Shown here in pieces: positions 1 to 51,414 of a stretch of DNA of 51,414 nucleotides (its first letter is position 1; every line of letters begins with the position of its first letter). The DNA lies in contig RKRP01000133.1 of NCBI GenBank assembly GCA_007571315.1, positions 1 through 51,414 of the forward strand, read 5' to 3'. Both the position numbers and the translations under genes were made by a program. A model generated the notes under the pieces. The model ran no database searches. It saw only the letters and a list, made by a program, of their open reading frames with translations, and was not told the origin of the DNA. Source of the stretch: Gammaproteobacteria bacterium (lineage in GTDB: Bacteria > Pseudomonadota > Gammaproteobacteria > Steroidobacterales > Foliamicaceae).

Positions 1-291
1 CTTGGCCCCCAGCGCCTGCCCAGGGTGGCGGCGCAGTTGGGCCGCTGGGTGGGTCAGGCGCGGCGAATGTCGCGCACGCTCATGTACCAGCTCCGTCAGG
101 AAGTGAACCTCGACGACCCCCGGCCGTTTGCGGCTGGCAGGCCGTCAACGCGGGCGGCGCGCGCGGGCAGCGTGAAAGCAAAGGCCAGCGCAGCAGGGGA
201 ACCGGATCAGGAAAAGGATGCCGAAGAGCCGCGAAAAGACTCTGGCGAGCCGGCTCAGGATGCCTCCGCCCAGGCCAAATCCAGTGAATAA
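1..291 (+). CDS. tatB: Sec-independent translocase TatB, C-terminal part (5' truncated by window edge)
   Basis: Frame 1 reads LGPQRLPRVAAQLGRWVGQARRMSRTLMYQLRQEVNLDD, TatB-like, immediately upstream of tatC. Confidence 0.8.
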   Translation, partial: LGPQRLPRVAAQLGRWVGQARRMSRTLMYQLRQEVNLDDPRPFAAGRPSTRAARAGSVKAKASAAGEPDQEKDAEEPRKDSGEPAQDASAQAKSSE

Positions 292-1066
292 CAAGCCGGG
301 GGAGCAGCGGGAAGAAGAGCGGGAGCAACTGGAAGAATCCAGCCTGCTGTCGCACCTGGTGGAACTCCGGTCCAGGCTGATGAAAGCCGCCGCCGCGGTG
401 CTGATCATTTTCATCGGTCTTGTGCCCTTCGCTCAGGAAGTTTTTACCTTGGTGGCGCAGCCGCTGATGAGCAAGTTGCCCGAAGGCGCCTCAATGATCG
501 CGACCCGGGTGGCTTCGCCGTTTTTGACCCCCTTCAAAACGGCGTTCTGGGTGGCGGTGTTCGCCGCCATGCCCATCGTTATCTACCAGGCATGGGCCTT
601 TGTAGCGCCAGGGCTGTACAAACGCGAGAAAAAAGTGGCGCTGCCGTTGGTGCTGTCCAGCATCGCGCTGTTTTATTCCGGCGCCGCGTTCGCTTTCTAC
701 GTGGTATTTCCGCTGATGTTCGGCTTCTTTACTGCCGCCACGCCGGAGGGCGTTGCGATGATGACCGATATTGGCGAGTACCTGGATTTCATTCTGGTGC
801 TGTTTTTCACCTTCGGAATTGCCTTTGAAGTGCCCATCGCCATACTCTTGCTGGTGGGCGCGGGGATCGTCAGCCCCAAATCGCTCAGCAGCAAGCGGCC
901 CTATGTTCTGTTGGGGGCCTTTACGCTGGGCATGCTACTCACGCCGCCCGACATGATTTCGCAAACACTTCTGGCGGTGCCGCTTTTTCTCCTGTACGAG
1001 GTTGGCATCATCATGTCGCGCGTGCTGTTGAGAAAGCGCGCCGCGAAACAGAACGCCTCAAGCTGA
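260..1066 (+). CDS. tatC: Sec-independent translocase TatC (start 218 or 260)
   Basis: LLSHLVELRSRLMKA..., multiple TM helices, PGLYKREKK, LGAFTLGMLLTPPD motifs; overlaps tatB end. Confidence 0.93.
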   Translation: MPPPRPNPVNNKPGEQREEEREQLEESSLLSHLVELRSRLMKAAAAVLIIFIGLVPFAQEVFTLVAQPLMSKLPEGASMIATRVASPFLTPFKTAFWVAVFAAMPIVIYQAWAFVAPGLYKREKKVALPLVLSSIALFYSGAAFAFYVVFPLMFGFFTAATPEGVAMMTDIGEYLDFILVLFFTFGIAFEVPIAILLLVGAGIVSPKSLSSKRPYVLLGAFTLGMLLTPPDMISQTLLAVPLFLLYEVGIIMSRVLLRKRAAKQNASS

Positions 1067-1086
1067 GCGGCTTTCGGGACAGCGCG

Positions 1087-1440
1087 CTAGTCGGCCGCCG
1101 GCAATACTCCGCTCAAGCCGTCGAAGCCGCGGTCCTGCAGTTCCTCGATTTGTTCGCGGGAAATCGTTTCCACGCGCTTGCCTGCGGTGGTGTTCTTAGC
1201 CTGCTCGCCCCGGCGCCGCACTCGATTGATGCGGGAACCGGTCACGTCTCGACGCTCCAGCGTGGACACATAGCCCCAGCCGCTCTTACGCTGGTCCTCC
1301 CGGGCGGCGGCAGCGGCCTCGGTTGCCGCGGGCGTGGTTTCCGGCTGCTGGGCGGCAGGAGCCCGTTGGGCGGACTGCTGGGCGGCGCAAGCGGCCAGGG
1401 CAAGGGTGAACCCGATGACAAGAAGTTTTTTCACGTGCAT
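1087..1440 (-). CDS. small putative lipoprotein, unknown function
   Basis: MHVKKLLVIGFTLALAAC lipobox-like signal; 117 aa; Ala/Gln-rich. Confidence 0.6.
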   Translation of the reverse strand: MHVKKLLVIGFTLALAACAAQQSAQRAPAAQQPETTPAATEAAAAAREDQRKSGWGYVSTLERRDVTGSRINRVRRRGEQAKNTTAGKRVETISREQIEELQDRGFDGLSGVLPAAD

Positions 1441-1475
1441 TCCTCAATTTCGCGCCGCGAAGAATAGCACGATGC

Positions 1476-1922
1476 TCAGCGCGGTTTTTTTATTGGGCGA
1501 ACCGATGTTGCAAGCCGCGCCACGCTCAGCAACATATCTTCTTCGTTGGTTATGCGAATGTCCCACACATGCACCACACTGCCGGTGCGTATGGGGCGTG
1601 CCGTGCCGTACACGTATCCCGAGCGCGCCGGGCGGAGGTGGCTTAGGTTGATTTCCAGGCCAAGCACCTGGTATTCCCCCGGAGGCGTGCAGAGATAGGA
1701 AGACCAGCTTCCCACCGATTCCGCGAGAACGGCCGAGGCGCCGCCGTGCAGCAGGCCAAAGGGCTGTTGGGTGCGATGATCCACCGGCATGCGCGCGCGC
1801 AGGAAATCGTTGCCTATCTCGACCACTTCCACGCCCAGATGCCCCAGCATCCGGTTCTCTTCCATGGCATTCAACTGTTCGGGGCGGCTGAAAGCCTTGG
1901 GGTGCCATATGCGCCCGGACAC
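1476..1922 (-). CDS. PaaI/YbdB-like hotdog-fold thioesterase
   Basis: GTG start at 1922 preceded by AGGAGG; MLGHLGVEVVEIGNDFLRARMPVDHRTQQPFGLLHGGASAVLAES motif; overlaps argH stop. Confidence 0.85.
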   Translation of the reverse strand: MSGRIWHPKAFSRPEQLNAMEENRMLGHLGVEVVEIGNDFLRARMPVDHRTQQPFGLLHGGASAVLAESVGSWSSYLCTPPGEYQVLGLEINLSHLRPARSGYVYGTARPIRTGSVVHVWDIRITNEEDMLLSVARLATSVRPIKKPR

Positions 1923-3112
1923 TATTCCTCCTGCTTCGCAACCTTGCGGTAGGCCTTGCGAAAACTGATGCCTTGCTCCGCAACCAGCCGGTTGGCTCGT
2001 TCGGCGGCCCGCAGGTCCGGCGCCGAGGCCAACTCCTCGCAGCGTTCGGGAACAAAGCGCAAGCCGCGCACTATACGGCATATTACGGCGCAACTCTCGC
2101 CGGTCAGATCGATGCCCCGGAACAACGGCGCCTTGATGCGCTGAAGGTCGCGCTGGTATCCGGAGGGCAGGGAAGCCGGCGCCCCCAGCACTTCCAGCAG
2201 GCAGCCCCGCACCGCAGCTCCTGCGCCTCGAACCAGCTCCAGCGCATCCGGATTACGCTTCTGGGGCATGATGGAAGAACCGGTGGTTACCTCATCCGCC
2301 AGACGAACCAGCGAGAATTCCCGCGTATAGAACAGCAGCAGGTCGCTGGCCAGACGACCGAGATCCTGCATCAGCAAGGCGCATTCGAACAGCAGCCCCG
2401 CCTCAGCTTTGCCGCGCGAGAGCTGCACCGAAGTGACCGGCGCCTGCACTTCGGCAAATCCCAGGCGGGCGCGCGTTTGTTCCCGGTCAATATTCAGCCC
2501 CGGCGCGCCGAAACCCGCGCCGCTGCCGAGCGGATTGCGGTCCATGCGCCGAACGGCTCCGGCCAAACCCGCGGCATCGTCGCGCAGCTCCCCGACAAAG
2601 CCGCATGCCCACAGTCCTACGCTGATGGGCATGGCGGGCTGCATGTGCGTATAGCCGGGCAAGGGCAAGCGGCCCTGGCGCGCGTTCAGGCCGTCCAGTT
2701 CATCCGCCACGGCGTTGGCGGCCCGCCGCAGGTCAAAAGCCGCATCCTTGAGATACAGCCGCAAGGCCGCCAGCACCTGATCGTTGCGGGAGCGTCCCAG
2801 ATGAACGCGCCCGCCGGCCTCGCCTATGCGCGCCGTCAGGCGCCGCTCCAGCGCGGTATGCGCATCTTCCTCTTCCAGGGAGATGGCCCATTCTCCGGCC
2901 GCGTGCTCTTTGCCCAACGCCTCCAGGCCGTCCGCGATTGCGGCCTTGTCCTGATCCGACAGATAGCCCGCCGCATGCAGCATCGCGGCGTGGGCAATCG
3001 AAGCCCGCACGTCGTACGCCACCAGCCGGGAATCCAGCCGATGATCCTCGCCCGCCGTATAGCGCAGCACGGTCTCGTCGAGCTGCCCGCCCTTGTCCCA
3101 CAGCCGGGTCAT
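1922..3112 (-). CDS. argH: argininosuccinate lyase
   Basis: GSSIMPQKRNPDALELVRG signature, MTRLWDKGG N-terminus. Confidence 0.95.
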   Translation of the reverse strand: MTRLWDKGGQLDETVLRYTAGEDHRLDSRLVAYDVRASIAHAAMLHAAGYLSDQDKAAIADGLEALGKEHAAGEWAISLEEEDAHTALERRLTARIGEAGGRVHLGRSRNDQVLAALRLYLKDAAFDLRRAANAVADELDGLNARQGRLPLPGYTHMQPAMPISVGLWACGFVGELRDDAAGLAGAVRRMDRNPLGSGAGFGAPGLNIDREQTRARLGFAEVQAPVTSVQLSRGKAEAGLLFECALLMQDLGRLASDLLLFYTREFSLVRLADEVTTGSSIMPQKRNPDALELVRGAGAAVRGCLLEVLGAPASLPSGYQRDLQRIKAPLFRGIDLTGESCAVICRIVRGLRFVPERCEELASAPDLRAAERANRLVAEQGISFRKAYRKVAKQEE

Positions 3113-4047
3113 TGCCTGCCGGCCTCCTGCTCGGCAGTCGATAGCGCGTCAATGCTGCGCACCACCAGGGTCCCGCAACCCTCGTTGGTGAACACCTCGC
3201 GCAGCAGAGCGTCCTGGGTGCTTCCGGAAACCAGGTGGACGCGCGGCACGCCCCCCTTGATCGCGGCTTCGATAGCCATTGCCTTGGGAAGCATGCCGTT
3301 GGCCAGCGCTCCCTCCGCGCGCAGTTTGCGCAAGCCGGCGAGGTCCAGGTAGGACAAAAGCGTGGAAGCATCCGAGCGGTCCGAAAGAATGCCTGGCGCG
3401 GCCATGGTGAGCACCAGTTTCTCGGCCTGCAGGGCTGTTGCCAACGCCGCGGCAACCGTATCGGCATTGATATTGAGAAGTCCGCCCCCGGAGTCCGCCG
3501 AGAGCGGACTTACGATGGGCAAAAAGCGTTTCTCCAAAAGCATTTTCAGCACTGCCGGGTCCACATTTTGGATATCGCCCACAAAGCCGAAATCCACTGG
3601 CTCCTCGCCTGCGCCTTCCACCTTTACCGGCGGGCGGCGGCGGGCCACAATCAGACCCGCGTCCACTCCGGACAGCCCAACGGCTGGAACGCCGCATGAG
3701 CGGCAGGCGGCGAGCAGCCGGGTATTGACCTCGCCGTTCAGCACACAGGCAGCCACCTTAAGGTCTTCGGCCCCGGTTACGCGGCGCCCGGCCACCATGC
3801 GCGCCTTGTGTTTCAGCCGGGTGGCCAATTCGGTTGATTGCGGGCCGCCCCCGTGCACGATTAGCACGCGAACTCCAAGGGCTTGCAGCACCGCCGCCTG
3901 TTCCACCAGCGCCTCAATGCGGCTGGCCCGGCTCAGCACCTCGCCGCCCAGCTTGACCACAAACACGCGGTCCCGGTAGAGGCGCAGGTACGGCGCGGCG
4001 GCGCGCAGCGCGCCGAATCCCGCGCCGCTTGGCCGCTTGCGGTTCAC
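3109..4047 (-). CDS. argB: acetylglutamate kinase-like (no GNAT domain)
   Basis: FVVKLGGEVLS...VLIVHGGGPQ...NINADTVAAALA; GTG start overlapping TGA of upstream gene. Confidence 0.9.
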   Translation of the reverse strand: MNRKRPSGAGFGALRAAAPYLRLYRDRVFVVKLGGEVLSRASRIEALVEQAAVLQALGVRVLIVHGGGPQSTELATRLKHKARMVAGRRVTGAEDLKVAACVLNGEVNTRLLAACRSCGVPAVGLSGVDAGLIVARRRPPVKVEGAGEEPVDFGFVGDIQNVDPAVLKMLLEKRFLPIVSPLSADSGGGLLNINADTVAAALATALQAEKLVLTMAAPGILSDRSDASTLLSYLDLAGLRKLRAEGALANGMLPKAMAIEAAIKGGVPRVHLVSGSTQDALLREVFTNEGCGTLVVRSIDALSTAEQEAGRQ

Positions 4048-5060
4048 AATCCCGGCCCCAGCATGGCGTAAAGAACAGCCATCTGCACCCACATTCGATT
4101 GCGGGCTTCCGCCACCACCACGCTGCGCGGGCCATCCAGCACCGCCTCGCTCACCACCACATTGCGGCGAACCGGCAGACAGTGCATAAACCGGCAGTTG
4201 GTTTCGGCGGGCTGGAACCAGGGCTCGTCCACGCACCAGTCCTCGTGCTGGTTGCGCAGCTGATAGTCGGAATGCTTGTCGCCGTAGTGGCGCGTCGAAC
4301 TCCAGGACTTGGCATAAACCACATGGGCGCCATCCAGCGCCTCGGACCGGTTATCCGTTTCCTGAACGGAACCGCCGAAGCGCTCGGCCAGCCGCCTGGC
4401 CTTGTTCATAACCACGTCCGGCAGCTCAAACCCGCCGGGCCGCAACACGGTTACGTCCATGCCGCGCATGGCTGCCATCTGGATCGTGGCCGCCGGAACC
4501 GCCAGCGGCAGCGCCAGCGGGTGATAGGCCCAACTGAGCACAAACTTGCCCGCGGACACGGGAATGTCCAGGTCGTCCATCGTCTTCCAGTCCGCCAGGC
4601 TCTGGCAAGGGTGGTTGATCGCCGATTCCATGTTGATCAGCGGTGTCGAGACCAGTTCCGCAAGGCCGCGATACTCCCGGTCCTCCAGATCCTCCGTCAG
4701 GTTGCGCCCCTCGGCGAAAGCGCGCAGGCCCAATGCATCGCCGTACGACGCGATTACCGGCACCGCCTCCCGAACATGCTCCGCAGCGGCGCCGTCCATG
4801 ACGATTCCCGGCCGGGTTTCCAGCCCGTGAATCGACATCTCCGGCGAGATTACGAAGGCGCCGCCGCCCAGCCGCGTCATGGAAGCCTGAAACGAGGCCA
4901 GAGTTCGAAGCGAGGGGTTTAGAAACAGCAGCGAAAGAACCTTGCCTTTGAGCGCCTCCGGTTCAGGATGCCGCTCAAGGCGGTTCGATAGCGCCAGCAG
5001 CGCCGATATTTCTTCGGTCGAAAAATCGGCCAGATCATCGAATCGTTTTATTTCACTCAT
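4044..5060 (-). CDS. argF': N-acetyl(or N-succinyl)ornithine carbamoyltransferase, ArgF' type
   Basis: FLNPSLRTLASFQ carbamoyl-P motif; HCLPVRRNVVVSE in place of the DCLPMHRG-type motif of ordinary OTCases; DWKTMDDL. Confidence 0.85.
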   Translation of the reverse strand: MSEIKRFDDLADFSTEEISALLALSNRLERHPEPEALKGKVLSLLFLNPSLRTLASFQASMTRLGGGAFVISPEMSIHGLETRPGIVMDGAAAEHVREAVPVIASYGDALGLRAFAEGRNLTEDLEDREYRGLAELVSTPLINMESAINHPCQSLADWKTMDDLDIPVSAGKFVLSWAYHPLALPLAVPAATIQMAAMRGMDVTVLRPGGFELPDVVMNKARRLAERFGGSVQETDNRSEALDGAHVVYAKSWSSTRHYGDKHSDYQLRNQHEDWCVDEPWFQPAETNCRFMHCLPVRRNVVVSEAVLDGPRSVVVAEARNRMWVQMAVLYAMLGPGL

Positions 5061-6261
5061 CGGACTGCTCCCGGTAAACGCCAGGTTGGTGAAGGGTAGC
5101 GGCCAGCGCGGCTGCTTCATTCTCGTGAAGGTTCAGCGGCGGCATAAGGCGCAGCCAGCCCGGCACCGCGCTGGCGCCCGTGAGGATGTTGGCGTCAAGC
5201 AGCCGGTCCCGCGCCGCGCTGGCGCTGCTGTTGCATTTAAGGCCCAGCAGCAAACCTCGGCCCTGTATCGCCTCGACCGGGCCCTGAAGGCAAGTAGCGC
5301 GTATTTGCCGCTCGCGCTCCGCCGCCCTTGCGGGAAGCTGCTCCTCATGCATCGCTTCCAGCACCGCTTCGACCGCGGCGCAAGCCAGCGGGCCGCCCCC
5401 AAAGGTGCTGCCGAGATCGCCCGTGCCGAGCTGCGCGGCGCAATCCTCGCGCATCAGCAGCGCTGCGCAAGGAAAGCCTGCCCCCAGGGACTTGGCAGTG
5501 GTGAGCATGTCGGGCGTCACGCCAGCGTGCGAAACAGCGAAGGGCAAGCCGCTGCGGCCCATTCCACATTGCACTTCGTCGGCAATGAAGAAGGCGCCGC
5601 AGGCATCGCAGGCGGCGCGCGCCGCAACCAGCACCTCGTTGGCTATGGGGTAAGCGCCCCCCAAACCCTGTATGGGCTCCAGTATGACGGCGGCCGTTTC
5701 CTGGTCGATCATTGCGGCAACGGCTGCGGAATCGTCACGCGGCGCAAACACCACGTCGAACGGCGTTTGGGGAAAGCCGTACCAACGGTACGCGCCCCAA
5801 CTGACCGCGGCGGCGGCGGCCGTGCGTCCATGAAATCCGTGCTGAAGAGCAACAACCCGGGAGCGCCCCGTAAGCTGGCAGGCCACACGCAGGGCATTCT
5901 CATTGGCTTCCGCTCCTGAATTCACGAAAAACACCCGGCTCAATCCGTCAGGAGCGAACTCGGCCAGTTTTTCAGCGGCCCGCGCCCGCACCCTCAGCGC
6001 CATTGCATTGCTGGCGAATAACAGCTCGCCGGCCTGCCGCCTGAGGGCTGCCAGCAGGCGTGGATGACCGTATCCCAGGGCGCAAACGGCGTGCCCTCCG
6101 TACAGGTCCAGCAGCCTGCGGCCGTCAGCGCAGATCAGGTAGGCGCCCTCGCCGGCAACCACCTCGAACGGGAACTGGGCATACACCTGCGCCAAATGGG
6201 CCGCTTCCAGGCGGCGCGCGTCGTCGAGAGCGTCTGGCGCCTGTTGCGCGTTCATGTCCAT
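5053..6261 (-). CDS. argD: acetylornithine aminotransferase family
   Basis: FVNSGAEANENALRVA, FIADEVQCGMGRSG, TTAKSLGAGFP PLP-lysine motif. Confidence 0.92.
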   Translation of the reverse strand: MDMNAQQAPDALDDARRLEAAHLAQVYAQFPFEVVAGEGAYLICADGRRLLDLYGGHAVCALGYGHPRLLAALRRQAGELLFASNAMALRVRARAAEKLAEFAPDGLSRVFFVNSGAEANENALRVACQLTGRSRVVALQHGFHGRTAAAAAVSWGAYRWYGFPQTPFDVVFAPRDDSAAVAAMIDQETAAVILEPIQGLGGAYPIANEVLVAARAACDACGAFFIADEVQCGMGRSGLPFAVSHAGVTPDMLTTAKSLGAGFPCAALLMREDCAAQLGTGDLGSTFGGGPLACAAVEAVLEAMHEEQLPARAAERERQIRATCLQGPVEAIQGRGLLLGLKCNSSASAARDRLLDANILTGASAVPGWLRLMPPLNLHENEAAALAATLHQPGVYREQSDE

Positions 6262-7301
6262 GCCGGCCCCGGCGCGGTCAAACCGGCCGTTTCATCGAAT
6301 CCGTACAGGCGGTTGGCCCATTGCACCGCTCCGCCGGCCGCGCCCTTCACCAGGTTGTCCAGCACCACGAAAACCGCCACCGAGCCGCCATCGACGGCGA
6401 TTGAAATATGCGCATGATTGCTGCCCACCACATTCTTGAGTCGTGGAGGCGTGTCCGTTAAATGCACAAACGGCGCATCGCCGTAACTCTGCTCGAAGGC
6501 GTTTTTGACCTGCCGCTCGCTTACCGAGGGTTTGAGGCCGGCCTGCATCGTAAGGTGGATTCCGCGCGCGAACGGCCCCGAATGCGGAACGAACCGCAAT
6601 TGCGGACGTTGCCCGCTTACCGCCTCGCAGATCTCTTCCACCTCCGGCGCGTGACGGTGCCGCAGCGGCCGGTAAGCAAACAGGTTGGAATGGCGGAGAG
6701 GGTGATGAGTGGTTGGCAGCGGCTGCTTGCCTGCCCCGGTGCTGCCGGTTACGCCGCTGGCGAAAAGCAGGGTGTTGGCGAGCTCGAAGCGCATCAGGGG
6801 CACGGACGCGAGCAGCAAGGCGCTGGCGAAGCACCCGGGGTGCCCCGCATGCGGGGTGTCCGCTTGCGCCCGATGCTCCGGCAGGGCGCAGCAAAACTTC
6901 GGCAACAGCTCCGGCGCGCCGTGCGCGGTCCCGTAAACCTGCTCATAGGCTTGGGCGGTGGCGTAGCGGAAGTCGGCCGAAACATCCACGATCCGAACTT
7001 CGGAGCCGCGCTTTCCGGCGAGTTTCAGGACATGGGCGACCAGCCCTGCGCTGGCCCCGTGCGGCGCGCAGGAAAAAACGGCGCAAGGCTGGCGCAGCGC
7101 TTCCTCCAGTTCGGCCAGGGAACAAAAACGAGAATCGGGCCAGAGGCCGGTGAGATTGGGAAATACGGATTCCACCGTGGCGCCCGCATTGCTCTGCGAT
7201 ACTGCCGCCGCCACCCGGAACTCCGGATGGGCGGCAAGAATGCGCAGGAGTTCGCCGGCCACATAGCCCGAAGCTCCCAGCACTACAGCGGGAATGCTCA
7301 T
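6252..7301 (-). CDS. argC: N-acetyl-gamma-glutamyl-phosphate reductase
   Basis: VVLGASGYVAGELLRIL; HPGCFAS active-site Cys; ATGA overlap with upstream gene. Confidence 0.93.
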   Translation of the reverse strand: MSIPAVVLGASGYVAGELLRILAAHPEFRVAAAVSQSNAGATVESVFPNLTGLWPDSRFCSLAELEEALRQPCAVFSCAPHGASAGLVAHVLKLAGKRGSEVRIVDVSADFRYATAQAYEQVYGTAHGAPELLPKFCCALPEHRAQADTPHAGHPGCFASALLLASVPLMRFELANTLLFASGVTGSTGAGKQPLPTTHHPLRHSNLFAYRPLRHRHAPEVEEICEAVSGQRPQLRFVPHSGPFARGIHLTMQAGLKPSVSERQVKNAFEQSYGDAPFVHLTDTPPRLKNVVGSNHAHISIAVDGGSVAVFVVLDNLVKGAAGGAVQWANRLYGFDETAGLTAPGPAWT

Positions 7302-8365
7302 TGTTGCTTCAGCCCCAGTCTGCGGACCACGAACTTGCCCAGGTCCGCGCTGTGGGTGATAGCGTTGTAGCCGGGCGCGCCAACACGTTGGCGCAGGATG
7401 TCGAGCCCTACCTGGTTGTCGGTGGCGGGGCCGGTAACGGCGGCCACCTCGATTCCGAATTGCTCCTTCAGGAGGACGGTGCCGCCCCAGGCGGCAACGG
7501 GGTCGCTGGCGCACAGCAGCAGGCAGCTAATGGAGGAGCGTATGTTTTCATCCGCCAGGATAGCCTCCACGCCGTAGGCGCCGAGTATGCCGTCGCCCAG
7601 CTCGAAAACAATCGCGTCGGGCCCAGCGGCCGCCATTCGCCGCAGCATGGCCCGCACCAGGCGGGGCGCATTGCGGGGCGCGGTGCTGACTACCCCGAAA
7701 TCAGTGAAAATCGCGGTATTGCGCGCGCCCGCGTCCTCCATGGCCAGAATATCGCGGCGCAGCGCCACTCCGGTGGCCTTGAAAGCGTCCACCACATAGC
7801 CTTCATGCCGCAGGCGGCCGACGATGGCGCAGGCGGCGGCCGTCTTTCCGGAATTCATGGTGGTGCCGGCCAGAGCCACCACCGGCGCGCCGCCCAGGTC
7901 CAGGTTGCCGGAATCCTCCGGCGGCAGCGCTTCACCGCCTACCCGCGCAGGTATCCCAACGCGCTCGCCCAGATAGGGGAACTCCAGCACTACCCCCAGC
8001 ACGCGGGCATCGAAGGGCGGCCCCATGGTGGCGTTTCCCGAATCGCACACACCCAGCACGCCGCCTATGTTGAGCAACTGCAGCACATCGCCGGGCCGGA
8101 CCGATTCCGGCACGTGCCCCGCGTAGCCGAACAGGGCTTTCCTGTGGCCCAGGGCGCCTACCACAACGTCTCCATTGCGCACGCGAGCCATGCGGCCGCT
8201 GGCCAGCTCCAGCCGGTTGTAGGACGACTTGTCGTTGAGCATCTCCACCGCAACGAGCACGCCTTCCTCGCTGGGAATCTCGTTGCCCACCCGGATTTCG
8301 CGCTCAAGCTCCAGGCCGGAAGCAACCGAGGCAAGCTTATCGACGATCACGCTACGCATGACCAC
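7298..8365 (-). CDS. unknown P-loop NTPase-like protein embedded in the arginine operon (possibly DUF1611/MobB-like)
   Basis: VVALAGTTMNSGKTAAACAIVGRLRHEGY Walker A; coding overlaps with argG and argC. Confidence 0.75.
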   Translation of the reverse strand: MVMRSVIVDKLASVASGLELEREIRVGNEIPSEEGVLVAVEMLNDKSSYNRLELASGRMARVRNGDVVVGALGHRKALFGYAGHVPESVRPGDVLQLLNIGGVLGVCDSGNATMGPPFDARVLGVVLEFPYLGERVGIPARVGGEALPPEDSGNLDLGGAPVVALAGTTMNSGKTAAACAIVGRLRHEGYVVDAFKATGVALRRDILAMEDAGARNTAIFTDFGVVSTAPRNAPRLVRAMLRRMAAAGPDAIVFELGDGILGAYGVEAILADENIRSSISCLLLCASDPVAAWGGTVLLKEQFGIEVAAVTGPATDNQVGLDILRQRVGAPGYNAITHSADLGKFVVRRLGLKQQ

Positions 8366-9578
8366 CGCCTTTTTTTGCTGAAGCCGCTACCCGGCTGTGC
8401 AGCAGGCCGGGCAGCGACAGCACCCGGGCTGCGCCGAGCGCGTCGCGCGGGGTCCATTCTCCGGCGGATTCGCCGTACACGCCGCGGGTGGCCGCAAGCA
8501 GGGAGTGGTCCGATTCCACCCCCTTGATCCAGACGCTTCCCGGCCGCAGCGTCAGGTGGACACGGCCGCTCACAAATTGCTGAGAACTGTCGAAGAAGGC
8601 CTCGATGTTGCGGCACACCGGATCAAGCTGTTTGCCCTCGTGCACCAGGTCGCCATACACAGCCGCCAGCGTGTCCTTCACGCGCAGCTGAGCCGCTCCC
8701 AATGTGAGCTTCTCCAGTTCGCGGTGGGCGGTAAGCAGCACCTCCGCGGCCGGCGCCTCATAGGCCACGCGGCCCTTGGCGCCGAGGATGGTGTCGCCTA
8801 AGTGGATGCCCCTGCCGATGCCGAACCGCGCGCCAGCCGCCTCCACCGCCTCGATCAATTCCACCGGCGGCAGCCGCCGGCCATCCCAGCGCGCTGGCAC
8901 GCCAGCCTTGAACTCCAGTTCATGCTGCTCTTCCGCAAGCGGTTTCTCCAGCGCCCCTGCGGACAGCACCCATGCGGATTCGGGTATCGAATCCGCCGAG
9001 GTGAGGGTTTCCCTGCCGCCAATGGTTGCGCCCCACAGGCCGCGATTGATCGAATAATCGCCGCCCGCTGGAATTTCCGGAGCGTTGCGCTGCCTTAGGT
9101 ATTCCAGTTGCGTTTTGCGCTGAAGCGACTCGTCGCGGACCGGCGCCAGCACCGTAATTTCCGGCGCCAGGGCGCGCATGGCCATCTCGAACCGGAACTG
9201 ATCGTTGCCTGCCGCGGTGCAGCCGTGCGCCACCGTATCGCTGCCCAGTTCGCTGGCGGCGCGGGCCAGAAAGCGCGCTTGTATGCCGCGCTCGGCGCCC
9301 ACGCACAACGGATAGCTCTGGCCTCGGCGCACATTGCCCGCGATCAGATGCCGGATCACCTGGTCGAAGAACTGCGGGCGCGCTTCCACCAGCAGGTGGC
9401 GCCGGGCGCCCAGCGCCAGGGCGCGCTGCTCCAGCTCGGCGGCATCCTCGGAACTGATGCCGCCGGTGTTGACTGTGAGGGTCACTACCGGCCGCTGGTG
9501 CTTCTCGCTGAGCCAGGGCACGCAAAACGAAGTGTCCAGTCCGCCGGAAAAAGCCAGCACGATGGGTGAATTGCTCAT
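8352..9578 (-). CDS. argG: argininosuccinate synthase
   Basis: VLAFSGGLDTSFCVPWL PP-loop; GCTAAGNDQFRFE; NRGLWGATIGG. Confidence 0.94.
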   Translation of the reverse strand: MSNSPIVLAFSGGLDTSFCVPWLSEKHQRPVVTLTVNTGGISSEDAAELEQRALALGARRHLLVEARPQFFDQVIRHLIAGNVRRGQSYPLCVGAERGIQARFLARAASELGSDTVAHGCTAAGNDQFRFEMAMRALAPEITVLAPVRDESLQRKTQLEYLRQRNAPEIPAGGDYSINRGLWGATIGGRETLTSADSIPESAWVLSAGALEKPLAEEQHELEFKAGVPARWDGRRLPPVELIEAVEAAGARFGIGRGIHLGDTILGAKGRVAYEAPAAEVLLTAHRELEKLTLGAAQLRVKDTLAAVYGDLVHEGKQLDPVCRNIEAFFDSSQQFVSGRVHLTLRPGSVWIKGVESDHSLLAATRGVYGESAGEWTPRDALGAARVLSLPGLLHSRVAASAKKGGGHA

Positions 9579-9623
9579 GATTCCTAAAGCCTGTGTTCCA
9601 TGAATGAAGCGCGCGGGGGATGC

Positions 9624-10070
9624 CTAAGCCATCGCGCGGCGCAGGCGGGCCAGCAGGGCCCGTTGCTCGGTTTGGTTGCGCGTTGCTATAAAAATGGTGT
9701 CGTCGCCCGCCAATGTGGCCAGAACCTCCCGCCATCCGCTCCGGTCCAGAAACAGCGCAATGCGCTGCGCCGACCCGGTAGCGGTGCGCACGATGGCAAG
9801 GTGCGGGCCAGCCTGGTCCACGCCGCGTCCGTAGGCCGCCAGCGCCCCGCGGTCGCCGTCGGCTATATCGGAACGGTCAAGAGTGTAGGCGCCGTCCCGC
9901 TTTACCGCGCCGAGCTGGGACAGGTCGCGGCTTATGCAAGATTGGCTAACGCGGATGCCGCGCTCGGCCAGCAGTTCGCCCAATTCGGCCTGACTGCTCA
10001 CGCTGTAACTTCCAACGATGTCCGCGATCAATTCGTGGCGGCGGCTCGTCTGACTGGCGATGTTTTTCAT
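9624..10070 (-). CDS. argR: arginine repressor ArgR (start 10070 or 10091)
   Basis: SVSSQAELGELLAERGIRVSQSCISRDLSQLGAVK winged helix; heads the arg operon. Confidence 0.88.
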   Translation of the reverse strand: MKNIASQTSRRHELIADIVGSYSVSSQAELGELLAERGIRVSQSCISRDLSQLGAVKRDGAYTLDRSDIADGDRGALAAYGRGVDQAGPHLAIVRTATGSAQRIALFLDRSGWREVLATLAGDDTIFIATRNQTEQRALLARLRRAMA

Positions 10071-10279
10071 AAAATGCTCATAAAAGCACAATAGAGCGAA
10101 TAATATTTAGATCGGTGATTCCCTGTCAACGCCCTGTTTGGCGCCGTTGATCTCTTCGCGCTTTTTCATTTTCGTGTTTCCTCTTTAATTAGAACAGCGC
10201 ATTGGGACTTTTCAAAGCGTAAAATTATTAGAACTGCATTGCGCGGCATGGCAGCAAGCTGCGGGAAAGGAGTTTTGCG

Positions 10280-11437
10280 ATGATGGAGCAGTACAAGAGC
10301 GTCCCGGTTCGTCTGCCGGATAAGACCCCGGTCGATATCCTGACGATTCAAAGGCGGTTTAATCAAGGATTCAAGCGCGAAGATATTTTTCTCGACGTAT
10401 CCCCTGACGCATGTCTTATCAACGTTCGGGAAGTTGACATGCGAGAATTGCGGGCGACGGTTGGGGAGTTGATCGAAGAGCACGATACAACCGGCGCAAA
10501 GATGGTTTTGCGCGAGGCCTTGCAGGCCGTGGAGTCGATTCGGAGTTATGGACTCAAGGGACGCAAGCGACTTTTTGTCGGCTACAACAGCGAGCGCAAA
10601 GTTCGGCAGCGCCAAGACAAGGAAAAGCGCCGGGGGCGGCACTACTACGCCAACGATCATGCCTTCCCCAGGCAATCAAGCGAACCCCCGGCTGAATATC
10701 TGAACCGCATCGTGTGCGGCGACAGCAGCGAGGTGCTGAAGCGCCTGCCGGACAATTGCGTGGATATGGTGTTTACTTCGCCCCCATACAACTTCGGGCT
10801 GGAATACGGCGAAAGCCCGGACGACTATCAGTGGGAAAAGTATTACGAGAAGCTATTCAGCGTTTTTGACGAATGCATTCGGGTACTGAAGTTTGGCGGC
10901 AGAATCGCCGTAAATGTCCAGCCGCTGTTCTCGGACTACATACCGAGCCATCATGTTATCAGCAATTTCTTTATGCGCCGCAAGTTGGTCTGGAAGGGCG
11001 AGATCATGTGGGAGAAGAACAACTACAACTGCAAATACACGGCTTGGGGCAGTTGGAAGAGTCCCAGCAGTCCCTATCTCAAGTACACGTGGGAGTTCAT
11101 TGAAGTTTTTTGCAAGGGCAGTCTCAAAGCAGCAGGCAATGCGGCGGAGGCCGACATTACCGCCGACGAGTTCAAGCAGTGGGTAAATGCCCGGTGGAGC
11201 GTCGCGCCAGAGCGGAATATGCGGGAATACGGGCATCCCGCCATGTTTCCCGTTGAATTGGCGACTCGTGTTCTAAAGCTCTTTAGTTTCCGGGGCGCTT
11301 TTGTGCTTGACCCCTTTGCCGGTGTTGGCACTACAGCAATTGCCGCGAAAAACAGCGGCAGACGTTATCTGAACATAGATGTTTCTCGCGACTATTGCGA
11401 TGCAGCGAAGAAACGCCTGGCGGAGACGTTGCTGTAA
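10280..11437 (+). CDS. beta-class DNA methyltransferase (probably m4C), RM system 1
   Basis: TSPPYN (motif IV) precedes DPFAGVGTT (motif I); AAAGGAG RBS upstream. Confidence 0.9.
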   Translation: MMEQYKSVPVRLPDKTPVDILTIQRRFNQGFKREDIFLDVSPDACLINVREVDMRELRATVGELIEEHDTTGAKMVLREALQAVESIRSYGLKGRKRLFVGYNSERKVRQRQDKEKRRGRHYYANDHAFPRQSSEPPAEYLNRIVCGDSSEVLKRLPDNCVDMVFTSPPYNFGLEYGESPDDYQWEKYYEKLFSVFDECIRVLKFGGRIAVNVQPLFSDYIPSHHVISNFFMRRKLVWKGEIMWEKNNYNCKYTAWGSWKSPSSPYLKYTWEFIEVFCKGSLKAAGNAAEADITADEFKQWVNARWSVAPERNMREYGHPAMFPVELATRVLKLFSFRGAFVLDPFAGVGTTAIAAKNSGRRYLNIDVSRDYCDAAKKRLAETLL

Positions 11438-11454
11438 CTTATACCTGCGGTGCC

Positions 11455-12195
11455 ATGACTGAAGATCAGATGACAGAATGCCTTAAGGGCATCAGAGAGC
11501 ACTATCTGCGTGAAATTTGCGCCATGCAGCGCGAAACCCGGCCTGGAACCCTTCGTGCGCAGAAGGGCAAACTGGTCGAGGAGATAGCGAAAATGCTTGT
11601 TCGCGCAGCTTGGGAAAATCTTGGGCGCCCAAGCCAGACGCTTGAGTTCGGGAAAGGCAAGCACGATATTCCGCTCAACGAAGAATATCTGGGTCGTATT
11701 TCCCCGGATGAATTGCTGAATTCGATCAGGGAAAACAGGGCACAGTACGTTTACAAGCTCGGCTGCGATGTCCAGTGCTATCTGCATGGCAGTTTCGCCT
11801 TGGCCGTGGAATGCAAGTCATATACCGAAGTGGCCATGTTGAAGCGGGTATTGATCGACGCGACCCTTTTGAAAAAGAAATACCCGAACATCGAGTGTGT
11901 TCTGCTGCAGCTTGAGAGTCAATTGGGAGGCGACTATAAGTATGGGAGGTATCCTCCGAGAGGCAGCCCGAGTGCCCATACTGTCATGTCGCACTTCGAT
12001 GTTGACCTGACAATCATTACGCTATTGAAGGGCGAGCGCCGAGTGGATAAGCCGATTCATAAGAAGGGTAAGGAGTATTTCAAGGATTTGACGCTGGATT
12101 CCCTTCGCTCCGCCGTTGGCGAACTGGAGATAGTGCTCAGACGTTGCGGCCATCGTTTCCAGCAGGAAATTTTTATTGCCAGTGAGTCGAAATAG
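11455..12195 (+). CDS. putative type II restriction endonuclease, RM system 1
   Basis: 17 bp after the MTase; ALAVECKSYTE resembles a PD-(D/E)XK core; lower GC. Confidence 0.7.
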   Translation: MTEDQMTECLKGIREHYLREICAMQRETRPGTLRAQKGKLVEEIAKMLVRAAWENLGRPSQTLEFGKGKHDIPLNEEYLGRISPDELLNSIRENRAQYVYKLGCDVQCYLHGSFALAVECKSYTEVAMLKRVLIDATLLKKKYPNIECVLLQLESQLGGDYKYGRYPPRGSPSAHTVMSHFDVDLTIITLLKGERRVDKPIHKKGKEYFKDLTLDSLRSAVGELEIVLRRCGHRFQQEIFIASESK

Positions 12196-12255
12196 TGCTG
12201 AGTGCGTTTAGCCGCATCTTGGGGCAGGACCATCCTCGGGCGCTGCCGGGCGGAG

Positions 12256-12732
12256 TCAGCCGGGAGAGGCTGCTTGGCGGGAGGCGGCGGATAGCATGAA
12301 GCGGCCCCGGGCGGTGGCGGCAATCGCATCGTTGTCGTTCCGATGCGCCTGCGCTTCCATCTCCAGCATGCGCCCCCGGCGGCGCGCCAGGCGGCCTTGC
12401 AGCCTCAGGCTCACGCCCATTGGCACGGCATCGCGGTAGCGCACCTCGCAACGGGCGGTGTGCGCGCGCAGGCCCTGCAGAAAACTCCAGTTGGCCATTA
12501 CGTCGTCCAGCAGGGCGTAAAGAATCCCGCCGTGCAGTATGTTGCTGTAGCCAACATGCGTGGGCCCGGGCGTGAATTCCGCGCGGCAGATGAGTTGGCC
12601 GCCGCTTTCCTCCAGGCGGAACCGCACCTGCAAGCCCCCGGGATTGGATGGGCCGCAAACAAAGCAATGGTTGGCGGGGTCCCGCAGGTCGCCGGAATTC
12701 TTTTTCATGGATTGTGACTTCGCGCCCGCCAT
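12256..12732 (-). CDS. PaaI-type hotdog thioesterase
   Basis: CFVCGPSNPGGLQ...GGILYALLDDVMANW. Confidence 0.8.
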   Translation of the reverse strand: MAGAKSQSMKKNSGDLRDPANHCFVCGPSNPGGLQVRFRLEESGGQLICRAEFTPGPTHVGYSNILHGGILYALLDDVMANWSFLQGLRAHTARCEVRYRDAVPMGVSLRLQGRLARRRGRMLEMEAQAHRNDNDAIAATARGRFMLSAASRQAASPG

Positions 12733-12823
12733 GTGGTTTCTCTCAGCCGCCAGCGGCCTTGGTGCAACAGGCGGGCTGGGGCATGATTAGGAAAGACGGC
12801 GGAATGATATTCGGACTTGAGTC

Positions 12824-13258
12824 ATGACTTACGATCCAGGCAACGTTTTCGCGCGCATCCTCGCGGGCGAGGCGAAGTGCCACAGTGTTTACGAGGATGC
12901 GCGCGCGCTGGCGATCATGGACGTGATGCCGCGCGCCGACGGCCATGCCCTGGTGTTGCCGAAGGCGCAGGCGGCGGATTTTCTGTCGCTGCCGGGCGAG
13001 GCGCTGCCAGGCGTGTTCGCGGCCACTCAGCAGGTGGCGAAAGCGGTCAAGGAAGCGTTCGCGGCCGATGGCGTTCTGGTGAGAGTGCACAACGGCTCCG
13101 CCGCGGGTCAAGTGATATTTCACATGCATGTCCACGTAATTCCCTGCCATGAAGGCCGCCAGATGAAACCGCCGGGACATGCGTTTGCGGATGATAGTGC
13201 GCTCGCGGAGCACGCGCGGCTTATTCGTCAGGCGCTGGCGCGGCAAGCGGCGGGCTAG
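12824..13258 (+). CDS. HIT family protein
   Basis: [12 protein letters not shown] triad; [25 protein letters not shown]. Confidence 0.93.
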
Positions 13259-13269
13259 CAGCGCAAGCG

Positions 13270-14427
13270 ATGTCCGCCAGCCACCTCGATTGGCCGTTTT
13301 TCGGAACCCGGCATCGCGCGCGGGAGCAGGCGCTGGAAGAGTGGTGCGCGCAGCAGTCCTGGGCGCACGGCGAGTCGGGCGCGGAGCTGGATGCCTCCTG
13401 CAAGGAATTCGCCTTGCGCCTGGGAGAGGCTGGCTTTATCAGAATCGCGGTTCCCCGGCCGTATGGCGAAGACGCAAGCCTGGATGCTCGCAGCCTGTGC
13501 CTGATGCGGGAAACCCTGGCGCGCCACGAGCCTCTGGCGGATTTTGTCTATGCGATGCAGGTGCTGGGCAGCGCTCCTATCAGCCTGTTCGGCAGCCGCA
13601 GCCAAAAGGATGCCTGGCTTGAAGATGTGGCCGCCGGGCGCAAGATTGCCGCGTTCGCGCTCTCCGAAGCGGAGGCGGGCTCCGACGTTGCCGCCATTTC
13701 CACTCGCGCCGAGCCGCGCGATGGCGGCTACGTGCTCAACGGCGCCAAGGCCTGGATTTCAAACGCCGGGGTGGCGGACTTCTACGTGGTGTTCGCCAAA
13801 ACCGGCGAGGGCGCGCGAAGCGTAAGCGCGTTTATCGTGCCAGCGGAAACGCCAGGGCTGGAGATTAGCGAAAGAACGCCGGTTATGGCGGCGCATCCGC
13901 TGGGCAGCCTGCGCTTCACGAACTGCCGGGCGGCGGCGGATTCCATGCTGGGCGAACCGGGCGACGGACTGCGGGTGGCGCTTGGAACCCTGGACCTGTG
14001 CCGCTCCACGGTGGGAGCGGCGGCGCTGGGCATGGCGCGCCGCGCATATGCCGAGGCTCTGCAAAGGTCCCGCCGCCGCCGATTGTTCGGCGGCCGTCTG
14101 GCGGACCTGCAACTTACGCAGGCTGCCCTTGCGGACATGGCCACCGCCGTGGATGCTTCGGCGCTGCTGATTTACCGGGCGGCGTGGCTGCGGGATTCAG
14201 GGCAGCCGCGCATTACCCGCGAGGCCTCCATGGCCAAGCTGTTCGCCACCGAGCAGGCGCAAAAGGTTATCGATCGCGCCGTGCAGCTTTTTGGCGGCGA
14301 AGGAGTGCGCGCGGGCTCGCTTGTCGAGCGCCTGTACCGCGAAATCCGTGCGCTCAGGATCTACGAGGGGGCAAGTGAAATCCAGCAACTGCTGATTGCC
14401 CGCCACGAGTTGCGCGAAAAAGAATAG
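13270..14427 (+). CDS. acyl-CoA dehydrogenase
   Basis: [53 protein letters not shown]. Confidence 0.93.
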
Positions 14428-14463
14428 GCAGAGTGGGGCGCGCCTTTATTCAGGCATCCGGCG

Positions 14464-15342
14464 TTATTCGCTGTCCGCGGCGCAACGGAAACCCAGGTTG
14501 TTGAGCCCGGAATCGGGCGGAGTCATCATCCGCGCGGCCAGGCGGTAGCCCCGGCAGTAGTTTTCGCTGCATAGCCAACTGCCGCCGCGGTGGACTTTTT
14601 GCGTTCCGCGGTCCGGGCCGCGTGGATTGCGGGCGGGCGAGTTGGCGAAATAACCGGGCGCGTACCAGTCGTGAACCCACTCCCACACATTGCCCGTCAT
14701 ATCGTAGAGTCCATATCCATTGGGCGGAAATTGCCCTGCGGGCGCGAGGCCCGGGTAGCCGTCCAGCGCCCGGTCCTGGTAGGGAAATTGACCCTGCCAC
14801 AGGTTCGCCTGATGCATGCCCCCGGGCGCCAGTTCGTTGCCCCATGCATAGCGTGTGTTCCTGGCCCCGCCGCGGGCGGCATACTCGAACTCGGCCTCAG
14901 TAGGAAGGCGGGCGCCTCGCCAGGCGCAATAGGAAGCGGCATCGTCCCACGAGAGATGCACCGCCGGAAATTCCGGCATGTCTTCATGCGAGGAACCCGG
15001 GCCATTGGGATGCCGCCAGTTGGCGCCGTCGCTCCTGGTCCATTGGCTGAGCGCGGGTTCAAACACGCCCGACCACCCCAGCCTTTCGGATTCGGTAACG
15101 TGGCCAGTCGTTTCGGCAAACCGGGCGAACTGGGCGTTGGTGACCTCGCGCGCATCAATATAGAAGGAATCCACCACCACCCTGTGCGCCGGCCCCTCGT
15201 GCGGCAGTCCATTGTCCGTGCCCATAATGAACTCGCCTCCGCGGATGAGCCGCATTTCGGGGGCATGCGCCGGCTCCCGGGAGCTGCAACCCGCGCATAA
15301 AACAACCCACAGGGTCAGCGCCGCAGCCGTGAACTTGCGCAT
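14464..15342 (-). CDS. formylglycine-generating enzyme-like lipoprotein (SUMF1 family)
   Basis: LIRGGEFIMGTDN; RGGSWLCSENYCRGYRLAARMMTPPDSGLNNLGFRCAAD retains both FGE-type cysteines; LWVVLCAGCSS lipobox. Confidence 0.88.
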   Translation of the reverse strand: MRKFTAAALTLWVVLCAGCSSREPAHAPEMRLIRGGEFIMGTDNGLPHEGPAHRVVVDSFYIDAREVTNAQFARFAETTGHVTESERLGWSGVFEPALSQWTRSDGANWRHPNGPGSSHEDMPEFPAVHLSWDDAASYCAWRGARLPTEAEFEYAARGGARNTRYAWGNELAPGGMHQANLWQGQFPYQDRALDGYPGLAPAGQFPPNGYGLYDMTGNVWEWVHDWYAPGYFANSPARNPRGPDRGTQKVHRGGSWLCSENYCRGYRLAARMMTPPDSGLNNLGFRCAADSE

Positions 15343-15416
15343 AGGTCCTATTATAGAAAGCGGTTGTTCCGTTTGTTTTTTGGCGCCGCCGCGCTGTCCC
15401 GCCGGGCATTGATTCC

Positions 15417-17528
15417 ATGCAAGCAATTTTGATCGCAGCGTTTGCGCTGTTTTTTCTGCCCGGCGCTTTTGCCGTGGCGCAAACGCCTGCCGCAGGGGAT
15501 CAAGCGCAAGGCTGGCAGGCGCAACGCTCCTCTAGCCGCGCCGCGCTTGAGGAAATCGTGGTGACCGCCCGGCGCCGGGCGACAGCCGCCCGCAGCGTCG
15601 CCCGCAGCCTTACTGCCCTGGGCCTGGAGGATGCAGGCCCGTTTCTGGGCCAGACGCATGTGCAGGAGGTGCTGGCGCGGGTTCCGGGCGTGAACCCGCA
15701 AAGGGGCAGCGGCCAGGAGTACCTGCCCGCCCTGCGTTCGCCGGTGCTCACTGGCCCCGGCGCTTGCGGCGCTCTTCTTGCCGCGGAAGACGGCATACCG
15801 CTTACTTCGCCGGGATTCTGCAACATCAACGAGCTGTTCTTCGCTCACCACGAAGCCGCCTCGCGGGTGGAGGTTCTGAGAGGCCCCGGCGCCGCGGTTC
15901 ATGGCGGCAACGCCCTGCACGGCGTAGTGAACGTCATTACGGCGAGTCCTGGCGCTTCGTCCGAGGCTGGATTGGAACTGGGGGCGCATGGGTTTTCCCG
16001 TTTTCAACTTGATTTTCCGGGCCGCTCCGGCTTTGGCATCAAGCTCACGGGAACGCGCGACGGCGGCTTTCGCGAGAACTCCGGCTACCGCCAGCTCAAG
16101 TTCACCGGCTTCGGAACGGGGGGGGAAGGCCGCTGGAACTGGACCGCGGCCGCGGCCGCAAGCGGCTTGGACCAGGACACGGCGGGCTACGTAACCGGCC
16201 TCAACAGCTACCGGGACCCGGTCGCCGCCCGCTCCAACCCGGACCCCGAGGCCTTTCGCAGAGCCATCAATTTGCGTGCGCACTCGCGCCTGGAGCACAG
16301 CCGCGGAGAAGCGCTGACACTGGTTGTAACGCCCTATGCGCGCTACTCGCGCATGCGCTTTCGAATGCACTTTCTTCCGGGCGATCCGTACGAAAGCAAC
16401 CATCACGGCGGCGTGGGCCTGCAAGCGGCCGCCTATCTGGATGCCCCCGCGGGGTCGCTGGCTGCCGGGATGGATGCGGAATACGCCAGGGGGGGGTTAA
16501 GGCAATGGCAGGAGAACGACACGGCCGGCAGCGCATTCGCCCGCGAGGTGTTCCCGCGGGGCGAGCACTATGATTACCGCGTGGGGGCGCTGTGGCTGGC
16601 GCCGTTCGCTCAGTTCGATCTTCCCCTGGGCGAGCGGTGGACGGTTAGCGCCGGGGCCCGCTATGAGCGGGCCCGCTATGACTACCGAACCCGGTTGCCC
16701 GCCGGACGAACCCGCGACGACTTGAGTGTTTGCGGCTTTGGGGGTTGCCGCTACAGCCGGCCGGCCGACCGCGACGATACCTTTACGGCTCTATCGCCCA
16801 AGCTGAGCCTCATGTGGCGGCCCAGCCTGGCCCGCCGCGCCTGGCTGAGCTTCGCGCACGGGTTTCGCATGCCCCAGGCCACGGAGTTGTACCGCCTGCA
16901 AGGGCAGCAGACCACGGCCGAATTGCGCCCGGAGCATGTTCGCGCCGCGGAACTGGGGCTTGCCTTTCGCTTTGCGGCAGGGCGCGCGGGCGCGCAACTG
17001 GTGGCGTACCACATGCGCAAGAGGGATGTGCTGTTTCGCGACGCGGAATTGTTCAACCGCGCGGGCGGCGGCACCCGGCACGATGGCCTGGAGGCGGATT
17101 TCAGTTGGCCGCTGAGCGGAACGGTGACGCTGGAATTGACCGCCAGCCTGGCGCGCCATCGCTACGACCGCGACTTCACGCTGGCGGGTGTCAACCTCAG
17201 GGGGCTGGACGTGGACACGGCGCCGCGGCGGTTCGGCGGGGTCCGCATCCGCTGGCAGGATGCGGACAGGCGCGCGGTGGAACTTGAATGCCTGTGGACC
17301 GGGGCTTACTTTCTGGAGCCGCAGAACCTCCGCCGCTACTCGGGGCACGAGCTGTTCAACCTGCGCGCCAGCATGGCTCTTGGCGATCGGCTGACGGCCT
17401 ACCTGAGGCTGCTGAACCTTACCGGCCGGGCCTACGCGGACCGCGCCGACTACACGGTATTCAGCAGCGAGCGCTACTTTCCCGGCGCGCCGCGCTCCCT
17501 GTATCTGGGGCTGCGGTGGCGCTGGTGA
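15417..17528 (+). CDS. TonB-dependent receptor (TBDR1)
   Basis: Signal peptide; ALEEIVVTARRR TonB box; plug VEVLRGPGAAVHGGNALHGVVNV; C-terminal aromatic YLGLRWRW. Confidence 0.92.
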   Translation: MQAILIAAFALFFLPGAFAVAQTPAAGDQAQGWQAQRSSSRAALEEIVVTARRRATAARSVARSLTALGLEDAGPFLGQTHVQEVLARVPGVNPQRGSGQEYLPALRSPVLTGPGACGALLAAEDGIPLTSPGFCNINELFFAHHEAASRVEVLRGPGAAVHGGNALHGVVNVITASPGASSEAGLELGAHGFSRFQLDFPGRSGFGIKLTGTRDGGFRENSGYRQLKFTGFGTGGEGRWNWTAAAAASGLDQDTAGYVTGLNSYRDPVAARSNPDPEAFRRAINLRAHSRLEHSRGEALTLVVTPYARYSRMRFRMHFLPGDPYESNHHGGVGLQAAAYLDAPAGSLAAGMDAEYARGGLRQWQENDTAGSAFAREVFPRGEHYDYRVGALWLAPFAQFDLPLGERWTVSAGARYERARYDYRTRLPAGRTRDDLSVCGFGGCRYSRPADRDDTFTALSPKLSLMWRPSLARRAWLSFAHGFRMPQATELYRLQGQQTTAELRPEHVRAAELGLAFRFAAGRAGAQLVAYHMRKRDVLFRDAELFNRAGGGTRHDGLEADFSWPLSGTVTLELTASLARHRYDRDFTLAGVNLRGLDVDTAPRRFGGVRIRWQDADRRAVELECLWTGAYFLEPQNLRRYSGHELFNLRASMALGDRLTAYLRLLNLTGRAYADRADYTVFSSERYFPGAPRSLYLGLRWRW

Positions 17529-17548
17529 AAGGGCGGACTCAGCGCCCG

Positions 17549-17899
17549 CTATTCCTCAGCGTCCGCTATCCACTCGCCGCCCTGAAAACCGCAGCCGATT
17601 TCAAGCGCGAAGGAATCGCCGGTGTAGTAATGCAGCTTTGAATCGCCTAGGTCGCAAACGCCCACGGTGTCCCGCTCGGCGTCGCATTCTTCGCCCGCCG
17701 CGAAAGAGGCATCGTGGTTGTCGTCGGTTTCGCCCATTTCTGCGCACCGGGCTTCCGTTATCGGCGCCTGGCACACGTCAAAAGGCCCGGCGAACATGTT
17801 TTCCTGGACGTAAGTGCAGGCCCCGGCCACCTCCTCATCGCCCATCGCAGCGCTCATCAGGACGAGAATCAGGCCCGGTAAAAGGCGGATGGTTTTCAT
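17549..17899 (-). CDS. small secreted acidic Cys-containing protein, unknown
   Basis: MKTIRLLPGLILVLMSAAMG signal-like; repeated Cys and Asp/Glu. Confidence 0.55.
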   Translation of the reverse strand: MKTIRLLPGLILVLMSAAMGDEEVAGACTYVQENMFAGPFDVCQAPITEARCAEMGETDDNHDASFAAGEECDAERDTVGVCDLGDSKLHYYTGDSFALEIGCGFQGGEWIADAEE

Positions 17900-18002
17900 G
17901 ATTTTGCCCCTTTTCAAAAACGCCGGGAATGATAAACCACCCCTCTGATATGCTAACGGGAGTGGGCGGCGCAATCGCCGCGGGGCGAACGGGGGCCAGC
18001 CT

Positions 18003-19424
18003 GTGTGGAAGAAAAAAAACGAGCATGACCGGCTCGCCGGAGTTCAGCTTCCCATTCCCACGCAGATCGTTTCCAACGAGGAGTACCTGCCAACGCCGCA
18101 GACGCCGGAGCAGCGCAAGGTGGAACTGCTGCTCAAGGAGTGGTCTGCTCAACGCAGCCGGGCGCTGGGGTTGTCGCGGCGCGAGTTCCTGGCCGGAAGC
18201 TGCGGAATGGCGATGGCCTTTATGGCAATGAACGAGGTGTTCGGCCCTTGGTTCCACGTGCATGCGGCGGAAGCCTGCGAGCTGGAGGCCTACCCGGAGC
18301 TATGGCCCAAAACCTCGTTCATTTTCGACGTGCAGACGCACCATGTGCGCACCGGCGGCATGGAGCCGCTGTTCTTCCGCAAGCTCTCCGCCCCCTTCAA
18401 CAAGGAACTGGCCGGCGTGGAGCCGCAGAAGGGCGACCTGCAATTCCGCAATTTCATCAAGGAAGTCTTTTTCGACAGCGATACGCAGGTGGCGGTTATC
18501 AGCGGCGTGGCTTCCAACCTGTTCAACGTGCTGAACTCCGACGAGATGGTGGAGGGCCGCGAGCGCATCAACGCCATGGCGGGGTCGCAGAGGCTGCTCG
18601 CGCACGGCCTGGTGGCGCCGTTCTTCCCGAATTTTCTGGAGGAGACGGAGCGCATGGCGCTGGATCTGAAGGTGGATTCATGGAAGTTCTATCCCGGCGT
18701 GGTGGAGCGCAAGGACGAGTTCCCGTTCTGGATGGACGACGAGGAGTTGATGTATCCGTTCTACGAGAAGATTCTCGGCCACGGCATGAATCTGGTTTGC
18801 GTGCACAAGGGCCTGCCGCTGCCAGGCAGCAGCCTGGAGCACAACCATCCGCGCGACATCGAGAAGGCGGCGCGCGACCACCCGGACATCAACTTCATCA
18901 TCTATCACTCCGGCTTCAGGGCGGCAAATTACGAACTGCCTCCAGGCGACGGCTACGTGCAGGAGGGCGGCTACCTGCCCTGGACCACCGACTTGGCGCG
19001 CATGCGCGAAGCCAACCCCAACATGACGAACGTGTATATGGAACTGGGCACCACCTTCGGCCACACGGTTATTACCCATCCCAACGTGTGCGCGCATTTC
19101 CTGGGCCAGATTCTCAAGGCGTACGGGGCCGACCACGTGATATGGGGCACGGATGCCATCTGGTGGGGGTCGCCGCAATGGCAGATTGAGGCTTTCCGCC
19201 GCTTCCGGATGCCCGAGGCCCTGCAGGAGGAATACGGCTATCCTGATCTCACCACAGAGGACAAGGAAAAAATCCTGGGTTTGAACGCTGCCCGCTTGTA
19301 CGGCATCGACCCCGACGCGGCGCGCAAGGCGCTGCCGGCGGACGGGCTTTCACAACTGAAGAACTGGTACGGCCACGAAGGCGGGCAACCCAGCAACACG
19401 CAATACGGCTGGATCAAGGCCTGA
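18003..19424 (+). CDS. amidohydrolase family metal-dependent hydrolase with Tat-like signal
   Basis: GTG start; SRREFLAGSCGMAMAFMA; VIWGTDAIWWGSPQWQIEAFRRF. Confidence 0.8.
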   Translation: MWKKKNEHDRLAGVQLPIPTQIVSNEEYLPTPQTPEQRKVELLLKEWSAQRSRALGLSRREFLAGSCGMAMAFMAMNEVFGPWFHVHAAEACELEAYPELWPKTSFIFDVQTHHVRTGGMEPLFFRKLSAPFNKELAGVEPQKGDLQFRNFIKEVFFDSDTQVAVISGVASNLFNVLNSDEMVEGRERINAMAGSQRLLAHGLVAPFFPNFLEETERMALDLKVDSWKFYPGVVERKDEFPFWMDDEELMYPFYEKILGHGMNLVCVHKGLPLPGSSLEHNHPRDIEKAARDHPDINFIIYHSGFRAANYELPPGDGYVQEGGYLPWTTDLARMREANPNMTNVYMELGTTFGHTVITHPNVCAHFLGQILKAYGADHVIWGTDAIWWGSPQWQIEAFRRFRMPEALQEEYGYPDLTTEDKEKILGLNAARLYGIDPDAARKALPADGLSQLKNWYGHEGGQPSNTQYGWIKA

Positions 19425-19436
19425 GCGCAAGCCCTT

Positions 19437-19570
19437 CGATTTTTGGTTTGGGCGGCCCCGTCCCTGTCCTCTGCGGAGCGTCGGCGGCAGGACAGCCGCC
19501 GCCGAGCCCCAGGGGTGGGTTCGTGCGTCTCCGCAGAGGACAGGAGCGGGGCCATTCAAACCAAAAATCG
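19437..19570. repeat. long-hairpin intergenic element copy A (42-nt arms, 50-nt conserved loop)
   Basis: 19437-19478 pairs with 19529-19570 (5 differences in 42); loop shares a 50-nt core with the 33546 element. Confidence 0.9.
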
Positions 19571-19575
19571 AAAAG

Positions 19576-21177
19576 CTATCGTTGGGATGCGGCTCTCAGC
19601 TTGATGATCCGGCCCCCGCTGTCATGCTCCAGCAAAAGGTAGATTTCACCCGCCGGCCCCACTTCGATATCGCGAAAGCGGACCAGATCCTCCAGCAGCG
19701 TTTCCTGATGAACCAGCTGGTGGTCGATCACGGTCAGACGCAGCAGATCGGATGCCCGCAAAGTGCCCACAATGATGTCGCCGTTCCATTCCGGGAACAT
19801 GTCGCCCTGATAGAACACGAAGCTTGACAAGGCGGGCGCGGGCGTGAAGTCAATGAGAGGCTGCTGGATGTCGGCCGGATCAAACTCGATGCCCAGCGCA
19901 TCGCCCCAAGCCACCGGCCTGCCGTCGTAATTGACGCCCAGAGAGAGCAGCGGCCACCCGTAATTGCGCCCGGGTTCAATCAGATTGATTTCATCGCCCC
20001 CGCGCGGACCCATCTCGGTGCTCCAGAGCTCGCTGGTAACGGGATTGAATTCCAGGCCCTGAGGGTTGCGGTGGCCGTAGCTCCAAATGGCCGGCTCCGC
20101 CTCGGGCGCGCCGGCAAAGGGATTGTCGGCCGGCGCCCGGCCGTCGTCGTGCAAGCGCATGATTTTGCCGTAGGGGGTGCTGAGATCCTGCACGCCAATG
20201 TGTTCCAGCGGCCCCTTGATGCCTACGCCAAAATACACAAAGCCCTTGTTGTCGAAGGCGATGCGCCCCCCTGCGGCAATTTCCGGCATCAAGGTGTAGT
20301 GCGGGTAATCCGCCTGCCAGAGCACCTCCTCGTCCACCCAGGCGCCGTCCCTGATACGGCCGCGCGCCAGTTTGTTCATGGACACATCCAGTCCGGACTG
20401 CCTGCTGAGTGCGTTGCACCCGGAGCAGCGGTCGCCGTAATGGATATAAATCCAGCCGTTGTTCTCGTAATCGGGATGCGCGGCCACTTCCATCATCCAG
20501 CCCAGGCCCATTGGCTGACCGACGAAGTTGAAGGAGTCCGCGTAGGCTTTGGGCGCGCCGCGAATCAGGCCGGATTGCCGTCCGTCGGCGGTAATGATGC
20601 TTAAGCCCCGGCGCTTTTCGGACAGCAACAGCTGCCCGCCGGGCAAGGGTTCAATGGAAAACGGCAGCGGGTCCAGTCCTTCGGCCACCGTTTCAATGAC
20701 GAAATTGTGGCGTTCGCTTTCGATGGCGCCGGACGGTATTTCCAGCGGGGCGTTGTAGCGGAAATCCTCCAGGCTGGTGCCCTGACGCTGTTCGGAAACG
20801 TACAGGGCCAGGGCCCATATCTGCTCATCGCTGAGCGCCGGGGAAAACCCGGGCATGCCCCGTTCGGAAAACCCCTGCGCGGTGCTCCTGGCAATGTCAT
20901 CTATCGAATCGCCGCGGAGCAAATCGGCGCCCTTGAGCGCCGTGCCCTGGGGCGCTCCCTGCAAGGCTTCCCCGTGGCACACAGCGCATTCCCTGAGGTA
21001 AAGCCGGGCCACAAGATCGGGCGGCGCCTCAGGCATGTTCAGCTTCCTGAGATCGACAACCGCGGGCGCTCCGGCGGGTTGCGCCGCGGCGGCGTTGAAG
21101 TTGAAGACGCAGCAAGTGGCCGCAGCCAGCGCGGCGCGCATTACGGTTCCAAACATTCCTGTGGCCTTTTTGCGCAT
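19576..21177 (-). CDS. PQQ-dependent sugar dehydrogenase (GSDH fold) with N-terminal cytochrome c domain
   Basis: ECAVCHGEALQG heme motif; GHRNPQGLEFNPVTSELWSTEMGPRGGDEINLIEPGRNYGWP. Confidence 0.88.
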   Translation of the reverse strand: MRKKATGMFGTVMRAALAAATCCVFNFNAAAAQPAGAPAVVDLRKLNMPEAPPDLVARLYLRECAVCHGEALQGAPQGTALKGADLLRGDSIDDIARSTAQGFSERGMPGFSPALSDEQIWALALYVSEQRQGTSLEDFRYNAPLEIPSGAIESERHNFVIETVAEGLDPLPFSIEPLPGGQLLLSEKRRGLSIITADGRQSGLIRGAPKAYADSFNFVGQPMGLGWMMEVAAHPDYENNGWIYIHYGDRCSGCNALSRQSGLDVSMNKLARGRIRDGAWVDEEVLWQADYPHYTLMPEIAAGGRIAFDNKGFVYFGVGIKGPLEHIGVQDLSTPYGKIMRLHDDGRAPADNPFAGAPEAEPAIWSYGHRNPQGLEFNPVTSELWSTEMGPRGGDEINLIEPGRNYGWPLLSLGVNYDGRPVAWGDALGIEFDPADIQQPLIDFTPAPALSSFVFYQGDMFPEWNGDIIVGTLRASDLLRLTVIDHQLVHQETLLEDLVRFRDIEVGPAGEIYLLLEHDSGGRIIKLRAASQR

Positions 21178-21348
21178 CGGTTTTCAGGCAAGGCAAGGCG
21201 CCCCGGCCTCCTCAATGGACTCCCCCTGGCTGCATTGTGCCAGCGCCAGAATCCACAATGGATGACCGGGCAATCATAATTAGGGTAACCTTGACGGTGC
21301 GCGCGCGGTTTCAGGGTCCGTGCGCGGGCGTCCATTGCGGCCTTTTAA

Positions 21349-21357
21349 GGGGGGGGG
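21349..21357 (+). repeat. G9 homopolymer just upstream of the TBDR2 start codon
   Basis: CCTTTTAAGGGGGGGGGTTGTTATG. Confidence 0.9.
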
Positions 21358-21362
21358 TTGTT

Positions 21363-24179
21363 ATGAAGGCGACTTGCAGCCGGATTCTTGTTCTTTCACT
21401 TTCCATCGCGATTGCAACGGGAGCGCTGATTGCGCGGCCCGCGGCGGCGCAGGACGGCACAGCCTTCGAGGAAATCGTCGTTACCACGCGCAAGAAGGAA
21501 GAAAACCTTCAGGACATTCCGATCGCGGTAACCGCCTTGAGCCGCGAAGACATGGAGCGGGCCGGCGTCAAGGAATTGAACGAAATCGCCCACCATGATT
21601 CCAGCCTGCAATTCGACATGGGCTTTGCGCCCTCCGATACGCGGCTGGTGATACGCGGATTGTCGCCCACCCGCGGCCGGCCCAACGCGGCCACTTTGGT
21701 GGATGGCATCGATATTTCCAGCGAGGCTATTGGCGTGGCCGGCGGCACCTTGCTGATTAACCCTCGCATGCTCGACATTGAGCGCGTCGAGGTGGTAAAG
21801 GGTCCGCAAAGCGCCTTGTACGGCCGCAGCGCGTTTGCCGGCGCGGTTCAGTACGTTACCCGCGACGCTTCGGATTCGCTGCAGGGCGAAGCCTCGCTCG
21901 ACGGCGCCGAGGAGGGGTATTACACGTTCAAGGGCAGCTTGTCCGGCCCCTTAGGCGAAGCCGCGGGCTTCCGCCTTAACGCCATGCGCTGGGGAGAGGG
22001 CGGCTTCTACAAGAACTCCATCACCGGCAACGACATTGGCGGCGGCGAGGGGCTGGGCATTGCCGCCACGCTGAATTTTGAGCCGAACGATTCCTCACGC
22101 TACAAGCTGCGCGTGGAATACGCCGACGACGAGTTCGAGGTTATGCCGCAGGCCAATGTTCCCTTCAACGGGGTCAACCGCGTGCCGGATGCGGCTTCTA
22201 AGTGCAACGGCGGCTTCGTGAACGACGATGACTGCGACGGCCCGGCGAAAATCCTGCAGGATCACCTGTTGCGCACCGGGGCGGCGGACCCCAACGATCC
22301 TGCGGTATTCGACGACATGGAGCATCCCGGCGTTATTGGCGAGATTCCGGATGGCGGGGAACTCATGGTTACATTAACGCCCGATTACCGCCGGGGCATT
22401 GGCAACGACGATTATCCCGGCTCAACGCGGGAAGTGCTTCGATTCTCGCTCACGGCGGATTGGGAAATGGGGCCGGGCACGCTGACTTCGCTCACCGGCG
22501 CGGCGGATGCGGACACGGCGGCCCAAACGGACATCGACCGGATCGCCGAGGCCGGGCCGGGCGGCATGGACATCACCGCCGCAAGCCAGATTCTCAATAC
22601 CTGGACGAACACGTCCCTGCTCAGCCAGGAGTTGCGCTACGTTTCCGATTTCGAAGGGCGGTTCGACTTTGTTCTGGGCGCCCAGTTGTGGCAGGAAGGC
22701 GTGGACCAGAACGACCGCAACCACACCATTGTGACCAATGGCACCTACTGCAGCCTGCTGCGCATCAAGCCCGGCCCGTTTGCGCCCGCGTTCACCATCG
22801 ACACGTTTGGCGGGAATCCTCAATTTGGAATACCCCCCAACCCCATGCGCAACACCTGCAAGTATTCCAGTTATCCCAGCGCGCTGATTACCCAGCAGAT
22901 CTTCGATGCGCGGAAGGTCACCACGGTGAGCCGCGATACAGACCATCGCTCCGTCTATCTGGCCTTCGATTTTGATTTGACAGACACGCTTACGGCCAGC
23001 GCGGAAGCGCGCTGGACCGACGAAACAACGGACCTGACCGCGCCCAATACGTTCAATCCCGACCCTAGAGTCCGCCGCGCGGAGGGCCCGGGGTCGCTGC
23101 AGGCCTGCGGGAGTTCCGGCAACTGCGTGCCCGGCGTGTCCTGGGGCGTTTATCCGCCCGATGGATTCGGCGTGGCCGGCAACTTCTCCACGCCCCTCAC
23201 ATTCAGCCGCAGCGATAGCTACGTCACGCCCAAGGTAGGTTTGCAGTGGGCACCCTCGGATAGCGCGATGATGTACTTCTCTTGGGCCGTGGCCAAGAAG
23301 CCGGGCGGGTTCAGCACGCTGGGGATTGGCGGCTTCGGCGCGGATGCCAACGGCAACGGCGAACCGGACGAGGTGGAGTTCGAGCCCGAGGAAATGCAGG
23401 TGTGGGAACTGGGCATGAAGCGCACCCTTCTGGATGGGCGCCTGCGGTTCAACGGCGCCTGGTTCTTCCAGGACTTTACCGACAAGCAAATCAGCACCCA
23501 GCGGATCATTCGCGGGCAACTGGGCACAGTAATCAGCAATGCCAGCGGCGCCGAAGTGCATGGCGTGGAACTGGACGCGAACTGGCTGCTCAACGACAAC
23601 TGGAGGCTGTCGGGCGGCTACACGTGGCTGGATGGGGAGTACACCGATTACAAGGTGCTGTCCACCGGTTCGGCGGACGCGGCCCGCGTGGGCAATTGCA
23701 CCCTGGTTCAGGCGGCGGGCGCGCCGGTTTGCGAAGTCGATCGCAGCGGCTTCAAGCTGGAGCGGTCGCCGGAGCATTCATGGCAATTCACCCTGGCCTA
23801 CCAGGGGCCTTCCGGCATCCGGCAGGGATGGGATTCCTTCGCGTCCTTCAGCGCCAACTACCAGAGCGAGAGATTCATAGAGGATTTCAACAAGAAAATA
23901 CTCAAGTCCTACTGGCGCGCCAACCTGAATTTGGGGCTGGCCGCGGACGAATGGGAATTCACGGTTTATGTGAACAACCTGTTCGACGACGACACGGTCA
24001 CCTGGGCGGGCGGCGGCCCGGGCATGCCGGTTAGCGACTGGCGATTCGCCATTCTGGTGGACACGACGGGATTGGGAGCGCCGTTCACCATTCTCCCGGC
24101 GCCGCGTATCGCATCCACCGTGTATGGTTATTTGCCGCCTCCGCGGCAGATTGGCGCGCGCCTGACCTTCCGCTTCTAG
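21363..24179 (+). CDS. TonB-dependent receptor (TBDR2)
   Basis: FEEIVVTTRKKEENLQDIPIAVTALS; VEVVKGPQSALYGRSAFAGAVQYVTR; C-terminal RLTFRF. Confidence 0.95.
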   Translation: MKATCSRILVLSLSIAIATGALIARPAAAQDGTAFEEIVVTTRKKEENLQDIPIAVTALSREDMERAGVKELNEIAHHDSSLQFDMGFAPSDTRLVIRGLSPTRGRPNAATLVDGIDISSEAIGVAGGTLLINPRMLDIERVEVVKGPQSALYGRSAFAGAVQYVTRDASDSLQGEASLDGAEEGYYTFKGSLSGPLGEAAGFRLNAMRWGEGGFYKNSITGNDIGGGEGLGIAATLNFEPNDSSRYKLRVEYADDEFEVMPQANVPFNGVNRVPDAASKCNGGFVNDDDCDGPAKILQDHLLRTGAADPNDPAVFDDMEHPGVIGEIPDGGELMVTLTPDYRRGIGNDDYPGSTREVLRFSLTADWEMGPGTLTSLTGAADADTAAQTDIDRIAEAGPGGMDITAASQILNTWTNTSLLSQELRYVSDFEGRFDFVLGAQLWQEGVDQNDRNHTIVTNGTYCSLLRIKPGPFAPAFTIDTFGGNPQFGIPPNPMRNTCKYSSYPSALITQQIFDARKVTTVSRDTDHRSVYLAFDFDLTDTLTASAEARWTDETTDLTAPNTFNPDPRVRRAEGPGSLQACGSSGNCVPGVSWGVYPPDGFGVAGNFSTPLTFSRSDSYVTPKVGLQWAPSDSAMMYFSWAVAKKPGGFSTLGIGGFGADANGNGEPDEVEFEPEEMQVWELGMKRTLLDGRLRFNGAWFFQDFTDKQISTQRIIRGQLGTVISNASGAEVHGVELDANWLLNDNWRLSGGYTWLDGEYTDYKVLSTGSADAARVGNCTLVQAAGAPVCEVDRSGFKLERSPEHSWQFTLAYQGPSGIRQGWDSFASFSANYQSERFIEDFNKKILKSYWRANLNLGLAADEWEFTVYVNNLFDDDTVTWAGGGPGMPVSDWRFAILVDTTGLGAPFTILPAPRIASTVYGYLPPPRQIGARLTFRF

Positions 24180-24318
24180 CGCAAGGAGGGGAGCTGGCGA
24201 ACAATAGCGAACAGCGGCGTTTCCGTCCTCGTTGAGGGCAGCGCGCTCTTGCATGGGGCGCCGAGCCCCGGTTGGCGGGCCGCTGGGCGCGGTGCGCCTG
24301 AAAACTGCTGCGGTTGCG

Positions 24319-24347
24319 CTTGAAAACCAGGAATCCGCCCCCATAAA
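24319..24347 (+). promoter_or_regulatory. putative sigma-32 type promoter of rpoH
   Basis: CTTGAAA (24319-24325), 13-nt spacer, CCCCATAAA (24339-24347). Confidence 0.6.
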
Positions 24348-24382
24348 GTGGTAAAATCCACCGCGTAATGCCCAAGGATGCG

Positions 24383-25249
24383 ATGAACACAGCGATTGCC
24401 GCAACCCAGCGCGACCTGATCTTGGCGGGCCCGCTGGGCAGTCTGGACGCGTATATACAGGCGGTGGGCTCGGTGCCTTCCCTCAGCGAAGAAGAAGAGC
24501 GCGAGCTGGCGGTCCGGTTGCGCGAAGAAGGCGACTTGGATGCGGCGCGCCAGTTGGTGCTCGCGCACTTGCGGTTCGTGGTGCATGTCGCCAGCGGCTA
24601 CCAGGGCTACGGCCTGCCCATGGCCGATCTGATTCAGGAAGGCAACGTGGGCCTGATGAAGGCCGTAAAGCGTTTCGACCCGTCCGTGGGCGTGCGCCTG
24701 GTTACCTTCGCCGTGCACTGGATCCGGGCCGAAATTCACGAATTCGTCCTGCGCAACTGGCGGCTGGTGAAGGTGGCTACAACCAAGGCCCAGCGCAAAC
24801 TGTTCTTCAACCTGCGCAAGCTCAAGAAGAGGCTGGGATGGATGTCGCCCGGCGAGCAGGAGGTTGTGGCGGACTATCTTGGCGTCAAGCCCCAGGAAGT
24901 GGCGGAAATGGAAATGCGTCTGGCCGGCCAGGACATCGCTTTCGACCCGCCGGAAGCCAGCGGCGACGAAGAGACGTTCTCGCCTTCGCAGTACCTGCCG
25001 AGTTCGGAAGCGGACCCCGCTGCCGAGCTGGAGGAAGCCGATGCCATGGAGCGCGCCAGCGAACAGTTGGCGGAGGCCCTGGAAAGCTTGGACGAGCGTT
25101 CCCGCGACATCATCACTGCCCGCCGCCTCACGGAAAAGAAAACAACGCTGCAAGAACTGGCCAACCGCTACAGCGTATCCCCCGAAAGAATCCGCCAAAT
25201 TGAAAACCTGGCCCTAAAACAACTGCGCGCCGCCATCACCGCCCCGTAG
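24383..25249 (+). CDS. rpoH: RNA polymerase heat-shock sigma factor RpoH (start 24383, alternative 24368)
   Basis: [71 protein letters not shown]. Confidence 0.96.
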
Positions 25250-25365
25250 GAAAGTTCCGAACAGGCCCCCAATGGCGCGAGATGCCGTCATTTGCCATTT
25301 CGGCCAAGACAAAGCCCCCAGAGTCATCAAACTTCTACTTTAGATACGGTCTGCCCGCCACGGCA

Positions 25366-26307
25366 TCACCGCGCCCAAGCATGGTGAATGATTGCTCTGG
25401 CAAGTTTCCAATCCAAGCGTCGGCGATACATCCCGTCTTGTCTGATGCCTTTGTAGCAAGTCATAAGCACATCCCGCGTCTGTTTGCGAAAGTTGTTCAG
25501 ATAACGATTCCATGATGCAATTCTTACAGGACCTTCCACTGACAACTTCGTGATGTGCCTTCCTGTCTTCTTGACCTGATACGCAGCCAACTCTTCTACA
25601 TCACAAAATCGGATAGACGCTGTTCTAGTGTTGTCCAGGGCGATCAGTCCAACATTGCCATTCGGGTCGTTGAACTTGACTTGGGGGCCGTCAGGTTTCG
25701 GTACGGGGCGCATAGCTTCCAACTCAGATAACTTGCCAATTTCTGCAGCGCCAAACCACAATTGTGTATCAGTAGTGCTTGTTGGGGAGAATAGGGCCAA
25801 CCCCACAGGATGCCCTGTGTCGCTAAAAATGTTTGGGGATAGGGATATAAAGTCTGTCAACCGTCCTCGGAAATCCGATGTGCAAATGAATGACTCTGGC
25901 ACGAGAGCGGCCAGCCATTCACAGTGGCTCAAGCATTTTTCCAACGCAAATTTATAGAGATCATCATGCGGCGTTTCCGGGAAATTCATTCCTCGAAAGG
26001 TTGCACTGTTACGCGCTAGCCACGGCGGGTTTGTGACGCATACTTTGTATCCGCTTGGGAATGAAGTTAACGTGTCTCGCCTATCAACACGGTGGTCGGC
26101 GGGACAAATGTCGTAGGACTTAAAGCGTGTGCACAGCTCCATGTTCTCCAGGTGAACAATTAAGCTGTTTGCCCCCGCGAATGGTTCAAGAATAGTGGCA
26201 GCCTTGATTTCGCACTCCCGCGCCCACATGAGGAAAGCGGGGTGGTGAAAGGGGTTGCCGGTTGTGAAGAACTGTCCGTTTCTTCTCTTTTGTTCTTTCT
26301 GACTCAA
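25366..26307 (-). CDS. putative N6-adenine DNA methyltransferase, RM system 2 (M2)
   Basis: NGQFFTTGN; ILEPFAGANSL; VCVTNPPWLAR. Confidence 0.8.
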   Translation of the reverse strand: MSQKEQKRRNGQFFTTGNPFHHPAFLMWARECEIKAATILEPFAGANSLIVHLENMELCTRFKSYDICPADHRVDRRDTLTSFPSGYKVCVTNPPWLARNSATFRGMNFPETPHDDLYKFALEKCLSHCEWLAALVPESFICTSDFRGRLTDFISLSPNIFSDTGHPVGLALFSPTSTTDTQLWFGAAEIGKLSELEAMRPVPKPDGPQVKFNDPNGNVGLIALDNTRTASIRFCDVEELAAYQVKKTGRHITKLSVEGPVRIASWNRYLNNFRKQTRDVLMTCYKGIRQDGMYRRRLDWKLARAIIHHAWAR

Positions 26308-26457
26308 GCCCGCCCCCTGAATCCGTCCGTTACGAAAAGTTCCCTGCTCCGTTTGCGCATGCTAGCCGACAAAGCCATGAAGCGCATTGATGATACACCC
26401 TAGTCTGAATTAGCAGGTCGCCCCCCGCACTTACTCGCAGCACAGGTGAGTCCGGGG

Positions 26458-27933
26458 TTACAAGGCAAGTTCCGGCTGTCGTGTTTTCAGGCGCTTCGGT
26501 TCGATGGTTCCGTAGCGCTCTTCTGCCAGCAATCCGATATCCAGGCTGGCCAGCAGACTAGCGGTTATTGGCCTCTTGGCATCCCAGAAAATAAATGACC
26601 GGAAGAATCCTCTGGCTGTTTCAGAGTTCAGCAAATCCTTCAGGTATTCTGCTTCGCCTTCATTCTCGCAAGGCAGAAAATAGCAAGTGTCGTCAAGCAC
26701 TACCGGCCTGCCATTCACGGGAGCTACCGTCCGAAATTCGAGATGCTTGTAGAACCCCGAAATGGCGACCTTCCACGGAGCGAAACTGTAATTTCCCACT
26801 CCGAAGACGGAATAGCGGGGCCGATTGCGGTAAATCGCGCTTGATCGAGCGTCGAGCGCATCGGAATGGGACTCAAGGTAGCGCCAGGTAAGAGGCGCTT
26901 TGCGGGCGATTCGCGCGGTGTCTTCGCCTATGGCGGTTTGCGTTACGAGCATATAGCGGGACGGCGCGCTGCCTTTCGAGAGATCGGAACTCTTAAGCAT
27001 CGGGAATAGAAATGTTTCCTCCAGCTTGACGGTTTCGCCGAGTCCGTTTCTGTACAAGCCAGGCTTGGCCGCCGGGCGCAACTCCATGACGCGCGAACAA
27101 TCGTGTTTGATCCCGGAACGCCATTTGAGTGGGGACGTTCCGCACAGGCGCTCATAGGCGCCTAGCGAATCCACATCGGCGACCAAACGGTCGTTGCGCA
27201 AGCCAAATGTCGTGTCCGGTTGAGATGACTTGAGCGTGGCAAAGGCATCGCACTCCCGGGAATGAGCGCCCGGTTTCAGGACGGTAACCAGCAGGCAGGC
27301 ATCTGCCGAAGCGCCGAAGTGGTCCAATGCGCTGATGCCATAGGCTGAGGATTTCTCGACCTGGAGATTGTTCTTCCAAGCATGACGCAACACTTTTCTG
27401 GCCACGGTTGTCTTGCATAGCATCGCCAACACTGCGGCGCGGCCCGAAAGCCATTCCAAAAGGCGAGTCAGCATCCATTCCGAAATGTCGAAGTTGCTCT
27501 TTCCGGTAATCGCATCAAGACCGTTGAAACGCTGGAAATTCGATTTGGATGGCAGATTTGAGCCGTTGAAGGAGCCCAATGCGGAATTGGTCACCCAAGG
27601 CGGATTGCCTATTGCCAGTATGGGTTCGCTAAGCTCTTTCAATGTCTTCGGCCAATTCTCCGCAAAGAAGTTTGCTTGGCGGACTTTCGCCCGCTTTGCC
27701 TGACTTCGGGCGGCTTCGACATGCTTGGGGTTAATGTCGAATCCAAGGAACAAATCGCAGTTGGGAAAGGCGGCTTCCGATGCTTGGAGGAAGGCACCGG
27801 TGCCGCATGTGGGTTCGACGACCGCGGCGGGCGATATTTTCAGCCGAACAAGAAGATCGCATACTTGGCTGGCAAGTATCGCTGGCGTCTGAAAATCGCC
27901 AAGTTCCGTCTTTTCTCTGGTCTTTATGCCCAT
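26458..27933 (-). CDS. gamma-class N6-adenine DNA methyltransferase, RM system 2 (M1)
   Basis: GDFQTPAILASQV; VVEPTCGTGAFLQA; AIGNPPWVTN; ATG at 27933 follows the REase stop (longer ORF to 28017 possible). Confidence 0.88.
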   Translation of the reverse strand: MGIKTREKTELGDFQTPAILASQVCDLLVRLKISPAAVVEPTCGTGAFLQASEAAFPNCDLFLGFDINPKHVEAARSQAKRAKVRQANFFAENWPKTLKELSEPILAIGNPPWVTNSALGSFNGSNLPSKSNFQRFNGLDAITGKSNFDISEWMLTRLLEWLSGRAAVLAMLCKTTVARKVLRHAWKNNLQVEKSSAYGISALDHFGASADACLLVTVLKPGAHSRECDAFATLKSSQPDTTFGLRNDRLVADVDSLGAYERLCGTSPLKWRSGIKHDCSRVMELRPAAKPGLYRNGLGETVKLEETFLFPMLKSSDLSKGSAPSRYMLVTQTAIGEDTARIARKAPLTWRYLESHSDALDARSSAIYRNRPRYSVFGVGNYSFAPWKVAISGFYKHLEFRTVAPVNGRPVVLDDTCYFLPCENEGEAEYLKDLLNSETARGFFRSFIFWDAKRPITASLLASLDIGLLAEERYGTIEPKRLKTRQPELAL

Positions 27934-27937
27934 CCAA

Positions 27938-28591
27938 TCAAGCAATCCTTTGGATACCTCCAACCTTACCCGCCTCTTCGATTGCCCGCTTGTATTGCAG
28001 GCGCCATTGAAGTGCATTGGAAATCGTCAAATACCCTATTTGGGGAGGATTTCGCAGAAGTTCTTCAGCCAGTTCGAGCGCTTCCGTCTCATCGATCGGC
28101 AAGTTGCGGTCGTTCATGAAAGCCATGAGATCTTCGGCGTTGCCATCCCGTGAAATGATTTCTCGAATTCCTTGAGTGGTTTGGTAGTCTGCGGTTCGCG
28201 CCTCCTCAACATAAATGACATGAAGAATGTCCAGTCTCGCGGTTTGAAGTTCTTTGTTATCTGATTTTGAGTAAACAAATACAAGCAGTGAATACCCGAG
28301 TCCGCATACTTTCTGACGCGCGGACCTGAAGGGTGATGACGATTGCGGCTGCTTGATGCTTGTTACCTTCATGTCCACATTTAGATCCGGAAAATCGATC
28401 CCTTTCGCTGAACTGCCAATTTCGCACACGTACTTTTCATTGAGAAGGCGTTTGAATTTGTGCTCCAGATAGGTGCCCACGGCCTTGCCATCAGTAACGC
28501 CATAAAGATTCGGTTCGTCGTGGACGGATTCCGAGGTTGAAAATTTCGTCGCCTCGGATAAGAGAAATGTGATATTGAGCCTCGGTTTCAT
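27938..28591 (-). CDS. putative type II restriction endonuclease, RM system 2
   Basis: GTYLEHKFKRLLNEKYVCEIGSSAKGIDFPDLNVDMKVTS resembles a PD-D-X-K core; directly upstream of M1. Confidence 0.7.
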   Translation of the reverse strand: MKPRLNITFLLSEATKFSTSESVHDEPNLYGVTDGKAVGTYLEHKFKRLLNEKYVCEIGSSAKGIDFPDLNVDMKVTSIKQPQSSSPFRSARQKVCGLGYSLLVFVYSKSDNKELQTARLDILHVIYVEEARTADYQTTQGIREIISRDGNAEDLMAFMNDRNLPIDETEALELAEELLRNPPQIGYLTISNALQWRLQYKRAIEEAGKVGGIQRIA

Positions 28592-28811
28592 ATTGTTGTA
28601 GATTTCACCCCAAAGTTGCGACTGCTTTCAAGTGAAAGCATTAATACTGCCCATGCCCGCTCTTGAATCGCCCTCACTACACGGCGTAATCTGAAACTGG
28701 ACACTTCTATTTGTCCGCAACATGCAGGGGCACACGCATTACCGGACAGCTATTTTTGCGTCATAATGTTCGGCTGGGCATCTTAATGAATTCTGGAAAC
28801 CGGGAGGCAGG

Positions 28812-30102
28812 ATGAACTGGAGAGTGGCGGCGGCGCTGGCAGCAGCTTCCGCGTGGCTCGGGGTTGCCGGGTGTGCGAAGACGCAGGTTTCCTGCGATGA
28901 CTGGAACACGACAGCATTTTTCGCGGGTGCGTCCATTGCCGAAGTGTCACGCTGCTCAGCAGCCGACGCCGACCAGAATGCGCGGGATGAATACGGACGG
29001 ACACTCCTGCACTGGGCGGCACTCCTTCACCAGGACCCCGCGGTCATTGTGGCTCTGGTTGACGCGGGCGCTGATCCGAACGGGCGGGATGAACGCGGAT
29101 GGACCCCTCTGCACTCGGCAGTGGCTGATAACGATATCCTCGCGGTCATTGCGGCACTGATGAGCAAGGCCAGGGCCGATTTGAACACGCGGGACGAAGA
29201 GGGCGTAGCCCTCCCGCGCGCGGCTGCGGCCCATAGCGGGATGACCGACTTCATTGCGGCACTGAGCAAGGCCAGGGCCGATTTGAACACGCAGGATGAC
29301 AAGGGAGCGATACCCCTGCGCGCGGCGGCTAATGGCTACGGGGACGGCGCGAAAGTGTATTCCACTCGCGATACCCCTGCGCGCGGCGGCTAATGACCAG
29401 CTTCCCGCGGTCATCGAGGCGCTGATTGATGCGGGCGCTGATCCGAACGTGCGGGAGCGATCTGGAATTACCCCTCTGGCCATTGCTTTATTGAGTAAAC
29501 GGGAACCTGCGGTCATCGAGGCGCTGACCAACGCTGGTGCTGATCCGAACGCGAGGGATAAAAGCGGACTCGGATGGACCCCTCTGCACTATGCGGTCTT
29601 CCTTAATGAGGATGCCTTGGTTACCGCGGCACTAATCGACTCTGGCGCTGATCCGAACGCGCGAAGTAGATCTGGAACTACCCCTCTGCACCTGGCGGCG
29701 CTCCTGGCGGAGGATCCCCTGGTAGTGGCGACGCTAATCGATGCGGGCGCTGATCCGAACGCGCAAGCCAAAGCAGGGTTGACTCCCCTGCACTGGGCGG
29801 CGGGTTTTATTGGGTACCCCGCGGTTATCGCGGCGCTGGTTGACTCCGGCGCCGACCCGAGTGCGCGGGATGATGACGGATGGACGCCCTTGCACTGGGC
29901 GGCGGGTTATATTGAGCACCCTGCGGTCATCGCGGCGCTGGTTGATGCTGGCGCTGATCCGAACGCGCTGTCTGACGACGGATTGACTCCCCTGCACGTG
30001 GCTACTGCCAATGGCGAGGCGAGGCGCGTAATGGCAGCGTTAATGTTCGTCGGCGCTGATATGGAAGCACGGCCCCCGATGGCCCCACTCCTTGAGAATT
30101 AA
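28812..30102 (+). pseudogene. ankyrin-repeat lipoprotein gene, split into ORFs 28812-29393 and 29296-30102 by a 61-bp duplication-type insertion
   Basis: Lipobox LGVAGC; repeated DAGADPN...GWTPLHWAA units; identical 28-mer at 29307-29334 and 29368-29395, 61 nt apart (+1 frame). Confidence 0.85.
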
Positions 30103-30250
30103 TTCGGATAATGCCGCTTTTCACGGAGCCGGATGCGTTCTGCCATCTCAACGCTGCGCGCTTCGAATATCGTGCCGCCATCTTGCATTTCGCAGGGGCG
30201 GTGATTCAGACTTGCGGGCACAATTGCCGCAAGGCTTGGGAGATATAGAC

Positions 30251-31426
30251 ATGATCCGCAGTTTTATTTCATCTGCTTGCCGGAGCGCTCTCGGCGCGCT
30301 GCCGATACTGATTCTGGCGGGATTCGCCGTCTTTCTGGGCGCGCCGAACACGGAAGCGCAGCCGGCTGGCGGGCAGCGGTCGGACCCGCCTGTGCCGGAT
30401 GAAATCGTGTGGCGCAACGACGAGATGCTGCCGTACTACGAAATACCGAACATCCCTGTTTCCGCCGAGGCCTACTTTGCTCCGGACAGCTATCACATGA
30501 TTGCCCAGACCCGCGACAAGGATGCCGTCCAAGGCGAGAACGGCAGGCACGGCAATCTCACCTACACCTACACCATTGAAGGCACCGAGCTGACCCGCAT
30601 CAACGACAAGGGCCAGGATGCCTGCTCGTATTTCTTTCCCGACCAGAAGCGCGTTATTTTCACTTCCACCCGGGACAACCTGCATCTGCCGGTGGGGAAC
30701 TGGTCGGACGAGGACGAGTATCCCATGGGCGCCGAGCTCTATATCGCCAATATCGATGGCAGCGACCGTCGGCGGCTTACCCACAACGAGCACTACGAGG
30801 CTGAAGTGGTCGTGTCGCCCACCGGCGAATGGATCGCTTTTGGACGCAACATCGACGGACGGCAGGACTTGTGGCGCATACGCCCCGACGGCACCGACGA
30901 ACAGCGTATAACAGACACCGGCGATTGGCAGGAAGGCTCTCCATATTTCATGCCCGACGGAGAGAATCTGCTGTTCCGCTCCTGGCGCGACTCGGAGTTC
31001 AAGAAGATCAGGCCCACGCCCATGACGGTGATGACAATCAACATCGACGGCTCCAACTGGCGCCGCTACACCTTTGACAACGATATGAACTGGGCGCCCA
31101 ATCCGGCCCCCAACGGACGGCACTACGTGTTTGTGCGCATTTCCGAAATGACCGGCCGGCTCGGCAACTGGGACCTGTACCTCGGCGATCTTGCAGGCGG
31201 CGAGCCTGTTCGCCTTACCACCTTCGAGGGTTTTGACGGCCTTCCGGGCATGGCGCCCAACGGCAAACTGCTGGCCTGGGCGCGAGCCAAGGGCGGGAGC
31301 TTCATGGCCGGCATACGCACGCACATCATGGACGTGTCTTCGCTGAACCTCGGCCCCGAGCACTATGAACCGCTGAATCCCGAATGGGGCGAAGCCATGT
31401 TCGACGACCCGCCAGCGCCGCAGTAA
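30251..31426 (+). CDS. TolB-like/PD40 beta-propeller secreted protein
   Basis: Signal peptide; repeated NIDGSDRRRLTHNEHYEAEVVVSPTGEWIAFG, IRPDGTDEQRITDTGDW blades. Confidence 0.85.
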   Translation: MIRSFISSACRSALGALPILILAGFAVFLGAPNTEAQPAGGQRSDPPVPDEIVWRNDEMLPYYEIPNIPVSAEAYFAPDSYHMIAQTRDKDAVQGENGRHGNLTYTYTIEGTELTRINDKGQDACSYFFPDQKRVIFTSTRDNLHLPVGNWSDEDEYPMGAELYIANIDGSDRRRLTHNEHYEAEVVVSPTGEWIAFGRNIDGRQDLWRIRPDGTDEQRITDTGDWQEGSPYFMPDGENLLFRSWRDSEFKKIRPTPMTVMTINIDGSNWRRYTFDNDMNWAPNPAPNGRHYVFVRISEMTGRLGNWDLYLGDLAGGEPVRLTTFEGFDGLPGMAPNGKLLAWARAKGGSFMAGIRTHIMDVSSLNLGPEHYEPLNPEWGEAMFDDPPAPQ

Positions 31427-31468
31427 CTCACCCAAACTTAGGGACTCGCACTGCTGCTTGGCAGCCGC

Positions 31469-31570
31469 CCCTCCCTTCCGGGAGTGTTGGAGTGCGCGCC
31501 AATAGCTTGGCGCGCACGAATGGCGGAACCAAGCTCCATGGATGTATTCATGCGTCTCCCGCAAGGAGGG
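31469..31570. repeat. long-hairpin intergenic element copy B1 (imperfect ~15-bp arms, loop with nested 11-bp hairpin)
   Basis: Arms 31469-31484/31556-31570; core AATGGCGGAACCAAGCTCCATGGATGTATTCATGCGT. Confidence 0.8.
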
Positions 31571-31622
31571 AGCAAACCGAAAGGCGGGAAAGCGCAACCT
31601 AGTGAAATATCTGCTGCCTGAG

Positions 31623-31725
31623 CCTATCTTTGTCCCTCCCTTCCGGGAGTGTTGGAGCCAGGACGGCGGAACCAAGCTCCATGGATGGATTTATGCGTCT
31701 CCCGGAAGGGAGGGACAAAGATAGG
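31623..31725. repeat. long-hairpin intergenic element copy B2 (perfect 27-bp arms)
   Basis: 31623-31649 is the exact reverse complement of 31699-31725; 49-nt core loop. Confidence 0.92.
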
Positions 31726-31822
31726 CGGAATCAACGCGCCTTTAAGGTTTTTAAGAAAACCGGTACGGCATGCGCGCTGATGCGCTCGTATATCATCCCG
31801 GCGGAGACAAGGGGGCGCCGCC

Positions 31823-33538
31823 GTGGATGTAATGAGCTTCTTCAACGCGCTGAATGCGGTAATTTGGCACAACTGGATGCTCTACGCCGTGCTGGGCACC
31901 GGCGTGCTGTTTACGATCTGGAGCGGATTTTGCCAGTACCGCGCCCTTACCCACGGCGTGGCCATCACCCGCGGAAAGTATGACGACAAGGACCATCCCG
32001 GCGCCATTTCCCACTTTCAGGCGCTGTCCGCAGCCCTTTCCGCCACTGTTGGCCTCGGCAATATCGGCGGCGTGGCCCTGGCCATCAGCCTGGGAGGGCC
32101 GGGCGCCGTGTTCTGGATGTGGATCGTCGGGCTGTGCGGCATGGCGGTCAAACTTACGGAAGTAACGCTCACCATGCTGTACCGGGACACGGACGACCCC
32201 GAAAACCCGCACGGCGGCCCCATGATGGTGGTGGATCAGGGTGTGCCCGCCCGCTGGCCCAAATTGCGGCCCGCTGGAAAAGCGTTCGCCGTTATTTTCA
32301 GCATTTCGGTGATTGTTTCCGCGATTACCGGCGGCAATCTCTTCCAGGCCTGGAATGTGGGCGACGTAACCGAGAGCTATTTCGGAGTGCCCGCCTGGAT
32401 GTGCGGCCTGGCGCTTGCGGCAGCCACGGGGCTGGTGGTTATCGGCGGCATCCGGCGGATTGGGCAGGTGGCCTCGCGCCTCGTGCCTTTCATGGTTGTT
32501 TTGTATTTCCTGGGTTGCCTCGTGGTGCTGGGCCTGAGCTACGAGCAAATTCCTGAATCCTTCTCCCTGATCTTCCGCGGCGCCTTCTCTTCACTGGAAG
32601 GCGTGGGCGCGTTTATCGGCGGCACGGCCGGCTCCGCGTTCGTTTTCGGCATGAAGCGGGCACTCTTCTCGAGCGAAGCCGGACAAGGCTCTTCGCCGAT
32701 CGCGCACTCCGCGGCGCGCACCGACGAACCGGTGCGCGAAGGTCTTGTTGCGGCGCTGGAGCCCTTCATCGACACGCTGGTGGTGTGCACCATCACCGCC
32801 CTGGTGATTCTGAGCACGGGGCAATGGAAGCGCGGCCCGGAAGCGGAATTCCCCGCAGCGCCCGAGGTGGTGGCCGCGGAGGCTTCCGGCTGGTGGACGA
32901 TTGCGGAAACGATCCCGCCGCAACGGGCTGGCGGCGATTGGTCGGGCGGCGAGTCCGTATTCATGGTGGCGGTAGCGGATTACAACCCCGAAACGGACAA
33001 CAACCTGCGCAAGATACCGGGGGAAATTGAACGCGCTGCGAACGGGCAGGTTGAGATTCGCTGGCAGTCCATCAAGAGCGCGGTGGCTCCGGTATTGCGG
33101 GACAGCGGGATATTCGTGTCCTACGAGGGAGCGACGATGACGGCGCGGGCGCTGGATTCCGCCATTCCGGGGCTGGGCAAGTGGCTGGTCAGTCTGGCGG
33201 TGTGGCTGTTCGCTTTCTCCACCATCATTTCCTGGGGGTATTACGCGGAGCAGGCGGTGTGGTTCCTGGGCGCCCGCCAGACTGGCTTGATGATCTACAA
33301 GATAGGCTATTGCCTGCTGGCGCTGGTGGCGACGCTGGGCTGGCTGCAAACGGACGCGGAGCTGGATACGGTAACCACTCTGGGCGCCGGACTGATGCTG
33401 GTGGTGAACATGCCCATCCTGTGGCTGTTCGGCTGGCAGGCGATGCGCGCCTACAAGGAATACATCCGCAGGTTCACCAGCGGCCGAATGCAGCGCGGCC
33501 AGGGCGCGCCCACGCTGGAGCAGCTAACCCGCGGTTAG
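31823..33538 (+). CDS. AGCS family sodium:amino-acid (alanine) symporter with an inserted soluble segment
   Basis: ALSATVGLGNIGGVALAISLGGPGAVFWMW; FSTIISWGYYAEQAVWFLG. Confidence 0.92.
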   Translation: MDVMSFFNALNAVIWHNWMLYAVLGTGVLFTIWSGFCQYRALTHGVAITRGKYDDKDHPGAISHFQALSAALSATVGLGNIGGVALAISLGGPGAVFWMWIVGLCGMAVKLTEVTLTMLYRDTDDPENPHGGPMMVVDQGVPARWPKLRPAGKAFAVIFSISVIVSAITGGNLFQAWNVGDVTESYFGVPAWMCGLALAAATGLVVIGGIRRIGQVASRLVPFMVVLYFLGCLVVLGLSYEQIPESFSLIFRGAFSSLEGVGAFIGGTAGSAFVFGMKRALFSSEAGQGSSPIAHSAARTDEPVREGLVAALEPFIDTLVVCTITALVILSTGQWKRGPEAEFPAAPEVVAAEASGWWTIAETIPPQRAGGDWSGGESVFMVAVADYNPETDNNLRKIPGEIERAANGQVEIRWQSIKSAVAPVLRDSGIFVSYEGATMTARALDSAIPGLGKWLVSLAVWLFAFSTIISWGYYAEQAVWFLGARQTGLMIYKIGYCLLALVATLGWLQTDAELDTVTTLGAGLMLVVNMPILWLFGWQAMRAYKEYIRRFTSGRMQRGQGAPTLEQLTRG

Positions 33539-33545
33539 CCGCATA

Positions 33546-33685
33546 TTGCCTTTGGGCGGGCATCTTTTCCGTCCCCTCCTCTCGGCGGGGCGTCAACGGC
33601 AGGATAGCCGTTGCCGAGCCCCAGGGATGGGTTCATGCGTCCCCGCCGAGAGGAGGGGACGGAAAAGATGCCCGCCCAAAGGCAA
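33546..33685. repeat. long-hairpin intergenic element copy C (perfect 45-bp arms, 50-nt loop)
   Basis: 33546-33590 is the exact reverse complement of 33641-33685. Confidence 0.95.
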
Positions 33686-33728
33686 CATTCAGGGCAGCCG
33701 CCGGCATCCTGATCGCAATCGCTAGCGA

Positions 33729-34931
33729 TTATTTTCGGGAAGGCGCGGCGCTGCGGCGGACCGCCCGCCGCAGGCTGCCGGCGCGGCTGGCCACGCAAGC
33801 CAGCGTGAGCGCGCAGAACAACAGCACGCAATAAACCATTGGGTAAGGCGTGTCGATGAGCACGGTTCCCACCAGCTGCATCCCGATTGCACCGAACACA
33901 TGCTGCAAAAAAGCGGTGATGGCCGAAGCGGTGCCGGCGTGCGGGCCGGCGCTGGTGAGCGACCCGGCCTGCGCATTTGGCATGAAGATTCCCGACGCGA
34001 ACGCCCAGGGTGCCATTCCAATGAACAGCACCGTGAGGCTCCATTCCCAGTAGTAGAGCATCGCCAGCAGCGCCACGGCGGCTGCGGTGGTGAGCGTCAT
34101 GCCCAGCATCATGGAGCCGTTCACGCCCAGCCGGGGCCCAAGCCACATTGAACTCATGGTGCCGAAGAAGTAGAAGGAGCTCACTGCCATGGTCCACAGC
34201 CCGTATGTGGTGGGGCTGTGGCCGAGCATGGTTTCCACCACATGCGGCGCGCCGGAGCCGAAACAATAGTAGCCGCCCACGATCATGCCGGTGGCGAACG
34301 CATAGCGCAGGAAACGCGGATTGCCCAGCAGTGCGCGGAACGCCCGGCGGTTGCCGGCCTTTTTGGGCGCGAAGGTTTCCCTGATTCGCGCGAACATGGC
34401 CAGCAGCGCCACGAAGAATGCCGCGAGGAATATGAAGATGCTGCGCCACCCAAAGCTCTCGGTCAGGTATCCGCTCAAGGCCGGCGCCGCCATGGGCCCC
34501 ACCATCATCGCCATGGTCAGTATGGCCAGCATTCGCGGCAGCCGTTTCTGACCGAAGGCGTCCCGCAGCATGACCCGCGCCAGCGTAATGCAGCCCGCAG
34601 CGCCCAGCCCCTGCAGGCAGCGGCCGGTAATCAGCGTTTCCACGTTGGGAGAAAAAATGCACACCACGCTGCCGGCGCATAGCAGCAGCAGGGCGCCCAG
34701 AAGGGGCGGACGGCGGCCGAAGCGATCGGCCAGAGGCCCGTAGATCAAAACGGCCGGTGCCAGGATCAGCGTGGCCAGGGAGGTGGTGAACTGGGCCAGT
34801 TCGCGGGAAATCAAAAAATCGGCTTCAAGCGACGGAAGGGCTGGAAACAGGATGGTGAGCGACATGGGTCCGCTCATGGTGATGAGCGCCAGCACGGTCA
34901 CCAGGTTGCGTTCGGAGCGCGTAAGCGGCAC
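33729..34931 (-). CDS. MFS transporter, Bcr/CflA drug-resistance type
   Basis: YGPLADRFGRRPPLLGALLLL; 12-TM-like; AGSLTSAGPHAGTASAITAFLQHVFGAIGMQLVG. Confidence 0.88.
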   Translation of the reverse strand: MPLTRSERNLVTVLALITMSGPMSLTILFPALPSLEADFLISRELAQFTTSLATLILAPAVLIYGPLADRFGRRPPLLGALLLLCAGSVVCIFSPNVETLITGRCLQGLGAAGCITLARVMLRDAFGQKRLPRMLAILTMAMMVGPMAAPALSGYLTESFGWRSIFIFLAAFFVALLAMFARIRETFAPKKAGNRRAFRALLGNPRFLRYAFATGMIVGGYYCFGSGAPHVVETMLGHSPTTYGLWTMAVSSFYFFGTMSSMWLGPRLGVNGSMMLGMTLTTAAAVALLAMLYYWEWSLTVLFIGMAPWAFASGIFMPNAQAGSLTSAGPHAGTASAITAFLQHVFGAIGMQLVGTVLIDTPYPMVYCVLLFCALTLACVASRAGSLRRAVRRSAAPSRK

Positions 34932-34988
34932 GCGGCCTACTCCCGGGTGCCCGAACAGGGCTGTCTCACACCCCTGGAAACGGGTTTG

Positions 34989-35960
34989 CTAGTCGAGATA
35001 AAGGGAGCTGACCGATTCATCCAGGCTGATTCTTCGCGTGGTTTCGGCCAGTAGTTCGGCGACGCTGAGCTGGCGTATTTTTTCGCATGCGCGAGCCTCG
35101 TCCGACAGCGGGATGGTGTCGGTGACCACCAGCTCGGCAAGGTCCGATTTCGTTATCCGCTCCAGGGCCTTGCCGCTTAGCACCGGGTGCGTAATGTAGG
35201 CCACCACTTCCAGGGCGCCCTCTTCCAGCAGGGTGCTGGCCGCCTGGCAAAGCGTGCCGGCTGTGTCGATCATGTCGTCGATCAAAACACACACCTTGCC
35301 GCGCACTTCGCCGATAATGTTCATAGCCTCGGCCACGTTGGGCTTGGGCCGGCGCTTGTCGATGATGGCCAGGTCGGTGTTGTCGAGGCGCCGCGCCAGC
35401 GCCCGGGCCCGGACCACCCCGCCCACATCCGGAGACACTACCACCACGTCCTGCTCCAGCCGCTTCCAGGCATCCGCCAGCAGAACGGGCGAGGCATAGA
35501 CGTTATCCACGGAAATGGAAAAGAACCCCTGGATCTGGTCGGCGTGCAAATCCACCGTCACCAGGTGATCAATGCCTGAGGCGCCAATCATTTGCGCCAC
35601 CGCCTTGGCGGATATTGGCGCCCGCACCGCGCGCGAGCGGCGGTCCTGCCGGGAATAACCGAAATACGGAATCACGGCGGTGATGCGGTGCGCGGAAGCG
35701 CGCCGGCAGGCGTCGGCCAGCAGGATCAACTCCATGAGATTGTCGTTAACCGGCGGGCAGGTCGATTGCACGATGAACACGTCCCGCCCGCGGATGTTGT
35801 CGAGCACTTCCACGCTGATTTCGCCGTCGCTGAAGCGCTCCACTTGCGCGCGGCCCATCCGCACGCCTAGGGCGCGCGCTATCGACGAAGCAAGGCCCGG
35901 CGTGGCGTTGCCGGCCAGAATCTCGATTTTCGGCAATTCGTAGCTGCGCGTTTCGGTCAT
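34989..35960 (-). CDS. prs: ribose-phosphate pyrophosphokinase
   Basis: [49 protein letters not shown]. Confidence 0.96.
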
Positions 35961-35989
35961 GGACTGTGTCGCGGTGAATACCCTCGGGT

Positions 35990-36064
35990 TGGCTGGGGCG
36001 GCAGGATTCGAACCTGCGCATCACGGGATCAAAACCCGTTGCCTTACCGCTTGGCTACGCCCCA
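35990..36064 (-). tRNA. tRNA-Gln (TTG)
   Basis: Reverse strand TGGGGCGTAGCCAAGCGGTAAGGCAACGGGTTTTGATCCCGTGATGCGCAGGTTCGAATCCTGCCGCCCCAGCCA; full cloverleaf with encoded CCA. Confidence 0.97.
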
Positions 36065-36166
36065 ATGCGCCGGGAACTTTATTGTCTTGCCGCGCGCCCG
36101 CGCCTGTCAATGTTCGGAAATGGGCGCACGCTGCCATAATAGGCGCGAGGTTGCGGCGGCGCGCGA

Positions 36167-36736
36167 ATGCGCAAGATTGCGTTTTTACAAGTATTGGCGT
36201 TGCGGCGGGCGGTGTTGCTTGCCGGTCTGCTGGCGGCGGCTCCGGCGGGCGCGCAGGTCAACATTGATGCTTATCGGGATTACTTCCTGGTGGGCCGCTT
36301 CGGCGAGGTTTGCACCATGTGCGAAGTAGTTGTGCTGTGCGAGGAGGGAAGCGCGCCGCCCGAGGCCCGGGGTGTTCCTTCCGGCGGCAATTTCACCCTC
36401 TATCATCTCCAAACCCGCACCTTCTGGTCGCAGGTTTCCACAATCTGGGAATGGTTCATTTCCAATTTCACGCCCGCCGACCTGGCCCAGCGCGGCCACA
36501 CCCGCCCGGTGCATGTTTATTCCGTAACCGGCGGCGACTGGTCGGCCAGGGAGGTGATTGAGGGCCGGCTGGCGCTTAATCCGGGAGTGCTGGAGTTCGG
36601 GGCCTGGCGCATTGATCGCGTCAGCCGCGCCTGGCTGCGCGCCGACACTGGCGAGGCTGCGGGCTACTGCGCCCGGCTGCCCTTATGGGATGCGCTGGAG
36701 AGCATCCAGGCCAACGCGCCGGGTAACGAGCAGTGA
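36167..36736 (+). CDS. secreted protein of unknown function
   Basis: Signal peptide ending APAGAQ; overlaps the GTG start of the DoxX-like gene. Confidence 0.65.
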   Translation: MRKIAFLQVLALRRAVLLAGLLAAAPAGAQVNIDAYRDYFLVGRFGEVCTMCEVVVLCEEGSAPPEARGVPSGGNFTLYHLQTRTFWSQVSTIWEWFISNFTPADLAQRGHTRPVHVYSVTGGDWSAREVIEGRLALNPGVLEFGAWRIDRVSRAWLRADTGEAAGYCARLPLWDALESIQANAPGNEQ

Positions 36737-37251
36737 GCCGGGCGATTCAGGAATTCCGGCAGGTATGGAAGCGGGGCTGGATAAAGGCCCACCCGGTTCG
36801 CTTCGCCGGCATGCAGCTGCACCTGCTCTTCAGGACGCTGTTCGCGATCTTCTGGCTGGCCGCGGGCATCAACAAGATCGTCAAGGACTGGCTCACCAGC
36901 GACATTCTCAAGGAAATCTTTCTGGAACGCTTGACGGAAATGCCGCCGGATGCCTTTGCGTCGCTTTTCCTGCAATGGTTCGCGCTGCCGCTGTACGGCC
37001 TGGTGGCCTGGGTGATTACCTGGGGCGAGATTTATTCGGCGCTGGGCTTGCTGCTGGGATTCACAACCCGCATTGCCGCCGCCGTCAGCCTGTTTATCCT
37101 GTGCGGCTTTGCCGCGGGCGGCTACTACGACGCTTCGCTGATTCCGTTCTTCATTCTCACCGCCGTGTTTCTATGGTGGCCGTCCGGCCTATGGCTGGGA
37201 ATCGACCGGCCGCTGGCCAAGCGCTACCCCGCAAGCCGCTGGTTCCGCTGA
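36733..37251 (+). CDS. DoxX-like membrane protein
   Basis: LFAIFWLAAGINKI...WGEIYSALGLLLGFTTRIAAAVSLFILCGF; 4-TM pattern. Confidence 0.7.
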   Translation: MSRAIQEFRQVWKRGWIKAHPVRFAGMQLHLLFRTLFAIFWLAAGINKIVKDWLTSDILKEIFLERLTEMPPDAFASLFLQWFALPLYGLVAWVITWGEIYSALGLLLGFTTRIAAAVSLFILCGFAAGGYYDASLIPFFILTAVFLWWPSGLWLGIDRPLAKRYPASRWFR

Positions 37252-37324
37252 ACGCAGCGCGGATGCGGCGCACGCATGACAGCGCGCCAGAATCGCGGCG
37301 CGTGAGCGGCGTGAGCACTGAGGA

Positions 37325-37400
<76 letters not shown>

Positions 37401-37467
37401 TTGGGGAAAGCGAGCGGATTATAGCGTTGCGCGAACCTGCCCACGCTCCCGCATGCAGCGGTGCTCC

Positions 37468-37740
37468 TCACTCGGAGGGCGGCCGGTAGCCTTCGGGCAT
37501 CCGCGCTCCATCGCCGAAGAAGAAAGCTTCCATCTGCTGCTCCAGGAATTTGCGCGCGGCGGGCTCGATGGGCGTAAGCCGGTATTCGTTGATTAGCATG
37601 GTCTGGTGAGAGAGCCACTGCCGCCATGCCTGCCGGGAAACGTTCTCGAAGATGCGCTGGCCCAGTTCGCCGGGGTAGGGGGGGCGCGGCAGGCCCTCCG
37701 CCTCCGTTCCCAGCATCACGCATTGCACCGTTCGGGTCAT
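37468..37740 (-). CDS. yggX: Fe(II)/Fe-S trafficking protein YggX
   Basis: [55 protein letters not shown]. Confidence 0.95.
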
Positions 37741-37800
37741 GCTTCAGGGATTGTGCAAGAGCCACGCTCCGCGGTCAACGCGAAGATGACGAAGACGCGC

Positions 37801-38835
37801 TCATGCAACATCAAGGCTGTTGAGGAGGCGGCGAATGGGCGCGGGCAAGCCCAGGGGCTGGTTTCCGGTGTGCCAGAGCCAGGTGTCCGCTTCCCGAAGC
37901 TTGCGGCTGCTGCCGGCGAGCAGGAACTCAACCGGCCGGATTTCCAGTGCGAAGTGACTGAAGCCGTGCCGTATTGGCGGCAGTTCGCCGATGAATTTTG
38001 CGGAAACACCCAGGACTCGCGCGCGCCAGGCCGCGGGATCTTCGTTGTCGTTCAGGACAGGCAGGCTCCATAACCCCGCCCATATGCCGACCGGCGGGCG
38101 GCGCTCAAGCAGCACCGCCCCGTCTGAACGTCTAACCAGGGCCATGGAGCAGCATTTCAGCGGTCGCCGTCTGGCCTTGCGCGGCGCGGGGATTGTGGAT
38201 GTCTTACCCAGTAGCCGCGCCCGGCAGTTGGCACCCAGGGGGCAGGAATCGCAGCGCGGCCGGCGCTGGCGGCACACGGCGGCGCCCAGGTCCATGATCG
38301 CCTGCGTGTAGTCCTGCGTTCTCTCCGCAGGCGTGTTGGATTCGGCCAGCTCCCAAAGCGTCCTGTTGACGGCGGATTTGCCGGGCCAACCCTCCACCGC
38401 GTAGAACCGGGCGAGAACGCGCCGCGCGTTTCCATCGAGGATTGCGTGCCGCTGTCCATGCGCCTGGGCGAGAATCGCTCCGGCCGTGGAACGCCCGATG
38501 CCCGGCAGCGCCACGAGCTGGTCGACTTCCTTCGGCAGCCTGCCACCGTAACGTTGAACAACGATCTTGGCGGCCTGCATCAGGTTGTGGGCGCGGGAGT
38601 AATAGCCCAGCCCGGCCCAAATGGCCAGCACCGAGTTCTCGCTGGCTTCCGCCAGCGCCTCAATGCGCGGAAAGGCTTGCACGAACCGCTCGTAATAGGG
38701 TTTGACGGTTTCCACCCGGGTTTGTTGCAGCATGATTTCAGCAACCCATACGCGGTACGGGTTGCGTTGGCGCTGCCAGGGAAGGTCCTTGCGCCCGTGC
38801 TTATCCCACCAGGCCAGGAGTTGGGGGGCGATCAT
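37801..38835 (-). CDS. mutY: A/G-specific adenine glycosylase (start 38835 or 38898)
   Basis: KDLPWQRQRNPYRVWVAEIMLQQTRVETV; LPGIGRSTAGAILA; FeS cysteines CRQRRPRCDSCPLGANC. Confidence 0.95.
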   Translation of the reverse strand: MIAPQLLAWWDKHGRKDLPWQRQRNPYRVWVAEIMLQQTRVETVKPYYERFVQAFPRIEALAEASENSVLAIWAGLGYYSRAHNLMQAAKIVVQRYGGRLPKEVDQLVALPGIGRSTAGAILAQAHGQRHAILDGNARRVLARFYAVEGWPGKSAVNRTLWELAESNTPAERTQDYTQAIMDLGAAVCRQRRPRCDSCPLGANCRARLLGKTSTIPAPRKARRRPLKCCSMALVRRSDGAVLLERRPPVGIWAGLWSLPVLNDNEDPAAWRARVLGVSAKFIGELPPIRHGFSHFALEIRPVEFLLAGSSRKLREADTWLWHTGNQPLGLPAPIRRLLNSLDVA

Positions 38836-40951
38836 CCGCCAAATTGTAGGCGGCTGCCCCGCCATTGCCTGATGACAGGCGCAGCACCTGATCGGCATGG
38901 CGCAGTATGGCCGGACGGTGGGCGGCGCACACTACGGTTACGTCGAGATTCTTGAGCATCTGCACCACCCGCTCCTCGGTTGCGGGGTCCAGGTGGCTGG
39001 TGGCCTCGTCGAGTATCAGCGCGCGCGGGCGGCGATACAGCGCTCTCGCCAGCAGGATTCTCTGCGCCTGGCCGCCCGACAGATTGGAACCCATGTCGCC
39101 AATCTGGCTGGCCATGCCCATGGGGAATTGTCGAATTTCCGCGTCCATGGCCGCCAGGCGAGCAACTTCCTCAATCAGTTCGGCATCCGGCGCCGGGTCG
39201 AAGAAACTGATATTCTCGGCGATGCTGCCTCGGAACAGCACGTCGCCCTGCAGCACAAGGCCCAGTTGCCGGCGATACTCGCGGCGCTGAAGCCTTTCCA
39301 CTTCCGTTCCGTCTGCCAGAAGCCTTCCCTCCGTAGGTGTTTCCAGGCCCGCCAGAAGTTTGAGAAAAGTGCTCTTGCCGCAGCCGGATGGCCCTGTCAG
39401 CACCACCAGCTGGCCCGGTTCAATACGGCAGGAAAATTTGCGCAGCACGAATCCCTCGTTGCCGCTGTAGGCAAATCCCATTCCCTGCGCCTCGAACGCG
39501 CCATCAAGCCGGCCAACCGGCAAGCCATCCTCCGGTTCGGCCTCGTGCTCCACGATATCCCCCAGCCGCTCGGCATGCAGCCGCAGCATGTAAGCCTGTT
39601 GAAACAGCGCAATAAGCGCACTGAGGGCCGCGCTGAACCGGCCGCGCAGCGACATGAAGGCAAACAGCGCGCCGAGCGTGATCTGACCATTAAACAGCGC
39701 CAGCACCCCAACGCCCAGAAACGCGATCTGCTCGGCTTCCCCAAGCGCGCTCAGCCCGGCGCCGGACCACATGCCTATGCGCGCGCTGCGCACATTCAGG
39801 TTGAGCTTATCGACCAGGTGCGTTTGCCAAACCGTGAGGCGCTCGCTCTCGCCGGCCAGCGCCTTTACCGTTTCGCTTCCGCGAAGCGATTCCAGCATCG
39901 CTGAACTCTGCTTCGCCCCCGCCACCAGCCCGTCCCGCGACAACCGTCTCTGCGCGGGAAGAACGCTCCACACCAACCCGGCGCGAAGCGCCAGCCCGGC
40001 CAGGCTGATCATCATCAGGACCGGGCTGTAGATCAGCATCACCACGCCTGCAAGAGTTACCTTGAGCAGATTGATAATGCCTGTGACCACCGAGCCTGTC
40101 GCGAACTGGATGATGGGCGCCAGCGATTGCATGCGCGAGACTACATCGCCCACATGCCGCTCCCGGAAGAAGCGCGCCGGCAGGCTGAACAGCCGCCGGG
40201 TTAGATTGCGGGAGGTTTGCAGGGAAATCGAGGTGGATAGCCAAATTCCAATCCAGCCCTGGAGCAGTTGCAGCGGGATTGTTACCGCCGCCAGCAGCGC
40301 CATGGCGATCAGCATGGAGCGCAGCAATTCGGAATCCTGGGATGTGGTTACTTCGTCGATCAGGATTTGCGAAAGTATGGGTGGCGCCAGGCTGAGTATC
40401 TGCATCGCCAGCGCAATCAGGGTGAGGCCGGACAGCGTGCGCGCGAGACCGTCGAATGAACGGGCTATGGACTTGAGCGGCAGCGCGCCACGCAAGTCGG
40501 AGCGCCTGAAATTCGCGTGCGGGGCGAGTTCCAGCGCCACGCCCGTAAAGCGTTCGTCGAGTTGCGCAACGCGCCACCAGCGGCGCTCGCCCGCAGGGTC
40601 GAGGATCAGCGCGCGCTGCTTGCGGACTTTCTCCAGCACAACATAGTGGTCCAGATTCCAGTGCAGGATGCAGGGAACCTTGAGCTGCGCAAACTCTTCC
40701 AGTTCCAGCCTGAGCGGCCGTCCGCTCAGGCCCAGTTTTTCGGCGGCATCCATCAGCGCTTGCAACGTGTGTCCGCGTCCCGCTCCGCCGGCGCGGGCGC
40801 GGGTTGTGGTCAAGTTCATGCGCAGTCCGTGAAAGTCGGCGATCATCGCCAGACAGGCCAGCCCGCACTCGGACTGCTGGTGCTGGGGAATGTGCCGCAG
40901 CCTCCTGGGGCGGCCGATGGCGGCATCAAACGCCTGCTTGAACGTCGGCAA
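38801..40951 (-). CDS. peptidase (C39)-containing ABC exporter, CvaB/RaxB-like (PCAT)
   Basis: C39 triad in HIPQHQQSECGLACLAMIADFHG, WNLDHYVVL, ILDPAG; Walker A GPSGCGKST, LSGGQAQR, Walker B ALILDEAT. Confidence 0.93.
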   Translation of the reverse strand: MPTFKQAFDAAIGRPRRLRHIPQHQQSECGLACLAMIADFHGLRMNLTTTRARAGGAGRGHTLQALMDAAEKLGLSGRPLRLELEEFAQLKVPCILHWNLDHYVVLEKVRKQRALILDPAGERRWWRVAQLDERFTGVALELAPHANFRRSDLRGALPLKSIARSFDGLARTLSGLTLIALAMQILSLAPPILSQILIDEVTTSQDSELLRSMLIAMALLAAVTIPLQLLQGWIGIWLSTSISLQTSRNLTRRLFSLPARFFRERHVGDVVSRMQSLAPIIQFATGSVVTGIINLLKVTLAGVVMLIYSPVLMMISLAGLALRAGLVWSVLPAQRRLSRDGLVAGAKQSSAMLESLRGSETVKALAGESERLTVWQTHLVDKLNLNVRSARIGMWSGAGLSALGEAEQIAFLGVGVLALFNGQITLGALFAFMSLRGRFSAALSALIALFQQAYMLRLHAERLGDIVEHEAEPEDGLPVGRLDGAFEAQGMGFAYSGNEGFVLRKFSCRIEPGQLVVLTGPSGCGKSTFLKLLAGLETPTEGRLLADGTEVERLQRREYRRQLGLVLQGDVLFRGSIAENISFFDPAPDAELIEEVARLAAMDAEIRQFPMGMASQIGDMGSNLSGGQAQRILLARALYRRPRALILDEATSHLDPATEERVVQMLKNLDVTVVCAAHRPAILRHADQVLRLSSGNGGAAAYNLADDRPPTPGLVG

Positions 40952-42251
40952 GCGCAGGCTCCTCCGCGTTTATCAAGGCTTCGCCGGCGCCGCGAATGAG
41001 CGGATCCAAAAGCCAGCGTATGAGTGTGCGCCGGGTTTCAATGATGGTGGCGTCCACCCCCAGCCCCGGGCGCAGCGGCCAGCTCCGGCCCTTGGCTTGC
41101 ATGTGCTGCCGTTCAAGTCTCACGCGCGCCTCGTAGGCGGGAGCAAGCACATTCGGAACCAGGCGAATGGCATGCGCCTCAAGCGGGCTGGAAGTCATTT
41201 CCGTAACCGTGCCCTTCAATACGCCAAACTGGCGCGACGGAAAGGCCGGAAGTTTCAGCACCGCCTCCTGTCCGGCCTCGGCTCGCCCGCCGGCCGCTGA
41301 CGAAAGGTAAAGCCGGGCTTCCATTTCCGCGCCGGGCGGGTGAATGGTAGCTACCGCATCGCCAATGTTGACCGGCTTGCCGGCGCTCGCCAGCACGTCG
41401 GCAAGTTGTCCTCGCATGGGCGCGACGATTGCGCGGCGGGATAACCCGTCCAGCTCCACGGCGCGTTCCGCCAAACGCTCCGATTCAATCTCCAGGCTCA
41501 AATCCAGCGCCTCGAAGGACTGGCGCTCAGCAATCATTCCCTGCGAGAGGCGATCGACAGCGGCCTCGGTTTCAATTCTCTGGGAACGCAGTTGATCCAG
41601 CAGCGCCATGGCTTGCAGCCTCCGCAGTTCCGAAGGCTCCACATCGCGCCTCGCCGCGTGTCCTTGAGACGCCAGCGCCTCCAGCCGCTTGTAGCCGGCA
41701 TCCGCCAGTTCAACCTGGCGGGCCGCGTTTTGAACCCGCGCCTTGAGCAAATCCAGCGTGGATTTGAGTGCCGCCTGCTCAAGACGCATGGAGCGCATTC
41801 TTGCGTCGAAGGCGTTTCGTTCCCTGTGCCGGCGCTGCTGCAGCAATTGCCGCTGTTGCGCCGCCGACCCCGACCGGGTCTCGTAACTGCCGATCCCGTC
41901 GGCAAGAGCGCGGTCCACGGCCAGCGTCATCAACGCGCTGCCGGCCTCCACCGTGTCGCCCGGCTTTACCAGCACTTCCTCGATCACGCCGCTTTGCTCG
42001 GCGGGTATTGTGGTAAGACCGCCCACGGGCAGCAGCACGCCGGGGGCATGCAGCCGGCTTGGCACCTGGACCACGAAGGCCAGGGCAATCAGCGCGGCAA
42101 TGCAAGCGCATGCAATCCACACTGCAAGAGGGGTGGAGGCCGGCCCGGCCAGCAGCACCTTCCCAAGGAAGCGATTCCGCTGACTTGTCAGGGCGTTCTC
42201 GCGGAACAAACCGGGGTCGTTTGGAGAACGCCTTGTTGGATGGTTGCCCAC
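40926..42251 (-). CDS. HlyD/CvaA-like membrane fusion protein
   Basis: Single N-terminal TM; TIPAEQSGVIEEVLVKPGDTVEAGSALMTL lipoyl-like; coiled coil; overlaps the PCAT gene. Confidence 0.9.
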   Translation of the reverse strand: MGNHPTRRSPNDPGLFRENALTSQRNRFLGKVLLAGPASTPLAVWIACACIAALIALAFVVQVPSRLHAPGVLLPVGGLTTIPAEQSGVIEEVLVKPGDTVEAGSALMTLAVDRALADGIGSYETRSGSAAQQRQLLQQRRHRERNAFDARMRSMRLEQAALKSTLDLLKARVQNAARQVELADAGYKRLEALASQGHAARRDVEPSELRRLQAMALLDQLRSQRIETEAAVDRLSQGMIAERQSFEALDLSLEIESERLAERAVELDGLSRRAIVAPMRGQLADVLASAGKPVNIGDAVATIHPPGAEMEARLYLSSAAGGRAEAGQEAVLKLPAFPSRQFGVLKGTVTEMTSSPLEAHAIRLVPNVLAPAYEARVRLERQHMQAKGRSWPLRPGLGVDATIIETRRTLIRWLLDPLIRGAGEALINAEEPALADVQAGV

Positions 42252-42285
42252 CGGACCGGCCTCTATGCTTTCTGACTGTTTGACG

Positions 42286-42507
42286 TCACAGCACCTCCGG
42301 CCACTCGTCGCTGCATGGCGGCAGCCAATGCGACGGAACCGGTTTGGACGAATCCTCCATCCCTGTTTCCTGCTGCCTCTCCGGCACCAGGATCCAACGG
42401 TTGGGAGGCTCCTTCCAGCGCGGAATTTCGTGCCGCATAAGGGTGCGAAATTCCTCTGGATGCCCGCCCGCAGGCAAGCGAATTTCCCGCAACGTCAACT
42501 TTCTCAT
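42286..42507 (-). CDS. double-glycine leader peptide 2, Pro/Trp-rich core (putative microcin-like precursor)
   Basis: MRKLTLREIRLPAGG leader; GGAG RBS; directly upstream of the MFP/PCAT genes. Confidence 0.7.
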   Translation of the reverse strand: MRKLTLREIRLPAGGHPEEFRTLMRHEIPRWKEPPNRWILVPERQQETGMEDSSKPVPSHWLPPCSDEWPEVL

Positions 42508-42570
42508 GTCAATCTCCGTTTGCTGAGCGCCAACGCTCACTCGCCTGCCGCATCTGGAGCGGCAGCGCGG

Positions 42571-42933
42571 CTAGTCGTTGTCAGTAACGACTACCAGCTG
42601 GTACGCGGGAAGCGGGGCGTAATCGTCCGTTATCCCTACAGTCCCTTGCACCACAACGCCACCACTGCCGCCGCCGCTATCCGATTCTTCGCCATCTGAT
42701 TTCTCTTTTTCCTCCATGGCGCATAAGGGCCGCGCAACAACTTCAGCCACGAGCGCGCCCGCTGAAGCGCCAACAATCGCCCCGGGAACCGCGCCCATGC
42801 CTCCTGCTGCGGTGCCGACTATCGCGCCAGTGCCGGCTCCTATGACTATGGCCGCCGCCTTGACGTTTTGCACGCATTCGGATTCGTGTCCGCCAGCAAC
42901 GGCGGCGCATTCGCTATCGAGTAGTACTCGCAT
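42571..42933 (-). CDS. double-glycine leader peptide 1, Gly/Ala-rich core (putative class II microcin precursor)
   Basis: MRVLLDSECAAVAGG leader; AGGAGGT RBS; GxxxG-rich hydrophobic core GAGTGAIVGTAAGGMGAVPGAIVGASAGALV. Confidence 0.8.
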   Translation of the reverse strand: MRVLLDSECAAVAGGHESECVQNVKAAAIVIGAGTGAIVGTAAGGMGAVPGAIVGASAGALVAEVVARPLCAMEEKEKSDGEESDSGGGSGGVVVQGTVGITDDYAPLPAYQLVVVTDND

Positions 42934-43108
42934 GATTTACCTCCTTGTAAGGATTGAATTGCGCGGCGCAACCCCTGCGCCGCTTCGATGAGCACAATGG
43001 ACTTTCCCCGAGATGAAGGAAACCGGAAAATTGCTCGCGTACCGCGAATATTTCTATCCCGCGAGCTTATCCGCCTAACGCGGCACTAATACGGCTATTG
43101 CATGAGCA

Positions 43109-43182
43109 TGGAGCGGACGATGGGAATCGAACCCACATCATCAGCTTGGGAAGCTGAGGTTCTACCTTTGAACTACGCCCGC
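43109..43182 (-). tRNA. tRNA-Gly (CCC)
   Basis: Reverse strand GCGGGCGTAGTTCAAAGGTAGAACCTCAGCTTCCCAAGCTGATGATGTGGGTTCGATTCCCATCGTCCGCTCCA. Confidence 0.95.
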
Positions 43183-43271
43183 TGCGCGGCTCAGTCTATG
43201 CTAGATTTCCAGTGCCGCAAAGGGGCCGGCGACAGAGGCGGCCAACGGTGGTTGCGGCGGGTGGAGGCGAA

Positions 43272-43949
43272 GTGAATTCCGAGGCTGAAAGACGGGCCGA
43301 CCCACGCAGCTTCGTTCGCAGATCGGGGCGGACCACCTCGGCTCAGAAGCGCGCCCTGAAGGAGCTATGGCCGCGCTACGGCGTGGATGAAACCGGCGCG
43401 CTCCCGCCGCTCAAGGAAGTATTCGGGAGGGAGGCGCGCACGGTGCTGGAGATCGGCTTCGGCAACGGCAAGACGCTGGTGCGCGCCGCCGCGGAATCCC
43501 CGCAGTTCAATTTTCTGGGCGTGGAGGTTCATCGGCCCGGCCTGGGGCGTTGCCTGCTTGAGGCCGAACGCGCCGGGCTTTCAAACTTGCGCCTCATGCA
43601 AGCCGATGCCGTGGAAGTTCTGAGGTCGCAATTGCCGCAGGCTTCCGTGGCGATGGTTTGCCTGTATTTTCCCGATCCCTGGCCACGCAAGCGGCATCAC
43701 AAGCGGCGGCTGGTGCAGCCGGGTTTCATCGCGCTGCTTGAGCGGGCGCTGGAGCCCGGAGGGATGTTCCACGTGGCCACCGACTGGTCGCCATACGCCG
43801 AGCACATCGAAGGCGTGATGGATGGCATGACGGCATTCGAGCGGCTCGCCAGCCCTCCGGCGCGCTGCGCCACGCGTTTCGAGCTGCGCGGCAGCGCGCT
43901 GGGTCACAAAATCTGGGAGGCCGCCTACCGGCTGCGGCCTCTTGCGTAG
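43272..43949 (+). CDS. trmB: tRNA (guanine-N7-)-methyltransferase (GTG start 43272 or 43212)
   Basis: VLEIGFGNGKTLV; VCLYFPDPWPRKRHHKRRLVQPGF. Confidence 0.94.
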   Translation: MNSEAERRADPRSFVRRSGRTTSAQKRALKELWPRYGVDETGALPPLKEVFGREARTVLEIGFGNGKTLVRAAAESPQFNFLGVEVHRPGLGRCLLEAERAGLSNLRLMQADAVEVLRSQLPQASVAMVCLYFPDPWPRKRHHKRRLVQPGFIALLERALEPGGMFHVATDWSPYAEHIEGVMDGMTAFERLASPPARCATRFELRGSALGHKIWEAAYRLRPLA

Positions 43950-44056
43950 CTGTGCGGCTGCGCGAGGCGAAGTTCGATAAAAAAGCGACCGAAACGCCCA
44001 AAAAGAAAATCGCCGCCACCCGCGGGCGCAGGAAGGCGCCGAAGCCCCCGTAGCGG

Positions 44057-44824
44057 TCAGTCCGCATAATCAAGAATCAGCGGCGCGTGGTCGGAGAACC
44101 GCTTGCGCTTGTAGATGGAAGCCGCCCGAACCCGCTCCGCCAGATGCGGCGTGGCCACTTGGTAGTCGATGCGCCAGCCGACATTCCTGGCCCAGGCCTG
44201 GCCGCGGTTCGACCACCAGGTGTACTGATCAGGATGGGGGTTGATGCGGCGGAAGCAATCGACAAAGCCGAATTCCCCAAACAGCCGGTCCATCCAGGCG
44301 CGTTCTTCCGGAAGGAAGCCGGAATTTTTCCGGTTGCCGCGCCAGTTTTTGAGATCAATCCGGCGATGCGCAATGTTGAAGTCTCCGCACAGCAGATGCT
44401 CTCTGCCACTGTCGCGCGCCGCCCTCAGCAGGGGCGTGAACTCATCCAGGAACCGGTACTTGGCCTCCTGGCGGTGTTCCGAAGACGAGCCCGAAGGCAA
44501 GTACAGCGAAACCACGCTCAAGCCTCCGAAGCGCGCTTCCAGATAACGGCCCTCGGCATCGAATTCCACCGAGCCGAAACCGCGCAGCACTTCGTCGGGT
44601 TCGCGCCGGGAATACAGGCCCACGCCCGAATATCCCTTGCGCTCGGCGCTCTCGTAGAAGCAATGCCAGTTGCGGGGCCAGAACTCGCGGCTTTGCAGCT
44701 GGTTCTCCTGCGCCTTCAGTTCCTGCAGGCACACCAAGTCGGCTTTCTGGCGCCGCAGCCAGTTAAAGAAGCCCTTGCGCGCCGCCGCCCGGATGCCGTT
44801 GGCGTTCAGCGTAATAACCCGCAT
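44057..44824 (-). CDS. xth: exodeoxyribonuclease III
   Basis: MRVITLNANGIRAAARKGFFNWL; VCLQELKAQ; GDFNIAHRRIDLKN; FSDHAPL. Confidence 0.94.
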   Translation of the reverse strand: MRVITLNANGIRAAARKGFFNWLRRQKADLVCLQELKAQENQLQSREFWPRNWHCFYESAERKGYSGVGLYSRREPDEVLRGFGSVEFDAEGRYLEARFGGLSVVSLYLPSGSSSEHRQEAKYRFLDEFTPLLRAARDSGREHLLCGDFNIAHRRIDLKNWRGNRKNSGFLPEERAWMDRLFGEFGFVDCFRRINPHPDQYTWWSNRGQAWARNVGWRIDYQVATPHLAERVRAASIYKRKRFSDHAPLILDYAD

Positions 44825-44861
44825 GCGGCCCCCGGCGCCTGCGTAACGGAACGCCGCGGCC

Positions 44862-45623
44862 TTACCAGCGCAGGCCGCCGTCGAGATCGATGACTCGTCC
44901 CGATATGTAGTCGTTCTCCAGGATGAATTGCGCAGTCTGCGCCACTTCGTCCGGCTCGCCCAGACGTTTGGCCGGCACCATGGCCGCGAGCCGTTCGCGG
45001 GCCTCGGGCTTCATCGCCGCCACCATCTCCGTATTCATCAGACCTGGCGCGATCGCCGCCGCCCGAATTCCGTGGCGGGCCAGCTCGCGCGCCCACAGCA
45101 CGGTGAGCGCGGCCACGCCGGCCTTGGTGGCGGAGTAGTTGGACTGGCCAAAATTGCCGGCCCGGGAGAGGCTGGAGATGTTGATGATGACGCCTCCGTT
45201 CCCGAAGCTCGCCATATGCGCAGCGGCCTCGCGGGCGCACAAGAAGGTGCCCGTGAGGTTAACGTCAATAACCGCCTGCCAGTCTTGCAGCGGCATCTTG
45301 CCCAGCAATTCGCCGTCCTTGTGTTTGATAAGCAGGCCGTCGCGGGTAATGCCGGCATTGTTGATGAGCGCATCAAGAGCGCCGCAATCCGAGGCCACCG
45401 CATCCATGAAGGCGGTAACGTCCGCTTCCTTCGAGACATTGGCGCCGTAGCAATGAACTTCAGCGCCGGCTCCGCGGCAGCAGGCGGCCGTATCGGCCAG
45501 ACCGTCCTCCTTGAGGTCGCACAAGGCCAGCCGCGCGCCGGCGCTGGCCAGGCGGCGCGCCATGGCCGCGCCTAAGCCGCGCGCCGCTCCCGTAATGATG
45601 ATGGTCTTGCCCTTGATTTCCAC
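44862..45623 (-). CDS. SDR-family 3-oxoacyl-ACP reductase-like
   Basis: ITGAARGLGAAMA; NNAGITRDGLL; YSATKAGVAALT. Confidence 0.92.
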   Translation of the reverse strand: MEIKGKTIIITGAARGLGAAMARRLASAGARLALCDLKEDGLADTAACCRGAGAEVHCYGANVSKEADVTAFMDAVASDCGALDALINNAGITRDGLLIKHKDGELLGKMPLQDWQAVIDVNLTGTFLCAREAAAHMASFGNGGVIINISSLSRAGNFGQSNYSATKAGVAALTVLWARELARHGIRAAAIAPGLMNTEMVAAMKPEARERLAAMVPAKRLGEPDEVAQTAQFILENDYISGRVIDLDGGLRW

Positions 45624-45657
45624 TGGAACCGCTCCTCGGATAAAAGTGGGCGCAATC

Positions 45658-46722
45658 CTACTCCATCGCGCTGCTCGCCGCCTCTTGCCGCGGCTTGTTG
45701 CCCGTAACCGCCCAGCCCATCAGCGCCTCGCCCCGGTAGATCAGCGGGAACCAGCCCTCCACCGCAATTCCCGCCCCGCGCAGGCAGCCGAGAAGCCGGT
45801 CGAATTCTCCCTCGCTGGGCGTGGCGGCAAGCAGGTCCTCCATGCGCCTCTGGTATGCCGCGCAGGATTCCTTCAGGCGCCGTATCGTTTGGCGTCTTTG
45901 CGAGGCTTCAATCCGGGGCGCGAAAACGCTGCTCAGCCCTTGCAGGATAAACCCGATGCCGTAGCCGGGGTCGCTGAACCTCGCGGCTTGCTGCTGCACC
46001 CGATCAACCGATGCGTTCAGTTTTCGCCGCAAATGCTCGGCTTTGCCGTCGCCCCGCAACAGGCGCCGCTCAAATGCGCTGCCAGCGCCGGCCATGGCTT
46101 TGACTACCCGGCCGGCTTTCTCCAGCAAGCGCTCTTGCTCCAGGCAAAGACGGTGCTGCTCCAGTCCTTCCCGCGCCTCGCGCACCACCACCGAGTTGGC
46201 GTGATGCGTAATAAGCGCGATGCGCCCGCCAGGCTTGAGGATGCGCATGACCTCCTGCGCGCTGGCCGCGGGGTCCCCGTACTCGAACCCATATTGCGAG
46301 GTTGCCAGGTCCACGCTGCCGCTTTCCAGTCCGGTTCGCTCGTTTGGCGCATTGCCGCGGAAGCGCACCTGGCCCAGCCATGGCCGGGCCGCTTCAGCGC
46401 CGCCTGCATCCCGCTCCGGCTTGATGGCGGCCTTGTCCAGCGCCTCAATTGCAAACTGCTTGCCGCGCGTTGCGGAATACTCCGCCGCCAGAAGAGCCAC
46501 GGCGCCGTTGCCGGTAGCCAGGTCCGCCACTCGCGCTTCGGGAGTGAGGGTGGCGAACTGGCGTTCCCAGAATTCCCGAATCTCCCCGTCGTAATTGGGA
46601 TTGCCGTTCCGCTCGAAGGTTGTAACGCTGCCGTGGCGCCAGAACTGCAGCCACTCGCTGTTATCGAGTTTTCCGCGGCGTTTATCCTTGCTTCTGGGGC
46701 CCTTGCGCCCGGGGTTGCTCAT
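45658..46722 (-). CDS. class I SAM-dependent methyltransferase
   Basis: VADLATGNGAVALLAAEY; MRILKPGGRIALITHH. Confidence 0.8.
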   Translation of the reverse strand: MSNPGRKGPRSKDKRRGKLDNSEWLQFWRHGSVTTFERNGNPNYDGEIREFWERQFATLTPEARVADLATGNGAVALLAAEYSATRGKQFAIEALDKAAIKPERDAGGAEAARPWLGQVRFRGNAPNERTGLESGSVDLATSQYGFEYGDPAASAQEVMRILKPGGRIALITHHANSVVVREAREGLEQHRLCLEQERLLEKAGRVVKAMAGAGSAFERRLLRGDGKAEHLRRKLNASVDRVQQQAARFSDPGYGIGFILQGLSSVFAPRIEASQRRQTIRRLKESCAAYQRRMEDLLAATPSEGEFDRLLGCLRGAGIAVEGWFPLIYRGEALMGWAVTGNKPRQEAASSAME

Positions 46723-46734
46723 GCAACATCCGGC

Positions 46735-47523
46735 CTAGGCGCCGGTAAAGCGTGGCGCCCTTTTCTCCAGAAACGCCGCTATGCCTTCGGCCGCGTCCGC
46801 CGAGGCGGCGCATGTTTCCTGTGCTTCGGCCTCGGCCATGAACATGTCCTCAAACGAAAGCGCTGCCGCCTTGCGCACAAGTTTCTTTGTGGCGGCCAGT
46901 GCCAGCGGCGCCTTTATCGCCAGTTCGCCCGCCCAGTTTTCGGCCGTTTGCAGCGCTTGCCCCGGCGGGGCCAGACGGTTGACCAGGTTCAACTCCAGGG
47001 CGCGGCTCGCGGGCATGCGGTCGCCGCCGATGGCGAACTCAAAAGCCGCGCGCTGACCCAGCGCCCGGGTAAGCGTCCAGGTGGCCCCGCCATCAGGAAT
47101 AAGGCCGATGTTGGAAAAAGGGCAAAGCAGAAAGGCGTTTTCTTCCATTACCACCAAGTCGCAGGCGACCGCCAGGGACATGCCAATGCCTGCCGCGCCT
47201 CCCTGAATGGCGGCGATTACGGGCTGCGTAGCCTCCGCGACCGCGTCGAATACAGGCTTGTATTCCTTCAGAAGAATGTCTCGTATCGACTCCGTTCCCA
47301 AGGCGCTCCGTTTAAGGTTTGCTCCGGCGCTGAAGAATCTCCCGCTGCCGCCCAGCACGATCGCCCGCACCGAAGGGTCCTGCGCCGCTTCCATGAGCGC
47401 CGCCGCCAACTGCGCCCTCAACTCCGGCGTGAAGCTGTTGAGATTGCCGGGCTGGTCCATCAGCACCGTGGCCACGGCGCCGCTGTTTCGCGCCCGAACT
47501 ACCGCGTCCTGACTGGCTCCCAC
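46735..47523 (-). CDS. enoyl-CoA hydratase/isomerase
   Basis: GSGRFFSAGANLK; AAIQGGAAGIGMSLAVACDLVVMEENAFL; GTG start at 47523. Confidence 0.92.
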   Translation of the reverse strand: MGASQDAVVRARNSGAVATVLMDQPGNLNSFTPELRAQLAAALMEAAQDPSVRAIVLGGSGRFFSAGANLKRSALGTESIRDILLKEYKPVFDAVAEATQPVIAAIQGGAAGIGMSLAVACDLVVMEENAFLLCPFSNIGLIPDGGATWTLTRALGQRAAFEFAIGGDRMPASRALELNLVNRLAPPGQALQTAENWAGELAIKAPLALAATKKLVRKAAALSFEDMFMAEAEAQETCAASADAAEGIAAFLEKRAPRFTGA

Positions 47524-47537
47524 GCCACGCAGGGCTG

Positions 47538-48149
47538 TTAGGCCGCGCCTCGGGAGCGCGCATAGGCCGGACGCTTCTTGCAACTGTTCATCCACTTGTT
47601 CACCTTGGCCTGCGACGCGATGTCGTAGCCCAGCATTCCCAGCATGTCCAGCACTGAAACGCAGATAAGGTCCGCCGCCGTGAACTGGTCGCCCAGGAGG
47701 TGGGAGCGCCTGGCGAGTTGCTTCTCCAGAACGCCCAGGGGTTCCGCCAGAGCGGCTTCGGCCGCTTGGGCCGCGGCCTCGTTGTGGTTGTCGCCGGTGT
47801 GCACGAATTTCTGCATGAACATCGTTACGATGGGCGGCTCCAGTTCGGTCATGGCGAAGAACGCCCATTGCAGCACATGAGCGCGCTGCGCCTGGGTGGC
47901 GGGCCAAAGCTCCCGGTCATCATATTTAGCGGCCAGGTACAGGTTGATGGCGGTGGATTCAAACAGCTTGAGATTGCCATCTTCCATGGCCGGCGCCTTG
48001 CCGGTAATTGTGACCGCGCCGATCGCTTTCCTGCGTTCCTCCCGCGACAGGTCGTCCATGGGAACGTGCTCGTAAGGGATGGACAATTCTTCCAGCATCC
48101 ACAAGCAGCGCGCCGCTCGAGACTGTAGCGGGCCGTATAAGCGGATCAT
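47538..48149 (-). CDS. glutathione S-transferase
   Basis: MIRLYGPLQSRAARCLWMLEELSIPYEHV; ESTAINLYLAAKY; FTAADLICVSVL. Confidence 0.92.
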   Translation of the reverse strand: MIRLYGPLQSRAARCLWMLEELSIPYEHVPMDDLSREERRKAIGAVTITGKAPAMEDGNLKLFESTAINLYLAAKYDDRELWPATQAQRAHVLQWAFFAMTELEPPIVTMFMQKFVHTGDNHNEAAAQAAEAALAEPLGVLEKQLARRSHLLGDQFTAADLICVSVLDMLGMLGYDIASQAKVNKWMNSCKKRPAYARSRGAA

Positions 48150-48189
48150 TTATAGCTCTCCTTGGGGTGGCTACCAACCTCTTTTATCG

Positions 48190-48858
48190 CTACGGGCCGA
48201 ACACTGTGCCCGAGAACGCGGCCACAATGGTCATGGCGTAGATAAACAATACCCATCCGTACACCGGTTGCAACTGTGCGTGATACTTCTGCTCCAGTTC
48301 GGCCGTTGACCCCGATTGCGCAATGGTGGCGAAGGTAGCGGTGGCGGGAGCGAAGCCACGGTCCAACGGCACCACCGCGAAACCGATCAGCCCTACCGCC
48401 ACCAGCTTTGCCGCAAGCCACAGCGGGGCCTCAAGCGCGGCCACCGTTTGCGTTGCCGCGGCGAATGCCAGGGCGCCCACGCACAACAGCAGGCTGAATG
48501 GCGTATTGGTTTTCTCGAAGAGTTTTTCGGCGGCGGTTCCCGGATTGAGAAAGCCCCGCCACATGATCAGGACCCAGGCCAAACCCAGGATCCACACCAG
48601 CGCCAGCGCCCAGGCGGGAACACGGATGATCTCCAGGCTGGCGATCAATTGCAGGCCGCTTGGGAAGATCAGCGCGTTGCAGGTGCGCGGCAGCCGGTCC
48701 AGCACCATGCCAAGGCGCAGGACGCTGGAGCGGGTTTCAATGCTCAGCGAGGAGTTTTCCGACATCTTCGCGGCCAGAAACACCCCCAGGTCCGTGCCCA
48801 GCCAGAACACCCATAAGGAAATATGGAAGAAAACCAGTATCTTGTGCTCCAGCATCAT
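48190..48858 (-). CDS. integral membrane protein, unknown
   Basis: Multiple TM segments; FFHISLWVFWLGTDLGVFLAAK. Confidence 0.7.
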   Translation of the reverse strand: MMLEHKILVFFHISLWVFWLGTDLGVFLAAKMSENSSLSIETRSSVLRLGMVLDRLPRTCNALIFPSGLQLIASLEIIRVPAWALALVWILGLAWVLIMWRGFLNPGTAAEKLFEKTNTPFSLLLCVGALAFAAATQTVAALEAPLWLAAKLVAVGLIGFAVVPLDRGFAPATATFATIAQSGSTAELEQKYHAQLQPVYGWVLFIYAMTIVAAFSGTVFGP

Positions 48859-49163
48859 TGGCTTGCCTCCTCTCCCATCTCCTCAAACGGCGCCAGAACC
48901 TTGCGGATCAGTTCGGCGTTGGCGGCGGCCCAGGCCGCGGCCTGGGCCGCATCCGGCTCGAAATCGTCGATTTCCTCGCGGCTGGCAAGACCTTTTTGGA
49001 GAATCAGCGTTTCCAGGCTCATCAGCCGTTCCCGCGCCACCCAGTGCTCCGCCATCAGTTTGAGCAAACTGGCCAGCAGCGCGTCGGTGGCGGGGTCCTG
49101 AAAGAAATACTTCCGCCCCCCCTTGATGCGGCGGCTCAGTCGTTCTCCCGCTGCCGCGCTCAC
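48855..49163 (-). CDS. conserved-looking small protein, unknown
   Basis: 102 aa, ATGA overlap with the downstream membrane protein; co-directional. Confidence 0.6.
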   Translation of the reverse strand: MSAAAGERLSRRIKGGRKYFFQDPATDALLASLLKLMAEHWVARERLMSLETLILQKGLASREEIDDFEPDAAQAAAWAAANAELIRKVLAPFEEMGEEASQ

Positions 49164-49164
49164 A

Positions 49165-50358
49165 TCAGCCCTGCTTGACCGAGCCGAAGCCGTACCAGAA
49201 GATCACGTCCGACAACCGCCCGGTGTCCTCGCCGAACTCCGGGTCGGTCCTGGCTGCCGCGATGAACTCTTCTTCTTCCGTGTAGGTGTAGCGCGGCATT
49301 ACGCCTTCAAAGTAGCCTTCGGCGGGAAAGCCTGCCGTTACCGTAAGTTCCTTCGGATCCTGGTCGCGGAAGTCCTTGTAGAACGGCTCGTTGTTGTAGT
49401 AGCTGTCCCAGTCCAGATAGAACTGATCGTAGGCCGCCATCCGGTCGTTGGGCGGCAGTTCCATGTTGAGAAGCACGCCGCCCGGGCGCAGCACGCGGTG
49501 GGCCTCGGCCAGATAGTTGCGAATCGCCTTGTTCGGCAGTTCATGCAGGAACATGGAACTGAACACCACGTCCATGGAGTTGTCCGGGAAGCGGATGCTC
49601 TCGGCGCTCTGCTGGTGGAAGTGGGCCTCAATGCCCATGGCCTCGGCGCGGGCATGCGCATAGCGCAGGCACGGCGCGGCCACATCAATGCCATGCACCT
49701 CGGCTTGGGGAAACACCTGCCTCCAGGGCAGGGTGTTGTGGCCAATGGTGCAGCCGGCGTCCAATATTCGGGCCGGTTTGGGGTTGTTGAAGCGCGCCTT
49801 GTAGAAATTCGCCATGGACCAGCCGATATCGTTCAATTCCCTGCCCATGGCGCCAAAGGCGAACACGTTCAATCCCTGGTCGTAGATGGCTCCTGCCGCG
49901 AGGTCTTGGCCGCCGTATTCCTTGTGGTAGCAGCCGGGCATGAGGTGAACGTCCACCGCATCCACGTAGCGCGGAATCTCAAGGTTCGGATCCAGTTCCA
50001 GCGTGCCGCCGGCTTTGGCCTTTTCCGACAGGCTGCGGCCCTTGTCGTTGAGTTGCCCGCGTTGCTGTTCCATGCTGTCCATCACCACGTCCCATACCAT
50101 TTGCTGGGCTGTGCAGCGGGCGGAAGAATAGGCCTTGAAAATTTCCCGGCCGCGCATCGCTCGATGCACGTCCTCGCCGTTCGGCGGCTTGTTGCCGGGC
50201 GTTTCCAGGCTTGCGGAAACGCCGGATTCAAAGTCCTTGCGCATGGTTGCCGCAAGATCGTTGAGCACGAAACCGCGCAGGCCGGAAACAAACCGTTCCC
50301 GCGCCCTTGCGTCGCGGTTTCTATCAAGCGCCAGGGCATGGGTAATTGGCTGTGTCAT
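49165..50358 (-). CDS. class I SAM-dependent methyltransferase
   Basis: ARILDAGCTIGHNTLPW; DNSMDVVFSSMFLHELP; AHRVLRPGGVLLNME. Confidence 0.85.
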   Translation of the reverse strand: MTQPITHALALDRNRDARARERFVSGLRGFVLNDLAATMRKDFESGVSASLETPGNKPPNGEDVHRAMRGREIFKAYSSARCTAQQMVWDVVMDSMEQQRGQLNDKGRSLSEKAKAGGTLELDPNLEIPRYVDAVDVHLMPGCYHKEYGGQDLAAGAIYDQGLNVFAFGAMGRELNDIGWSMANFYKARFNNPKPARILDAGCTIGHNTLPWRQVFPQAEVHGIDVAAPCLRYAHARAEAMGIEAHFHQQSAESIRFPDNSMDVVFSSMFLHELPNKAIRNYLAEAHRVLRPGGVLLNMELPPNDRMAAYDQFYLDWDSYYNNEPFYKDFRDQDPKELTVTAGFPAEGYFEGVMPRYTYTEEEEFIAAARTDPEFGEDTGRLSDVIFWYGFGSVKQG

Positions 50359-50495
50359 TGCTTTGCGCCCCAAGTTTTACTGTGCCGCCGCACAACAGTT
50401 CCGATTGTTGCGGATTCAGCAGGAAAATGCAAAGCGCAGCGTACAATCCGGCGCATGCTGGCGCGCCTTCGTTCAAAGCCGGGAAGCAATCCCTG

Positions 50496-51414
50496 ATGGC
50501 CGGGCCGCTGGAGGGTGTTCGGGTTCTGGAACTCACCAGTGTGGTGCTGGGCCCCTGGGCCTGCCAGTTGCTGGCCGACATGGGCGCCGAAGTCATCAAG
50601 GTGGAACCGCCGTACGGCGACTCCAACCGGTCCCTGGGAGCTTTTCACAATCCCGGCATGGCGGCGCTTTACCTCACCTGCAACCGAAACAAGCGGGGCG
50701 TGGTGCTGAATCTGAAAAAGCCCGCGGGGCGGGAGGCGGTGCTGCGTCTGGCGCGCGGCGCGGATGTTCTGATTCACAACAACCGCCCCGGCGTGATGAC
50801 GCGCCTGGGTCTTGAGTACGACGACCTGCGCGCGGTCAATCCACGCATAATCTATTGCGGAACTTACGGCTACGGAAAAGCCGGCCCCTACGCGCAGCGC
50901 GGCGCCCTGGACGACTCGATTCAGTCCGTGAGCGGCTTTGCCATGCTGCACGAGATGGTGCAGGGGGAACCGCGCTACGCTCCCAGCGTGGTGGCGGACA
51001 AGACTACCGCGATTACGGTTGTATATGGCGTGTTGGCAGCGTTGTTCCATCGCGAGCGGACCGGGGAAGGCCAGGAGCTGGAAGTGCCGATGTTCGAGAC
51101 CATGGTGTCGTTTGTGATGGCGGAGCACTTGTGGGGCCAGGTATTCGATCCGCCGCTGGACACTCCCGGCTACAAGCGGCTGATGAGCAAGCACCGCAAG
51201 CCCTACCGGACGCTGGATGGCTACATTGCCGTGCTGCCCTACCTGGACCGGCACTGGGAGCAGTTTTGCGCCCTCGCCGAACGCCCGGATTTGATTGAGG
51301 ACGAGCGTTTCAGAACGCTTTCCGACCGGGTTCGCAATATTGACGATACCTATTCCGAAACGGGACGCATACTGGCCACCCGCGCCACGGCGGAATGGAT
51401 GGAGCTGTTCGCGG
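50496..51414 (+). CDS. CaiB/BaiF family CoA-transferase (3' truncated by window edge; not in the ORF track)
   Basis: Open frame MAGPLEGVRVLELTSVVLGPWACQLLADMGAEVIKVEPPYGD...GTYGYGKAGPYAQRGALDDSIQ to window end. Confidence 0.93.
   Translation, partial: MAGPLEGVRVLELTSVVLGPWACQLLADMGAEVIKVEPPYGDSNRSLGAFHNPGMAALYLTCNRNKRGVVLNLKKPAGREAVLRLARGADVLIHNNRPGVMTRLGLEYDDLRAVNPRIIYCGTYGYGKAGPYAQRGALDDSIQSVSGFAMLHEMVQGEPRYAPSVVADKTTAITVVYGVLAALFHRERTGEGQELEVPMFETMVSFVMAEHLWGQVFDPPLDTPGYKRLMSKHRKPYRTLDGYIAVLPYLDRHWEQFCALAERPDLIEDERFRTLSDRVRNIDDTYSETGRILATRATAEWMELFA

What the first reader, a model, noticed from the sequence alone, without database searches (positions are those of the whole stretch)
38801..42933. 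Uncharacterised microcin-V-like export cluster with two double-glycine precursor peptides
In one minus-strand operon: peptide 1 (MRVLLDSECAAVAGG|HESEC...), peptide 2 (MRKLTLREIRLPAGG|HPEEF...), a HlyD/CvaA-like MFP and a CvaB-like C39 ABC exporter with an apparently intact Cys/His/Asp triad. Both leaders are 15 aa ending in GG and resemble the colicin V leader (MRTLTLNELDSVSGG, from memory). Peptide 1 core has a Gly/Ala GxxxG helix as in class II microcins, two Cys, and an unusual acidic Ser/Gly-rich tail (KSDGEESDSGGGSGG). No immunity gene is recognisable and mutY follows directly. This is my best candidate for an undescribed system.
Basis: partly seen in the sequence, partly recalled or inferred. 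Interest (0 to 1): 0.85.

Follow-up and report, generated by a model that had tools for sequence, protein, structure and literature searches.

The report
Polymorphic exported peptide operon lacking immunity
Bacteria of one genus, several of them from marine sponges, all carry a working machine that cuts and exports two small proteins; one of these changes drastically between close relatives by gene swapping, as weapons or recognition molecules do, yet no self-protection gene lies beside it.

Summary
Pep1 (42571-42933, minus strand), pep2 (42286-42507), a HlyD-type MFP and a C39-ABC exporter form one operon between tRNA-Gly and mutY. They are the only two ORFs in 51 kb with an L(-12)xxxE(-8)x5GG leader (0.15 expected). 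All nine genomes held for the genus keep the same order, an intact C39 Cys/His/Asp triad and both leaders. Pep2 was not found outside the genus.
New here: pep1 is a hypervariable cassette. Genomes 90-95% identical across the locus fall to 32-50% identity over the pep1 core and recover in pep2. Two species share an identical 920-bp tract around pep1 (about 92% identity overall). The pep1 tree rejects the exporter tree. The leader, glycine zippers and two core cysteines persist; the C-terminal tails are exchanged.
Related exporters elsewhere in the order have a small membrane ORF (immunity candidate) directly after the precursor. This genus has none; pep2 sits in that slot but is soluble and does not vary with pep1.
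Best reading: a Cdz/class II microcin-like secreted membrane-active peptide, diversified by allele exchange, immunity unlinked or dispensable. Export and cleavage are well supported by sequence; antibacterial action is inferred. A new variant of a known kind.

The parts
43109..43182 (-). tRNA-Gly(CCC) directly upstream of the operon; conserved flank in all nine genomes and one end of the exchanged tract
   Evidence: ARAGORN; alignments
42963..42983 (-). conserved hairpin (inverted repeat) about 30 nt upstream of the pep1 start codon; likely 5' regulatory element
   Evidence: 9 pairs kept in all 8 distinct sequences, one compensatory change (C-G to U-A) and three G-U changes; only occurrence of the pattern in the genome
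42940..42946 (-). strong ribosome-binding site AAGGAGG of pep1
   Evidence: sequence, conserved 9/9
42889..42933 (-). pep1 leader, 15 aa, MRVLLDSECAAVAGG; nearly invariant in the genus
   Evidence: pN/pS 0.33
42721..42888 (-). pep1 core: two glycine-zipper helices bounded by invariant Cys20 and Cys71; hypervariable
   Evidence: helices 19-42 and 48-79 in a low-confidence model; DUF6861/Gly-zipper matches
42571..42720 (-). pep1 polar/acidic C-terminal tail (with stop); exchanged between lineages
42286..42507 (-). pep2, 73 aa, 15-aa double-glycine leader, soluble Trp/Pro-rich core; genus-restricted
   Evidence: no Pfam, NCBIfam or PDB match
40926..42251 (-). HlyD/CvaA-type membrane fusion protein (441 aa, GTG start)
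   Evidence: HlyD_3 1e-13, TIGR01843 3e-39 below cut-off; 59-82% identity in 8 relatives
38801..40951 (-). C39-peptidase ABC exporter (716 aa, TTG start)
40514..40897 (-). C39 peptidase domain with intact Cys/His/Asp
   Evidence: Peptidase_C39 6.8e-33, residues 19-146; triad invariant 9/9
37801..38835 (-). mutY (from the internal ATG; the longest ORF starts at 38898); overlaps the exporter gene and is probably co-transcribed; not part of the peptide system
   Evidence: sequence

Best explanation
The operon makes two precursors whose 15-aa double-glycine leaders are cut by the C39 domain of the dedicated ABC exporter. The mature chains leave through exporter, MFP and a TolC encoded elsewhere in the genome. 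Mature pep1 is a glycine-zipper helical hairpin, probably closed by a Cys20-Cys71 disulfide, with a polar tail. It most likely inserts into membranes of competing, related bacteria, as Cdz proteins and class II microcins do, with the tail choosing the target. Its core and tail are replaced as an allelic cassette by homologous recombination through conserved flanks (tRNA-Gly and leader on one side, pep2 on the other), so that close species carry different versions. Pep2 is a co-exported constant partner, not an allele-matched immunity protein. Immunity is either unlinked or not needed because the target receptor is absent or altered in the producer. Shown by sequence: operon, conservation, intact catalytic residues, leader match, cassette exchange, missing adjacent membrane ORF. 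Inferred: cleavage, export, disulfide, membrane insertion, killing, tail as targeting part.
For: Same gene order and both peptides in 9/9 genus genomes. Triad invariant. Only two consensus leaders in 51 kb, both next to the exporter. TolC homologue over its cut-off at C109. Pep1 meets the published Cdz-like criteria for length, G[G/A/S] leader and zippers bounded by Pro, and has a polar though long tail (PMC5380434). Cassette behaviour: identity drops from 90-95% to 32-50% over the pep1 core only; identical 920-bp tract between two species that are 91.9% identical overall; exporter topology rejected by pep1 data, AU p about 1e-43, and 0.0005 after removing one of the identical pair. pN/pS is 0.33 for the leader, 0.68 for the zipper, 0.76 for the tail and 0.19 for the exporter.
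Against: No immunity gene in the operon and no conserved small membrane ORF nearby, although related exporters in the order do have one. The system is universal in the genus at one fixed chromosomal site, whereas bacteriocins are usually patchy. pN/pS stays below 1 and synonymous sites in the tail are near saturation, so selection for change is not proven, only replacement. No killing data exist. The structure model is of low confidence. Pep2 has Pro at -4 in several members, an unusual residue at the position thought to confer specificity.
Confidence: 0.52

Rival explanations
1. Pep1 is an exported, surface-retained protein with a variable tail that is recognised by something else (sponge host receptors, phages or kin), and diversifies as an antigen or identity tag rather than as a toxin; no immunity gene is needed.
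For: No immunity ORF and no co-varying neighbour; pep2 is nearly constant while pep1 is unrelated in L058/L064; universal in the genus rather than patchy; four of the genomes carry sample codes that fit sponge metagenomes (PMC8163846); CdzC, the nearest described relative in design, stays on the producer's outer membrane (PMC5380434).
Against: Glycine-zipper double-glycine peptides with C39 exporters of known function are mostly bacteriocins; related systems in the order look like toxin plus immunity.
Confidence: 0.2
2. A classical class II microcin with its immunity gene at another chromosomal site.
For: Architecture fits (PCAT, MFP, TolC elsewhere, GG leader); PMC9746304 notes that immunity proteins are hard to recognise.
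Against: In described class II microcins immunity lies near the microcin gene; here allele exchange moved pep1 without a neighbouring gene.
Confidence: 0.15
3. Peptide signalling: pep2 (constant) or pep1 (pherotype-like) is a cell-cell signal.
For: Double-glycine peptides can be signals; pep2 is short, soluble and conserved in the genus.
Against: No sensor kinase or regulator is adjacent; pep1 is long and zipper-bearing; no co-varying receptor nearby.
Confidence: 0.08
4. Self-acting peptides, such as the stationary-phase autolysis peptides of Neisseria (Nap).
For: Nap peptides also have GG motifs and a C39 peptidase and do not kill competitors (PMC11798529).
Against: Autolysis gives no obvious reason for allele exchange; Nap peptides are short and cationic, pep1 is long with an acidic tail; the nap island carries an immunity-like gene (napI).
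Confidence: 0.05

Closest known systems
[quoted passage not shown] PMC5380434)
   Same: Type I exporter plus MFP without its own TolC; two small precursors with leaders; glycine zippers bounded by Pro; polar C-terminus; the published search found 239 Cdz-like proteins, particularly in gammaproteobacteria.
   Different: CdzI (3 TM) immunity is essential there and absent here; both Cdz proteins have zippers, pep2 has none; pep1 has a long tail and a conserved Cys pair; here the system is genus-universal and allele-swapped.
Class II microcins, colicin V/MccV type (PMC9746304, PMC10233263)
   Same: 15-aa GG leader, PCAT with catalytic triad, MFP, TolC elsewhere, zipper core followed by a polar tail; Pfam MccV touches one allele (E=0.002).
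   Different: No adjacent immunity gene; the tail is allele-swapped; a second unrelated precursor; sequence similarity is weak.
NHLM/NHLP bacteriocin exporters (TIGR03796)
   Same: Best NCBIfam model for the exporter (467 bits).
   Different: Well below its cut-off (853 bits); no nitrile-hydratase-type leader; other C39 exporters in the genus lie beside a second, roughly 970-990 aa ABC protein.
PCAT1 and ComA (solved structures 4RY2, 8HF4)
   Same: Full-length similarity including the C39 domain; same leader consensus.
   Different: Gram-positive, no MFP or TolC; different cargo.
Neisseria Nap peptides (PMC11798529)
   Same: Several GG peptides with a C39 peptidase in a Gram-negative.
   Different: FapF channel and short cationic peptides; act on the producer; immunity-like napI present.

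Membership tests
Class II microcin system | Precursor with N-terminal double-glycine signal | tested here: met
   Leader pattern found only in these two ORFs; invariant GG in 9/9
Class II microcin system | C39 PCAT with Cys/His/Asp triad | tested here: met
Class II microcin system | Membrane fusion protein in the same cluster | tested here: met
   HlyD_3; TIGR01843
Class II microcin system | TolC in the genome | tested here: met
   TIGR01844 over its cut-off at G000:C109
Class II microcin system | Cognate immunity protein near the microcin | tested here: not met
   No conserved small membrane ORF within -4.4/+1.2 kb; pep2 does not vary with pep1
Class II microcin system | Sequence match to known microcin cores | tested here: inconclusive
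   Pfam MccV 1/9 (E=0.002), Bacteriocin_IIc 2/9, neither over the curated cut-off for the window allele
Class II microcin system | Antibacterial activity | not testable with these tools
   Needs expression and killing assays
Cdz-like protein | 60-151 residues, leader ending G[G/A/S] | tested here: met
   Pep1 115-133 aa, AVAGG leader, 9/9
Cdz-like protein | One or two glycine zippers flanked, not interrupted, by Pro or charge | tested here: met
   Two zipper segments separated by Pro50 and flanked by charged residues, read from the sequence
Cdz-like protein | Short charged or polar C-terminus | tested here: inconclusive
   Charged/polar but long (49 aa) in the window allele
Cdz-like system | Small TM immunity protein in the cluster | tested here: not met
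   No TM immunity ORF found
Cdz-like system | Contact-dependent killing | not testable with these tools
   Needs co-culture assays
NHLM bacteriocin exporter (TIGR03796) | Score over the curated cut-off | tested here: not met
   467 bits against 853

The most novel reading that the evidence does not exclude
A genus-wide, immunity-free polymorphic secreted protein of sponge-associated symbionts: one constant exporter, leader and partner peptide (pep2) serve an exchangeable pep1 cassette whose variants mark or defend strains towards host, phage or kin, i.e. a recognition or display system built from microcin parts rather than a toxin-immunity pair.
Probability: 0.2. Interest if true: 0.8.

Novelty: new variant of a known kind. 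Interest (0 to 1): 0.55.

Why it matters
Gram-negative double-glycine peptides are known mostly from Enterobacteriaceae and a few others. Here an uncultured genus, several members of which come from sponge metagenomes, has fixed such a system at one chromosomal site and exchanges only the peptide, without an immunity gene. That makes an open question testable: how can a polymorphic secreted membrane-active peptide be swapped between producers without its immunity gene? It also gives eight distinct natural alleles as antimicrobial or recognition candidates.

Tried and rejected
(1) Pep2 as the immunity protein: rejected as allele-matched immunity. It sits in the slot where order relatives have a 2-TM ORF, but it has a conserved GG leader, no membrane segment, and stays nearly the same while pep1 is unrelated. 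(2) Hidden immunity ORF in another frame or close by: none conserved and hydrophobic. (3) Exporter as NHLM: fails the cut-off. (4) Homologues of pep2 outside the genus: none convincing in 287 further order genomes; the remaining hits are weak and partial, several in frames with stops. (5) Pep1 homologues elsewhere in the order: only zipper-region hits inside larger frames; no second copy in the own genome. (6) AlphaFold models too uncertain (pLDDT 45 and 64) to search by fold. (7) Conserved hairpins between pep1 and pep2: strong in some alleles, absent in others, not a conserved feature. (8) PADLOC: no match for either peptide.

Full report
Observation. On the minus strand between tRNA-Gly(CCC) (43109-43182) and mutY lie pep1 (42571-42933), pep2 (42286-42507), a HlyD-type MFP (40926-42251) and a C39-peptidase ABC exporter (38801-40951). 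Pep1 has a strong ribosome-binding site. The MFP and exporter genes overlap, and the exporter gene overlaps mutY. Scanning every ATG ORF of at most 200 aa in the window for the published PCAT leader pattern L(-12)xxxE(-8)x5GG gives exactly these two peptides; Markov-simulated windows give 0.15 on average (consensus from PMC6959990).

Conservation. All eight other genomes held for the genus have the same order: tRNA-Gly, pep1, pep2, MFP, exporter, mutY. The exporter is 77-88% identical and keeps Gln, Cys, His and Asp of the C39 active site without exception. COS, RHO and CAR fit Coscinoderma, Rhopaloeides and Carteriospongia of a reef sponge study (PMC8163846), so a sponge-associated genus is inferred; the window's own source is not stated. 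Pep2 was not found with confidence in 287 other genomes of the order. A TolC homologue lies elsewhere in the genome.

The peptides. Pep1 alleles share a nearly invariant leader (window: MRVLLDSECAAVAGG), two core cysteines (20 and 71 in the window allele) and two glycine-zipper segments around a turn. A low-confidence model gives helices 19-42 and 48-79 and a disordered tail. Eight of nine alleles touch Pfam DUF6861 (about 1e-6; over the zipper in the window allele), two Bacteriocin_IIc, one MccV. Pep2 is soluble, with invariant F20 R21 T22, H26, I28 P29 R30 and a C-terminal HWLP-like motif, and no family match.

Pep1 is an exchangeable cassette. In genome pairs that are 90-95% identical over most of the locus (L058/L064, L063/L064), identity falls to 32-60% over about 400 bp of pep1 core and tail and rises again in pep2 (to 89-94% for L058/L064, 74-78% for L063/L064). 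L058 and L059, 91.9% identical overall, share an unbroken 920-bp identical tract from the tRNA-Gly region through pep1 into pep2. In the exporter tree L063 and L064 are sisters; in the pep1 tree L063 groups with L062/L065 and L064 with L060/L061, and the tails show the same grouping. The pep1 data reject the exporter topology (AU p about 1e-43; 0.0005 without L059). pN/pS is 0.33 for the leader, 0.68 for the zipper, 0.76 for the tail, 0.66 for the pep2 core, 0.39 for the MFP and 0.19 for the exporter. This shows replacement under relaxed or diversifying selection; it does not prove positive selection. Caveats: nine genomes, most of them metagenome-assembled as far as can be told; an assembly chimera could mimic one exchange but not the whole pattern. 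Recombination is also seen elsewhere in the locus (a 396-bp identical stretch of L059/L065 near the exporter end), but only pep1 diverges this far.

No immunity gene. No small ORF with a membrane segment is conserved within -4.4/+1.2 kb. In other families of the order, related exporters stand beside double-glycine peptides, several with glycine zippers, and in at least two groups a small 2-TM-like ORF follows the precursor directly (L069/L070, 69 aa; L073/L074, about 96-124 aa). Pep2 occupies that place here. Because pep2 is nearly unchanged between genomes whose pep1 cores are unrelated (L058/L064), it cannot be an allele-specific antidote.

Mechanism. Export and leader removal follow from the family and the intact active site. 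Membrane insertion by the zipper hairpin and target choice by the tail are inferred from Cdz proteins (PMC5380434) and class II microcins (PMC9746304). The main rival is a displayed recognition protein. A hairpin 30 nt before pep1 (42963-42983) is conserved with one compensatory change and occurs once in the genome, pointing to regulation of pep1.

Verdict. By the published five-part definition one part, immunity, was tested and not met. I file it as a new variant of glycine-zipper double-glycine secretion systems.

Noticed in passing
window 42963-42983: Conserved 8-9 bp hairpin GCGGCGCA..TGCGCCGC upstream of pep1, with one compensatory change; single copy in the genome.
   Followed up: partly
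L069/L070 and L073/L074 (small TM ORFs directly after the GG precursor, upstream of the exporter): Other families of the order have C39 exporters with MRELSAAELLLVSGG- or MREL...VAGG-type precursors followed by small 2-TM-like ORFs: uncharacterised toxin-immunity candidates.
   Followed up: partly
G000:C183:6619-8646 (L066): Second C39-type ABC exporter in the same genome (36% identity), next to a short hydrophobic ORF that may be a truncated MFP, with no recognisable GG peptide nearby.
   Followed up: no
G001:C35, G003:C13, G006:C48, G007:C9 and others: Several genus members also carry a C39 ABC next to a roughly 970-990 aa ABC protein, resembling an NHLM exporter pair.
   Followed up: no
window 37801-38898: mutY overlaps the 3' end of the exporter gene in the window and follows it in the genus, so a DNA-repair gene is probably co-transcribed with the peptide exporter.
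   Followed up: partly
window 36733-37251 (+): 172-aa multi-TM protein of DoxX-like appearance near the operon, no Pfam match at 1e-6; not adjacent and not shown to co-vary with pep1.
   Followed up: no
window 1922-9578 (-): Arginine-biosynthesis-type cluster (lyase, amino acid kinase, aminotransferase, semialdehyde dehydrogenase, argininosuccinate synthase).
   Followed up: no
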